Virus record (IMG/VR): IMGVR_UViG_3300043567_000778
Span: 1-46,645 of that record
Source: a virus
DNA length: 46,645 bases
Reading direction: 5' to 3' (one strand)
The position numbers and the translations under genes are program-made. The notes under the pieces were generated by a model. That model saw nothing but the letters and a program-made list of their open reading frames with translations, was not told the origin of the DNA and made no database searches. Positions 1 through 46,645 of this stretch are shown here, one piece after another (position 1 is the first letter of the stretch; each line of letters begins with the position of its first letter).

Positions 1-156
1 AATGTTCTTTTCAGTAATACCAATCCACTTGAGTTCTTCTACAACTTTACGAAGAGTAGCAACAGCAATAGTATGAGGATGAGATTGTTCCATATCACCC
101 CAGTCAAATCTCACTTCTTCAATAGCATCTGCGACTGCTTGTGCCTCTTTAGTCAT
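1..156 (-). CDS. Hypothetical protein, C-terminus cut by the window edge
   Basis: This is an open frame of 52 codons that starts MTKEAQAVADAIEEV and runs off the left end. An alternative start (MKMTK) lies two codons upstream at 162, overlapping the end of the previous gene. I do not recognise the family. The protein is acidic and probably helical, and it belongs to the leftward string of small coupled genes. Confidence 0.6.
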   Translation of the reverse strand, partial: MTKEAQAVADAIEEVRFDWGDMEQSHPHTIAVATLRKVVEELKWIGITEKNI

Positions 157-163
157 TTTCATT

Positions 164-376
164 TCAGTTGTCCTCTATCAAACGAATGCTGTCTTCAATC
201 TCACCTCTCATATCATAAAAATACGATTTTCCCCGTTCAAGAATAAAAGTATCATAATCTTCTTGTGTGGGTTCCTCTTCCATTTCCATATCCTTCCAAA
301 CTTCCAAGAAATCTTCAACAGACATATGGTATTCCAGAGGAATGTATGCGACTTTGGGAATGATGTGGTTAGTCAT
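164..376 (-). CDS. Small acidic hypothetical protein, copy 1 of a duplicated gene
   Basis: The protein has 70 residues, from MTNHIIPKVAYIPLEY to IRLIEDN. It is almost identical to the product of 4785-4997. About 128 bp in the middle and 5' part of the two genes match at every base, silent sites included, while the 3' ends have diverged. That pattern suggests recent duplication or gene conversion. I recognise no domain; the sequence is rich in Glu, Asp and aromatic residues. Confidence 0.75.
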   Translation of the reverse strand: MTNHIIPKVAYIPLEYHMSVEDFLEVWKDMEMEEEPTQEDYDTFILERGKSYFYDMRGEIEDSIRLIEDN

Positions 377-377
377 T

Positions 378-596
378 TCAGTTCTTAAAGAGTTTGTAGA
401 TTGCGTCAGCAATAGCAAGTGCTTCTTCTTTATTCATACAAATATGTTGAACTCGTTTATCTCCTTTTTCTTTATCAAACTCCCAATAAGAAACGGTGAA
501 ACCTTCACATCCAACATCAAGATGAGTGTCTTCGGCAGTATACCAATAGTCAGAATGTTCTTGAATACGAACTTGATTGGTGATTTCAATAGTCAT
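378..596 (-). CDS. Small hypothetical protein, paralogue of the gene at 938-1141
   Basis: The protein has 72 residues. The start at 596 (MTIEITNQ) is chosen because TGAGGAAAC lies just upstream. The C-terminus, NKEEALAIADAIYKLFKN, nearly matches the C-terminus of the 938-1141 product, and both share a YWYT/YYTVED...SYW core, so they are tandem paralogues separated by one unrelated gene. Function is unknown. Confidence 0.75.
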   Translation of the reverse strand: MTIEITNQVRIQEHSDYWYTAEDTHLDVGCEGFTVSYWEFDKEKGDKRVQHICMNKEEALAIADAIYKLFKN

Positions 597-606
597 TTCA
601 GTTTCC

Positions 607-936
607 TCAAAATTTCTCTTCAATTTCTTGTTTTGTTGCTACTTCCACAGTAGGATAATTCACATCCTCATAACCATACAATTCAAAATCCCTAATCAGG
701 TCTGTAACAAGATTATCGCACAGATAATCAGCAAAAATTCCTGGGTCAAGTTCTCCGTCATCTGTAAGCATATCGTGATCCTTATGCTTTTCAGGGTCAA
801 ACCTAATATAAAAAGTTACTTTATAACCTTTTAGGTTTTCCAAAGCACCCTTTAACTTCTGTTGTTCCTTATGCTGTTGGATTTGAAGTTCAAGTTCGTT
901 GAGTTGTTCTTCGGTCAGTTGTGAAAGGTCAATCAT
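607..936 (-). CDS. Hypothetical protein with helical N-terminus
   Basis: The protein has 109 residues. A Gln/Glu-rich helical N-terminus (LTEEQLNELELQIQQHKEQQ) is followed by a mixed segment with YKVTFYIRFDPEKH and an acidic tail. The start at 936 follows the previous stop directly. The gene lies between the two paralogues at 378 and 938. I do not recognise the family. Confidence 0.7.
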   Translation of the reverse strand: MIDLSQLTEEQLNELELQIQQHKEQQKLKGALENLKGYKVTFYIRFDPEKHKDHDMLTDDGELDPGIFADYLCDNLVTDLIRDFELYGYEDVNYPTVEVATKQEIEEKF

Positions 937-937
937 T

Positions 938-1141
938 TCAGTTCTTAAAGAGTTTGTAAATTGCGTCTGCTACTGCGAGTGCTTCTTCTTTTTCCATCGT
1001 AATGTGAGTATGCCGTTTTCCATCTTGCCAATAGGAAATGGTGCAACCATCCATACTGGTAGCAATATTTGAGTCTTCAACTGTGTAATACCATTCCTCA
1101 TCGGGAAGAATGTTGATGCAGGTGCTGGTGTCAATTGCCAT
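938..1141 (-). CDS. Small hypothetical protein, paralogue of the gene at 378-596
   Basis: The protein has 67 residues and ends EKEEALAVADAIYKLFKN, matching the tail of its neighbour at 378-596. It is the first gene behind the promoter cassette at 1167-1222. A CAGGAAC ribosome-binding site lies a few bases before the ATG. Function is unknown; position suggests early expression. Confidence 0.75.
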   Translation of the reverse strand: MAIDTSTCINILPDEEWYYTVEDSNIATSMDGCTISYWQDGKRHTHITMEKEEALAVADAIYKLFKN

Positions 1142-1166
1142 TTGGAGTTCCTGTGTGTATGAGAGT

Positions 1167-1222
1167 ATTATAAGGCAAAAAGGGGTCTTGTGGAGACCCC
1201 CTGTGCCAGTTCTTCAAGTGTC
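1167..1222 (-). promoter_or_regulatory. Promoter cassette A: TATAAT -10 with upstream 20-bp box
   Basis: Read leftward, a perfect -10 TATAAT (1167-1172) is preceded by a 30-bp gap and then the box GACACTTGAAGAACTGGCAC (1203-1222). The same box and gap recur at cassettes B, C and D. There is no clear -35 hexamer (best TCCACA). The box also encodes the last codons of the gene at 1214-1369 (KDT-stop). Confidence 0.7.
1177..1200 (-). terminator. Rho-independent terminator inside promoter cassette A
   Basis: Read leftward, GGGGTC-TCCACAA-GACCCC forms a 6-bp GC stem followed by TTTTT and GCC, directly ahead of the TATAAT. It would end transcripts from the genes to the right just before the new promoter starts. 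Confidence 0.7.
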
Positions 1223-1369
1223 CTTACCCAAGTTCTTATAAATTGCATCCACCCATATCTTATCAAAATATTTCCTGTCTTCATCAGTAATCATATTTGC
1301 TCTCATCCACTCTTCAAAGGTGATGTTATTATCATCCAAGTATTTTTGGAGTTCTTCAATTGTCAACAT
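1214..1369 (-). CDS. Small hypothetical protein
   Basis: The protein has 51 residues, from MLTIEELQKYLDDN to KNLGKDT. The start at 1369 is chosen because TTTGAGG stands just before it; it overlaps the end of the 1356-1718 gene by 14 bp. The final codons lie inside the conserved box of cassette A. Function is unknown. Confidence 0.65.
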   Translation of the reverse strand: MLTIEELQKYLDDNNITFEEWMRANMITDEDRKYFDKIWVDAIYKNLGKDT

Positions 1370-1718
1370 AAACCTCAAAGGTGATTTTTGTTCCACCCAT
1401 AAGCATAACATCGTGTTCCATACTCACACTTGATACCTTTGCTTTTCCTTGTTTGATTTTATCTGCGACTTGTAAAAAAGTTTTTTCCGTATCGTGAATA
1501 TCGTGAGTTATAAAACTTGATGCCTTTATAATACCTGTGGTTGATGTTGCTACTGATAGATTTGTAAGATTGGATGTGACTGATGTGAGTGAAGTTGTAT
1601 TGGTTGAAGGATATTTCTTGAGTGTATCAGTAATTTCAATCTCTGCTTTTGTTTCTTTTGGTTTTTCTTTTTTCTCTGGGTGAAGTTCGTAAAACTTCTC
1701 AATTAGAGGATTAGTCAT
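1356..1718 (-). CDS. Hypothetical protein with Ser/Thr-rich middle
   Basis: The protein has 120 residues. A charged N-terminus (EKKEKPKETKAE) leads into a Thr/Ser/Asn-rich stretch around residues 40-60 and a C-terminal region with VADKIKQGKAKV and a beta-rich end. Start and stop overlap its neighbours. I do not recognise the family. Confidence 0.7.
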   Translation of the reverse strand: MTNPLIEKFYELHPEKKEKPKETKAEIEITDTLKKYPSTNTTSLTSVTSNLTNLSVATSTTGIIKASSFITHDIHDTEKTFLQVADKIKQGKAKVSSVSMEHDVMLMGGTKITFEVYVDN

Positions 1719-1905
1719 TCTTTACCTCTGGTTCTTCGGCAGTTACATATGTGACTTCCATATCAATATAAGCAAGAATATCCATAATCTTATTCATAGT
1801 TCTTGCCCTTACATCATCTGGAAACTTTCCACCATAATTCACAGTTATCAAACTATGATAGATTATATCGTGAATCACATATAAATCAGCAGCAGTTAGT
1901 TTCAT
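1711..1905 (-). CDS. Small hypothetical protein
   Basis: The protein has 64 residues, begins MKLTAADLYVIHDIIYHS and ends acidic (EEPEVKND). It overlaps the downstream gene by 8 bp and is coupled to the upstream one by ATGA. No domain is recognised. Confidence 0.7.
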   Translation of the reverse strand: MKLTAADLYVIHDIIYHSLITVNYGGKFPDDVRARTMNKIMDILAYIDMEVTYVTAEEPEVKND

Positions 1906-2465
1906 TTCTCATCCACCCAACGGAAACCCAAAAGTTTATTCATAAAGAACCTAACAATCGCAGTCGGTTTCTTATTCATACAATACTTCAAATATCCATT
2001 ACCAAATGTATAATATCCAACTTCTTTACCACCTTCTTTAATTACAAAATTGGAAGTAATATTACTACCACCAGTCACAGTAAGTTTAGAGTAATCTAAT
2101 TTTGCTGGAAAACTACCATATTTTTTTGCGTCTTCAAAGTTCTCAATAATTCTATTGAACTTTTGATTGTAATAATACTCTTGATGACATTTGAGTTCAG
2201 CAAACTTATGCTTGATACTCTCAATATGTTTATCAAACTTCTCCTCACATTCTTGTTGTATTTCTTCTAATGACTTGCGTGGTAATTCAAATTTGATTTC
2301 TTGTGGCTCATTCGGGATCGTAAAGTATTCTTTGAGAAGTTCATACTTTTCGTTGTCTTCTTCAGCAGAAGCATACAAGTTCATACACTCAAAGACATTC
2401 TTTACATCTTTGAGGGTTTTGATTTTACTTATATCAAGTTTGTGATTTAATCGTTTTTCAGTCAT
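1902..2465 (-). CDS. Hypothetical protein, largest of the left-end cluster
   Basis: The protein has 187 residues. Residues about 55-115 are charged and helical, likely a coiled coil (KSLEEIQQECEEKFDKHI and on). The C-terminal part is beta-rich and ends in a basic segment (RFFMNKLLGFRWVDEK). The ATG overlaps the stop of the 2462-2596 gene. I do not recognise a family. Confidence 0.75.
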   Translation of the reverse strand: MTEKRLNHKLDISKIKTLKDVKNVFECMNLYASAEEDNEKYELLKEYFTIPNEPQEIKFELPRKSLEEIQQECEEKFDKHIESIKHKFAELKCHQEYYYNQKFNRIIENFEDAKKYGSFPAKLDYSKLTVTGGSNITSNFVIKEGGKEVGYYTFGNGYLKYCMNKKPTAIVRFFMNKLLGFRWVDEK

Positions 2466-2596
2466 TCTTCAATCTCCACATTTCCCCAACGATTGAGTGC
2501 CTCACGGATAGTGTTTCTAACTTCAGGATAAAGATTGTAATACCCTCCAATCTCATCCCAGAGTTCATCAAGTTGTTCGTCAGTTGGTTCAGTCAT
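2462..2596 (-). CDS. 44-residue hypothetical protein, copy 1 of a duplicated gene
   Basis: It begins MTEPTDEQLDELWDEIGG, contains REALNRWGN, and ends EIEE. A second copy at 4637-4783 shares all but the ends at protein level and most of the DNA. ATGA coupling to the downstream gene supports translation. Function is unknown. Confidence 0.7.
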   Translation of the reverse strand: MTEPTDEQLDELWDEIGGYYNLYPEVRNTIREALNRWGNVEIEE

Positions 2597-2598
2597 AA

Positions 2599-2832
2599 TC
2601 AATAATCAACTCCTTCTACTCTATTATCCCAATTTGGTCTCATTACACCTTTTTTATCCCAATTTGCTCTCACATCTTTAAACCTAAAATCATAAAGTCG
2701 TTGAACAGCACCATTGCGATTGATGATTTCGTTTTCCAACTGACGAATGTAGATATAAACTGGGTCGGGCACCTCAAAGTTTTGAAGGTCTTTGTAGGGC
2801 ATATTATAGCACGAAATGTAAGATTTAGTCAT
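2599..2832 (-). CDS. Small hypothetical protein
   Basis: The protein has 77 residues, begins MTKSYISCYNMPYKDL and has a Trp/Asn-rich C-terminus (ANWDKKGVMRPNWDNR). A TATAAT-like sequence lies within the first codons, so a shorter form from MPYKDL is possible. Function is unknown. Confidence 0.65.
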   Translation of the reverse strand: MTKSYISCYNMPYKDLQNFEVPDPVYIYIRQLENEIINRNGAVQRLYDFRFKDVRANWDKKGVMRPNWDNRVEGVDY

Positions 2833-3029
2833 TTCTGGTTCTCTTGAAGTTTGAGGTAATCATAAGCAATCTTGCACTCTTTGGGTTTCTCTACGCAATA
2901 CACAATACCTTCGTTCTTTCCTTTCACCATACCATCATCAAAACCAAACCGAGAACCTAAAAGAAACATCACACCAACAACTGCAAAGAATGCAACTAAA
3001 AGTCCTCCAACAACATTATCATCGTTCAT
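2829..3029 (-). CDS. Small membrane protein, one transmembrane segment
   Basis: The protein has 66 residues. Residues about 7-25 (VGGLLVAFFAVVGVMFLLG) form one hydrophobic segment. It is followed by a charged domain with two cysteines (VYCVEKPKECK). It sits next to another small membrane protein (3031-3285). Inference: an early protein acting at the host inner membrane; no family is recognised. Confidence 0.7.
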   Translation of the reverse strand: MNDDNVVGGLLVAFFAVVGVMFLLGSRFGFDDGMVKGKNEGIVYCVEKPKECKIAYDYLKLQENQK

Positions 3030-3030
3030 T

Positions 3031-3285
3031 TTACTTCACCTCATTATAAAATACAGGAACTTCACCACAAATGTTAGTTGCGGAATTGGTGTTTAGACCA
3101 TAAGACTTCCTACATTCTAACACAATCTCATAAGATTTCAAGAACATCTCTCTGTCTTTTTGAGTATTGTAAGCATCCAGATACTTACCATAAGCATCCG
3201 TTCCAAATCCCAAAAGAATAGTAAGAAATAAACTTCCAATCATAAGAACTGGAATGAGTAGTGATTCCCAATCAAGGTTTTTCAT
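3031..3285 (-). CDS. Small membrane protein, copy 1 of a duplicated family
   Basis: The protein has 84 residues, with one hydrophobic segment at about 9-27 (LLIPVLMIGSLFLTILLGF). The C-terminal domain holds TQKDREMFLKSYEIV, ECRKSY and ICGEVPVFYNEVK. The product of 5451-5669 has almost the same C-terminal domain but an unrelated membrane segment, so the conserved tail is the functional part. Confidence 0.75.
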   Translation of the reverse strand: MKNLDWESLLIPVLMIGSLFLTILLGFGTDAYGKYLDAYNTQKDREMFLKSYEIVLECRKSYGLNTNSATNICGEVPVFYNEVK

Positions 3286-3464
3286 AGTTTTTCAATCTCC
3301 TCACACAATTCTAAAAAATCAGCACACATAATCACACCAGGGCTTTGTTGGAGTTGGTTAATCACCTCACGGAAAGCATCAGTAAGGTTTAGGGTAGGAT
3401 CGTGTTGGGGATCATCATAATAAGCAGAGAATACTTTCTTTGCTTTTTCTTTCATATCAGTCAT
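3282..3464 (-). CDS. Small hypothetical protein
   Basis: The protein has 60 residues, begins MTDMKEKAKKVFSAYYDD and ends DFLELCEEIEKL. It is ATGA-coupled on both sides and predicted helical. Function is unknown. Confidence 0.7.
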   Translation of the reverse strand: MTDMKEKAKKVFSAYYDDPQHDPTLNLTDAFREVINQLQQSPGVIMCADFLELCEEIEKL

Positions 3465-3646
3465 TTTAATTCCTGTTTAAATTTCCAAAGGATAAAATCA
3501 ACATCACCATCATTAACTTTTTCTATCCAATCAGCAATCTCTTCAAGTGCTGCCTTTGCTTCGTTGTTTCGGCAGTCCTCATAAGTTTCTCCTTGTGGTG
3601 CAGTGGAGATTGCCGTTGCGATGCGTTGGAGTAGGGTTTTAGTCAT
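3461..3646 (-). CDS. Small hypothetical protein
   Basis: The protein has 61 residues. It begins MTKTLLQRIATAISTAP and contains EEIADWIEKVNDGDVDF. It is coupled by overlap to both neighbours. Helical and acidic; no family is recognised. Confidence 0.7.
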   Translation of the reverse strand: MTKTLLQRIATAISTAPQGETYEDCRNNEAKAALEEIADWIEKVNDGDVDFILWKFKQELK

Positions 3647-3722
3647 CGTATTTCAGTTTTAAAGTGAATAACATAATCAGGGATACAATACTTACTAAAT
3701 GTCCAATTTGTTCTCCAGTCAT
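3639..3722 (-). CDS. Possible 27-residue membrane peptide
   Basis: The frame reads MTGEQIGHLVSIVSLIMLF plus eight more residues. Its start overlaps the stop of 3719-3886 (ATGA) and its end overlaps the start of 3461-3646, as for the surrounding genes. The hydrophobic middle could cross a membrane. Its small size leaves real doubt. Confidence 0.4.
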   Translation of the reverse strand: MTGEQIGHLVSIVSLIMLFTLKLKYDD

Positions 3723-3886
3723 CTTTCAGCAACCACGATAAAGTCATTCATAGAAATACTCCTCTTACTTTTAACAAGAATACCTTGATTTGGAAAATAA
3801 GGAACTGCTACAAGATTATAGAATGGTCTCAACTGCTCATAGAGAGTATAAAGGTGTCCGTCTTTCTTGTATCGGTAGAGTTTCAT
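3719..3886 (-). CDS. 55-residue hypothetical protein
   Basis: It begins MKLYRYKKDGHLYTLYEQL and ends DFIVVAER. The opening MKL-aromatic-x-aromatic resembles the starts of the 7132-7389 and 8913-9188 products, so the three may be distant relatives. Overlaps on both sides support translation. Confidence 0.6.
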   Translation of the reverse strand: MKLYRYKKDGHLYTLYEQLRPFYNLVAVPYFPNQGILVKSKRSISMNDFIVVAER

Positions 3887-4089
3887 AGTGCCTCCACATC
3901 ATAAGAGATTTCATTTAGTTCTTGAGCAGTATGAGTAAGCCAAGGTTCATTTGCAAGCACTCCATCTCTATGAATGATAGAAGAAATCACACGAATAGAA
4001 GATGCTAATGCTTGTTTCATATCATCAGTGGGTTCTACAATCAATTCTGCCTTGAATGCTTCCCAAACTTTGTATGCTGTGTCAGTCAT
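3883..4089 (-). CDS. Small hypothetical protein
   Basis: The protein has 68 residues, begins MTDTAYKVWEAFKAEL and is helical and acidic. The start at 4089 is chosen because it overlaps the stop of the upstream gene (ATGA). Function is unknown. Confidence 0.7.
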   Translation of the reverse strand: MTDTAYKVWEAFKAELIVEPTDDMKQALASSIRVISSIIHRDGVLANEPWLTHTAQELNEISYDVEAL

Positions 4090-4295
4090 TGTGGTTCTCC
4101 AAAAAGTCCAGTGTATCCAGTGGAATAAGATGTTTCGTAGCAACCATCATCATAACCCATTTGATAGATTTTTTGGGCAAACTTCAAGAAGTCTTCTTCA
4201 TCACATTCCCAGTAAATGTCGTGTGTTGTTTTACATATGTGTCTATCAAACCCATAGGTGTTAGCAAGTTTGATGATTTCTTCATTATTCGTCAT
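4086..4295 (-). CDS. Small hypothetical protein, His/Cys-containing
   Basis: The protein has 69 residues, begins MTNNEEIIKLANTYGF and contains DRHICKTTHDIYWECDEED and MGYDDGCYET. The scattered His and Cys could bind metal but do not form a recognised motif. It is ATGA-coupled on both sides. Confidence 0.7.
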   Translation of the reverse strand: MTNNEEIIKLANTYGFDRHICKTTHDIYWECDEEDFLKFAQKIYQMGYDDGCYETSYSTGYTGLFGEPQ

Positions 4296-4516
4296 AGCAA
4301 CTCCAACTCATCACAAATGGCATCAATCTCTTTGAGACATTCATCCCATCCAGCATTAAACATTACATCCAGTTCATCAGTAAAATCAACCTTATTAGTT
4401 CCTGATAGTTGCTTACGAAGTTGTTGAAGAACTTCTTGAAGCATCCAAGCAGTATTGTGTGCTTCACTTTTACAAATAACTTTTAGGAGTTCTTCTGCTC
4501 TTTCTTGGTTAGTCAT
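4292..4516 (-). CDS. Small hypothetical protein
   Basis: The protein has 74 residues, begins MTNQERAEELLKVICKS and has an acidic helical C-terminus (WDECLKEIDAICDELELL). It is coupled to both neighbours. Function is unknown. Confidence 0.7.
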   Translation of the reverse strand: MTNQERAEELLKVICKSEAHNTAWMLQEVLQQLRKQLSGTNKVDFTDELDVMFNAGWDECLKEIDAICDELELL

Positions 4517-4644
4517 AATACTGCTGCGATTACTGCTGGTAGAGTGTTTGTGGTTTTGTCTGTTGGTTCTTGTGATTTTTTCTCTTTGTGTTCTTCAAGT
4601 GCTTTGAGAAAGATTTCCTCTTCTCGTTGAAGGTCGTCAGGCAT
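4513..4644 (-). CDS. 43-residue hypothetical protein
   Basis: It begins MPDDLQREEEIFLKALEE, a charged helix, continues with a Lys/Thr-rich linker and ends in a small hydrophobic tail (LPAVIAAVL). Both ends overlap neighbouring frames. Function is unknown. Confidence 0.6.
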   Translation of the reverse strand: MPDDLQREEEIFLKALEEHKEKKSQEPTDKTTNTLPAVIAAVL

Positions 4645-4783
4645 TTTCTTTTACCTCTGGTTCTGGTGTTCCCCAACGATTGAGTGCCTCACGGATAGTA
4701 TTTCTAACTTCGGGATAAAGATTGTAATAACCTCCAATCTCATCCCAGAGTTCATCAAGTTGTTCGTCAGTTGGGTTAGACAT
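4637..4783 (-). CDS. 48-residue hypothetical protein, copy 2 of the 2462 gene
   Basis: It begins MSNPTDEQLDELWDEIGG and shares the REALNRWG core with the 2462-2596 product. The C-terminus differs (TPEPEVKENA). High DNA identity shows a recent duplication. Confidence 0.7.
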   Translation of the reverse strand: MSNPTDEQLDELWDEIGGYYNLYPEVRNTIREALNRWGTPEPEVKENA

Positions 4784-4784
4784 T

Positions 4785-4997
4785 TCAGTTGTCCTCCATC
4801 AAACGAATACTACCTTCAATATAACCTCTCATATCATAAAAATACGATTTTCCCCTATCAAGAATAAAAGTATCATAATCTTCTTGTGTGGGTTCCTCTT
4901 CCATTTCCATATCCTTCCAAACTTCCAAGAAATCTTCAACAGACATATGGTATTCCAGAGGAATGTATGCGACTTTGGGAATGATTGAGTTAGTCAT
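4785..4997 (-). CDS. Small acidic hypothetical protein, copy 2 of the 164 gene
   Basis: The protein has 70 residues, begins MTNSIIPKVAYIPLEY and is nearly identical to the 164-376 product. It is the first gene behind promoter cassette B. In copy 1 the same gene lies several genes from its promoter, so the duplicate has been placed under its own promoter. Confidence 0.75.
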   Translation of the reverse strand: MTNSIIPKVAYIPLEYHMSVEDFLEVWKDMEMEEEPTQEDYDTFILDRGKSYFYDMRGYIEGSIRLMEDN

Positions 4998-5019
4998 CGG
5001 TTTGATTGCTTATGAGAGT

Positions 5020-5075
5020 ATTATAAGGCATCCACAGGGGGATTGGTGGTGTCTTGTGCCAGTTTAGAAAGTGTC
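5020..5075 (-). promoter_or_regulatory. Promoter cassette B
   Basis: A TATAAT -10 (5020-5025) reads leftward into 4785-4997. The box GACACTTTCTAAACTGGCAC occupies 5056-5075, 30 bp upstream of the -10, exactly as in cassettes A, C and D. No -35 hexamer is evident. The box overlaps the stop codon of the 5064-5237 gene. Confidence 0.7.
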
Positions 5076-5237
5076 CTTCTTTATAGATTTCTCCACAATC
5101 TCTAATAATTTTTTAGGAGTAATGGAACGAAGTGCTTCATTTTCTTTTCGCAATCTTTCAACTTCCTTTCTAATTTGTTTGTTGTCTTCTCTAATTTGTT
5201 TGATTTCTTCTCTAAAACCAGACAACCAATCAGTCAT
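5064..5237 (-). CDS. Small coiled-coil protein
   Basis: The protein has 57 residues. After MTDWLSGF it runs as a highly charged heptad-like helix (EEIKQIREDNKQIRKEVER), probably a dimeric coiled coil, and ends KKDTF inside the box of cassette B. The start overlaps the end of the 5234-5449 gene. Function is unknown. Confidence 0.7.
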   Translation of the reverse strand: MTDWLSGFREEIKQIREDNKQIRKEVERLRKENEALRSITPKKLLEIVEKSIKKDTF

Positions 5238-5449
5238 TTGACATTCTCATTAATAGGGGGGTCAATCAATCCTGGTGGAATTACATACCAGATAATGTTG
5301 TTTGTTTTGCGAATATCTGTTAGAGCATACATAAACTCATCAATAGTATTAAAAGATAATACTTCAAAGTCCTCTTCTTGATGAAGAGAAATCTTTTTAT
5401 TTTGAATATCTACCACATATTTTATTGGAGTTTTAAGGAGTTCAGTCAT
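5234..5449 (-). CDS. Small hypothetical protein
   Basis: The protein has 71 residues. It begins MTELLKTPIKYVVDIQNKKI and contains a short pattern TIDEFMYALTDIRKTN, similar in layout to the ETVDQFMNVLEVVRTQ of the 25373-25564 product. A shared small beta-alpha fold is possible. Function is unknown. Confidence 0.7.
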   Translation of the reverse strand: MTELLKTPIKYVVDIQNKKISLHQEEDFEVLSFNTIDEFMYALTDIRKTNNIIWYVIPPGLIDPPINENVK

Positions 5450-5450
5450 T

Positions 5451-5669
5451 TCACTTTACCTCATTATAAAATACAGGAACTTCACCACAAATAGAATTTG
5501 CTGAATGACCTACGGTATAAGACTTCCTACATTCTATCACAATCTCATAAGATTTCAAGAACATCTCTCTGTCCTTTTGAGTATTGTAAGTGTTTAGTAG
5601 TTCCATAGAAAGGAAATAACCAGTGACGATGAGAAGTGGAATAATGAGAGTAAAGATAAAGAGTTTCAT
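5451..5669 (-). CDS. Small membrane protein, copy 2 of the 3031 family
   Basis: The protein has 72 residues. It begins MKLFIFTLIIPLLIVTGYFL, an N-terminal membrane segment or signal anchor, followed by the conserved tail also present in the 3031-3285 protein (QKDREMFLKSYEIV, ECRKSY, ICGEVPVFYNEVK). The start at 5669 overlaps the upstream stop. Confidence 0.75.
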   Translation of the reverse strand: MKLFIFTLIIPLLIVTGYFLSMELLNTYNTQKDREMFLKSYEIVIECRKSYTVGHSANSICGEVPVFYNEVK

Positions 5670-5851
5670 TTCAATCCACTCATACAAATAGAACAAAGAC
5701 AATCATCAGTTTTAGGAACTCTAAACATAATGTGATTTCCAGAGCAACAATCTCTATCACCACATTTCATACAATTATCACAAACCCACTCTTTTTGATT
5801 ACGACATTTGACGAAATCTTCAAGAGTATAGTTTTGAAGAAGATTGGTCAT
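5666..5851 (-). CDS. Small cysteine-rich, probably zinc-binding protein
   Basis: The protein has 61 residues with nine cysteines, arranged as CDNCMKCGDRDCC and a second set CLCSICM. The pairs suggest one or two structural zinc sites. It is the first gene behind promoter cassette C. I know no named family for it. Confidence 0.7.
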   Translation of the reverse strand: MTNLLQNYTLEDFVKCRNQKEWVCDNCMKCGDRDCCSGNHIMFRVPKTDDCLCSICMSGLK

Positions 5852-5876
5852 CTCAGGTGTCTGTGTGTATGAGAGT

Positions 5877-5932
5877 ATTATAAGGCATCCACAGGGTCTG
5901 TGGTGAGGTCTTGTGCCAGTTTAGAAAGTGTC
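5877..5932 (-). promoter_or_regulatory. Promoter cassette C
   Basis: The TATAAT -10 is at 5877-5882 and the box GACACTTTCTAAACTGGCAC at 5913-5932, 30 bp upstream and identical to the box of cassette B. A CCACAG/CTGTGG hairpin lies between box and -10. The cassette begins two bases after the stop of the homing-endonuclease gene. Confidence 0.7.
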
Positions 5933-5933
5933 C

Positions 5934-6617
5934 TTATGATACTCTAACTCGTTTGGAAGTATCTATACCTCTATACTTTTGAAATCTTGTTAGTGCTCCA
6001 GCATTACTAACATACCCAGTTTCAAGACACATCCACCTTTGAGAGTTTAATTTTTTACTATTTTCACTTCTTTGTTCTGGGGTAAGAGCAAAAATACCGA
6101 CTTTAAGTTCCTTTGCTTTATTACCACCAATTTTACCAGATTTTTTACCATTTTCACTTCTTTGTTCTTCAGTTAATCCATATATTCCAACACCAAGTTC
6201 ATATGACCTATACCCACCTTTTTTACCATCTTCAATCATTTGTTCTTTTGTTCTTCCGTGTATTCCTATTTTTTCTTCATATTGTTTTTTAGCACTATTT
6301 TTTCCTGCTATTCTTGCTTGCTTTATTGAAAATGTTCCAGCACAACACGCATTCAAACACCATTTATCATTATTAAAAACTGGTTTTATCAATCTTTGTT
6401 CTACTTTATTTGCTTCTAACCAACCTTCATCGGTGAAGTCAAAAAGTTCTAATATCTGTTTCTTGGGAGTATAAAGTTCCCAACACCACTTGTTTGTCTT
6501 TGGAGAACCCCAATACTCTTGATTGTAATATTCCTCCTTCTTTACTCCATAGTAATAGTAAGGAACTTCCTCAAAAGTAATTTTATATGTGTATATTCTT
6601 GGACTTTGTGAAGTCAT
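5934..6617 (-). CDS. GIY-YIG homing endonuclease-like protein
   Basis: The protein has 227 residues. An N-terminal GIY-YIG-type module (YTYK at about 9-12, YYYYG at about 19-23, EYW, and a later Glu/Asn context) is followed by three tandem DNA-binding-like repeats: GIHGRTKEQMIEDGKKGG, then GIYGLTEEQRSENGKKSG, then GIFALTPEQRSENSKK. A C-terminal segment reads CLETGYVSNAGAL. This layout is typical of free-standing phage homing endonucleases with NUMOD-like repeats, which cut related genomes so that the gene spreads. It has its own terminator, late promoter and inverted repeat upstream. The GIY-YIG core is degenerate, so activity is uncertain. Confidence 0.75.
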   Translation of the reverse strand: MTSQSPRIYTYKITFEEVPYYYYGVKKEEYYNQEYWGSPKTNKWCWELYTPKKQILELFDFTDEGWLEANKVEQRLIKPVFNNDKWCLNACCAGTFSIKQARIAGKNSAKKQYEEKIGIHGRTKEQMIEDGKKGGYRSYELGVGIYGLTEEQRSENGKKSGKIGGNKAKELKVGIFALTPEQRSENSKKLNSQRWMCLETGYVSNAGALTRFQKYRGIDTSKRVRVS

Positions 6618-6642
6618 CGTAATCTTGTTGAAACGGCATTAT

Positions 6643-6650
6643 TATTTATA
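6643..6650 (-). promoter_or_regulatory. T4-type late promoter
   Basis: A perfect TATAAATA reads leftward about 26 bp before the ATG of the 5934-6617 gene. Transcription would start near 6637, inside the proximal arm of the inverted repeat. Confidence 0.7.
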
Positions 6651-6657
6651 ATAGAAA

Positions 6658-6675
6658 AGGTGCCCGAAAGCACCT
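6658..6675 (-). terminator. Rho-independent terminator
   Basis: AGGTGC-TTTCGG-GCACCT followed by TTTC reads leftward. It should stop transcripts from the genes at 6718 and beyond before they reach the endonuclease gene. Confidence 0.75.
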
Positions 6676-6717
6676 AATCTGTCCGTAGAGAATTGCCGTT
6701 CCAACAGACACTCTTAT

Positions 6718-6903
6718 TTATAGGGCATCAAGTTCATCGGCAATTTCTTTAAGGATAGTTCTATTACTAATAAAAACTTTTAAAGTTTTTCCATCATCCT
6801 GAAAGGACAACTCTACCTTATTATTGTCGTCCCAATTCACATAACTTCTTCCTTCTTGGTCAATCACTTCTACACGGGTTACTTTATCAGTTGGGTAAGT
6901 CAT
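6718..6903 (-). CDS. Small hypothetical protein
   Basis: The protein has 61 residues. It begins MTYPTDKVTRVEVIDQEGRS and is beta-rich with a helical end (LKEIADELDAL). It is the last gene before the terminator at 6658-6675. Function is unknown. Confidence 0.7.
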   Translation of the reverse strand: MTYPTDKVTRVEVIDQEGRSYVNWDDNNKVELSFQDDGKTLKVFISNRTILKEIADELDAL

Positions 6904-7139
6904 AATACCTCACATAATGGAAACACTCGCACACTTGAAATAAATCCTGGTTTTGTGTATTTTTCTCTATAATCTGCTGCGAATACCTTTGCTTCTTCTC
7001 TTGTATCAAATGTTCCAAAGTATCTATGAAGTCCTTCTACACCCTCATATTTGTTATAAAGTCCCACTATCCACTTATGAGAATGTTCTGGGTATGTGTC
7101 GTTTTCAGCAATCCAGTCATAGTATGCGTCCTTATTCAT
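6900..7139 (-). CDS. Small hypothetical protein with an AP2/viroplasmin-like pattern
   Basis: The protein has 79 residues. The start MNKDAYYDW at 7139 overlaps the end of the upstream gene. The segment HRYFGTFDTREEAKVFAADY resembles the short beta-alpha units of RNase H1 N-terminal or AP2-like nucleic-acid-binding domains. That resemblance is weak, so function remains open. Confidence 0.65.
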   Translation of the reverse strand: MNKDAYYDWIAENDTYPEHSHKWIVGLYNKYEGVEGLHRYFGTFDTREEAKVFAADYREKYTKPGFISSVRVFPLCEVL

Positions 7140-7389
7140 TCCACCCCTCAAAGTATTCAGTGAAAAATTCAAAAGCAAGAGATTGTTTGTTGTTATTAAG
7201 TTCTACACCAAAAAAAGAACTGGCAAGAAAAGAAAGTGTGATATGAAATCCACCAGAATAATAACGATGATTGGTAGGATTTTCATAATTCACCCACAGG
7301 AATGAACGATTTTTGAAGATACCAAACTGCCAAGTATGTGAGGTTTCACCTTCATCCCAGACTTTTTTATCGTATTGAAAGAGTTTCAT
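7132..7389 (-). CDS. Hypothetical protein
   Basis: The protein has 85 residues and begins MKLFQYDKKVWDEGETSH. Aromatic-rich beta strands are followed by a hydrophobic stretch (GGFHITLSFLASSFFGVEL). It resembles the 8913-9188 product in its opening and layout, so the two may be distant paralogues. Function is unknown. Confidence 0.65.
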   Translation of the reverse strand: MKLFQYDKKVWDEGETSHTWQFGIFKNRSFLWVNYENPTNHRYYSGGFHITLSFLASSFFGVELNNNKQSLAFEFFTEYFEGWNE

Positions 7390-7643
7390 TCTTCATCCTC
7401 CTCTTCATCACCTTCCCAGTCAATCTCAACGGTTTCAAACTGTTCTACATTAGTGTAAGGCATAGGATTTGCAGGTCCTCCCATCTCATAATGGATTTTA
7501 TCAAACAATTCATTAAGCACTAAACTCTCAAATCCTTCTTGGTCTGGATAATCCTCCCAGTCCTCAAACATTTCAGTTGTGGGAGAAACTGTGAGAGTTC
7601 GGGTGTAAGTGACTGTGACAGCTTTGAGTGGGATTTTAGTCAT
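7386..7643 (-). CDS. Acidic hypothetical protein
   Basis: The protein has 85 residues, begins MTKIPLKAVTVTYTRTLTV and ends in an acidic tail (DWEGDEEEDEE). Start and stop overlap the neighbours by four bases. Function is unknown. Confidence 0.7.
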   Translation of the reverse strand: MTKIPLKAVTVTYTRTLTVSPTTEMFEDWEDYPDQEGFESLVLNELFDKIHYEMGGPANPMPYTNVEQFETVEIDWEGDEEEDEE

Positions 7644-7897
7644 TTCAGTTCCTCTTCATCTTTTTCAATCTGAAAGATAGCATTCAGAAACTCCAGACCA
7701 TACTTACCTACAACCCAAGCATCTTTATCCTCAAAGAACCTATCACCTATGGTTCTCATATCATAACCCTCTTTGTCTTTATCAAAGAAGGCAATCACAT
7801 AACAAATTTCTTTTCCTGGAATGTCTTCATACCACCTAACGAGTTCATACTTGTTGTTGTATTTACTGAAACGAAATTCAATGTTACGAAATCTCAT
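7640..7897 (-). CDS. Hypothetical protein
   Basis: The protein has 85 residues. It begins MRFRNIEFRFSKYNNKYELV, is beta-rich and ends EKDEEELK. The upstream end overlaps the 7884-8084 gene by 14 bp. No family is recognised. Confidence 0.7.
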   Translation of the reverse strand: MRFRNIEFRFSKYNNKYELVRWYEDIPGKEICYVIAFFDKDKEGYDMRTIGDRFFEDKDAWVVGKYGLEFLNAIFQIEKDEEELK

Positions 7898-8084
7898 TGT
7901 TCTCCAACATAGTTTTAATTTGTTTGAGGTCTTCTATTCGTTGTTTAGTAAGATCGTATTGTTCTACATACCAATCAATATCATTGACTTCGTGATTGGT
8001 TTCTTCACGAATGTCCCATTCATAACATTGAAGGTCTCCTTCTTGGTCTTGTATGAAGTAATTGAGAGTATCAAGGAGTGACAT
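7884..8084 (-). CDS. Small acidic hypothetical protein
   Basis: The protein has 66 residues. It begins MSLLDTLNYFIQDQEGDLQ and continues as an acidic helix (DWYVEQYDLTKQRIEDLK). Its start is preceded by GAGG-like bases. Function is unknown. Confidence 0.7.
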   Translation of the reverse strand: MSLLDTLNYFIQDQEGDLQCYEWDIREETNHEVNDIDWYVEQYDLTKQRIEDLKQIKTMLENNEIS

Positions 8085-8355
8085 TTTCTGTAACAGGGGG
8101 AGGAGGAAGCGGTTGAGATGGAGGGGTTTGAGATGTTTGAGGCAGTTGAGGTTGGGGAGTAGGAAGATTTACAGGTTGTGGAGCAACTTGTGGTTGTTGT
8201 GCTTGGTCAAGTTTCTTCTCCAACTCCATCACCTTTTGGTCCAGTGGACTCAAAGGAACTTCTTTTTGAGAATCAGCAAGTTTCCAACCAGTAGCGCCAG
8301 CAGCAAAGATACTTGCAAGAGCAGCAAAAACGGAAACAGTTTTAGAAAAACTCAT
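8071..8355 (-). CDS. Membrane-anchored proline/glutamine-rich protein
   Basis: The protein has 94 residues. The start MSFSKTVS at 8355 has GGGAGG six bases upstream. Residues about 5-24 (KTVSVFAALASIFAAGATGW) form a signal anchor. A short charged helix (DQKVMELEKKLDQAQQ) and a Pro/Gln-rich C-terminus (TPPSQPLPPPP) follow. Inference: an inner-membrane or envelope-spanning protein of spanin-like architecture, but without a lipobox or a second gene, so I do not call it a spanin. Confidence 0.7.
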   Translation of the reverse strand: MSFSKTVSVFAALASIFAAGATGWKLADSQKEVPLSPLDQKVMELEKKLDQAQQPQVAPQPVNLPTPQPQLPQTSQTPPSQPLPPPPVTENVTP

Positions 8356-8552
8356 AGAACCTCCCATTCAGTTTCCCAATGACAATCGTTGCTTATATTA
8401 ACCCAGAAAAAGTATTTCTGGTTCTCTGATGCGAGAAACAACATACCATCTCCTTTGTCTTGCTCTACAATGCAAATGGGATTATTACCCATCACATTGC
8501 AGAGTCTGTTCTTCGCTTTTTTGCTTTTCGGTTTTACGATTACTTTTCTCAT
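8352..8552 (-). CDS. Small hypothetical protein
   Basis: The protein has 66 residues. It begins MRKVIVKPKSKKAKNRL, basic at the start, then mixed with FFWVNIS. It overlaps the upstream gene by 68 bp in a different frame, which is unusually long for this region, yet it ends in a clean ATGA overlap with the downstream gene. Confidence 0.55.
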   Translation of the reverse strand: MRKVIVKPKSKKAKNRLCNVMGNNPICIVEQDKGDGMLFLASENQKYFFWVNISNDCHWETEWEVL

Positions 8553-8769
8553 TTTGAATCTCAAGTTTCAGTTTGCGAATACCAGTAATGAAGAAAGCAA
8601 AGTCTCTTGTTTCAGTAATCGGTTTGATTTGCTCGCATACATCACACTTTGACTCATACACACTGCTACAACCGACACTATAAACTCCAAATTCCTTACC
8701 ACAATCAAAACAAGTGTTGTAAGCATTCTCAAGTTTCTTCAGAAGTGCTTTCTTCTCTTTGAGGTTCAT
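8485..8769 (-). CDS. Cysteine-rich protein, probable zinc finger
   Basis: The protein has 94 residues from MNLKEKKALLKKL at 8769. Two pairs, CFDCGKEF and CDVC, with a further Cys between, suggest one zinc-ribbon-like site. A basic C-terminal helix (NEKSNRKTEKQKSEEQ) follows. Function is unknown; a nucleic-acid-binding role is plausible. Confidence 0.65.
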   Translation of the reverse strand: MNLKEKKALLKKLENAYNTCFDCGKEFGVYSVGCSSVYESKCDVCEQIKPITETRDFAFFITGIRKLKLEIQNEKSNRKTEKQKSEEQTLQCDG

Positions 8770-8929
8770 AGCAGAGTTCAACTCCGTATTTGTTTTTGAG
8801 GTTGTCTGTGAGGTAATCATACAGCAGGTCGGCAAACCCGTAATGGGGTCTTGTGCCGGTTTCCAAACTGCCACTCGTTGCCACCGTCCACATAATATCC
8901 AGTTGCTGCTTATCAGGTAGTGGTTTCAT
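8729..8929 (-). CDS. Small hypothetical protein
   Basis: The protein has 66 residues from MKPLPDKQQLDIMW. The start at 8929 is chosen because AGGG lies nine bases upstream; an ATG at 8935 is too close to it. A helical segment (YDYLTDNLKNKYGVEL) follows. Function is unknown. Confidence 0.65.
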   Translation of the reverse strand: MKPLPDKQQLDIMWTVATSGSLETGTRPHYGFADLLYDYLTDNLKNKYGVELCYEPQREESTSEET

Positions 8930-9188
8930 CTTCATTTTCCCTATAATTTCTTTCCCAAGTTCTACTCAAAACAGACACATCCATTCCAAATCTATAAACC
9001 CAAAAGAAAATAGTCAAAAGACCATTACCGCCTGATATGATTTGGAGATATGGAAATCCCGCATAATCGTTCCAAGAAATTGAGACTTGTAGCAGAGACC
9101 ACTTATAAGTCTTTGGTTTAATTGTAAATAACTGAAAGGAATAATCGGTTCCAAAGTCTTCTGTCTTATAAAAATGAAAGAGTTTCAT
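8913..9188 (-). CDS. Hypothetical protein
   Basis: The protein has 91 residues and begins MKLFHFYKTEDFG. Aromatic beta strands are followed by a hydrophobic patch (LQIISGGNGLLTIFFWVY) that may be a membrane segment. Its opening resembles the 7132-7389 product. Function is unknown. Confidence 0.65.
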   Translation of the reverse strand: MKLFHFYKTEDFGTDYSFQLFTIKPKTYKWSLLQVSISWNDYAGFPYLQIISGGNGLLTIFFWVYRFGMDVSVLSRTWERNYRENEDETTT

Positions 9189-9379
9189 TGTGTAAGTTCT
9201 TCTGCAAGTTGTAACATATCATTTTTATCTAGGACAATTCTACCATCTTGTGCTTGGAAAAATTGAATATTTTCTGCTGCAAGATTAAGAATTGCGGCAA
9301 CCAACTTTTCTTCTGTGTCAGCATCAGAATTCCGTGCTTCCCAGATTTTATTCATAAACTCTTGTGCTCTTTCAGTCAT
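9185..9379 (-). CDS. Small hypothetical protein
   Basis: The protein has 64 residues, begins MTERAQEFMNKIWEARN and is helical and acidic. The start at 9379 overlaps the end of the 9372-9569 gene; longer in-frame starts are less likely. Function is unknown. Confidence 0.7.
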   Translation of the reverse strand: MTERAQEFMNKIWEARNSDADTEEKLVAAILNLAAENIQFFQAQDGRIVLDKNDMLQLAEELTQ

Positions 9380-9569
9380 CTTTACATTCATCCTCAAAGT
9401 CAAACCATTCATACAGGGAATTCATAACTTGTTCCACAATATTATCAGTAATAGCACCTTCTGTTGGATTCTCTACGTGTTTATGAGCACGATTATACCC
9501 ATAACGAACACCTTCTTCAAGTGCCATTTCCAATACTTTACGAAAGTTGGGTTTCATCAGTTCAATCAT
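9372..9569 (-). CDS. Small hypothetical protein
   Basis: The protein has 65 residues, begins MIELMKPNFRKVLEMALEE and ends acidic (FDFEDECKDD). It is the first gene behind the strong promoter at 9580-9608, with a leader of only a few bases. Function is unknown. Confidence 0.7.
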   Translation of the reverse strand: MIELMKPNFRKVLEMALEEGVRYGYNRAHKHVENPTEGAITDNIVEQVMNSLYEWFDFEDECKDD

Positions 9570-9579
9570 ATATGTAGAT

Positions 9580-9613
9580 ACTATAAGACCCTTAACTCAA
9601 AAAGTCAAGGGTC
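9580..9613 (-). promoter_or_regulatory. Sigma70-like promoter overlapped by an inverted repeat
   Basis: TTGACT (9603-9608), a 17-bp spacer and TATAGT (9580-9585) read leftward into 9372-9569. GACCCTTGACT and AGTTAAGGGTC form an 11-bp stem with a TTTTG loop across the -35, which could act as a terminator for the upstream gene or as an operator. A related sequence precedes the intron-containing tRNA. Confidence 0.75.
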
Positions 9614-9627
9614 AATGGTCTATTCAA

Positions 9628-9801
9628 TTAGTTTTTCAATAATTCCCTACACACTCGTTTACATTCTGTTTGACTTTCATTACATTCAATTAAACACGCA
9701 TAATAGTCATTAATTAATTCCCCTTCTGCTATAAATTGATTAAATGTATTTTCAAGATGTTTCCACGAAGCAAGTTGATTATGAGAAATAAGATTGTGCA
9801 T
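9628..9801 (-). CDS. Small protein with twin CX3C motif
   Basis: The protein has 57 residues from MHNLISHNQLASWKHLEN at 9801, with a good GGAGG ribosome-binding site at 9807-9811. The C-terminus holds C-x3-C, six residues, then C-x3-C (CLIECNESQTECKRVC), a helical-hairpin pattern that can form two disulfides. Function is unknown. Confidence 0.7.
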   Translation of the reverse strand: MHNLISHNQLASWKHLENTFNQFIAEGELINDYYACLIECNESQTECKRVCRELLKN

Positions 9802-9824
9802 AATGACCTCCACGCACAAAAAAC

Positions 9825-9830
9825 ATTATA
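9825..9830 (-). promoter_or_regulatory. Possible -10 element (TATAAT)
   Basis: A perfect TATAAT precedes the ribosome-binding site and ATG of 9628-9801. No recognisable -35 lies 17 bp upstream. It is plausible because the flanking 118-bp gap (9802-9918) holds no gene. Confidence 0.5.
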
Positions 9831-9869
9831 ATAAAGAGTTTTATGTTGTAGTGCTCTCACATTACTATT

Positions 9870-9897
9870 TTATCATAATGTTTGGATTTTATGATAA
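9870..9897. repeat. AT-rich inverted repeat in a non-coding gap
   Basis: TTATCATAA and TTATGATAA are perfect reverse complements separated by 10 bases, in the 9802-9918 gap. The element lies upstream of the -10 at 9825. It may be an operator or a weak terminator hairpin; nothing decides between these. Confidence 0.55.
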
Positions 9898-9918
9898 TTG
9901 CTTCACATAACTATACAC

Positions 9919-10122
9919 TTAATATGGTAAAGATTTTAAACCGTCCAAAACTTCTTGAAAGCGGTCAGCACGACTCTTATGATGCTCTACATTCTCCTCA
10001 AGCACACTCACAATGTCGTCAAGAACCACATCCAGAGACGCATCAGTATTAAAGTATTGTTGAATTGCTTCGGCAAGATACCTCCGCCGACTCCATTCCA
10101 TACTGTAGGGTTTGTATTCCAT
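9919..10122 (-). CDS. Small hypothetical protein
   Basis: The protein has 67 residues from MEYKPYSMEWSRRRYLAE. The frame can be extended upstream, but those codons lie before the predicted transcription start of the promoter at 10145-10173, so 10122 is the better start. The C-terminal half is helical and acidic. Function is unknown. Confidence 0.7.
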   Translation of the reverse strand: MEYKPYSMEWSRRRYLAEAIQQYFNTDASLDVVLDDIVSVLEENVEHHKSRADRFQEVLDGLKSLPY

Positions 10123-10144
10123 AATAATGGGTGTATATGGGTGT

Positions 10145-10173
10145 ATTATAGGGTGTTTAGAGTCTTTTGTCAA
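10145..10173 (-). promoter_or_regulatory. Consensus sigma70-like promoter
   Basis: TTGACA (10168-10173), exactly 17 bp, then TATAAT (10145-10150), reading leftward into 9919-10122. AGTCTT and AAGACT flank part of the -35 as a small hairpin. Both hexamers are perfect, pointing to recognition by host RNA polymerase. Confidence 0.85.
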
Positions 10174-10373
10174 GACTTGTTTTTGCGGTCATACTGATGC
10201 CACTTACACCATCCATCAGGAGAAATCTTACCTTTCACAGCAGTGCAGGCATTAGGTGGTCTCCACATATTGCAATTGGAGCACTTTTCATTACCTTTTG
10301 GTTCGTTTTGATAATCTGCTGTTGCCTTTGAAGATTTTTCTTCTTCAAAAAGAAACTCCGGAAATGTTTTCAT
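10170..10373 (-). CDS. HiPIP-like cysteine-motif protein
   Basis: The protein has 67 residues from MKTFPEFLFEEEK. The motif C-x2-C-x8-C (CSNCNMWRPPNAC), then KGKISPDGWC and KWH, resembles the four-cysteine spacing and GWC signature of high-potential iron-sulfur proteins, which I recall also in marine phage proteins. A [4Fe-4S] or zinc site is possible. The start is chosen by its overlap with the upstream stop. Confidence 0.65.
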   Translation of the reverse strand: MKTFPEFLFEEEKSSKATADYQNEPKGNEKCSNCNMWRPPNACTAVKGKISPDGWCKWHQYDRKNKS

Positions 10374-10702
10374 CAGTCTCTCCTTCTCCACTCATCATTA
10401 TCTTCGTCTCTGTCACGACCAAACCATTCTGCAATATCATCAGGCGAATCAAAACCTCTGATTCCTTTACTTTCGTGCCCAAATCCACCAATATCTAACT
10501 GATTCAAAAAGTCATCAAGATCACCTTCTTGCATATTTGGATTCTCTGCCTTTCTTCTTGCCTGACGAAGAAACCTTGCTGCTGTCTGATTTGCCTTCGC
10601 AAGTTTCTCTGCCCAGATCATCTCCTCCAGAGATACTTCTTGTTGCTTTGCAATCTTTTCACAAATACCTTCAAGTTTCAATCTATATTGGGTAGAGAGC
10701 AT
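10373..10702 (-). CDS. Hypothetical protein
   Basis: The protein has 109 residues from MLSTQYRLKLEGICEK. The start at 10702 has GGAG seven bases upstream. A helical, basic first half (NQTAARFLRQARRKAEN) is followed by a Gly/Asp/Arg-rich tail. I do not recognise the family. Confidence 0.75.
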   Translation of the reverse strand: MLSTQYRLKLEGICEKIAKQQEVSLEEMIWAEKLAKANQTAARFLRQARRKAENPNMQEGDLDDFLNQLDIGGFGHESKGIRGFDSPDDIAEWFGRDRDEDNDEWRRRD

Positions 10703-10721
10703 ATGTAATCTCCATATGGGG

Positions 10722-10898
10722 TTATTTAGCATTTGACCTAAAATATTCCTTGTAGTATTTTTGTTTTAATTTACTGATATAATCATACGCTTCCTGGTCA
10801 TCAAGACAATCTAAAATGTAGGTTGCTCCTTCTAATTCACTCAACAGTCTTGCGATTGTCGTTGGATTCTTTGGATCTACGTTCCATTTCGATTTCAT
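10722..10898 (-). CDS. Small hypothetical protein
   Basis: The protein has 58 residues from MKSKWNVDPKNPTTIARL and is helical, with DQEAYDYISKLKQKYYKEY. It overlaps the upstream membrane-protein gene by 62 bp in another frame. Function is unknown. Confidence 0.65.
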   Translation of the reverse strand: MKSKWNVDPKNPTTIARLLSELEGATYILDCLDDQEAYDYISKLKQKYYKEYFRSNAK

Positions 10899-11115
10899 TT
10901 TGAATTTCCTTCGCAAGTTTCAAAGAACGACGCCAAATCAAGTATTTTACAATTGGATTTCTTGGATCATTCAGTAGCATCCACTTCATTCTTTCAAACC
11001 AAATTCCTACTAATTTGGAAATAAGATTCACTAGAATTGCAACACTATTATCAGTTACGATAAAGTAAGCAATTACAGCAAAAACAAAAAACCAAAAGTA
11101 GTAGGAAGCAGTCAT
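10837..11115 (-). CDS. Small membrane protein
   Basis: The protein has 92 residues. Two hydrophobic stretches (YYFWFFVFAVIAYFIV at about 5-20, then VAILVNLISKLVGIWF) suggest a hairpin in the membrane. A basic cytoplasmic tail (RRSLKLAKEIQNEIEMERRS) follows. Function is unknown. Confidence 0.7.
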   Translation of the reverse strand: MTASYYFWFFVFAVIAYFIVTDNSVAILVNLISKLVGIWFERMKWMLLNDPRNPIVKYLIWRRSLKLAKEIQNEIEMERRSKESNDNRKTVE

Positions 11116-11133
11116 TTAATTAAAGCATTATGT

Positions 11134-11337
11134 CTATTTAATACCGTTAAACTGCCTCATAAATTGCAAACATTGCTTGAATTGTTCCCATTCCGCATCA
11201 GAAAAATTATCCGATGCATAAGGAATATTCACAATCGCAGCACAAACCCGATTTACATTTACAGTAATCATCATCTCATTTGCAGATGCTGGAGTCGCAA
11301 ACGCAATCAAAAATGGAATTGCAAGAAGTCTTTTCAT
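11134..11337 (-). CDS. Small exported protein with signal peptide
   Basis: The protein has 67 residues. MKRLLAIPFLIAFATPASA is a classical signal peptide with an AxA cleavage site before Asn20. The mature 48 residues contain two cysteines that could form a disulfide in the periplasm. Export of an early phage protein hints at a role at the host envelope; no family is recognised. Confidence 0.75.
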   Translation of the reverse strand: MKRLLAIPFLIAFATPASANEMMITVNVNRVCAAIVNIPYASDNFSDAEWEQFKQCLQFMRQFNGIK

Positions 11338-11561
11338 AGAAATTGATCCAAAGTTGATACAGATTGACCTTTGCTTGCTTTTTTGATATAAGACACTGCA
11401 GATTTATAGTTGTTTGCAGTGTGAACTTGTTGTCCTTTGTAAATGATGATGTATTTTTTACCAGTCCAACAGACTGCTGCCCATTCACCATCTTTACTTA
11501 CAAAACCATTTGGGTCTCCTGGAGTTGGATTCAGGAGACTTTCATTTTGAATGTTAGACAT
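11334..11561 (-). CDS. Small hypothetical protein
   Basis: The protein has 75 residues from MSNIQNESLLNPTPGDP. A beta-rich core (EWAAVCWTGKKYIIIYKGQQ) is followed by NNYKSAVSYIKKASKG. ATG at 11561 overlaps the upstream stop. Function is unknown. Confidence 0.7.
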   Translation of the reverse strand: MSNIQNESLLNPTPGDPNGFVSKDGEWAAVCWTGKKYIIIYKGQQVHTANNYKSAVSYIKKASKGQSVSTLDQFL

Positions 11562-11701
11562 CAATAAACTGCAGTAACACTGATGACTTTTGCGGAAGGA
11601 TTTCTTGAAATTGCTGTCCGTTTGGCATCATCATAATCCCGTGCTTGCACTTCCTCATAGAAAACTTTACCAGCAACATAGAGTTGAACTTTGCAACGCA
11701 T
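11561..11701 (-). CDS. 46-residue hypothetical protein
   Basis: It begins MRCKVQLYVAGKVFYEEVQ, continues ARDYDDAKRTAISRNP and ends VISVTAVY. The beta-alpha-beta layout matches a small conserved protein I recall from many cyanomyoviruses. A strong GGAGG ribosome-binding site precedes the ATG, and it is the first gene behind cassette D. Confidence 0.75.
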   Translation of the reverse strand: MRCKVQLYVAGKVFYEEVQARDYDDAKRTAISRNPSAKVISVTAVY

Positions 11702-11730
11702 TTGAGGATTCCTCCTTTGTGTATGAGTAT

Positions 11731-11786
11731 ATTATAAGGGATTTGGGCAGTCTTTAAGTGTCTGTTGTGACAGTTTGAAAAGTGTC
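11731..11786 (-). promoter_or_regulatory. Promoter cassette D
   Basis: The TATAAT -10 is at 11731-11736 and the box GACACTTTTCAAACTGTCAC at 11767-11786, again 30 bp upstream. The box overlaps the stop codon of the helicase gene. It reads leftward into 11561-11701. Confidence 0.7.
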
Positions 11787-13011
11787 AGCGGCGGACCACC
11801 GACACAGCAACCTCACCTTGCTTGAAGATGATGTCCGTCACGTTCTGGACTGCCTTCGCAGTGCCCTCTGACGCCTTGTCAAAGGTCGGGCAAATAACCA
11901 GACCATAGGATTTAGCATACGATTCTAAATCGCCTGCCTGAAGCGTCCCAGAGCGGATTCCAGCAGCGTCTGCAGGATGAAGACGCAGAGTCCTGCCGAC
12001 CGTTTGACCGATGCCCACAACGTCCATAGAACGCATAAAGACGACTGCCTCCAGTGCCGAAATGTTGATGCCTTCTGCAAGAATACTGTGGTGAAGCACA
12101 ATAAACTTCTTGTCAGCATTCTTACCCCAAGCATTCAGAGTATCAAAGAACTGCTCACGATTGACCTTCTGACCATCAATAAAAGCACCGTGCTTCGCAG
12201 TGATATGAAGCACAGAATAACCCTGTTCGGCAACCTGATTCGCAAAATCAGATTCAGACAACAGAGCAATGATATGCTTGGTTGCCTTCGCACAAATCAG
12301 AATCTTGTTAACAGGATGCTCAAAAATGGTTTGGAGGAGATACTCACAGTCCCGTTGAGCAATATCCTCACCCTTGACCGAAAGACGCATTTGCTTTGCG
12401 ACCACTTGAGGAGGAATAATGTAACCATTCTCCACCAGTTCGGGAGCAGGAACTTTGGCGATAATGTTACCGTAGACAGCAACATCATTCATACCAGGTT
12501 TGGAAATCGTTGCCGAATACTTGGGAGTTGCGGTAAAGAAATAGCAACGACCTGCCTCTTGAGAGAAATGCTCTACCGCAGGAAAGAAATCACGACGCAC
12601 AGAATTGTGTGCCTCATCAAAGTAAATTGTATCTACTTGAATATCGGAGCGAACAATCTGCTGCAGAGAATTATAGGTCGTGAAAATCAGTTTGTGACCT
12701 TCTACAGCATCATACCAAGCACGAATCACACTAGGATTAGTGCTGCTGAAGTGATGAGTCTCGCCCGTGTGGACATGCATCACGTGAGCATTGGTGATGA
12801 ACTCTAAGTATTCCGAAGACAACTGCTCGGACAAGAGGATGCGTGGGCACACCACTACAATGGTTTGAGGAGTTTCTTTGAGAAACTGCTGAATCGCATC
12901 AAAGATTCCTACGTTGGTTTTACCACCACCGGTAGGGAACACACAGATTCCTTTCAGATACTGTTGAAGAGCATCCAGAGCGGTTTGCTGATGAGGGCGG
13001 AGTTGAATCAC
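11785..13011 (-). CDS. SF2 DNA/RNA helicase (DEAH box), UvsW-like class
   Basis: The protein has about 408 residues. Visible motifs in order: Q-like LRPHQQTAL, Walker A FPTGGGKT, motif Ia VVCPRILLSEQL, DEAH, motif III FFTATP, ILICAKATK, and motif VI GIGQTVGRTLRL. This is a type III restriction/UvsW-like SF2 helicase, likely acting in phage recombination or branched-DNA processing. The frame extends upstream to 13053, but that part overlaps the TATAAT of cassette E, so GTG at 13011 (VIQLRPHQQ) is preferred. A leaderless MKPQ-stop micro-frame ends in that GTGA. Base composition is visibly more GC-rich than in the neighbouring small genes. Confidence 0.85.
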   Translation of the reverse strand: MIQLRPHQQTALDALQQYLKGICVFPTGGGKTNVGIFDAIQQFLKETPQTIVVVCPRILLSEQLSSEYLEFITNAHVMHVHTGETHHFSSTNPSVIRAWYDAVEGHKLIFTTYNSLQQIVRSDIQVDTIYFDEAHNSVRRDFFPAVEHFSQEAGRCYFFTATPKYSATISKPGMNDVAVYGNIIAKVPAPELVENGYIIPPQVVAKQMRLSVKGEDIAQRDCEYLLQTIFEHPVNKILICAKATKHIIALLSESDFANQVAEQGYSVLHITAKHGAFIDGQKVNREQFFDTLNAWGKNADKKFIVLHHSILAEGINISALEAVVFMRSMDVVGIGQTVGRTLRLHPADAAGIRSGTLQAGDLESYAKSYGLVICPTFDKASEGTAKAVQNVTDIIFKQGEVAVSVVRR

Positions 13012-13035
13012 TGGGGTTTCATCGTGTATGGAAGT

Positions 13036-13089
13036 ATTATAGCAGAAAACCACCCCTGCTGTGACACGGTGGACGGTTTGAGAAGTGTC
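13036..13089 (-). promoter_or_regulatory. Promoter cassette E
   Basis: The TATAAT -10 is at 13036-13041. A divergent copy of the box (GACACTTCTCAAACCGTCCA, 13070-13089) lies 28 bp upstream. It reads leftward into the helicase gene, with a predicted start near 13029. Confidence 0.6.
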
Positions 13090-13133
13090 CTTATAGAATC
13101 TTAGACCCTTATCTCAAAAGGAACAAACCTATT

Positions 13134-13469
13134 CTAATGGGATTCTTGAGGTTTGTCAAGGTTTTTTGTAATATCCTCAAACTTCTTATCCCAACTTTCT
13201 TTGTCTTCTTTCCATTTATTCAAAGGACAACTATCAAGAATAATCTTTGCCTTTGCAGGAATAAAACATCCACATTCTTTACAGCGATTTTCTAATTCAT
13301 TGTATTTTTCACATTTTTTACAAGTATTAATTCTTTCTTCATAAACATCATCAGAAACAAACAATACTTTATCTTGATTCTTTTGAATGTAATTGATGAG
13401 ATCCCAAGAAAACTTTGCTAAGTTTTTTCCTTGTTCAACTAAAGATGGATAATCCTGATTTTCAGACAT
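13134..13469 (-). CDS. Small Zn-ribbon protein
   Basis: The protein has 111 residues from MSENQDYPSLVEQGKNL. The C-terminal half carries CKKCEKYNELENRCKECGCF and then CPLNKW, a C-x2-C ... C-x2-C-x-C ... C metal site. The 40-residue protein at 25638-25760 is essentially this ribbon alone. Conserved cyanomyovirus protein from memory; function is unknown. Three extra codons upstream (MIK) are possible. Confidence 0.75.
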   Translation of the reverse strand: MSENQDYPSLVEQGKNLAKFSWDLINYIQKNQDKVLFVSDDVYEERINTCKKCEKYNELENRCKECGCFIPAKAKIILDSCPLNKWKEDKESWDKKFEDITKNLDKPQESH

Positions 13470-13498
13470 TTTAATCAATTCAAAGTTTCAAATATTTA

Positions 13499-14587
13499 TT
13501 ATGGTAGGTATAATCCCTTAATGGTTGATGAATTGATTGTCCCCGAAACAGAATAGTTAGATCCTGAGATTGCTCTTCCAGAAGGTCCTCCGTTTCCACT
13601 GTTTGTAGTATTTCCACCACTTGAACCCCAATCTCCACCACTTCCACCAGTTTCTCCAGTAGCACCATTTGTAGACCCACAACCATTGTTAGGACCTCCT
13701 GCTGCCCCTGCTGCCCCTGCTAGAGACCCTGCATTATTGTAACCTCTACCAGGACCCCCATCACCTCCAACACCGCCAGTTCCCCCAGAAACTCCATAAG
13801 TTCGAGTGCAAGTTCTATATTGAGTCCATTGACTTGCTTCCCACCAACAATTTCCCCACCAGTTACAAACCTGCCTTCTTCCACATTCACCGCCACCCCA
13901 ACAAGAACCATTTACATAAGGAGATGGGCACTCTGGACAACTACCACATTGCGATGCAGTATAAGAATCTGTGCAAGTTCCTGGACTTCCCGTAGCACCT
14001 GTAGCACCTTTTTCTCCTCCTCCACCACCACCATAGATATTTGCACCACTTCTTACAAACACAACAATATTATTTCCTCCAGAGGAACTCATTGAGAGAG
14101 CAGTTCCTCCACTACCACCACTAATTGTGGCAGCAGTTCCTCCAGAACCAGCAGCACCATAAATTCCACCAGAAACATCAACAGTTAAATTATATACAGT
14201 TGCATTAAAATCTACAGCAGTTGAAGATATTGAGTTAGATCCACAAGTTCCATTGATATACATCCATTTTCGGATGTTTTTGTTTAAGTTATTGTTCCAA
14301 GATTGAGCATCAATATCAAAATTAACATCAGTTCCAGTTTGTGTGATATAATAATACTTGATTGAATTTCTAAATTGAGATATTGCTAGATTAGACGCAG
14401 TAGAAATGCTACTATTTTCTGTAGCATCTGGAACAATTGGATTGGTATTTGTAGTTGTTGTATTCCTTCTTAACTCCGAAGCACTAATGGATCCAGATCC
14501 AGATTCCTTAAAGTTAGTTCGCAATGAACTAAAGGAAATAGACCCAGAAGAGTAATATGGTCCTGCTTTTGTTACAGATGCTGACAT
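13499..14587 (-). CDS. Glycine- and cysteine-rich virion protein, candidate fibre-tip adhesin
   Basis: The protein has 362 residues. The N-terminal third is Ser/Asn/Thr-rich (SISASELRRNTTTTN). Next come Gly-rich runs (GGSGGTALSMSSSGG), a central insert with nine cysteines (CGSCPECPSP, CGRRQVC) and more Gly-rich runs including GRGY and GGDWG. The protein at 26264-27376 has the same order of parts. Polyglycine repeats are known from gp38-type tail-fibre adhesins of T4-like phages, so a host-binding tip is inferred. A late promoter (14602-14612) precedes it. Confidence 0.65.
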   Translation of the reverse strand: MSASVTKAGPYYSSGSISFSSLRTNFKESGSGSISASELRRNTTTTNTNPIVPDATENSSISTASNLAISQFRNSIKYYYITQTGTDVNFDIDAQSWNNNLNKNIRKWMYINGTCGSNSISSTAVDFNATVYNLTVDVSGGIYGAAGSGGTAATISGGSGGTALSMSSSGGNNIVVFVRSGANIYGGGGGGEKGATGATGSPGTCTDSYTASQCGSCPECPSPYVNGSCWGGGECGRRQVCNWWGNCWWEASQWTQYRTCTRTYGVSGGTGGVGGDGGPGRGYNNAGSLAGAAGAAGGPNNGCGSTNGATGETGGSGGDWGSSGGNTTNSGNGGPSGRAISGSNYSVSGTINSSTIKGLYLP

Positions 14588-14601
14588 TTCACTTGGATTT
14601 T

Positions 14602-14612
14602 TATTTATTTAT
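14602..14612 (-). promoter_or_regulatory. Late promoter motif (ATAAATAAATA)
   Basis: Two overlapping ATAAATA motifs read leftward about 15 bp before the ATG of 13499-14587. This is the T4-type late -10. Confidence 0.6.
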
Positions 14613-14622
14613 TCTTAGGACT

Positions 14623-16080
14623 TCAATTTATAATAACCGAACCATTTAAGACAGACCTATGAGGAATATTCATATTCTGTTTCTTTGCTTTTTGAACTTC
14701 TTCATAACGAAGACGACAATTTTCCAAAATCTCATTTCCATTTGGTAAAGAGTTTATAAATTTTCGGATTGACTCTGGATTAAACATTTGGAGTCCCTGA
14801 GCAACTTGAATATAACTATCCACGTGCCAGAACTCTTTTTCTTTTTCAATACTTGTTTCTTCTAAAAATTCTTCTCTACATTTTTGGTCGAATGCCTCTA
14901 CCCATTCCGATTTATGGGATGTCATATATCTCCAAAAATCAGAATCTGTGCGATTTGTATTGTAATGTAAGCACACAAATTCAACAACTTCTTTGTATAA
15001 ACTATTGCAGCGACGATTGCATTCCATACGATTATATTTTAAATTACTCAATGTTGGATTATAGTCAATAAAATCTTTCATTTGTTGCACAATGATGTGA
15101 ATACCAGTGGATTCTAAAGGTTCAACAAATCCACTTGACAATCCCACTGCCATACAATTACCTATCCAGTGATTTTCATAGTATCCTGGATTATATTCAA
15201 TAATTCTATCTGTTTGGAGTTCTGTATTGAAATTTTTTAGAATCCACTGATTGTATTTTTTTCTTGCTTCTTCATCAGAAGTGAATCTAGAAGAATACAA
15301 ATATCCAGTTCCATATCTATTTCCAATTGGAATTTGCCATATCCAACCATTTTCAGTTGCTTCTGCCAATGTATAAGAAGGAACTTCTGCAAATTGATAT
15401 GGAATTTGTTGAGGAATTGCCCTATTAATTGGTAAGTAATCTGATATATCTTTCCACTTCGGATTTAATTCTTTTAGTAGAAGAGAGTTAAATCCAGAGG
15501 CATCAATATAAAAATCTGCAGTAACTTCTCCACTTTTTTGAAAGATTATACTTTGAATATTTTCACCATCAGAGTTTACTTTTTCTGCAATGTCATCAAT
15601 AATTTCAATCTGGTCTTCAATTTTTTCCTGAAGATATTGTGACAGTATTTGTGTGTCTATATGTAATGCGTGAACAAATCTAAAAGTGTGACTGGGTAAT
15701 GTTGCAGTTGCTTTTGAATAATTCATTCCACCATCATAGTTACCCATCATAATGGAATACAAACTTTCTGGATAATGAGTGTTCGAAAAATCAAGTTCAG
15801 GAAATCCGTGAAAGTATTCTACTCCAGGAATCCAGTCCTTAAAATTAATACCAAGTTTAACTGTGCTTCCAGTATCTTTTAAAAATTCATTTATATCTAC
15901 ATCCAAATACTTTTTCAAGAAATATGTCACAATTGGAGTTGTGCTTTCTCCAACTGCAATATTTTTCTTTTTTGCATCATAATACAAAGAAACGCTAACT
16001 TCATCTCCCCAGCGTTTCTTTATCATCGTAGCAGCAATCAATCCAGAAGTTCCAGACCCAAGAATTACAAATTTTTTCAT
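14623..16080 (-). CDS. Flavin-dependent tryptophan halogenase
   Basis: The protein has 485 residues. The FAD-binding GSGTSG is at 8-13, GESTTP at 44-49, the likely catalytic Lys at 75 (STVKLGINF), WIWQIP at 246-251 (the WxWxIP halogenase signature) and PLESTGI at 321-327 with the conserved Glu323. Family enzymes use FADH2, oxygen and halide to chlorinate or brominate tryptophan. Length is slightly below the usual 510-540 but no motif is lost. It is a known auxiliary gene of marine cyanomyoviruses; the substrate in infected cells is not established. It lies among virion genes, suggesting late expression. Confidence 0.9.
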   Translation of the reverse strand: MKKFVILGSGTSGLIAATMIKKRWGDEVSVSLYYDAKKKNIAVGESTTPIVTYFLKKYLDVDINEFLKDTGSTVKLGINFKDWIPGVEYFHGFPELDFSNTHYPESLYSIMMGNYDGGMNYSKATATLPSHTFRFVHALHIDTQILSQYLQEKIEDQIEIIDDIAEKVNSDGENIQSIIFQKSGEVTADFYIDASGFNSLLLKELNPKWKDISDYLPINRAIPQQIPYQFAEVPSYTLAEATENGWIWQIPIGNRYGTGYLYSSRFTSDEEARKKYNQWILKNFNTELQTDRIIEYNPGYYENHWIGNCMAVGLSSGFVEPLESTGIHIIVQQMKDFIDYNPTLSNLKYNRMECNRRCNSLYKEVVEFVCLHYNTNRTDSDFWRYMTSHKSEWVEAFDQKCREEFLEETSIEKEKEFWHVDSYIQVAQGLQMFNPESIRKFINSLPNGNEILENCRLRYEEVQKAKKQNMNIPHRSVLNGSVIIN

Positions 16081-16103
16081 ACTTACAAATTAACTTATAC
16101 TAT

Positions 16104-18107
16104 TTAATGGAAGTCAGTCCAACCAACTCCAGTATAACCCTGAAACTTATTTGTCGTTAAGTTATAAACAATTGCACCAATTTGAGTGATTAGTCCAACT
16201 CTTTCTGATGCAGTGACTCTTGGAATAATCATAAACGAAGCAATTTTATTTGTAATTCCATATCCAGCATTTGAGAAATCAACTGCCGCTAGGGCAACCG
16301 TAGTTCCTACACCAACCGTAGAAGTATTATCGAAAATTGCATTTCCACCATAAACGTTAATAATGGATTGATAACCTTCATCAGGTGGATATATTTCAAT
16401 ATTTCCATAGACACCTAAATGCGAATTGGTTGTTGTAGTTCCAATTCCAACACCATCAGAATAAACATAACCACCAACAACTAAACTTTCCGTTGGAATA
16501 ACATCAGTATTAATTCCAATGCTTCCAAATAGAGCAATTTTCTCCCTAGCATCTAAATCAGCAATCGGTGCTGTCGTTCCAATTCCAATATTGTTGGTAA
16601 TTAATAAATTATCAGATACATTTAAATCAAAGAATGTCGAAACACCAGAAGAGTTAATAATATTTGTATTTGTAATTAACGATGGTAACGTTATACTTCC
16701 TGCAGTTAGATTTCCAACAACTGTTACATTACTTCCAAAATGAGCGTTACTAGTAACAGTTGAAGTTCCAACAACGTGTAGATTACTTGATGGATTTGTA
16801 ATTCCAATACCCAAATAACCACCATAAGTCAGAGACATTAATTCGGTATTTGTCTGACCATAAATCCAATCAAATCTTCCTGTGCCAATGCCAGAGGGTC
16901 CAGCGTGTAGATAAAGATTTACATTTCCAGTGTCATTATTCAGAATATCCAGAGTTTTATCTGTGCTACCAAATCTAATGACTGCGGTGCTTCTACCAAC
17001 ACCAACAGACTGACCAATACTAATTCTTGCTTGGTTTGTTCTAGAAACAACTTCGACTAAAGTATCGTTGTTTTTAATAACCTGCACTTCTGATGTTGGA
17101 ATTGCAGTTCCTACACCAATATTTCCAGTGCTTAATGCTGCAAATCCTGTTCCTGCTGCTCCAACATTTACAGAATTAGATGCTGTTGCAATACCTACAA
17201 CAATATTTGGACTTCCAGATAAAGCAGTGGCAGTAGTAGCGGTGCCAGTTAAATTACCAACAAAAGTAGTTGCAGTTACGATTCCAGAGACACTGATATT
17301 TGATGGAAGTCTGCTATTCGAAAGAGTTCCAGATTCTACATTACTTGCGTTAAGCTGAGTAAGTCCAATTCCAGAACCAACAAAACTTGAAGCAGTTACG
17401 ATTCCAGAAACATTAATGTTAGATGGTAATCTATCATTTGATAGTGTTCCTGCTGTGATTACCGATGCATTTAAATCAGTAATAGCATCACCAGGTCCAC
17501 TAAATCTAGAAGCAGTTATAATACCAGAAACATTGATGTCTGATGGAAGTCTACTGTTTGAAAGAGTTCCTGATGAAATATTGGATGCATTTAGATTTGT
17601 AATGTTTGAACCAGACCCAACAAAAGTTGCTGCAGATACAGTTCCAACACCTGTAAATCCAGCGGCAGTTATGATTCCAGTGTATGTTGCGTTTCCGTTA
17701 TTATTGATTGTAACTGCAGCACCAACTTGGAAATTACCCGTTGGTAACGTGGTTCCAATTCCAACATTTGATGTTGTAGAAATATTTCCAGCAGAAACGT
17801 GCCATCCATCAACAGCGATAGCATAAATCCCAGTCAAACCAGCAGCACTTCCAGAGAAAGATGCTGCAGTCATTACTCCAGAAACTGACGCTCCAGTTGC
17901 TGTAAGGAACCCAACAGTTGCAACTCCAACATTTAATTGACTTGCAGTTACAAATCCTGTGACCCTTGTGTCGCCATACACATTTAAAAGATAACCTTCA
18001 GGAATCGTTGTTCCGATTCCAACCAAACCATTTGCGTTTACGACAAAATTATCTTCATCAACCTGAACGCCATTTCTAAAGTTAAATGACTTTTTATAAT
18101 TTGCCAT
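16104..18107 (-). CDS. Repetitive tail-fibre-like virion protein
   Basis: The protein has 667 residues. It begins with a short attachment-like region (FRNGVQVDEDNFVVNANG) and then consists of Gly/Ser/Thr-rich beta repeats. At least three 40-residue units contain GTLSNSRLPSNI and VSGIVTA (about 17279-17640), with other repeats of GIGTT type. The C-terminus has EYVGLITQIGAIV-like strands and GYTGVGWTDFH. No S74 domain is present. Probably a fibre shaft; a late motif precedes it. Confidence 0.7.
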   Translation of the reverse strand: MANYKKSFNFRNGVQVDEDNFVVNANGLVGIGTTIPEGYLLNVYGDTRVTGFVTASQLNVGVATVGFLTATGASVSGVMTAASFSGSAAGLTGIYAIAVDGWHVSAGNISTTSNVGIGTTLPTGNFQVGAAVTINNNGNATYTGIITAAGFTGVGTVSAATFVGSGSNITNLNASNISSGTLSNSRLPSDINVSGIITASRFSGPGDAITDLNASVITAGTLSNDRLPSNINVSGIVTASSFVGSGIGLTQLNASNVESGTLSNSRLPSNISVSGIVTATTFVGNLTGTATTATALSGSPNIVVGIATASNSVNVGAAGTGFAALSTGNIGVGTAIPTSEVQVIKNNDTLVEVVSRTNQARISIGQSVGVGRSTAVIRFGSTDKTLDILNNDTGNVNLYLHAGPSGIGTGRFDWIYGQTNTELMSLTYGGYLGIGITNPSSNLHVVGTSTVTSNAHFGSNVTVVGNLTAGSITLPSLITNTNIINSSGVSTFFDLNVSDNLLITNNIGIGTTAPIADLDAREKIALFGSIGINTDVIPTESLVVGGYVYSDGVGIGTTTTNSHLGVYGNIEIYPPDEGYQSIINVYGGNAIFDNTSTVGVGTTVALAAVDFSNAGYGITNKIASFMIIPRVTASERVGLITQIGAIVYNLTTNKFQGYTGVGWTDFH
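17279..17640. repeat. Three tandem 120-bp coding repeats in the fibre gene
   Basis: The units encode 40 residues each, with conserved GTLSN-RLPSNI and VSGI-TA. Such units can be lost or gained by recombination and would change fibre length. Confidence 0.7.
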
Positions 18108-18123
18108 CTTATACGTTTTTTAG

Positions 18124-21100
18124 TTATTTATCTTGGAGTTTTTGCTCAAGAGATTCAACCTTTGCGGAAAGTTCCTTAATTGCCTCAACAAGTAGTGGAA
18201 CAATCTTATGATACTCAACGGCAAGGTATCCATTATCTCTAGTTGTAACTGCTTCAGGAAGAACTTCTAAAATTTCTTGAGCAATGACACCAACATCATT
18301 ACCTTCTTTTCCAGATTGTTCATTCCAAGTATAGGTATTACCACTGATTGAGAGCACTTTTGCAAGTGGGTCTTCAATTGGAACAATATTATCCTTAAAT
18401 CTTTGGTCAGATGTAAAGAATGCAGTGATGTCTCCAGTGACTCTAAGTTCACCATTTACAGTTGTAATGTCTCCACTGTCATTACCAAGAGTTGAGTTGC
18501 CATTGACACTTAAAGTGCTGCTGACTGAAAGTGTGCCAGTTACACTGACATTATCATCAAGAGTTGTAGTTCCACCAGCAGAATCGATTGTTAGATTTCC
18601 TGTAGACGTATCGATTTCATTATCACCAGTAACTCCAATTTGAATGTTATCAATTGAAGCACCACCATTTGCGTCAAGTAAACCAGTAACAGTTGCAGTT
18701 CCTGTAATACTTACATTATCATCAAGAGTTGTAGTTCCACCAGCAGAATCGATTGTTAAATTACCGGTAGAGGTATCAATCTCATTATCACTCGCAACAC
18801 CAATTCTGATGTTGTCGATGGTTGCTCCACCATTTGCATCAAGAAGACCAGTGAATGTTGAAACTCCAGTGATTGCTAGTGTTCCACCGACATTCAGATT
18901 CTTTACAATTCCAACTCCACCAGCAACTGTAAATGCACCGTTGGTTGTTGATGTTGACTGAGTTGAATTCGTAATTGAAACTGTTCCAGTGTAGGTAGTA
19001 TTTCCACCAACATTTAAGTTTTCTCCAATACCAACGCCACCTCTGACAGTTAGAGCACCTTTTCCGACAGAATCTGAAGATGTTGTATTAGTGATTCTGA
19101 CTTGACCACTGAATGTTACAGCATCTTTTGCTCTAATTTGTTTGTTGAACGTAACTGGACCATCAAACTGTGAAAGAATCGTGCCAGAATCTCCACCTTC
19201 AACAAGAAGTCTTTCTTTAACAGTGACTTCATCATAAACTACACTAGATTTGGAAGGGTCTTCACCTGTGACAGTAGGAGTTGGAATATCATATGAAGTG
19301 ACTTCACCTGAAGATGATGAAGTTTTGGTGTTTCCACTGAAGAAATCACCACTGTTATTCATACCAGTGTAAACAACAATACCACCCGATCTTTCTTGAG
19401 ATTGAACAAGGAAGTCTTCTCTTTCTGAGAGAGATTTTAATTGAACTTGAGGTAAACCTGTGGAATAGTTTCCAGGACCGTATCCAAGATATTCAAAAGT
19501 ATGACCAGAAGCACGAAGAATTGATGGTCTGCGGAACTCAACAGGAAGTGGATTAATCTTACGAATCAGAGATCCATCGTCGTGAGTTTCTTTACGTGTT
19601 CCAAGAGCACCACGAAGAACTGTAAACTGAGAATTATTACTTGAAGAAGTAATTCTCATTACCTCACTATCAACTTGAATGTAAGATCCCATTGGGAATC
19701 TTGCTCCAGTTCCAATACCTGTTGTAATTGACGAAATCTGGAGTGTCGTTGCTGCCGAGTCATCAGAAATTGCCGATGACAGTCTTACAATTTCTTTTCC
19801 ATAGAAAGCAGTTTGACGCACACCAAAGTTCTCTTCTCTAATATCAGAAATTGCGTCATTGGCAGATAGAGCATGTTTGAGAACAAAACCGTTCACAACA
19901 CTCAGAGATTTATTGGTTGTTGCTGTGAATGTTGTAATGCCTACTCTTTCTCTTACAATATAATCTCCAACATTATTATTTGAAGAATCGATAATTCTAA
20001 ACTTATTACCTGCTAAGAGTCCGTGTGGGGTTGCAGTAGTAAAGGTTGTAATTCCTGTTGCTGAACTATAACTAGTTGTTGTAATTCCTGCAGATGGTCC
20101 GACAACTACTACATATTGACCAATAACTGGTTCTGGATCTCCAGCAGTTTTGGCAATGGAGATTTGGGTTGCGGAACCAACTGCACTGATTCGATGATAA
20201 GAATCTGCAGTTGTTCCAATACCTGTAATTTGAACAACATCCCCAACACTTGTTGAAATACCAGCGGTAGATAGAGTATATCTTGCATTACCATTACCAG
20301 ATCCAATTCTGGTGTTATCAAAGAACAATGCTTCCCCATTTGTATATCCAGATCCTGCAGAAAGAATCTCAACAGAAGTTACTGCACCACCAGATACAAC
20401 AACTTTTGCGTTTGCTCCTTTCCAAGTTCCAACAAGTGGATCTGCATTACTGTTTAGAAGTTTAACATCATAATAAGTTCCATCAGTATAGGATGCTCCT
20501 GCAGTAATCGCACCAAGAGCAATTCCACCAAGTCCGTGTCTTCTACCAAATGTAAGAGTTGAACTTGTAGGTGATGTAGAAGTTGCAGTGATAGATTGTC
20601 CGATTCCTAGAGATGTTGTGAACTTGTCAATTGTTTCTCTGGTAATACTCTTCTTCAGATCACTTGTGTTTGTATCACCAATTGGAGCACGAAGAGCAAA
20701 TGTTTTTGCAGATGGTGGGTTTGTTTCAATATTATCTCTATCTAACTGAGGATAAAGATCTACAGGACTTTGTGAATACTCAAGATTGATAAACTCTTCT
20801 GGGATTCCATTACTTGCGTTTAAAACATATAAGTGATAGATTCCATCCTGTTGACCTTGAACATATGGAGAAATAACTTCATTTCTGTAAATATACAGAT
20901 TTTGTTGAATATCATTTCTCTCAAAACGTGGTAGGTCTCTAACCTGATTATCCGTAGTTCTTAAATCAATATTATTTGTGCTTGTTGCACCGAGAATATG
21001 AACTCTACCACTCAAATCAGTTGTAGAGTATGTAAATGACATATCATCTACAACAGAAGCAACACGGAATCTTCCATTATATCCACGATTATCTGTACCG

Positions 21101-23709
21101 GTTAAATTATTACTATCAGTTACATTTTTAACAACAACAACATCACCAACATTTAAGTCATGTGGAAGTTCCGATAAGACTGTAATTGTATTAGAAGTTA
21201 CAGAACAGGTAGTAATGAATCTTGGGTTCTTATTATATTCATAATCAGTGCTCGCGATACTAGTTCTTGTAAAGTCATTGGGACGAGCACCTGTTGTGCT
21301 TGAATCCTGAATAATAAATCCTTCTTCAGGATCTTTAGCAGTAGTGAGTTCTTTTGGAATTACCGCTCTTATTTTATAAACTCTCTCATCTAAACTTCTA
21401 TCATCAACAATTCTCTTCACATAAGTCAGATCTGTTGTTTCACCTAACTCCGCTACTCCTAGCGTATTTAATTGATTATAAATCTGGTTTGCACTATTTA
21501 CAGTTATATACCAGTTTCCTACTGTAGAGTTAAATTGGATTGGAGAACCAATATCCCCTGCTGTTTTATCAGAAACTCTACTATAAACTCTGAGTTGAGT
21601 GCCTCCATACAGAGTCAGTGCCTCATTATTCAGAGCGTTGGTGAATGATGTTGCAAGTTGGATTTGAGTCGAACTGACACGAATTGCATAATAAATGATA
21701 TGAGGAGTTACATTTTCTGGAAGATCACCAGTTTCACTATTGATAATAATCTTTTCACCCGTTTGAATTGTATGAGTGCCAAGAGTTAGAATTGAAGATG
21801 ATACACTAGTTACATTATATGACTTGACGGAACTTGTGATTCCATCTTGCATATAAATGTTTGCAGAATATTCTGTAGACCCAATTGAAAGATATAGTTT
21901 GTCATCAACTCTTGCACCAATTCTATATCCTTGAGTTACGCTTACGGGAATACTATCAGAAGCATTCAGACCAAAGAGATATAAGTGAGTTGTGATACCG
22001 ACAGAAGTAGTTAGACCAACATCAACTGACAACCATTCAATATCTTCTTCTGTTGGATCAATGTCTCTTGGAGTAATAATAGAGGTAATGAAAGCATTAT
22101 TATCTTTACTAAATGCCTCTGCTTTATAACCATCAGAGTTAAGTGAGATTTGACCAAAGTTAGAGTTGGAGTTGGTAATTGAAGCATCTCCACCAGACTC
22201 AAGGTCAAAGTGCTTGTTGAATCCAATTGCGAAAACTGAAACAATTTGAACGAAAGAATCATTCGTGACTTTAATATGACTTGTTTCCCATCCGTGACGA
22301 TAGATGGCATCAGGATCTAAATGATAGACTTTAGTCGTGTCTGTTTGTGATGCTCCGGCAGGTAGATCTCCACCATAAACAGAACTATAAATGACTCCAT
22401 TATAAGTTCTAGTCTCTTTATCATACTTCACAAAAGCACGGTCGTCTTTTTGAAGCGACACAGCAGTAAACTGTGCAACAACCATTGAGCGGAATCCTGA
22501 TGCTTTAGCACCATCAGCAAGCATTCCATTCATACCCCATACGGAACGCAGGGAGATATTAAAGATATAAGGAGAGGCACCAGATACTGTATCAGTTTCT
22601 ACAGTGACAGTTGCTCCCGAAGCACTTGGGTTGGCAGGAAGAGTAATTGGGAAGGTTTCAAGTAGATATGTAAATTGTGTATCACTAATGACTGATTGCA
22701 CAGTCGAAGCAATATTATATTCAGAAGCAGAAACTCCTTTGATTTTGATTGGAGTTCCTACATTCAGATTGTGTGCTTCTGCTGTAGTTACAGTAACTTG
22801 AGTGCTTGCTGTAGTTCCATTTCCAGAAATAATCGTAGAAATGTCAATTGGATCCGAAGCAAATGCACCAACAATCTGCCATTCAGAGTTTCTCTTTGCA
22901 AAGTCTTCAGTGCTGGCAGGAAACTTCGCAGTTGCTGGAATTGGGCGATATGAATTGAAAGCATTTGATAGCTTACTATAATACATATCAAGGTCAGTCA
23001 GACCATACGTGCCAACTTCATTGACACCATCTGCATATTCAAAACACGTCAGTTTGTGGTGAGAGAATCTTGGTGTGGATTGATAATTGCTTGTAAAAAA
23101 TGATGGGTGAGTATAAACCAATCCCGACTCATCACCATCAAAGAAAGAAAACTGCCAGAAGTAACACGCACCAGTAACTCTAAAAATTGCAGATTTAGCA
23201 ACTAATGGATCTGTTGGATTAGGAACATACTTTGGTCTGAGTTTTGTTTTTCTTAAGTCAAGACCAACAATAGAAGTGCCTCTTGGAACTACGACACCAC
23301 CATTGATACTGTTGAACTTATAGAGAATATTGTCTTCTTGTGTTAAGTCAAAGTTCGAATCTAATTCTAAAGATAAGACTCCTTGTGCTGGAGACCCTGT
23401 TCCACCTGTTGGGGGAACAGTATAAGCAGTGCCACCATTATCATAAATCGCAAATCCTGGACGGTTATCAATTAGGTGCTCACCAGGAAAAACTAATATA
23501 GTTGTTTTTTCTACTAAATCATTATCCTTTCCATTCACAAAGGAAAATCTTGCTGCTTCTAACAGTGCTCTTTGTATGGTTTTAAACGGTTGAGCAAGAG
23601 AGTTTCCAGTATTAGTAATCGCATCCGTAGCGTCTAAATCATTTGGATTTACATATAATGTACGCCCATCAACGTTTTTGATAAAGTTATCAAGTTTATT
23701 AAGTGGCAA
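18124..23709 (-). CDS. Giant virion fibre/baseplate protein with C-terminal S74 chaperone
   Basis: The protein has 1861 residues. The N-terminus begins PLNKLDNFIKNVDGRTLYVNP and contains AQPFKTIQRALLEAARF, the opening strand-helix of pectate-lyase-like beta helices. A long beta-rich body follows. Residues about 1610-1720 contain two 55-residue tandem repeats (TSTGNLTIDSAGGTTTLDD). The C-terminus is a peptidase S74 intramolecular chaperone (SDQRFKDNIVPIEDPL, GVIAQEILEVLPEAV) ending in a coiled coil; in that family a Ser-Lys dyad cuts the domain off after trimerisation. The start is TTG at 23709 with GAGGAC upstream. Confidence 0.85.
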   Translation of the reverse strand: MPLNKLDNFIKNVDGRTLYVNPNDLDATDAITNTGNSLAQPFKTIQRALLEAARFSFVNGKDNDLVEKTTILVFPGEHLIDNRPGFAIYDNGGTAYTVPPTGGTGSPAQGVLSLELDSNFDLTQEDNILYKFNSINGGVVVPRGTSIVGLDLRKTKLRPKYVPNPTDPLVAKSAIFRVTGACYFWQFSFFDGDESGLVYTHPSFFTSNYQSTPRFSHHKLTCFEYADGVNEVGTYGLTDLDMYYSKLSNAFNSYRPIPATAKFPASTEDFAKRNSEWQIVGAFASDPIDISTIISGNGTTASTQVTVTTAEAHNLNVGTPIKIKGVSASEYNIASTVQSVISDTQFTYLLETFPITLPANPSASGATVTVETDTVSGASPYIFNISLRSVWGMNGMLADGAKASGFRSMVVAQFTAVSLQKDDRAFVKYDKETRTYNGVIYSSVYGGDLPAGASQTDTTKVYHLDPDAIYRHGWETSHIKVTNDSFVQIVSVFAIGFNKHFDLESGGDASITNSNSNFGQISLNSDGYKAEAFSKDNNAFITSIITPRDIDPTEEDIEWLSVDVGLTTSVGITTHLYLFGLNASDSIPVSVTQGYRIGARVDDKLYLSIGSTEYSANIYMQDGITSSVKSYNVTSVSSSILTLGTHTIQTGEKIIINSETGDLPENVTPHIIYYAIRVSSTQIQLATSFTNALNNEALTLYGGTQLRVYSRVSDKTAGDIGSPIQFNSTVGNWYITVNSANQIYNQLNTLGVAELGETTDLTYVKRIVDDRSLDERVYKIRAVIPKELTTAKDPEEGFIIQDSSTTGARPNDFTRTSIASTDYEYNKNPRFITTCSVTSNTITVLSELPHDLNVGDVVVVKNVTDSNNLTGTDNRGYNGRFRVASVVDDMSFTYSTTDLSGRVHILGATSTNNIDLRTTDNQVRDLPRFERNDIQQNLYIYRNEVISPYVQGQQDGIYHLYVLNASNGIPEEFINLEYSQSPVDLYPQLDRDNIETNPPSAKTFALRAPIGDTNTSDLKKSITRETIDKFTTSLGIGQSITATSTSPTSSTLTFGRRHGLGGIALGAITAGASYTDGTYYDVKLLNSNADPLVGTWKGANAKVVVSGGAVTSVEILSAGSGYTNGEALFFDNTRIGSGNGNARYTLSTAGISTSVGDVVQITGIGTTADSYHRISAVGSATQISIAKTAGDPEPVIGQYVVVVGPSAGITTTSYSSATGITTFTTATPHGLLAGNKFRIIDSSNNNVGDYIVRERVGITTFTATTNKSLSVVNGFVLKHALSANDAISDIREENFGVRQTAFYGKEIVRLSSAISDDSAATTLQISSITTGIGTGARFPMGSYIQVDSEVMRITSSSNNSQFTVLRGALGTRKETHDDGSLIRKINPLPVEFRRPSILRASGHTFEYLGYGPGNYSTGLPQVQLKSLSEREDFLVQSQERSGGIVVYTGMNNSGDFFSGNTKTSSSSGEVTSYDIPTPTVTGEDPSKSSVVYDEVTVKERLLVEGGDSGTILSQFDGPVTFNKQIRAKDAVTFSGQVRITNTTSSDSVGKGALTVRGGVGIGENLNVGGNTTYTGTVSITNSTQSTSTTNGAFTVAGGVGIVKNLNVGGTLAITGVSTFTGLLDANGGATIDNIRIGVASDNEIDTSTGNLTIDSAGGTTTLDDNVSITGTATVTGLLDANGGASIDNIQIGVTGDNEIDTSTGNLTIDSAGGTTTLDDNVSVTGTLSVSSTLSVNGNSTLGNDSGDITTVNGELRVTGDITAFFTSDQRFKDNIVPIEDPLAKVLSISGNTYTWNEQSGKEGNDVGVIAQEILEVLPEAVTTRDNGYLAVEYHKIVPLLVEAIKELSAKVESLEQKLQDK
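18125..18131 (-). promoter_or_regulatory. Late promoter motif (ATAAATA)
   Basis: The motif reads leftward about 18 bp before the ATG of 16104-18107, and it overlaps the stop codon of the preceding fibre gene. Confidence 0.55.
18548..18877. repeat. Two tandem 165-bp coding repeats in the giant fibre gene
   Basis: The first unit starts at 18548 and the second at 18713, both opening with ACATTATCATCAAGAGTTG. Identity is high in the first half of each unit. They add shaft length just before the S74 domain. Confidence 0.7.
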
Positions 23710-23744
23710 AGTTCTGTCCTCTTTTCTTACAATCTTCTATGCTT

Positions 23745-23751
23745 TATTTAT
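23745..23751 (-). promoter_or_regulatory. Late promoter motif (ATAAATA)
   Basis: The motif reads leftward 36 bp before the TTG start of the giant fibre gene, with AGAGGAC as ribosome-binding site between them. Confidence 0.6.
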
Positions 23752-24308
23752 TATTGATTTTTTCTTCTTCCTATGTTATTTCCAACTCTTCCTAAACTAA
23801 AATCATCACCGGGACACTCTTTAGAAAACTTATTATCTACCCCATTATTCCACCATTTTTTTCCATAACTTGGATTTTTTTCTTTAGACATTACTCCCTT
23901 TAGTCCTTTACTCATATTGTGTCTGTGCTCTTTCGTAAATATTTTTTTCTTTGCTGCCTCACTTAATTTTCGTTTATGTTCATCTGTAAATTTCTTACCT
24001 TTATGACTATCACTTAACTTCTTTTTAGTTTCCTTACTTAAACGACGACCAGCACATCCTTCTCCACCATCGGTCATATTTCTCAAAATACCTGTGCCCA
24101 AATCTTTTCTGCCCAATATGGCAATCATATAGATTTCGTGCTTTCGTGCTTCTTCATCTGTAAGATTTTTCTTTAAATAAATTATCCTTTTTTTTTCTTT
24201 AGGAACAACAATTCTATGTAAATTATTAGTAATTCTTCCTGCCTTACCCTTACCAATATAATAAGGTGTGCCGTCTTCGCGCAAGTATGCGTAAGTGTAA
24301 TATTCCAT
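23751..24308 (-). CDS. GIY-YIG homing endonuclease
   Basis: The protein has 185 residues from MEYYTYAYLREDG. The catalytic module shows YTYAYL ... YYIGKGKAGR (the GIY and YIG strands with Arg) and later HEIYMIAILG with the Glu, then NMTDGGEG. Basic NUMOD3-like repeats follow (RLSKETKKKLSDSHKGKKF, FTDEHKRKLSEAAKKKIF, FTKEHRHNMSKGLKGV). All expected catalytic residues appear intact. This is a free-standing phage homing endonuclease of the Seg/I-TevI class. It lies 0.4 kb from a group I intron that has no ORF of its own. Confidence 0.85.
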   Translation of the reverse strand: MEYYTYAYLREDGTPYYIGKGKAGRITNNLHRIVVPKEKKRIIYLKKNLTDEEARKHEIYMIAILGRKDLGTGILRNMTDGGEGCAGRRLSKETKKKLSDSHKGKKFTDEHKRKLSEAAKKKIFTKEHRHNMSKGLKGVMSKEKNPSYGKKWWNNGVDNKFSKECPGDDFSLGRVGNNIGRRKNQ

Positions 24309-24331
24309 CTGCTTTTTGTTTGTGGTAATAC

Positions 24332-24339
24332 TATTTATA
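24332..24339 (-). promoter_or_regulatory. T4-type late promoter
   Basis: A perfect TATAAATA reads leftward. Initiation near 24326 would give RNA carrying only the proximal arm of the inverted repeat. Confidence 0.7.
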
Positions 24340-24347
24340 AAAGAAAA

Positions 24348-24363
24348 GGAGCATTTCTGCTCC
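24348..24363 (-). terminator. Rho-independent terminator
   Basis: GGAGCA-GAAA-TGCTCC followed by TTTTC reads leftward; the GAAA tetraloop makes it stable. It ends the transcript of 24406-24711. Confidence 0.75.
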
Positions 24364-24405
24364 CAATCTTTGCTTCTGAATAACCACAAACAAAAGCATT
24401 ATTAT

Positions 24406-24711
24406 TTAGTTAGTGAGATCCTCCTCATCAAGATCATATTGAAGGTCTTCTGGCAAATCTTGTGGGTTTTCTATATCAACTGGAAAGAAGCAAGGATGTG
24501 CTTCTTCATCTATCAAATAGAAAGAATTTAAATATAAGTCTTCTGGTTCGTATGCTAGATATTTGTCTGCTTCTCTACAAAGATCCTGATCATATAGATG
24601 ACCTTCTGGCAATTCATCAAAAGTAAATGGCAACTCGTTGATGAAATACATTTTCACTATCATACTGCCATTATTATACCAGCAGTATGCTTGAGTGATT
24701 TTATAAGACAT
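24406..24711 (-). CDS. Acidic hypothetical protein
   Basis: The protein has 101 residues from MSYKITQAYCWYNNGSMI. GGGAG eight bases upstream favours 24711 over an ATG at 24726. It is very acidic at the C-terminus (LQYDLDEEDLTN). A late-type ATAAATA lies upstream. It lies between the endonuclease gene and the tRNAs. Function is unknown. Confidence 0.7.
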   Translation of the reverse strand: MSYKITQAYCWYNNGSMIVKMYFINELPFTFDELPEGHLYDQDLCREADKYLAYEPEDLYLNSFYLIDEEAHPCFFPVDIENPQDLPEDLQYDLDEEDLTN

Positions 24712-24732
24712 AGGATTTGCTCCCATATCTTA

Positions 24733-24739
24733 TATTTAT
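24733..24739 (-). promoter_or_regulatory. Late promoter motif (ATAAATA)
   Basis: The motif reads leftward into 24406-24711, about 22 bp before the ATG, in the short gap after the tRNA 3' end. Confidence 0.5.
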
Positions 24740-24753
24740 TTTAACCAGTTCAA

Positions 24754-25025
24754 TACTCGCGGTCGGATTCGAACCGACGCTGGATGGATTTTCTTACCAC
24801 TACGACTTTCGCCGCCTTATAAAGTTTGTGGTCTGGACTATACCTTCACCATACCTTTCGGTTTAGGTGTTCCCCGTCTAGTCTCTACACCTTCATCTTG
24901 CGATGCTTGGCTCGGTATTGCCATTTTACAGGTTTCACCGAATTTGAGGAATTACACCCATAAAGTTTCCTAAATGGAGCTCAATTTTCATAAGTCCACT
25001 GCCTCTTCCGCTGGGCTACGCGAGC
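24754..25025 (-). tRNA. tRNA with UAA anticodon after splicing (Leu-like), interrupted by a group I intron
   Basis: Exon 1 (25025-24992) carries acceptor GCTCGCG, the D arm and anticodon stem GTGGA with CTT. Exon 2 (24792-24754) carries AAAA, TCCAT, a five-base variable region, T arm GTCGG-TTCGAAT-CCGAC and acceptor CGCGAGT with discriminator A. Joined, the loop reads CTTAAAA, anticodon UAA (Leu). The acceptor closes with G-U at 1-72, as in the neighbouring tRNA. The variable region is short (class I), unlike ordinary bacterial tRNA-Leu, so amino-acid identity is less certain than the anticodon. CCA is not encoded. Confidence 0.8.
24793..24991 (-). ncRNA. Self-splicing group I intron (199 nt) in the tRNA anticodon loop
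   Basis: The intron follows U34 (U before the splice site) and ends in G. Core landmarks in order: AATTGAGC near the 5' end (GAG can pair with exon CUU, giving a U-G at the splice site), TTCGGTGAAACCT, P/Q-type GGCAATACCGAGCCAAGC, R-type GTAGAGACTAGACGGGG and S-type ATAGTCC. GACTA and TAGTC form P7. These closely match, in order and wording, the cyanobacterial tRNA-Leu(UAA) intron as I remember it. There P7 is GACTC/GAGTC, a compensated change. No ORF fits inside. Confidence 0.9.
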
Positions 25026-25043
25026 GTATTAAGTTGTAAGACC

Positions 25044-25072
25044 ATAATAACTCAAAAAGTCCTTATGGTCAA
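25044..25072 (-). promoter_or_regulatory. Promoter for the intron-containing tRNA
   Basis: TTGACC (25067-25072), 17 bp, TATTAT (25044-25049), reading leftward to a start near 25037, 12 bp before the mature tRNA end. GACCATAA and TTATGGTC form an 8-bp stem across both hexamers. The spacer (GGACTTTTTGAGTTA) resembles that of the promoter at 9580-9608. It may instead be only an RNA processing hairpin between the two tRNAs. Confidence 0.6.
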
Positions 25073-25144
25073 TACTTCCGCCTGGACTTGAACCAGGATG
25101 ACCCCGTTATAAGCAGGGCGCATTGACCTTTATGCGACGGAAGC
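25073..25144 (-). tRNA. tRNA-Ile(UAU)
   Basis: A complete cloverleaf: acceptor GCTTCCG/CGGAAGT (G-U at 1-72), D stem GCAT/ATGC, anticodon stem CCCTG/CGGGG with loop CTTATAA (anticodon UAU, reading AUA), T arm CCTGG-TTCAAGT-CCAGG, discriminator A. AUA is a codon an AT-rich phage may use more than its host. No encoded CCA. It is first in the tRNA operon. Confidence 0.9.
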
Positions 25145-25150
25145 ATAAAC

Positions 25151-25187
25151 CCAGATCAATTATAGAGGATCTGGAACTCTGTGTCAA
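25151..25187 (-). promoter_or_regulatory. Consensus tRNA-operon promoter with palindromic operator
   Basis: TTGACA (25182-25187), 17 bp, TATAAT (25159-25164), reading leftward into tRNA-Ile. A palindrome CCAGATC...GATCTGG (25151-25174) straddles the -10. The -35 overlaps the last codons of the Phd-like gene, so the antitoxin-type DNA-binding protein is encoded immediately upstream of a palindromic site. Confidence 0.8.
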
Positions 25188-25366
25188 CAACCTTCTTCGT
25201 GATCCGTGTGTATTCGTATCAGGTCATCAACTTCTTTATGCTCATAATAAGGCATTAACATTGCATTTCCAAACTCACTACTAATGATAAAACTTTCTCC
25301 CTTCTCTACACGGGACATAATATCATCAAAGTTTTCTTCCACTTCTTGAACTGTGAGCGTCTTCAT
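25184..25366 (-). CDS. Phd/YefM-type antitoxin-like protein (solitary)
   Basis: The protein has 60 residues. MKTLTVQEVEENFDDIMSRV followed by EKGESFIISSEFGNAMLMPY fits the N-terminal dimerising DNA-binding fold of the Phd/YefM family (V.E...F..I...V..GE...I...G...A...P). The toxin-binding C-terminus is shortened. No toxin-like gene (Doc, YoeB, RelE) is adjacent. Family members bind palindromes and repress their own promoter. Here it may neutralise a host toxin or act as a small regulator; both are inference. Confidence 0.75.
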   Translation of the reverse strand: MKTLTVQEVEENFDDIMSRVEKGESFIISSEFGNAMLMPYYEHKEVDDLIRIHTDHEEGC

Positions 25367-25372
25367 ATTCTA

Positions 25373-25564
25373 TCAAAAAGGGTGTGAATAAGCAAGCATA
25401 TCTTCATCAACTTGAGTTCTTACAACTTCCAATACATTCATAAACTGATCTACAGTTTCACAATTCACAACTCGTTCGTTGCCATCACTTGAATACAGAT
25501 AGAACTTACGAGCAAGGGTATCAACGACGCAACGGGACAGGAACTCTTCAGTGTGGGCAGTCAT
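25373..25564 (-). CDS. Small hypothetical protein
   Basis: The protein has 63 residues from MTAHTEEFLSRCVVDTLARK. A beta-rich middle is followed by ETVDQFMNVLEVVRTQ and a hydrophobic end. The start at 25564 is 18 bp after the predicted transcription start of cassette F; the frame upstream runs through the -10. It may form an operon with the Phd-like gene. Confidence 0.7.
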   Translation of the reverse strand: MTAHTEEFLSRCVVDTLARKFYLYSSDGNERVVNCETVDQFMNVLEVVRTQVDEDMLAYSHPF

Positions 25565-25588
25565 AGGGGTTTGATTGATTACCCACAT

Positions 25589-25639
25589 ATTATAGAGCGT
25601 CTTGGGTCTGGTGTCAAGTGTGCCAGTTACAGAAGTGTC
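25589..25639 (-). promoter_or_regulatory. Promoter cassette F with consensus -35
   Basis: TATAAT (25589-25594), 17 bp, TTGACA (25612-25617), then the conserved box GACACTTCTGTAACTGGCAC (25620-25639). This is the only cassette with a perfect -35, and here the box sits closer (25 bp from the -10). It reads leftward into 25373-25564 and Phd. Confidence 0.8.
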
Positions 25640-25760
25640 ACCACTTTTTTACTGGGCATTTTTGTCCCGGCAGTTTGACTTTTAATGGCATAAAGCAACC
25701 GCACTTTTTACATTGACGAGTTGGTTTAAAGAAATGTTCGCATTGCAAACAGAGTTTCAT
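25638..25760 (-). CDS. 40-residue Zn-ribbon protein
   Basis: It begins MKLCLQCEHFFKPTRQCKKC and continues GCFMPLKVKLPGQKCPVKKW. The C-x2-C ... C-x2-C-x-C ... C pattern and the CGCF-P-K-K ... CP-KW wording match the C-terminal half of the 13134-13469 protein, of which this is a stand-alone miniature. Its stop codon lies in the box of cassette F. Confidence 0.75.
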   Translation of the reverse strand: MKLCLQCEHFFKPTRQCKKCGCFMPLKVKLPGQKCPVKKW

Positions 25761-25785
25761 TCTATCAACTGCTTGTCTATTTTTG

Positions 25786-26238
25786 TCACTGTTCTGCATT
25801 TAATTCTGCCTCGGCTTGCGACATAATATCTTCAGGATCATACATTATATCATCAATAATTTTATCGGGATTAAGGTTATAATTTTGAACATATTCTGCA
25901 ATTTTATCATTTAACAACACTTCCAACCTATTGTCACCATTTTGTGAAAAATATTTTGAAAGTAGAATATTCAAATTTGAAAATGTATCAACTGAATTTG
26001 TCTGACTTGGTTGAAATGAAATATTTTCTATTCTTTTTGATTCTCTTATTTCACCAACAAAAATATTTGAAGGTGTAATATCTTCTGGTTTAGGGAGAAA
26101 CTCTGGATCAAATCTTGAAGCAGCGTCATCAATATCATCTAAAGATGCATTGGGAGGAATAGGAATATATGCCCAAGACTTATCCTCATATTCAACTCGC
26201 AACTGTCCAGGCATAATTTCTAAAATAGTATATTTCAT
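25786..26238 (-). CDS. Hypothetical protein, last gene of the virion operon
   Basis: The protein has 150 residues. It begins MKYTILEIMPGQLRVEYEDK and has an acidic C-terminus (DIMSQAEAELNAEQ). It lies downstream of the fibre and Gly-rich genes, where fibre-assembly chaperones are often found, but I see no specific signature. A late motif at 26261-26267 precedes it. Confidence 0.65.
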   Translation of the reverse strand: MKYTILEIMPGQLRVEYEDKSWAYIPIPPNASLDDIDDAASRFDPEFLPKPEDITPSNIFVGEIRESKRIENISFQPSQTNSVDTFSNLNILLSKYFSQNGDNRLEVLLNDKIAEYVQNYNLNPDKIIDDIMYDPEDIMSQAEAELNAEQ

Positions 26239-26260
26239 AGAAAAATCAATAAGGTAAAAA

Positions 26261-26267
26261 TATTTAT
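26261..26267 (-). promoter_or_regulatory. Late promoter motif (ATAAATA)
   Basis: The motif reads leftward 23 bp before the ATG of 25786-26238, overlapping the stop of the Gly-rich gene. Confidence 0.5.
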
Positions 26268-27376
26268 CCTACTCTACCGGCGCGAGTTCCTGTTGCAATC
26301 CAAGTAACATTTCCATTATTAACAATATAGTAACCAGCAAGTCCTCCACCAGAACCTGCAGATCCTGCTAATCCATTTGTATAAGTTCCATTTGCTCCAG
26401 TTGCTCCAGTAGAACCCGTTGATCCGGTAGTTCCCCAATCTCCGCCTATTCCTCCTGTTCCTCCTGTGCCGCCTGTGCCTGCATTTGTGCCGCCAGCAGA
26501 TCCAGCAGATCCCACAGAACCAGCAGCAGCAGAAACATCATATCCTCTACCCCTTCCACCAGCGCCGCCTGCACCACCAGCACCTCCGGAGGTATAATAA
26601 TAACTAACCATAGCACAAGCAGAGCAAGTGGATCTTGTAGTACAACACTCTCCTGCAGGATTCCAAGGAGGATAATAAGGTTCTCTAGTACCAGTACAAA
26701 GATTTGCTGCAGGGCAATATGAACTACAAGACCATGCTCCCGGTGGACATGTTTTATAAGTACCTCTACAAGCATCATTACAATTATAAACACCATCCCA
26801 AGAAGTTCCTGACGCAGAACCTATATTATAAGTAGTTACATAATCTGTTCCTTGTCCACCAGTGCCTCCAGTACCACCTAATCCTCCTCCTCCACCACCA
26901 GCATAAATGGTTCCTACATTATTAATAGAAATTCCTGCCCCAGCAAAAATCGCACTACCACCAGTTCCACTGTTTGCTGCTCCTCCAGCACCTTGTATAG
27001 ATCCATTATTATCTAATCTAAATGTTCCGCCAAATCCTGATGGAATATTTAAAGCATAATTTGAAGTATTTGTTGCTCCAACAGTAACTCCAGCATTAAT
27101 AACTAAACGCTTTGGTGCAGATGATGACCATTCCCCAGCAGTAAAATAACTTGATGCATTTACATTTGTGCTAGTTGATGTAATATACTTAACAATTTCA
27201 TTTACTGCACCATAAAAATCTGCAAGACTTATAATTCCACTAGTCGGAACATTTGTATTATTTGCTGGAACCAATCCACCGTTACGATAATACTCGTTAA
27301 TTCCAATTGGATTTGTACCACCAAATTCATTCTGAATATCTAAAAGACTAATAAGACCAGAAGATGGTAATACCAT
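26264..27376 (-). CDS. Glycine- and cysteine-rich virion protein, second candidate adhesin
   Basis: The protein has 370 residues. Two N-terminal repeats (PSSGLISLLDIQNEFGG, PTSGIISLADFYGAV) are typical of phage virion proteins. A beta region, GGGGGGLGGTGGTGG, an insert with ten cysteines (CSSYCPAANLC, CCTTRSTCSAC), GGAGGAGGRGRGYD, GGDWG and a hydrophobic end follow. The plan matches the 13499-14587 protein. It is translationally linked to the S74 fibre upstream (TAATG), which supports a role at that fibre's tip. Confidence 0.65.
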   Translation of the reverse strand: MVLPSSGLISLLDIQNEFGGTNPIGINEYYRNGGLVPANNTNVPTSGIISLADFYGAVNEIVKYITSTSTNVNASSYFTAGEWSSSAPKRLVINAGVTVGATNTSNYALNIPSGFGGTFRLDNNGSIQGAGGAANSGTGGSAIFAGAGISINNVGTIYAGGGGGGLGGTGGTGGQGTDYVTTYNIGSASGTSWDGVYNCNDACRGTYKTCPPGAWSCSSYCPAANLCTGTREPYYPPWNPAGECCTTRSTCSACAMVSYYYTSGGAGGAGGAGGRGRGYDVSAAAGSVGSAGSAGGTNAGTGGTGGTGGIGGDWGTTGSTGSTGATGANGTYTNGLAGSAGSGGGLAGYYIVNNGNVTWIATGTRAGRVG

Positions 27377-30093
27377 TATTCATTCTCCAAATCTTCTACT
27401 CTTTTTTGTAGATTTTCAATAATTTTTTGTTGATCTTTGATTGCCTCAATTAAAAGACCAACCATATTACCATAAGCAACTGTTTTCACCTCATCTATAG
27501 TTCCTTCTGGAGTTTCTGATTTAGTCAATTTAACAACTTCTGGAACTATTTTTTCAACTTCTTGAGCAATTACTCCCATTTGTATTCCATCATTAGGAAT
27601 ATCTTTTCTAATAAAAGTTACACCACGAAGTTTTAATACTTTATCCAAAGCACCTTGAATAGATTCAATATCTTTTTTTAATTTTATATCAGAATATGCA
27701 CTTACGTTTGCTGTTGCGACTAAATTGCCAGAAGCATCTAAAGTTAACAGTGTCGTATGAGTCCCAGATCCATTATGCTTATACCAATTATGTGCTTGTC
27801 CAGTAATTTGGTATAAACCACCAGCGGTTGCAGATGAATATACCCAAGAAGAACCATTATAATATTCATAGGTTGCCAAATGGGCATAGTCTCCACCAGA
27901 AGATAAATTTGCATTTCCAACTCTAAATGCAGTGGCAGATGTAATTAATCCAGCACTAAAGTTACCAGAAGAATCTCTAGCGACAATTGCACTTCCAGTG
28001 TTAGAACTTGTTGCCGTTGTGGCGGTATTGGGAATAGAAGTTAAAGAAGCACCAGAACCACTAAATGTGGTAGCAGTAATTGTACCAGCACTAAAGTTAC
28101 CAGAAGAATCTCTAGCGACAATTGTCGATGATGTATTAGAACTTGTTGCATTACTTGTGACAGTAAAAGTAGTTAAAGATGATCCATTATAAGTCGTTGA
28201 ACCAGAAAGACCTGTTCCTGATGTATTTAATGTTAGGGTATTTAAATTAGAACCAAGAGATACTCCAGAAATAGTTGGTGTTGCAAGATTTGCATTTGTA
28301 ATGCCAGCATTACCAGATAGATTTGAGTTAGTTAATCCAGTAATTGTATTAGAACCTGCAGAAATTATTTTATTAGTAAGTGTTGTTGAACCAGAACTTA
28401 CAAAAACATTAACCGCTCTTTGAGTTGATAAAAAATTATCAGATGGGTTTGCCCCACCCATTTGAGTATCATTTTCTACTCCAGTAATAACTAGATTTGT
28501 ATTTCCTGATGTAAAATTAATTCTATCAATTTGAGCAATTGGAATTGGTGTCGTAAACTGAACTTCTCCTGTTTGATTTTTAAGAATTACAAAATTTCCT
28601 ACCTTAAAATCTCCAAGCTCATTTGTTCCTGATGTATAAACTTGCCCATAATTTTCTTCAATTTGTTCATTTAAAACTCGGGTAAACCCCCCATTTTTTG
28701 GTAAAGCACTATAATCAGTTCCCGAACCTGCATACTCCCAAGTGTGACTTGAAGAATTTACTACAGATGGTCTTAATTGCCGAATACTTTTGCTTTGAAA
28801 TGATGAATAATTAGTGTAAGGACTTGAAAAATATTGGTCAAGACGAGGATATACTGCCACATCATACGCAGTTCTTGTTGTTCCTCCATAAGATATTGTT
28901 TTTGCATCAGAAACCTTACGAATTTGAAATTCTATAGAAGGATGTACAAATGGTGTTTCTGTAGATGCATATCCAATGCGAATTAAATTGTTAATTGATG
29001 GACTAATCAGAGAGTCCCCCGTGTTGTCATCAACTATGCCAATAATTGATTGTGATGCTGGAATAGTTGTTGCTGCGCCAGCAATTGTAATATAATTTGT
29101 GCTCCCAACACCCACAGCACTTGCACAAGAAAATGCAACTATACCAACATCTTGAGAATATGTTTTACTAACCGTTGAAAAACCGACAGATCTAAGAGCA
29201 TTAATACCAAAATTTGTAGCAGAATTTGTAACTGAAGCATATCCACCATTTTCACATAATATATTATCAGTATTAAAAATGCCAAAAACGTTAACGATCT
29301 GAGCATATGCACAATTATCGATATGTATCCCAATACCTGGTGTAATAATTGATAATAAAGCAAAAACCATAGATTCCAAATTGCCACCAACAGAATCCCC
29401 ACTAGAAATAGAATCTACGGCATTTCCATCAACATAAGCGAAAGAACCTCTTGGTGTTTGAGATTGTCCTTTAGTCCATTGACCCGCAACAATAGAGTAG
29501 GCATTTTTTCCACGTCCTCTTGTAGATATAAGAGAGCAATTTAAAGCGTATGGTGATTGATTAATAACTAATTTTTCCTCACTTTCATCATATGCTATAG
29601 CATATCTAAACGTAAAATTTCCACTTTCATTGTCTCTAAAGACAAGATTCATTAACATTACACCTTCTCTGACTTTAAAAAAGTCAACATCAGGATTAGA
29701 TGGTCTTAATATAACCGTTCTTAAACTGTCTCCGATTACTGCACAAAATGTCGGCAAAATAATCGGAGTGTCTTCTGTGTAATCTCCAGATGAAATATAA
29801 ATTGATTTTTTATCTGTAGGAGCAAATTGATTTCTAGCAATTTCTACTGCTTTTTTAAGAGTTTTAACTGGATCATCAGCACTTAATCCACCATTTGCAT
29901 CATCTCCAGCAGTAGAAACATAAATTCTATTTTTACTGGATGCTAAGAGACCTGCCGAAACACCTTCAAATCCAGGAACTGCACTTGTTATTATTTTGCT
30001 TGTGTTGATTTGTCCATAAATATCAACATCTTTAAATGCATTTATTTTTTCGTTGAAGTAAGATTCTTCATTAAAAACATTGATATTTGTCAT
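27376..30093 (-). CDS. Tail fibre/baseplate protein with S74 chaperone domain
   Basis: The protein has 905 residues. After a short N-terminal region, IYVSTAGDDANGGLSADDP with PVKTLKKAVEIARN is the opening of a pectate-lyase-like beta helix. The middle holds further helix rungs (ILCENGGYASVTNSATNFG). Residues about 610-720 have paired repeats (SNTGSAIVARDSSGNFSAG). The C-terminus is S74: SDIKLKKDIESIQGALDKVL, GVIAQEVEKIVPEVV, then a coiled coil. It shares fold plan with the giant 18124-23709 protein. The start overlaps the needle gene's stop. Confidence 0.85.
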   Translation of the reverse strand: MTNINVFNEESYFNEKINAFKDVDIYGQINTSKIITSAVPGFEGVSAGLLASSKNRIYVSTAGDDANGGLSADDPVKTLKKAVEIARNQFAPTDKKSIYISSGDYTEDTPIILPTFCAVIGDSLRTVILRPSNPDVDFFKVREGVMLMNLVFRDNESGNFTFRYAIAYDESEEKLVINQSPYALNCSLISTRGRGKNAYSIVAGQWTKGQSQTPRGSFAYVDGNAVDSISSGDSVGGNLESMVFALLSIITPGIGIHIDNCAYAQIVNVFGIFNTDNILCENGGYASVTNSATNFGINALRSVGFSTVSKTYSQDVGIVAFSCASAVGVGSTNYITIAGAATTIPASQSIIGIVDDNTGDSLISPSINNLIRIGYASTETPFVHPSIEFQIRKVSDAKTISYGGTTRTAYDVAVYPRLDQYFSSPYTNYSSFQSKSIRQLRPSVVNSSSHTWEYAGSGTDYSALPKNGGFTRVLNEQIEENYGQVYTSGTNELGDFKVGNFVILKNQTGEVQFTTPIPIAQIDRINFTSGNTNLVITGVENDTQMGGANPSDNFLSTQRAVNVFVSSGSTTLTNKIISAGSNTITGLTNSNLSGNAGITNANLATPTISGVSLGSNLNTLTLNTSGTGLSGSTTYNGSSLTTFTVTSNATSSNTSSTIVARDSSGNFSAGTITATTFSGSGASLTSIPNTATTATSSNTGSAIVARDSSGNFSAGLITSATAFRVGNANLSSGGDYAHLATYEYYNGSSWVYSSATAGGLYQITGQAHNWYKHNGSGTHTTLLTLDASGNLVATANVSAYSDIKLKKDIESIQGALDKVLKLRGVTFIRKDIPNDGIQMGVIAQEVEKIVPEVVKLTKSETPEGTIDEVKTVAYGNMVGLLIEAIKDQQKIIENLQKRVEDLENE

Positions 30094-30665
30094 GATATTC
30101 CATCAATTACAGTGTTAACAACATTACCAACAATTCCACTCACAGCATTCGTAATGAAGTCAGCGCCGACAAAACTTCCAGAAAAAATTCTGCTAGTAAA
30201 GTCAAGTCCAAGTAGAGAAGGTATGTTTCCGCTAGTTCCTTTTATATCAACTCTTTGACCATCTATCAGGATTCTACCAGCACCACTCTTCATAGTGATG
30301 TTTCTTCCTGCCTTAAACTGAATATCTTCTTCTGCCTCAATCATAATATTGGTCGCATATACGCGAACCATTCCATTTGCGGAAATAGAAACATTTCCAT
30401 TGTTTCCAATAATAACGACATCTTCTCTTCCTTCTGGATTTTTAGCACCACCAGAAATTTGAATTGTTTGGTCGTTATAAATTGAAAACAGTCCTCCACT
30501 ACTCAAACTAATCGAAGATTGATTATCTCCAGTATCAGTTACACCATAAATTTTATAGACATCAGTTCCACTCAATCCCATTTGAGGATTGGCAGTGTCA
30601 ATTCTAAAGTTTGGGTTAAAACTAATTAATTGTCTCTTAAAGACGTTTTTATTTCTTTCTGCCAT
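30090..30665 (-). CDS. Central needle (gp5 C-terminal-like beta-helix) protein
   Basis: The protein has 191 residues. Residues about 50-145 are short alternating strands (SISLSSGGLFSIYNDQTIQI, VVIIGNNGNVSISANGMVRV, IQFKAGRNITMKSGAGRILI), the pattern of the triple-stranded beta-helix at the gp5 C-terminus. It lies immediately downstream of the gp5-like gene. Inference: in this phage the membrane-piercing needle is a separate polypeptide trimer attached to gp5. A hydrophobic, Gly/Val/Ile-rich C-terminus follows. Confidence 0.75.
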   Translation of the reverse strand: MAERNKNVFKRQLISFNPNFRIDTANPQMGLSGTDVYKIYGVTDTGDNQSSISLSSGGLFSIYNDQTIQISGGAKNPEGREDVVIIGNNGNVSISANGMVRVYATNIMIEAEEDIQFKAGRNITMKSGAGRILIDGQRVDIKGTSGNIPSLLGLDFTSRIFSGSFVGADFITNAVSGIVGNVVNTVIDGIS

Positions 30666-30666
30666 T

Positions 30667-32670
30667 TTATATTGGGCAATCTATCGATGTTTGAACTTGT
30701 TGTGCAAATAGATTTGCAGAATTTGGTGAATTAGGATCTGCGTCTGGAGAAGCAGGAATGGGTCCAGTTTCTTTAAAAGCACCAACTACTGGGCGCAAGA
30801 TGGCACCAAATCCAGTATCTGATGCAATACTAATCACAGGTAGACTATCAACAATATTATTTAGAGGTGTGACTTGAGTGATACGACCATCTGTAATCTT
30901 ATAATTGTATTCGTTACCAAGATTATCAGTAATAACAGTTGTTAAATCATCATATCCACTTCCACCATCTTCAACCAAGACTCTCAATACAGAAAACTCT
31001 GCGATATTGCCAACAGAATAATTTTCACCTTCAGAAACCATATAAATTGATTCAACTTCTCCACTTTGATTAATCAGTGCTCTTGCTACAGCACCATATC
31101 CTTGATCATTATCATCCATAATTTCAACAAATGGTGGATAGGCATATCCAGATCCTGGATTTGTCAATTGCGCTCCAATAATACTTGCAGTTGTATTTCC
31201 ATCTGGATTTGTAACAAGATTCCCAAAGATTGGAATTGCTGATGCACCAGACCCACGCCCACCAAAGATATTAATTATTGGTGGATTTGCAACCGATAGA
31301 GCACCAGTGAAACACTGCTGCACAGAATTAATATCCACACCAGAACTAATAATGTTTGTAATATCTCTGATGTTTCCATAAGTATTGGCAAGAGAAGATG
31401 CTGTTGATGAAACTGAACCTGAAGGTCCAGCACCAACAGTCCATTCATTTACAAGACCTCTATAATTATCTAAACTTTGATTGCAGGCAAATCCTGCTCC
31501 AAATTCAGACAAAGCACCAATTCCTTCACGAAGAGTATTTCCAAGATTAAAACCTGAAAAGAATTGAAGTAACTTTGCAACTCCTGCTAAAGGACTTTCA
31601 AATAGTGTTTCAAGCACACCAATAATTGAATTCAATAACGTGCCAGCAAATTGGTCTGCTGCACAACTTACAAAGCGGTCTACATTATTGACTGTTGAGT
31701 TTAGAATGTCAAATACTAAACTCTTCATACTTTCAATTGTAGCACCAGCAATACAACCAAATGCTTCTTCAAGTGCCTTTACTGGTAAAACCATTGCTTC
31801 TTGTGCAGCAACACCGGCAAGATGTGCAGCAATTGGATTTCCGGTTGCAGCAAGCACTTGTGCAAAAACCAATTTATAAAGTAAGTCTAATCCCTGCTTT
31901 AAAAGATTGATGAGTTGGTCAATTAAGAAATTAAACATACCACCAATCAAATCATTACATAAGGTAACAATTTTATCTGCTGCTGAACGAATTGTTTGTG
32001 CGATTCTCTCTACATTTCCTTCAAGATTTCTTAACTTGCGAAGAAGATTTTTAACAATTGATTTGATTTTATCAACTCTCGTATTCTTAACAGTGTTTGC
32101 TAGTGGAATTTGATTTCCAATTGCAAAGTTTTCAGAGAAAACTTGATAACCAACTCTCTGTGCTATTGCTGCTGCTTGCTCTTCAGTAACACTTGGTGGA
32201 GATGGATTTGAATTTTCTTTTATTTCATTTGATTGAATTGGAGTGACTTTTGCCTTTTCAACTTTACTTGAATATCCAGTAAATGGAACAAATGGTGATT
32301 GATAAGTTTTTGAAGGAACAGAAAAAGTTCTACCAAATGTTGCTAGAATGACTGGGATTTGAGCATTATCACCATCCAAAAAGAATCCAAGAACAGTATC
32401 ACCTGGTTGTAATTGAACTCCAGTGGCAACGTTTGCTGCACCACTGCCTGAGGTAGTTGGAATTAAACACTGTGCCCAAGGCAAGTCCTTATTTGGAAGT
32501 TCTGCTTCACTATAAGGATGATATCCAATAATACGAACTTTGAATCTATTTCCCCAACCCTGACCATCTACCTGACCATTCATATCCTCGATAGGAGGAA
32601 TCTGACCAATCCACCAACGAAAACCATCTCTACCAATAAAATTACTTTTAAGAAGTGACTCGTCTATCAT
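30667..32670 (-). CDS. Baseplate hub protein gp5-like (OB-fold, no lysozyme domain)
   Basis: The protein has 667 residues. Residues about 14-115 (GFRWWIGQIPPIEDMNGQ, GWGNRFKVRIIGYHP, LPWAQCLIPTTSGSG, LQPGDTVLGFFLDGDN, PVILATFGRT) are the gp5 N-terminal OB fold that sits on the gp27 trimer. The middle is a long helical, Ala/Leu-rich region; the C-terminal third has Gly-rich strands (GSGYAYPPFVEI, GYGAVARAL). The T4 gp5 lysozyme domain is absent. Gene order gp27-gp5-needle supports the call. Confidence 0.85.
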   Translation of the reverse strand: MIDESLLKSNFIGRDGFRWWIGQIPPIEDMNGQVDGQGWGNRFKVRIIGYHPYSEAELPNKDLPWAQCLIPTTSGSGAANVATGVQLQPGDTVLGFFLDGDNAQIPVILATFGRTFSVPSKTYQSPFVPFTGYSSKVEKAKVTPIQSNEIKENSNPSPPSVTEEQAAAIAQRVGYQVFSENFAIGNQIPLANTVKNTRVDKIKSIVKNLLRKLRNLEGNVERIAQTIRSAADKIVTLCNDLIGGMFNFLIDQLINLLKQGLDLLYKLVFAQVLAATGNPIAAHLAGVAAQEAMVLPVKALEEAFGCIAGATIESMKSLVFDILNSTVNNVDRFVSCAADQFAGTLLNSIIGVLETLFESPLAGVAKLLQFFSGFNLGNTLREGIGALSEFGAGFACNQSLDNYRGLVNEWTVGAGPSGSVSSTASSLANTYGNIRDITNIISSGVDINSVQQCFTGALSVANPPIINIFGGRGSGASAIPIFGNLVTNPDGNTTASIIGAQLTNPGSGYAYPPFVEIMDDNDQGYGAVARALINQSGEVESIYMVSEGENYSVGNIAEFSVLRVLVEDGGSGYDDLTTVITDNLGNEYNYKITDGRITQVTPLNNIVDSLPVISIASDTGFGAILRPVVGAFKETGPIPASPDADPNSPNSANLFAQQVQTSIDCPI

Positions 32671-32673
32671 TTA

Positions 32674-34008
32674 TTATGCCTTCTTATTAATTCCAAAAGT
32701 GTCTCTAATCAATTTCATAGAAGTATATGAGCGATTTATATCAAAATGATGACACAATTCCTTAATCATATATAGACCACTTGTTTCAGTGTCATATTCT
32801 TTTGCATCGGATTGAGTAATCTTTGGAAATTTACATTCAATAATATCTCCAGCTCTTAGATTAGTATTTGAAGGGACAATAATACTTAAAGTTTGAGTAA
32901 AGAGAATATTATATCTCAACAATGATTGTGATTGATATAATGATTGGTCTGAATTAATTTCTGTTGAAGTTGCAGGATCTAATGTCCCAACATCATAAAC
33001 TGCGGTAATAATTCGAGTTGGGACATCTCCGAGTGTTAAATCAGACCCATCAGACAAAGGTGGAAGTTTGATTTGACCTCCAAGATTATTTGTTTTTCCT
33101 GCATATTTTTCGCGTTTAAAAATTCCATCCTCAGGTTTAGAGAAAGAAAAATCTAGTGGATTGAAAAACATTCTGTGACTTGCATAAGTTCCTAATCTAA
33201 GTTTTTCAATTAGATTTTGATTTTTCTCGACGTAGTAATTGAGAATATTAAAATCATTGTTTAGTTTTTTATCACTATCATCATAAGATTCTTGAGATTG
33301 TGTATAAGTGTAGATTGCCTTTGGACTTTGATCTAATAAATCATCAATTGATCTGAATTGAAATCCATCCTGAGTTTGATAAAACAAAAATCCTGCAGTT
33401 GCACTTCCTGATTTTTCCGGAACTCCCTTTGATGCTAACCAAACTAAAATTGTAAATGGTTTTCTTAAGTTTCCAATAAATCCATACTTATTTGAAGATT
33501 TATCTATTTTTCCTATTTTATTAGTTCTTAAATAGTCTCTTAAAATATTTTCTACAGAATCACTAATTCTAGTATCAACTTTAAACTTTTTACCAACTCT
33601 TACAGTTTCATTTGTAATCGCTTCTCTTGAAACTAAATGAAGTGTAAAACTTTCTCTATTTGATTCTGAAATTACATCAGTAATACTGGAAACATAAAAG
33701 TAATCTTCTACTCTTTTTGAAAAATCCAATCCCGGATTTGTTGATGAATTTCCTGCTATTTTCAAAGAGAGTCTTTCTCCACCCCTGAGAGGTAATCCAT
33801 TATAAATTGATTGCTTATCTCCATCTGGACTATCCTGAGAAGCGATAACATTTCCATTATCAACTATTTTAATTTTAGCAGTAATTGTAGGAGAAAATAC
33901 ATCCTCAAAATATTCAAAAAGAATTGCACCACCTATAAGTCCAACAGATCTAGATCTGTCATTTGATTCTAAAATTAATTCATCATATAAAGACTTTTTA
34001 ATTGACAT
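32674..34008 (-). CDS. Baseplate hub protein gp27-like
   Basis: The protein has 444 residues. It begins MSIKKSLYDELILESND and has the VgrG/gp27-type opening LIGGAILFEYFEDVFSPTIT. FTLHLVSREAITNE and a C-terminal barrel (LRAGDIIECKFPKI, SGLYMIKELCHHFD) follow. It would form the trimeric hub ring that carries gp5. It overlaps the next hub gene by one base (TAATG). Confidence 0.75.
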   Translation of the reverse strand: MSIKKSLYDELILESNDRSRSVGLIGGAILFEYFEDVFSPTITAKIKIVDNGNVIASQDSPDGDKQSIYNGLPLRGGERLSLKIAGNSSTNPGLDFSKRVEDYFYVSSITDVISESNRESFTLHLVSREAITNETVRVGKKFKVDTRISDSVENILRDYLRTNKIGKIDKSSNKYGFIGNLRKPFTILVWLASKGVPEKSGSATAGFLFYQTQDGFQFRSIDDLLDQSPKAIYTYTQSQESYDDSDKKLNNDFNILNYYVEKNQNLIEKLRLGTYASHRMFFNPLDFSFSKPEDGIFKREKYAGKTNNLGGQIKLPPLSDGSDLTLGDVPTRIITAVYDVGTLDPATSTEINSDQSLYQSQSLLRYNILFTQTLSIIVPSNTNLRAGDIIECKFPKITQSDAKEYDTETSGLYMIKELCHHFDINRSYTSMKLIRDTFGINKKA

Positions 34009-35930
34009 TATAGGTATGCTAAGTCGAGTAAGAGTTTATTCTTAATAAAGTTATTTAACAATTTAAATTCGCTTATTGTTGGTGTAACAGAAGGTTGCTG
34101 TTGCACTGGATAAGATACTTGAGGTTGTTGTGGTTGAGTATCATCAATGAAAAGTATTTGAGATCCTTTTCTTTCAGGAGTCATTTCAGCAGGTTGCTGT
34201 GGTTTTGGTTGTGCTGAGATTTGTGCTTGTTTGGAAGATCTAGGTTGCTGATTAGGATCTAATGGTTTAGGTGGAGTTCCCATTACTTTTCCACCTAAAG
34301 CAACATAATTTTGATAAACACCTGCAGGGTCTACTGGTCCAGAACTGCGTGATGGGTAATATTCAAAGTGTAAATGTGGTCCAGTAGCATTACCAATTCC
34401 AGGAGCACCCATTGCAGCAAGAGATGCAATTGTTTGTCCAGCACTAACTTTTTGTCCTGCCCTAACCCTAAAGTTATTAACATGGAGATATCTACTTTGT
34501 GTTCCATCATCATGGGTTATTAAAATTTGACCCATATTTCCACTACCTATATTTGCATATTCTACTGTCCCACCTTTTCTAATAATCACCGGTGCTCCAT
34601 CAACTTTTCCAGTTTTTGGTACAATATCTATTCCCAAATGTTGTCTTCCCCATCTCCAACCAAACCCAGAAGTTGTAAGCATTGGTGCTGGAGTTATTTG
34701 CACTGAGGAAGAAGGAGGAGGAGATGCTGGTGCTTGAGGAGTTGGAGGTGTAAAGGTAACAGGTGTTCTTTGTGCCTGTTTAATAATTGCAATTTCTTGT
34801 GAAGTTGCTTTTTTTAATCCTTCCCACTTACCAATTCCCCCAGTTTTTAACAAATAAATTCCCATTTTATCTTGATTTTCTGGACTAAACATATCAGTTG
34901 GTTTCAATCCAGCACCTTTCATTGCTCCTGGAAGAGTATTACCAATAATTTGATATCTTCCAGCAGCATGTATAAAACCCTGATCATTTGTTAATCTTCT
35001 GTTTTGTCTTGCAATAACCTCACCAATTGTCATGTCAGTAAGATTTTTTCCAACAATATCTTTTGATGTTTTACCACCTATAGTTGCTTTAGGTCGTTGT
35101 CCTTTACTATCTGGAATTGTTCCTTGATTCATTGCATTATATCCAGCACCAGCAGATTCATATTTTGAAATAATATCAAGTGCTTGTTTAGTAATTCCAG
35201 TTACTTGCGGACCTTCACCTCCTTGAGGAATTGGAGGAAACATTGTATCCGGACGTGTTTCTCCAAGTCCAGGTGCTTTTTCACCAGTTTCCAATGATTC
35301 TGTCAGTGGTGTTGTAAAAAGTTTAAATGTGTCTGTAATGTTAGTTCCTAAATCCTGAACGGCAAGATTTAGTTCTTCAAAAGATCTTGCAACGGTTCCT
35401 TCTCCAGCAAACTCATCAAAATCCAGACGAAGAACTGCATCAAAAGAATATTTTAAGGTATCTCCAAAATATTTGATTATATTTTGCATGTTATAGACCA
35501 TATTATACATAGATCTTCCAAAAGAATTAATCCTAGATATAAACTCCTGCCCCATGAAAATCCATGTTGGTAGATTTTCTACAATCCAACCAGCAAATGT
35601 AAATCCTAAAAATCCCAATATTCTACCTAAAGGTCCTTTTTCACTTCTAGATGAAAATGAAAGTCCTAATTGTGGGGACGATGATACTCTTGTCGATTCA
35701 ATTTGATCTTCAAGTTCTTGTCTTTTAGATGCTTCTTCTCTTCTAGAATTTAAAATATTAGATCTTGTAAATAATTCCCTTTTAACTCTAGTATTTGTCG
35801 CAACAATTCTTGAAATATTTTCTACAGAATTATTTACTGTCGATGTGCTTTTTTTAGTATCAGATAGTGTCTGAGAAATACTTTGAATGTTTATAGATGA
35901 TTTTCGAAGAGACTCTAATACAGTTGCCAT
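34008..35930 (-). CDS. Hub/tape-measure-type protein with muramidase-like and M23 peptidase domains
   Basis: The protein has 640 residues. The N-terminal coiled coil and hydrophobic segment (GRILGFLGFTFAGWIVENL, 102-120) resemble the neighbouring 534-residue protein. Residues about 245-388 look like a GH104/transglycosylase domain: Glu258 in KYESAGAGYNAM, AAGRYQIIGNTL and SPENQDKMGIYLL. Residues about 417-530 are an M23 metallopeptidase: H431-x3-D435 (RQHLGID), His483 and H519-x-H521 (PHLHFEYY). Inferred role: cutting peptidoglycan glycan and peptide bonds during DNA injection, replacing the lysozyme missing from gp5. A Pro/Gln-rich tail follows. Confidence 0.8.
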   Translation of the reverse strand: MATVLESLRKSSINIQSISQTLSDTKKSTSTVNNSVENISRIVATNTRVKRELFTRSNILNSRREEASKRQELEDQIESTRVSSSPQLGLSFSSRSEKGPLGRILGFLGFTFAGWIVENLPTWIFMGQEFISRINSFGRSMYNMVYNMQNIIKYFGDTLKYSFDAVLRLDFDEFAGEGTVARSFEELNLAVQDLGTNITDTFKLFTTPLTESLETGEKAPGLGETRPDTMFPPIPQGGEGPQVTGITKQALDIISKYESAGAGYNAMNQGTIPDSKGQRPKATIGGKTSKDIVGKNLTDMTIGEVIARQNRRLTNDQGFIHAAGRYQIIGNTLPGAMKGAGLKPTDMFSPENQDKMGIYLLKTGGIGKWEGLKKATSQEIAIIKQAQRTPVTFTPPTPQAPASPPPSSSVQITPAPMLTTSGFGWRWGRQHLGIDIVPKTGKVDGAPVIIRKGGTVEYANIGSGNMGQILITHDDGTQSRYLHVNNFRVRAGQKVSAGQTIASLAAMGAPGIGNATGPHLHFEYYPSRSSGPVDPAGVYQNYVALGGKVMGTPPKPLDPNQQPRSSKQAQISAQPKPQQPAEMTPERKGSQILFIDDTQPQQPQVSYPVQQQPSVTPTISEFKLLNNFIKNKLLLDLAYL

Positions 35931-35931
35931 A

Positions 35932-37536
35932 TCACATCACCACATTATAATTTAATTGAGAATACAAGACATAAAAATTATCAGGGTTTGCCGAATTGAT
36001 TAATGGAACGTCAGTCAAAGGTTCATTTGTTAGTGGGGGAATTACCTGTTGAGATTGATTATTTGACGTTTTGATCATTGTCAGTGATGGTTTTGGTTCT
36101 GGCAATTGACCAACTTGTTGTGGTTCTCTAAGTGGCATTGATACTTGTGCCGGACTTATCTCTGCAGTTTCAGTTTTAGATGGTTGCTGTTTCAAATCAC
36201 TCATGTCAACAGCATCCTTTAATTTCATTTCATTCCAATCATAACCCTTTGTTTGTGCCCAAGTTTTGGCCTGCTGTTGTTGATCTGGAGTCATTTTACT
36301 CCAAGCATCCTCAATTCTACCTCTTGCCATAGGATTATTACGATACTGCCATGCCTGCTCAAATTTCTTTTCCATATCAGGAGATGGAGCAGGAGTTGAT
36401 GGTGTTTGCTCACCCATCATTGGAGTTTGTGGTTGTGCTGCAGAAGGTGTTGCAGTAGAAGGAACTGGTTTAGGTGAAGAAGTTGTATCTGTCTTTGCTA
36501 GTTTATTATTTTTTTGTTTTAAAGCTTCTTCTACAACAGATGCTGCTTGCTTTTCATAATTTGGATCTTTACCAAATATATTCATTCCAAATATTTCTGC
36601 AATTTGATCTGCAGCAAATCCTATTCCCATCAAACCTTTAACAAATTTTCCAGGACCAAATAAACTCAATGCAATCATTGCAGTATCTACATATTCACCA
36701 TTTTTAGCATTCATAAATGCATTAATACCTGCAAAAAGACTTCCAAAAATTCCCGGACCTCTACCACCAGAAGGTTTTGGTCCTCCACCGGGAGTAGGAA
36801 CATTTCTAAGTCCAGGTATTAAACCAGCAGCAAGTGCAAGAGGTTTTGCAATCAAAAGTTTAGTTAGTCCTGAAGCAATTGCTCCTATTGTTCTTTTAAT
36901 TAATGAAAATCCTGCTCTGATTGCAAACAATCCACCAACTGCTATTCCAACATTTTTAAGAATATTAAATCGGATCTCATTGAATAATTTTGTATTTCCT
37001 TCTTCAGATGCCTTTATTGCTTGAACAGTTTGGTTCGTTAACCACCCACCAAATAAAATACCAAGAGCAGCACCTATTTTACCAAAAACATCATTTACTT
37101 GTGGAACTAACCTCTGGACAGGTTCGGAAATTGCATTTTGAATTTTTTGTTCTATTTCACTTTCTTTTCCGACTCTAACTTGGCGTTCTGTTAATAATCT
37201 TTGCTTTTCTTGGTCTGCTCTAATTTTATTTTGATCTTCCGCCGCATCTTGCTGAAGAAGAAGAGCAATACCAGAAAGACCTGTTCCCAGTTTTACAATA
37301 TCAGTTCTTATAGATTGAAGAGTCGAATTAAATCCTAAAAGAGCTTGTTCCTGCCCTTTAGACAATTCTGCGTTTTGTGCATCGGTTTGTGTTCTTCTAC
37401 TTTCAATATTTTGAAAAACAGATGCATCAATAGTAGATTTTTTTAAAAGAGCATTACGAACTTCTTGAGACAAAGGAGACCCTGTGCCCGGATCAACACC
37501 TAATCTGCCAACTTTTTCAGGATCTAACTCAGCCAT
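35932..37536 (-). CDS. Hub/tail-length-type structural protein
   Basis: The protein has 534 residues. Residues 1-130 form charged coiled-coil segments (QDQ/ERQ-rich). Hydrophobic segments are at about 148-165 (GKIGAALGILFGGWLTNQ) and 190-240. A long Pro/Ser/Gln-rich C-terminal tail follows. Position between gp51 and the dual-enzyme hub protein, and the membrane-like segments, suggest a tape-measure/hub role such as that of gp29, but homology is not shown. Confidence 0.65.
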   Translation of the reverse strand: MAELDPEKVGRLGVDPGTGSPLSQEVRNALLKKSTIDASVFQNIESRRTQTDAQNAELSKGQEQALLGFNSTLQSIRTDIVKLGTGLSGIALLLQQDAAEDQNKIRADQEKQRLLTERQVRVGKESEIEQKIQNAISEPVQRLVPQVNDVFGKIGAALGILFGGWLTNQTVQAIKASEEGNTKLFNEIRFNILKNVGIAVGGLFAIRAGFSLIKRTIGAIASGLTKLLIAKPLALAAGLIPGLRNVPTPGGGPKPSGGRGPGIFGSLFAGINAFMNAKNGEYVDTAMIALSLFGPGKFVKGLMGIGFAADQIAEIFGMNIFGKDPNYEKQAASVVEEALKQKNNKLAKTDTTSSPKPVPSTATPSAAQPQTPMMGEQTPSTPAPSPDMEKKFEQAWQYRNNPMARGRIEDAWSKMTPDQQQQAKTWAQTKGYDWNEMKLKDAVDMSDLKQQPSKTETAEISPAQVSMPLREPQQVGQLPEPKPSLTMIKTSNNQSQQVIPPLTNEPLTDVPLINSANPDNFYVLYSQLNYNVVM

Positions 37537-37702
37537 TTGATTGGTTCTTTAAGTTTTCTTCTTCAATATATTGTTTAAGAAGAGCAATATAAATTTCACG
37601 CTCCCAAGGTATCATATTTTCTATTTCTGTCAATGAATATTTATGATGCTGAACTAAAGAAAAGTTTGTCTTATAATATGACTCAAGACTTTCATGAGCC
37701 AT
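37529..37702 (-). CDS. gp51-like baseplate hub assembly protein
   Basis: The protein has 57 residues. It begins MAHESLESYYKTNFSLVQHH and contains ENMIPWEREIYIALLKQYI. The IPWER(E/D)IY signature and place directly after gp26 fit the small hub-assembly protein annotated gp51 in cyanomyoviruses. The stop overlaps the start of the downstream gene by 8 bp. Confidence 0.7.
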   Translation of the reverse strand: MAHESLESYYKTNFSLVQHHKYSLTEIENMIPWEREIYIALLKQYIEEENLKNQSNG

Positions 37703-37704
37703 CC

Positions 37705-38424
37705 CTAAGCGAAAAAACTTGATAATCCCTCCAGCAATACTTCGCTTTCAACTTCAGTATTTGGATTCTTAATCTTAAGAGTATGAGAAAGTTTAGGCAT
37801 TGTAGAAAAGAAATTTTCAACCTCTTTAAATTGCTTTGAACTTAACTGCTCAATAAATTCTGACAATTCTTTTTGAGTGCAATCAGATGCAGACCAAGAT
37901 TCTTCCTCATTATACACTTGTTCCATACAAGAAACAATCAAATTGAATGTGTCGTCCACACTCATATTAAAATCATTTCCAAAATTGGATTTAATAAATT
38001 CATTCATTGATGGATATTTCATTCTCAAAGTCAAATTATCATCAAGTTTAATATCTCTTGAATGTTTTTTATCAACACTAATTTGAATATCGTCAAGATT
38101 AATACTTACAGGAACTTGAGTTTTTCCATCATCCGGACAAGTAATTAAAACATCAACTGTTTCCCCTACAGATTTTCCACGAATATTTAAAAATAAGTAT
38201 TCAATATCAAAAGTTGCAAGTTGTTCAACTTTAATTCCTCTAGTTAGAATACAATTATTAATTACAGTTTTAACGGCTTCTGCGATTTGCTTTGGGTCTT
38301 CACTTTCCATTGCAATAATAAGAATTTTTTCTTCTTTTACAAGAAATGGTCGATATTTAATTTCTTTTTTAAGAGATGGAATTTCTAAAGAATAAGAAGG
38401 AGTTGCAATCTTAGGTAATGACAT
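37705..38424 (-). CDS. Baseplate hub subunit gp26-like
   Basis: The protein has 239 residues from MSLPKIATPSYSLEIPSLKK. The segment EIKYRPFLVKEEKILIIAME is characteristic of the T4 gp26 family (PF12322). NNCI, a beta region with LITCPDDGKTQ and a helical C-terminus follow. A possible TTG start six bases upstream is less likely. It acts in hub assembly with gp51. Confidence 0.85.
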   Translation of the reverse strand: MSLPKIATPSYSLEIPSLKKEIKYRPFLVKEEKILIIAMESEDPKQIAEAVKTVINNCILTRGIKVEQLATFDIEYLFLNIRGKSVGETVDVLITCPDDGKTQVPVSINLDDIQISVDKKHSRDIKLDDNLTLRMKYPSMNEFIKSNFGNDFNMSVDDTFNLIVSCMEQVYNEEESWSASDCTQKELSEFIEQLSSKQFKEVENFFSTMPKLSHTLKIKNPNTEVESEVLLEGLSSFFA

Positions 38425-38451
38425 TTTCAATCACAAATATGATGAAATTAT

Positions 38452-39261
38452 TTATCTGTTATTTTGAGATCCGTAAAGTGACTCTGCTAAGGTTTGATTT
38501 GCTGGAAATAATTCAACACCATTTGATGGTATAGATCCAGGAGACCTTGGAACTAATCTAGGTTTTGGTTGAGATACTGGTTGTAATTGAGGTTGAGAAG
38601 GAAGTTTATTATTATCATCATTTCTATTATAATCAACACTATAAGATCTTCCAATAACGTAACGATCAATTTTAAATGTCACTTGCATTTTCAATACATC
38701 AGATTGACCATAAGAAACTGGTATAGATGAAATATTATATGGATATAATCCAACAAAAGTATATTCTATTTCTCTTCGATAATCACGATCAAATTTAATG
38801 ATTCTTGTTCGGTTTGATTTATAATATTCTGGATATTGCATTCTTATGAAATAACCTTCATCAACGTTCATGTTGATTGGAAGGTTATTGCCGTTAATTG
38901 GATTTGATGATCCACTTGCAATAAATTCCATCCAATGCTCTAAAAATTTCAATGTGTTGTAATTATTATCGACATAAAACTCAAGACTTATATCCTGATA
39001 AATTCTTCTATGAGCAAACGTTTGTGTGATTCCAGTATAATTTCCAGGAACATCTACAGTTGCGAATTGTGATGTTGGTAAAACTGCATTATGGCACAGA
39101 AGACCAGCATCCTCAGCAACAAATCTTGATGATACTCCTCTGGTTCTTAAATAACTCATCAGTTGTCCAGAAAGTCCACCAAACTTAACTTCATAATGAG
39201 AAGTTTGTGCCAGATTTGTAAATAGTGGTTTGATGTCTGATATTCTGCGTGGTAACGCCAC
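38452..39261 (-). CDS. Tail-tube-like baseplate protein (gp54/gp19-like)
   Basis: The protein has 269 residues with a GTG start at 39261. HYEVKFGGLSGQLMSYL and VPGNYTGITQTFAHRRIYQD, LEFYVDNNYNTLKFLEHWME and VLKMQVTFKIDRYVIG are the strand-and-helix order of T4 tail-tube-fold proteins. The extra C-terminal Pro/Gln-rich tail and its position by gp26 favour the tube initiator gp54 over the tube protein gp19. This choice is inference. Confidence 0.7.
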   Translation of the reverse strand: MALPRRISDIKPLFTNLAQTSHYEVKFGGLSGQLMSYLRTRGVSSRFVAEDAGLLCHNAVLPTSQFATVDVPGNYTGITQTFAHRRIYQDISLEFYVDNNYNTLKFLEHWMEFIASGSSNPINGNNLPINMNVDEGYFIRMQYPEYYKSNRTRIIKFDRDYRREIEYTFVGLYPYNISSIPVSYGQSDVLKMQVTFKIDRYVIGRSYSVDYNRNDDNNKLPSQPQLQPVSQPKPRLVPRSPGSIPSNGVELFPANQTLAESLYGSQNNR

Positions 39262-39262
39262 T

Positions 39263-39301
39263 CTAAATACCTATTATGAGTTTCTTGTTACAAGTATTTA
39301 G
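39263..39301. promoter_or_regulatory. Divergent, overlapping late promoters
   Basis: CTAAATA at 39263-39269 reads right into gp4. The reverse complement TATTTAG at 39295-39301 gives CTAAATA reading left into the gp54-like gene. Predicted starts are near 39276 and 39288, so each -10 lies in the other transcript's leader. Both virion operons would be fired from one 40-bp region. Confidence 0.7.
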
Positions 39302-39739
39302 ATGTCATACAAAGGAAAATATAAACCGTCATATCCAGAAAAATACTCTGGTGACCCAACAAATATTATATACAGATCTTTATGGGAACGTAAATTTTGC
39401 GTCTATTGTGATACAAATGAAAAAATAATTGAATGGTCATCAGAAGAAAAATGTATTCCTTATAGATCTCCATTGGATGGAAAGGTTCATAGATATTTTC
39501 CCGATTTCCTTATCAAAGTCAAAGAATCTGATGGGAGCATTAAAAAATATATGATTGAAATTAAACCATCAAAACAAACAGTTCCCCCCACTAAACCACA
39601 AAGACAAACAAAGAAATACATTGCTGAGGTTTATGAGTATGCAAAGAATCAATCAAAGTGGGAAGCAGCACGAGAATGGTGTGCTGATCGTGGATATGAA
39701 TTCAAGGTGATTACCGAACATGAATTAGGTATCAAGTAA
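39302..39739 (+). CDS. 4: Head completion protein gp4
   Basis: The protein has 145 residues. YRSLWERKFCVYCD, then YFPDFLIKV and YMIEIKPSKQ give the E...PD...(E/D)xK pattern of the TnsA-like nuclease fold recognised in T4 gp4. It joins the filled head to the tail connector. Full length for the family. It overlaps the next gene by one base. Confidence 0.85.
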   Translation: MSYKGKYKPSYPEKYSGDPTNIIYRSLWERKFCVYCDTNEKIIEWSSEEKCIPYRSPLDGKVHRYFPDFLIKVKESDGSIKKYMIEIKPSKQTVPPTKPQRQTKKYIAEVYEYAKNQSKWEAAREWCADRGYEFKVITEHELGIK

Positions 39740-40320
39740 TGGCACTCACAGGATACGAAAAAAGATTAGAAGATTACACTAAAGGTGAATTAATTGAAAT
39801 CGCTGAAGAATACAAAATATACTATACTACTGCATCTGGACAAGGTAGAATTAGTGGATATCAAAGATTAACCAAAACTCAACTGATTAGTTTAATCAAA
39901 AATGATCATGACTATAAAAGTGCTAATCCAAAATCCCCCAAATTGTCAGGAACAAGTCGTTCAGCAAATAGATTCTCAAAGTTTAAAGATTCTTTATTTG
40001 GAAATGAAACACCTGAACAATTAATGGATGAAATTTTGACAATTGCAAGTGATACAAAAAGAAATTTTCCAGTTCCTGGTAAATATTATACTTACATTTA
40101 TTATGCTGCTACCCCTAAAATACTTTATGATCGCCACCCTTTAATTATTGCGGGAGATATGTTACCCAAAGGATTCCGTGCTTTTAATTATCATTGGGGT
40201 AAAATAAGACAATATAATACTGAAGATGGTGATAGATTAGTAAGTGGTTTATATGAATTAACACCTCAAGAATATAATACTTTAAAATCAATTCCTTATA
40301 AAAGAATAATAAGAAATTAG
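39739..40320 (+). CDS. Conserved cyanophage structural-module protein
   Basis: The protein has 193 residues. A basic helical N-terminal half (YEKRLEDYTKGELIEIAEEY, SAP/LEM-like TKTQLISLIKND) is followed by a C-terminal beta region with YIYYAATPKILYDRHPLI, GFRAFNYHWGKIRQY and LKSIPYKR. I recall this C-terminal module (YDRHPL, FNFHWG, SIPYA) from many T4-like cyanophages without known function. Linked to gp4 by a TAATG overlap. Confidence 0.75.
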   Translation: MALTGYEKRLEDYTKGELIEIAEEYKIYYTTASGQGRISGYQRLTKTQLISLIKNDHDYKSANPKSPKLSGTSRSANRFSKFKDSLFGNETPEQLMDEILTIASDTKRNFPVPGKYYTYIYYAATPKILYDRHPLIIAGDMLPKGFRAFNYHWGKIRQYNTEDGDRLVSGLYELTPQEYNTLKSIPYKRIIRN

Positions 40321-40322
40321 CA

Positions 40323-40329
40323 ATAAATA
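40323..40329 (+). promoter_or_regulatory. Late promoter motif (ATAAATA)
   Basis: ATAAATAG lies 14 bp before the ATG of the gp48-like gene, in the only gap of the plus-strand module. Confidence 0.55.
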
Positions 40330-40342
40330 GTTAAAAAAATAA

Positions 40343-41236
40343 ATGGCAGAATTATTAAGATATCCTCGTAATAATATTGGGCCACAAGATGATTACTTTA
40401 AAATACAAGTTCTTGAATATAAACCACCAGGTTTAGGATTAAAAGGACAAAATAGTTTTGCTCTTGACACCAGTGAAGATGCATTGAGAGAAAGTATCAA
40501 AACTTCTCAAACAACCATTATTTTACCAATGCCTGCAAATATTCAAGATAATAACGGTGCAGATTGGCAATCTGGAACAATGAATCCTATTGCAGCAAAT
40601 TTAGCTTCAGCTGGTGCCGAAGCAGTTCTAAGTTCAAATCTTGTAGGATCATTATTTAAATCCGGATCAAAGTTTTTTGAAAAAATTGGTGGTGCATTAT
40701 CTACTGGAGAAGGACAATCTGCAGCGGCCGCTGGAGCAGCTGCTGCAGGTTTACAAGCGGCATTAGGTCAGGGAAATATTAACCAAATTATTTCAAGAGC
40801 AACTGGACAAGTATTCAATGAAAATGTAGAACTTCTTTTTAATGGAGTTACAATACGTCCTGCGTTTAATTTTACATTTGATATGGTTCCTAGATCTGTA
40901 GATGAATCTCAAATGATTAAAAAGATCATTAGAAGATTTAAAATAAACATGACTCCTAGAAAAGGAACACCAGATGTAAATGGAAATGGTCTTTTTGTTA
41001 AAGCACCAAATGTTTTTAAATTGCAATACATGAGTGGGGGAAAACAACACCCATTTTTACATACTTTCAAACCTTGTGCCCTTACACAAATGAGTGTAAA
41101 TTATAATGGTTCTGCACAATATGCAACATATCCTGACGCAACTCCAGTGCATATGCAATTAACTCTACAGTTTCAAGAACTATCACCAATTTATGCAGAA
41201 GATTATAAAAATTCAGACATAGGAGTTGGATACTGA
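40343..41236 (+). CDS. 48: Baseplate tail-tube cap gp48-like
   Basis: The protein has 297 residues. An N-terminal strand region is followed by an Ala/Gly-rich linker (AAAAGAAAAGLQAALGQG, about 132-149). The C-terminal part, NFTFDMVPRSVDESQMIKKI, FKLQYMSGGKQHPF and YPDATPVHMQLTLQFQEL, matches the gp48/gp54 tube-fold core (T4 gp48 has TWDLTPRSTEDL). It caps the baseplate hub under the tail tube. It overlaps gp53 by one base. Confidence 0.8.
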   Translation: MAELLRYPRNNIGPQDDYFKIQVLEYKPPGLGLKGQNSFALDTSEDALRESIKTSQTTIILPMPANIQDNNGADWQSGTMNPIAANLASAGAEAVLSSNLVGSLFKSGSKFFEKIGGALSTGEGQSAAAAGAAAAGLQAALGQGNINQIISRATGQVFNENVELLFNGVTIRPAFNFTFDMVPRSVDESQMIKKIIRRFKINMTPRKGTPDVNGNGLFVKAPNVFKLQYMSGGKQHPFLHTFKPCALTQMSVNYNGSAQYATYPDATPVHMQLTLQFQELSPIYAEDYKNSDIGVGY

Positions 41237-41928
41237 TGACTTACTTCAGAGAACTTCCAAATCTAGAATATCAATCATTTTTACCGGATTCAAAATCTTC
41301 TCAACAATATGTGACTGTAAAGAATCTATTTCGTAGAGTCAAACTTCGTGATGATTTACAAAACGTCTTCACTGTCTTTGATAAGTATCAGATTCCAGAT
41401 GGATCAAGACCAGAGTTAGTTGCACAAGAACTTTATGGTAGTGTTCAATATGATTGGGTTGTAATTGTATCCGCAGGAATCACAAGAGTCAGAGACGAAT
41501 GGCCACTCTCTGACAAACAAGTTTATGATTATGCAGAATCAATTTATGGAAATGATTTGAATGCAGTCCATCATTATGAGACCACAGAAGTCAAAGACCC
41601 AGAAGACCGTTTAATTCTTCCTTCTGGTCAAGTTGTTGATGAAGACTTTAAAATTTATTATACTTACGATGGAAATCTTTATACGAATGATGCAACTCAA
41701 CTTGGAGCAAATGTTATTCGTATTTCAGATCCAATTGTGGGTGTGAGTAATTATGAGTATGAAGTGCTAAAAAATAATGATAAAAGAGGCATTTATGTCC
41801 TCAAACCAAGATACCTGCAACAAGTTATCAACGATACAAGAAAAGCGATGATTTATGATAGATCATCGCAGTATGTAAGTGATAAATTGATTAAAACAGA
41901 AAATACGAAAGTTACAATTCCATTTTAA
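41236..41928 (+). CDS. 53: Baseplate wedge subunit gp53
   Basis: The protein has 230 residues. The N-terminal core FDKYQIPDGSRPELVAQELY, YGSVQYDWVVIVSAGI and SDKQVYDYAESIYG matches T4 gp53 (PEELANAIYG, LYWVLL). This links the wedge to the hub. A C-terminal extension carries a YYTYDGNLYTN strand region. It ends in front of a convergent hairpin. Confidence 0.85.
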   Translation: MTYFRELPNLEYQSFLPDSKSSQQYVTVKNLFRRVKLRDDLQNVFTVFDKYQIPDGSRPELVAQELYGSVQYDWVVIVSAGITRVRDEWPLSDKQVYDYAESIYGNDLNAVHHYETTEVKDPEDRLILPSGQVVDEDFKIYYTYDGNLYTNDATQLGANVIRISDPIVGVSNYEYEVLKNNDKRGIYVLKPRYLQQVINDTRKAMIYDRSSQYVSDKLIKTENTKVTIPF

Positions 41929-41929
41929 G

Positions 41930-41949
41930 GGAGGAGAATTCTCTCCTCC
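41930..41949. terminator. Convergent hairpin between gp53 and gp32
   Basis: GGAGGAGA-ATTC-TCTCCTCC is an 8-bp perfect stem in the 30-bp gap where the two operons meet. It lacks a U-run on either strand, so it may serve as a bidirectional terminator or RNA 3'-end stabiliser. Confidence 0.55.
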
Positions 41950-41958
41950 TCATACACA

Positions 41959-42882
41959 TCAGTCTTCTGCCAAGCGGGCAAAGTATGAAAGTGCGTCATC
42001 ATCCTCATCTTCTTCCACTGGAGCAGCAGCACGACGAGTGGGTTGAAGATTATTGAGTTCACTACGAAGACCATCATCAAGGTCACGAACTGAACCACGA
42101 GTATCGTCTTCATCCTCAACTTCTTCATCAAGACGAGTAGAAGTCTTAGCACCAAGCACAGAGTCAAGACGCTTCTTCAGTTCATCATAAGTCTTGAACT
42201 GGTCGGCAGCAACAAATTCAGTAAGCGAATACTGCTTCTTCCAGATTGCTTCCATTGCATCATCATCGTCCAGAAGAGCACCAGGAGTCGCAAACTCACT
42301 GGAATCATAGTTACGATAACCAGCAACACTCTTTGCCTTCAGTTTGAAGTTTGCACCTTGCCAGAAGTCAAATGCGTTAATCGGAGTTTCGTCCTCATAT
42401 TCAGGTTGCATTGCTTCCATAATCTTATCAAAGATTTTCTTACCATACTTAAAGAGGAAGACCTTACCTTCGTTTTCAGGATTCGCAGGGTCTTTGACAA
42501 CATAAACATTACTCACATAAGTCAGTTTACGCTTCTGCTTACGAGCAACTTCTTTACCAGCATCAGTGCCATTGTTCCAGAGTCCGGAGTTGTATTCGCA
42601 CACTGGACACTTTTGATTTACTGTAGTAAGGCACTGGTCAATCAACCAACCACCAGGTCCTTGAAATGCGTGACTATAAACCTTGACAAACGGCAGGTCT
42701 TCTCCATCAGGAGCAGGAAGAAAACGAATGACTGCATAACCATTATTGCCTTTATCAACACTCAACTTCCAAAAGCGATCGTCACTAGAACTTTCGGAGT
42801 TGTTCATTTTTTCAACTTGCTTCACCAGTTTTTCGGTGAGAGAACCAAGTTTGGATTGTTTTTTAAGATTTGCGAAACTCAT
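41959..42882 (-). CDS. 32: Single-stranded DNA-binding protein gp32
   Basis: The protein has 307 residues from MSFANLKKQSKLGSLTEKL, the basic cooperative-binding N-terminus. The core has DRFWKLSVDKGNNGYAVIRF, a zinc site made by His in YSHAFQGPGGW and three Cys (DQCLTTVNQKCPVC), and FDKIMEAMQPEY. The acidic C-terminus (EEDEDDDALSYFARLAED) recruits replication proteins. An upstream in-frame extension to 42954 runs through the promoter and is rejected. It coats ssDNA in replication and recombination. Confidence 0.95.
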   Translation of the reverse strand: MSFANLKKQSKLGSLTEKLVKQVEKMNNSESSSDDRFWKLSVDKGNNGYAVIRFLPAPDGEDLPFVKVYSHAFQGPGGWLIDQCLTTVNQKCPVCEYNSGLWNNGTDAGKEVARKQKRKLTYVSNVYVVKDPANPENEGKVFLFKYGKKIFDKIMEAMQPEYEDETPINAFDFWQGANFKLKAKSVAGYRNYDSSEFATPGALLDDDDAMEAIWKKQYSLTEFVAADQFKTYDELKKRLDSVLGAKTSTRLDEEVEDEDDTRGSVRDLDDGLRSELNNLQPTRRAAAPVEEDEDDDALSYFARLAED

Positions 42883-42925
42883 TTTAGATACGTTGGATAA
42901 ATGGGATGAATTGGATTCCTTGGAT

Positions 42926-42954
42926 ATTATAGCAAAAATGCTCTCAACCGTCAA
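42926..42954 (-). promoter_or_regulatory. Sigma70-like promoter of gp32
   Basis: TTGACG (42949-42954), 17 bp, TATAAT (42926-42931), reading leftward, about 44 bp before the gp32 ATG. The -35 lies in the last codons of the DUF1825 gene. A separate promoter explains how gp32 can be made in excess over the genes upstream. Confidence 0.85.
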
Positions 42955-43276
42955 TGTATTGCTTGAGAGATTCTATGGTTTTGGTCATACTACTAAACAG
43001 CACTCCCATATCAGTCTCTGGTGGGAATCCCATCAGAGCAACTGATTTACGAAGATTATCTTTCATTATAACCGCTTGTGGGTCATCAGAAAGAGATAGT
43101 CTTGTATACATTACTCGTTGTTTTTCAAGTAACATTTCAAGTTTTTCAATATGTTCCAGTTTCGTTTCACGATCCATCATACCAAAAGAAAGAATACTTC
43201 CGTAAATACTCTCTTGTAACTGATTGATTTCTTTCAGTTCTTCCTGAATAATATCAGAATCAAAAAATTTACTCAT
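42944..43276 (-). CDS. DUF1825-family protein
   Basis: The protein has 110 residues. FFDSDIIQEELKEINQLQE, FGMMDRETKLEHIEKLEMLL and EKQRVMYTRLSLSDDPQA follow the plan of DUF1825 (PF08855), a family of about 110-residue proteins otherwise found in cyanobacteria. Helical; function is unknown. Its place between gp32 and gp59 suggests a replication or transcription role and host origin. Confidence 0.75.
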   Translation of the reverse strand: MSKFFDSDIIQEELKEINQLQESIYGSILSFGMMDRETKLEHIEKLEMLLEKQRVMYTRLSLSDDPQAVIMKDNLRKSVALMGFPPETDMGVLFSSMTKTIESLKQYIDG

Positions 43277-43865
43277 CGATGATTTCCCGTAAAATTCTTT
43301 TATACTGGAATATGTCTGTATTTAGAAAGGGGGCATACTTTACAATCTTTAAACTGACGGTTTCCCACACTGGGTCTAATAATTTCTTATCAAACTTTTT
43401 ACTAAACCCAAATATTTTATCATAGATTACCAAAGTTTCCAAGCAAATTTTACCGCTTAAAAAACTTTTTAGAATTGGTGGATGTCCTTTGGAGCAATTC
43501 AAGGCATCCTCTAATTTTGTCTGCGAGAACAATTCGTTGCTTTGTTCCTTGAACAAGTAACTTAAACTCTGCTGTCGTCGCATCCATTCTGTATAAACTT
43601 GCTCTCCGCCATTTATTAAAGAACCAATCCATAAATTACTCGGGTTGTCTGATGCTACAAAGTTTGATACTAAAAAATCTACGACTTCTTTGTCAGATAG
43701 TTTGCGCGAAGTGCGTTCGAAGAAATACTTATCTTTGCGACGATTAAAGGAAGTTAGAGTTGCTCTAACTTTTTTATTGTATTTGAAGTAGTCGTATTTG
43801 GGATTTGTAAAGTGTGATTTGAGACTTAAATAATTTTGATAGACTTCAAAAGGCGTCACAATCAT
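43269..43865 (-). CDS. 59: Loader of DNA helicase, gp59
   Basis: The protein has 198 residues. It begins MIVTPFEVYQNYLSLKSHF and contains YDYFKYNKKVRATLTSFNRR and KDKYFFERTSRKLSDKEVVD, FLVSNFVA and NLWIGSL. T4 gp59 has the same KYD-KYN, RRDKYFF and LVA--DAWIG series. It loads gp41 helicase onto gp32-coated forks. Start and stop overlap gp33 and the DUF1825 gene. Confidence 0.9.
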   Translation of the reverse strand: MIVTPFEVYQNYLSLKSHFTNPKYDYFKYNKKVRATLTSFNRRKDKYFFERTSRKLSDKEVVDFLVSNFVASDNPSNLWIGSLINGGEQVYTEWMRRQQSLSYLFKEQSNELFSQTKLEDALNCSKGHPPILKSFLSGKICLETLVIYDKIFGFSKKFDKKLLDPVWETVSLKIVKYAPFLNTDIFQYKRILREIIDE

Positions 43866-44122
43866 AAAGGCAGTTTTGCTCTTGATGTACGTTTCATAAA
43901 GTTTAGACTAATCGCATCATATTTCAACTTCTCTTTTAGAGGTTTTGAAATAAGTTTTGTGACTGACTCAACCTCAAGATTGTTAATCTCACAAAAATGA
44001 CAAATTGCATCAATATAATTGAAATTTTCTTCAATTACAATTTTCTCTATTTCTAGAGCAAACTTTGAAGGAGTCAGAAACTTATTTTCTATGACCTGTT
44101 CTAGTTCTTTATTTGGTTCCAT
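43862..44122 (-). CDS. 33: Late-promoter transcription coactivator gp33
   Basis: The protein has 86 residues from MEPNKELEQVIENKFLTPSK. The segment FALEIEKIVIEENFNYIDAI, CHFCEINNLEVESV and KPLKEKLKYDA, ending RTSRAKLPL, fits the phage late-transcription coactivator family (PF16805). It would bridge the sliding clamp and RNA polymerase at TATAAATA/CTAAATA promoters such as those seen in this window. The start at 44122 overlaps the nuclease gene by 14 bp; longer frames are less likely. Confidence 0.8.
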   Translation of the reverse strand: MEPNKELEQVIENKFLTPSKFALEIEKIVIEENFNYIDAICHFCEINNLEVESVTKLISKPLKEKLKYDAISLNFMKRTSRAKLPL

Positions 44123-44789
44123 ATTCTGCGAGTTTGTCTCTAACAAATGTTCTAATATATTGGGTAAGTAATTTGAGATACTTTGATTTGTCTCTTTCTT
44201 CATAAATGATACATTCTCCATTTTCACAAGACATAATGATTACAAGTTTTTTGATGGGGATGCCTGTGAGTTCATAGAACATCGCTCCATACGCCATACA
44301 CTGAACGAAATAGTGATCTATCCATTCCCGTGGTTTGGGTTTTTTAGAAGTCTTAAAGTCAATTATTGCTAATTCACCATTGTGCTCTGCGATACAATCA
44401 ACAGTCCCTGCAATTCCCAGTTGCTTACTATATAGGGATCCTTCAAGAGCATAGATATTATTTATACGATTAAGTTCCGTTTTCGCAATCTTAAAAAGAA
44501 AATCCGGAAGCGGCGGAACAGGCGGGAGATCCTGATTGTAAAGATAATTCTCAACGAGAGAATGCATATCCGTGCCTCTAGAAGTAGCCGCTTTAGTAAT
44601 CTTCTGCGCCTCTTCTTCACCAACCTTTTTACGCCACTTGACAAATATTTCACGATTGAAATGACTCGTAACAGAAGTGATTGAAACTAGTTTAAGAAGT
44701 TCTTCATCATCAGGCACTTTATAATACCTAACACCATCTATTGTCTCACGCTCTAACTTTGGGAGTTCAATATCAATATGATTAAACAT
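44109..44789 (-). CDS. PD-(D/E)XK superfamily nuclease
   Basis: The protein has 226 residues. Motifs run in the order of RecB-type exonucleases: ATSRGTDMHSLVENYL with the His-x3-Glu, GIAGTVDCIAEHNGELAIID with the catalytic Asp and IDFKTSKK (DxK), then HYFVQCMAYGAMFYELTG (QxxxY). A Cas4/AddB-like small exonuclease found at this place in cyanomyoviruses. Probable role in DNA processing for recombination or host DNA breakdown. It overlaps PhoH by one base. Confidence 0.85.
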   Translation of the reverse strand: MFNHIDIELPKLERETIDGVRYYKVPDDEELLKLVSITSVTSHFNREIFVKWRKKVGEEEAQKITKAATSRGTDMHSLVENYLYNQDLPPVPPLPDFLFKIAKTELNRINNIYALEGSLYSKQLGIAGTVDCIAEHNGELAIIDFKTSKKPKPREWIDHYFVQCMAYGAMFYELTGIPIKKLVIIMSCENGECIIYEERDKSKYLKLLTQYIRTFVRDKLAEYGTK

Positions 44790-45547
44790 TAAAAACCAGC
44801 ATCCAATTTAGCGATAATGTATTCTTTAACAAGTCCAGAACGAACAATGTCTTCTACACCAAATTCAATTATATCAAAAGAATGCATTTTACGCAACACA
44901 TTCATAAAGTCTACAATACCATTACGCTCGTTTGTTTTCTGCAAATCTGATTGAGAAGCATCGCCGCAGAAACAAATCTTGGTATTTTCACCCACACGAG
45001 TAATGATAGAATCCAATTCGTGAAATGAAAGGTTTTGGAATTCATCCACAATGATGATTGCATTATCAAGAGTTGTGCCTCTTAAGAATGAGGTGCTCCA
45101 AAACTTAACTGTTTCCTGTGACTTTAGATTTCCATAGAGCATTTCAAAGTCAGCATCAGAAGGCATTTGGAACATATACTTCACCATATTCTTATAAGGA
45201 ATCTGGTAAATATCTGCCTTATCATCGTGACTACCAGGCAAGAATCCAATCTCTCTTGTAGCGACCAGTGACCTAACAAGATAAATTTTCTCATAGGGAG
45301 TTCTTTCATCAAGAACATCTACAAGAGCATTGTAAAGTGTAATGAACGTCTTACCAGTTCCGGCACAACCATAAGCAACAATGTGCTTTCCATCTGCATA
45401 GGAATCAAACAGACGCTTTTGATTGTCTGTAAGAGGTTCTATATCAACCAAATACTCTGAACTTAATGGTTTCTTTCTTTTTGCCTGCTTTGCTGTAAGA
45501 CCAACTCCGATTGGTTGGTCATTGTTTCCTCTTTTTCTTCTTGCCAT
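44789..45547 (-). CDS. phoH: PhoH-like P-loop ATPase
   Basis: The protein has 252 residues. Walker A GCAGTGKT is at 60-67 and Walker B IIIVDEFQNLS at about 163-173. PLTDNQKRLFDSYADGKHIV at the front, and GDASQSD plus RSGLVKEYI later, are typical of PhoH. Common in cyanophages; biochemical role is unclear (RNA-related ATPase or phosphate-stress protein). It starts two bases after the 45549 gene's stop. Confidence 0.95.
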   Translation of the reverse strand: MARRKRGNNDQPIGVGLTAKQAKRKKPLSSEYLVDIEPLTDNQKRLFDSYADGKHIVAYGCAGTGKTFITLYNALVDVLDERTPYEKIYLVRSLVATREIGFLPGSHDDKADIYQIPYKNMVKYMFQMPSDADFEMLYGNLKSQETVKFWSTSFLRGTTLDNAIIIVDEFQNLSFHELDSIITRVGENTKICFCGDASQSDLQKTNERNGIVDFMNVLRKMHSFDIIEFGVEDIVRSGLVKEYIIAKLDAGF

Positions 45548-45548
45548 A

Positions 45549-45788
45549 TTAGAGTTTCTTTACAGTTGAACCTGGTGCTTTGCTTGCTTTTTCTAGGACA
45601 GTATTCCATGAGGGATGTTTGGAGGTTAATTTATTCCTCCAATCACCCACTTCACCAACATTCATTTGAGTTGGAATGAGGGGTTTGAGATGGGGATTTT
45701 CTTTGAGATATGGTTCTTTTTCTGCCATTAGCATCCATTTCTCAAAGATTTCCCCAGTTTCTGTATTTTCAAATCGATATGTAGGCAT
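45549..45788 (-). CDS. Small conserved protein with FmdB-like N-terminus
   Basis: The protein has 79 residues. MPTYRFENTETGEIFEKWM resembles the first strands of the FmdB regulatory-protein family but lacks its cysteines. The rest (PLIPTQMNVGEVGDWRNKL, ASKAPGSTVKKL) is as I remember from cyanomyoviruses, between thyX and phoH. CTAAATA about 30 bp upstream overlaps the end of thyX. Confidence 0.7.
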   Translation of the reverse strand: MPTYRFENTETGEIFEKWMLMAEKEPYLKENPHLKPLIPTQMNVGEVGDWRNKLTSKHPSWNTVLEKASKAPGSTVKKL

Positions 45789-45814
45789 CAGTTATAATTT
45801 CAACACAAAAATAT

Positions 45815-46450
45815 TTAGACCCATTCCAGTGCCTCTGACACTGAAGGAAATTGCTCTTTAAAAACTTCTTTGCAAGCAAGTGCAATGTCCATATGTTCTT
45901 TTTGAGTTCCGTTTGCAGAACGAAGATTGATATAATGTATCCAAGACCTGCACGAGCCCGTCATATAGATGCGTGTGGGCGTCGCTAAGGGCAATATAAA
46001 CCTTGCACACTCTTTTGCTACGCCTGCCTCCAACATTCGCTTGTAGAGGTTATTAGAGTGCGTAAACAGTTCGGCAATTTCTGTCTGGAATTTGAGTTTT
46101 ACATAATCACCCAAATCATCTGTAGAATTTTGGCGATTCTTGGTGTCTTGCTTACGAAGATCAGGAATCGGAATATTTTCGGTGATTAGATTAGTATCTG
46201 CATAACGTTGCGAAAATTCCTGAAATGTGAAGCTCCTATGACGAAGCACTTGTGCTGCGATACCACGATTGGTCTCAATCTCAAGAGTCATAAAAGACTG
46301 CTCAAACACAGACCAATGATTATGCTTAATACAATAAGCAAGCAACTTGGCATAGTTTTCGTTGTCTTGATTCGCAGGATTGCTAACTCTTGCAACATAC
46401 GCCATTGTTTTTTCTGCATCTGGTGTAACGCTAATTAGTTTTACAGTCAT
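45815..46450 (-). CDS. thyX: Flavin-dependent thymidylate synthase ThyX
   Basis: The protein has 211 residues. The ThyX signature RHRSFTFQEFSQRY is at 70-83, HWSVFEQSFMTLEIE at about 45-59 and CARFILPLATPTRIYMTGS in the C-terminal half. It makes dTMP from dUMP with FAD and methylene-tetrahydrofolate, feeding phage DNA synthesis. Normal length. The ATG overlaps the preceding small gene. Confidence 0.95.
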   Translation of the reverse strand: MTVKLISVTPDAEKTMAYVARVSNPANQDNENYAKLLAYCIKHNHWSVFEQSFMTLEIETNRGIAAQVLRHRSFTFQEFSQRYADTNLITENIPIPDLRKQDTKNRQNSTDDLGDYVKLKFQTEIAELFTHSNNLYKRMLEAGVAKECARFILPLATPTRIYMTGSCRSWIHYINLRSANGTQKEHMDIALACKEVFKEQFPSVSEALEWV

Positions 46451-46611
46451 TTCTTTCCAAATCCTTTTGATGTTTGTGCTTCGACTTCTGCGAGTTCTTT
46501 CTTGACAACTCGCAATTGTTGTTTGATTTCTACAATTTGTTCTTCCGAAAACAAGTGGTCTTGTTTCAACATTCTTTCTAATAATTTAACCAATTGCTTT
46601 GCTCTACTCAT
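46447..46611 (-). CDS. Small helical hypothetical protein
   Basis: The protein has 54 residues. It begins MSRAKQLVKLLERMLKQDHL, continues as one charged helix (EEQIVEIKQQLRVVKKELAE) and ends TSKGFGKK. It is ATGA-coupled on both sides, directly before thyX. Function is unknown. Confidence 0.75.
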   Translation of the reverse strand: MSRAKQLVKLLERMLKQDHLFSEEQIVEIKQQLRVVKKELAEVEAQTSKGFGKK

Positions 46612-46645
46612 TCAGAATCCTCGAAAATTTCATCATAATCCAGTT
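46608..46645 (-). CDS. C-terminal end of a gene cut by the window edge
   Basis: Only LDYDEIFEDSE-stop is present. The stop overlaps the next ATG (ATGA), showing that the operon continues to the right. Too little to identify. Confidence 0.5.
   Translation of the reverse strand, partial: LDYDEIFEDSE

Follow-up and report, generated by a model that had tools for sequence, protein, structure and literature searches.

The window analysed here, a 46,645-base virus contig (IMG/VR record IMGVR_UViG_3300043567_000778), very probably carries a self-splicing IC3 intron in a cyanophage tRNA-Leu(UAA) gene, a member of a phage-borne family found across phages and tRNA genes that reached this phage along with its entire tRNA gene, when a ~330-bp block was exchanged with another phage by recombination. 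The contig belongs to a freshwater cyanobacterial virus: the closest phage with a sequenced genome is S-SRM01, which infects freshwater Synechococcus (~90% over the baseplate genes), and the genes that flank the tRNA are typical of Kyanoviridae.

The interrupted tRNA gene and its relatives in phages

With introns allowed, ARAGORN found a single intron-bearing gene in the window, a tRNA-Leu(UAA) on the minus strand (c[24754,25025]) with a 199-nt intron between U34 and A35 (24793-24991). The original prediction had proposed a 199-nt group I intron in the anticodon loop of a phage tRNA at exactly these coordinates. The same gene is invisible to ARAGORN in a default run of the window without introns. 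The 5’ exon (24992-25025, minus strand) comprises the acceptor 5’ strand, the D arm, the 5’ strand of the anticodon stem and C32 U33 U34, while the 3’ exon (24754-24792, minus strand) supplies A35-A38, the 3’ strand of the anticodon stem, a 5-nt variable loop, the T arm, the acceptor 3’ strand and A73. Once joined, they form a full cloverleaf of 73 nt with a UAA anticodon. The long variable arm of a canonical tRNA-Leu is absent, and the 5-nt loop found in its place by ARAGORN is common to the intron-less orthologues of S-SRM01 and S-CREM1. The former, which also supports the 5’ exon, is a 73-nt tRNA-Leu(UAA) that lies uninterrupted in the corresponding position, with the baseplate hub gene on one side and the tail fibre gene on the other, and is listed in the phage’s paper (PMC8557907); the S-CREM1 gene, also uninterrupted, occupies the same site.

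Comparison with related contigs extended this observation. At 37 intron-bearing loci (a figure that includes repeat fetches of one contig) from five exon backgrounds, in tRNA-Leu with both short and long variable arms, removal of the intron yields exactly the sequence of a tRNA found elsewhere without it, which fixes the boundaries independently of any model. These natural intron-plus/intron-minus pairs with identical exons could be used for splicing and homing tests. At the locus orthologous to that of the window, the intron is present in 7 of 53 distinct tRNA-Leu-bearing sequences. The cyanophage locus sampled as L010-L089, upstream of a phrog_4134 gene (24406-24726 in the window), holds either a short tRNA-Leu(UAA) (73-76 nt, with a short variable loop) or a long one (83-88 nt), and both forms accept the intron.

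The assignment to group I is borne out by RF00028, which scores 58.6 bits (E 1.9e-12; cut-off 50) at 24817-25002 on the minus strand. A covariance model of ten phage tRNA introns, R1, from which the window’s clade and close relatives had been left out, matched the window once, at 24793-24991 (minus strand) and with the exact predicted ends (202 bits, E 7.6e-55). We conclude that the tRNA-Leu(UAA) gene of this phage contains an IC3 tRNA-type group I intron, the IC3 label resting on R1, which was made in this analysis from phage tRNA introns rather than being a published IC3 model.

The intron of the window is widespread in kind rather than unique, being part of a large phage-borne family of tRNA introns. 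The core pattern matches at least 120 viral contigs and, among the matches listed, 139 of the 156 fetched IC3 cores of viral contigs sit within tRNA genes, so that the earlier description of introns in phage tRNA genes as rare is unsupported; the loci were gathered with phage-derived patterns, and the figures are minima that favour this intron type. The 139 cores represent 94 distinct sequences, at least 79 of them in tRNA-Leu(UAA) at 34|35, and the remaining targets are tRNA-Lys(UUU), Lys(CUU), Thr(UGU), Arg and Met/Ile(CAU). A cyanobacterial-type variant of the pattern matched only two viral contigs among the matches listed. Phages with names that carry tRNA introns include Agrobacterium phage Atu_ph07, the huge phages LR756501 and LR756511, and Gordonia phage Daredevil (tRNA-Lys); in Microcoleus phage My-WqHQDG an annotated tRNA-Arg of 286 nt contains a 213-nt intron according to ARAGORN. 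At least one of the viral occurrences in tRNA genes (L270, tRNA-Arg CCU) is nearly identical to a Skermanella intron, and may be bacterial DNA.

Default tRNA finding overlooks such genes, as the window itself illustrates, and RF00028 missed 5 of the 20 intron-bearing viral loci checked. In long-arm tRNA-Leu, ARAGORN misplaces the splice site and names the gene Tyr, His or Ser; we re-resolved these sites by the exon U, the terminal G and a 7-nt loop, with L081 and L346 among the few still miscalled. In Daredevil, the tRNA-Lys(UUU) at 1839-2150 has a 238-nt IC3 intron, unannotated in the record and nearest to actinobacterial tRNA-Lys introns. The same core also occurs outside tRNA genes (L003, L007, L258, L285, L291, L302, L327, L329 and L341), for example between pieces of the capsid gene in Pelagibacter phage HTVC120P and in phage Deep1-GF2-KM23-C739, where RF00028 detects two copies.

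A 2014 review placed every phage group I intron known at that time in a protein-coding gene, even though phage tRNA genes are numerous (PMC3984707), and we found no later report of group I introns in phage tRNA genes in the open-licence literature. The IC3 tRNA intron type itself was already known; it is the phage-tRNA setting that appears to be new and undescribed in that literature. Introns of phage protein genes and the psbA introns of cyanophages, which have free-standing endonucleases, are likewise phage-borne group I elements with adjoining endonuclease genes, but the intron of the window targets a tRNA gene and lacks an ORF.

Exchange of the tRNA locus between phages

Blast segments and informative sites delimit a recombinant block at 24743-25083 (minus strand) that resembles contig L071, while both of its flanks resemble the intron-less sister contig L010. 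The block ends lie within 25044-25083 on the left and 24716-24743 on the right, giving ~330 bp, and a tRNA-Ile(UAU) gene, the upstream neighbour of the tRNA-Leu (25072-25145, minus strand), stands at the left edge. As the block holds both the whole tRNA gene and its intron, the phage obtained the two together by recombination with another phage, and the mosaic of an L071-like block in L010-like surroundings indicates that the block spreads between phages. L071 additionally carries a 742-bp block with an HNH endonuclease directly 3’ of the tRNA, which is precisely absent from the window.

In line with the extent of the block, the locus could be a passive cassette, moved between phages by ordinary homologous recombination and containing an intron without active mobility, an account that we regard as a serious contender even though we lean against it. 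The 199-nt intron contains no ORF, hence no endonuclease of its own, and whole-locus recombination has a precedent in the cyanobacterial tRNA-Leu introns (Rudi 2002, as cited in PMC3984707). Neither endonuclease type near the locus is associated with the intron there. When distant HNH types are counted, HNH genes at the orthologous locus accompany 2 of 7 intron-bearing and 8 of 46 other sequences (p 0.60), and HNH was accordingly rejected as a general partner, only a long type being linked. We likewise rejected a homing-endonuclease-like ORF at 23751-24389 (minus strand; NUMOD3 by PHROG/Pfam, with a GIY-YIG-like N-terminus by eye), which is absent at this place in S-SRM01 and whose co-occurrence with the intron at the locus is not significant (p 0.52).

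A purely passive cassette is, however, difficult to reconcile with the fact that, at one and the same locus, introns agreeing at 97-98% over 168 nt sit in two structural types of tRNA-Leu whose exons are unrelated, for which exchange of the whole gene is insufficient. Together with the presence or absence of the intron within identical exons, this requires that the intron be gained or lost on its own. Moreover, at least 11 of the 12 informative contigs (several of them near copies) have the long-type HNH on the 3’ side of a tRNA-Leu that bears the intron, whereas more distant HNH genes adjoin tRNAs both with and without introns. In one contig (L002), and by the ARAGORN call also in L399, the HNH gene is located inside the intron. 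We thus favour an intron whose spread in relatives of the window phage would be driven by a neighbouring HNH endonuclease. On a separate note, HNH endonucleases of the phrog_10822 type lie 30-170 bp downstream of tRNA genes for Leu, Ser, Val, Thr and Asp (L376-L402), which suggests that they form a tRNA-targeting family of free-standing endonucleases.

Relation to bacterial introns

The original prediction held that a cyanobacterial tRNA-Leu intron core had moved between host and phage. The resemblance on which this was based is real: the tRNA-Leu(UAA) intron of cyanobacteria (Anabaena, Xu and Kuhsel 1990) belongs to the same class, has the same U34|A35 site, the same U.G at the 5’ splice site, the same terminal G and a similar P3-P8 core, and the exon site GACTT|AAAATC is, as claimed, identical. 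Many Proteobacteria and members of other phyla also have an intron at this tRNA-Leu site, and its sharing is therefore no sign of a cyanobacterial source. In addition, the P7 of cyanobacterial tRNA-Leu introns reads GACUC/GAGUC, in contrast to GACUA/UAGUC in the window, a difference noted from the outset, and their host tRNA has a long variable arm.

Two careful trees unite the intron of the window with cyanophage introns in a well-supported clade (98/99 and 100/99) that lies amid further phage introns, while the cyanobacterial chromosomal tRNA-Leu introns constitute a clade of their own (100/100) on a long branch, with the intron of the window outside it (a quick tree and its clade test were set aside, being 146 log-likelihood units worse than a tree that the free search had missed). 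The position of that cyanobacterial clade differs between the two trees, whose deep branches are weak, and AU tests give p 0.44 and 0.10 for an ancient common clade with the cyanobacterial tRNA-Leu introns, values at which such a clade is neither established nor rejected. A single group of these introns with the other sampled bacterial introns (the CAU ones left out) is rejected (p 0.0003).

Recent capture from the tRNA-Leu(UAA) gene of the host cyanobacterium, for which the identical site, the common class and the AU values could be cited, is very unlikely. The better matches to the intron of the window in 292 cyanobacterial genomes reach ~70-85% identity, and no long match exceeds ~80%; one tRNA-Leu example (L589, from genome G122) shows ~68% over a part. 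The highest-scoring cyanobacterial matches to the phage model are instead tRNA-fMet introns (131-161 bits, against ~96-132 bits for the tRNA-Leu introns examined), the best of which are 74-80% identical to that of the window. Combined with the placement of the intron within a phage clade, the different P7 and exons that match phage tRNAs, these values speak against a recent exchange with the host.

The tRNA-fMet introns differ in their tRNA and in their position (33|34), and some reach ~650 nt, leaving room for an endonuclease ORF; a common origin with the phage intron is neither established nor rejected by the trees. Bonocora and Shub reportedly described an intron-encoded endonuclease in such a cyanobacterial tRNA-fMet intron in 2001. 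The Azoarcus-type tRNA-Ile(CAU) introns of Betaproteobacteria are also IC3 and take positions among those of phages in both trees, but they are inserted at 36|37 rather than 34|35. A broader and speculative reading, which we consider improbable, is that phages act as a principal reservoir and carrier of IC3 tRNA introns, with one phage-borne family moving among tRNA-Leu, Lys, Thr, Arg and Met/Ile genes by means of adjoining tRNA-targeting HNH endonucleases, and that some bacterial tRNA introns (tRNA-Ile, tRNA-fMet, possibly the cyanobacterial and hence plastid tRNA-Leu) descend from it. A phage-borne family of tRNA introns would redirect the search for the reservoir of an intron type that is among the oldest known.

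Two further tRNA-Leu(UAA) introns deserve mention. That of L591, in cyanobacterial genome G188, groups with phage introns (95/89 with L289, on long branches) instead of joining the cyanobacterial clade, possibly through exchange between phage and host. The other was read in plasmid pCTX-M3 (NC_004464.2, IncL/M), where a gene resembling tRNA-Leu(UAA) carries an IC3-type intron at ~61,823-62,121, ~650 bp from aac(3)-IId; this intron groups with an alphaproteobacterial tRNA-Leu intron, and similar intron DNA is present in 1,270 plasmid records, mostly of Enterobacteriaceae.

Core structure and predicted splicing

In an alignment of 18 phage introns, 95.2% of cells pair, compared to 26-43% in controls with slid partners, and 28 of the 50 core pairs show changes on both sides, which supports the helices P2 to P9 and the pseudoknot of P3 and P7. 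Compensatory changes occur in P3, P4, P6a, P7 and P8, and the two P6 base pairs are invariant. In the window (all on the minus strand), the P3 5’ strand UUCCUC (24946-24951) faces GGGGAA (24870-24875), a helix paired in all sequences with compensatory changes in four of its six pairs. P7, the guanosine-binding helix, is formed by GACUA (24879-24883) and UAGUC (24836-24840); the pairing that had been claimed for it extends to 100% of the aligned introns, and its last pair changes from A-U to U-A in four sequences. A GAG guide (24980-24982) pairs with exon C32 U33 U34, forming a U.G at the 5’ splice site. The exon-final U and closing G, both recognized in the original reading, accompany this guide without exception in the 79 distinct viral tRNA-Leu introns that were examined, although the U and the terminal G also served as criteria when their splice sites were resolved. 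The folding energy of the single sequence was uninformative (z = -1.55).

These data leave little room for a degenerate intron in a tRNA pseudogene that no longer splices, which we judge highly improbable: RF00028 scores barely over the cut-off, and P2 and P5 contain two mismatches and one, respectively, but the same mismatches occur in relatives, the core helices P3, P4, P6, P7 and P8 are all paired, with covariation in the core, and the exons yield a full cloverleaf. An assembly or contamination artefact, conceivable for a single metagenomic virus contig, can be dismissed, as the same arrangement is seen in many contigs of different samples and in the records of Atu_ph07 (L004), LR756501 and LR756511, and the flanks are typical Kyanoviridae genes.

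The conserved structure and intact exons thus point to an intron that is predicted to excise itself. In the predicted reaction, the 5’ exon (CUU) of the precursor would pair with the GAG guide of the intron, a guanosine bound at P7 would attack after U34, and the freed 5’ exon would in turn attack after the terminal G. The resulting 73-nt tRNA would read UUA, the commonest leucine codon of the phage (36% of leucine codons, counted over 13 large ORFs; the contig has 36% GC), so that a tRNA with a UAA anticodon is a plausible help and the phage probably uses it; the 5-nt variable loop, unusual for a tRNA-Leu, makes charging with leucine uncertain. Elsewhere in the window, a protein encoded at 39302-39739 has a TnsA-like endonuclease N-terminal domain (PF08722, E 8e-26).
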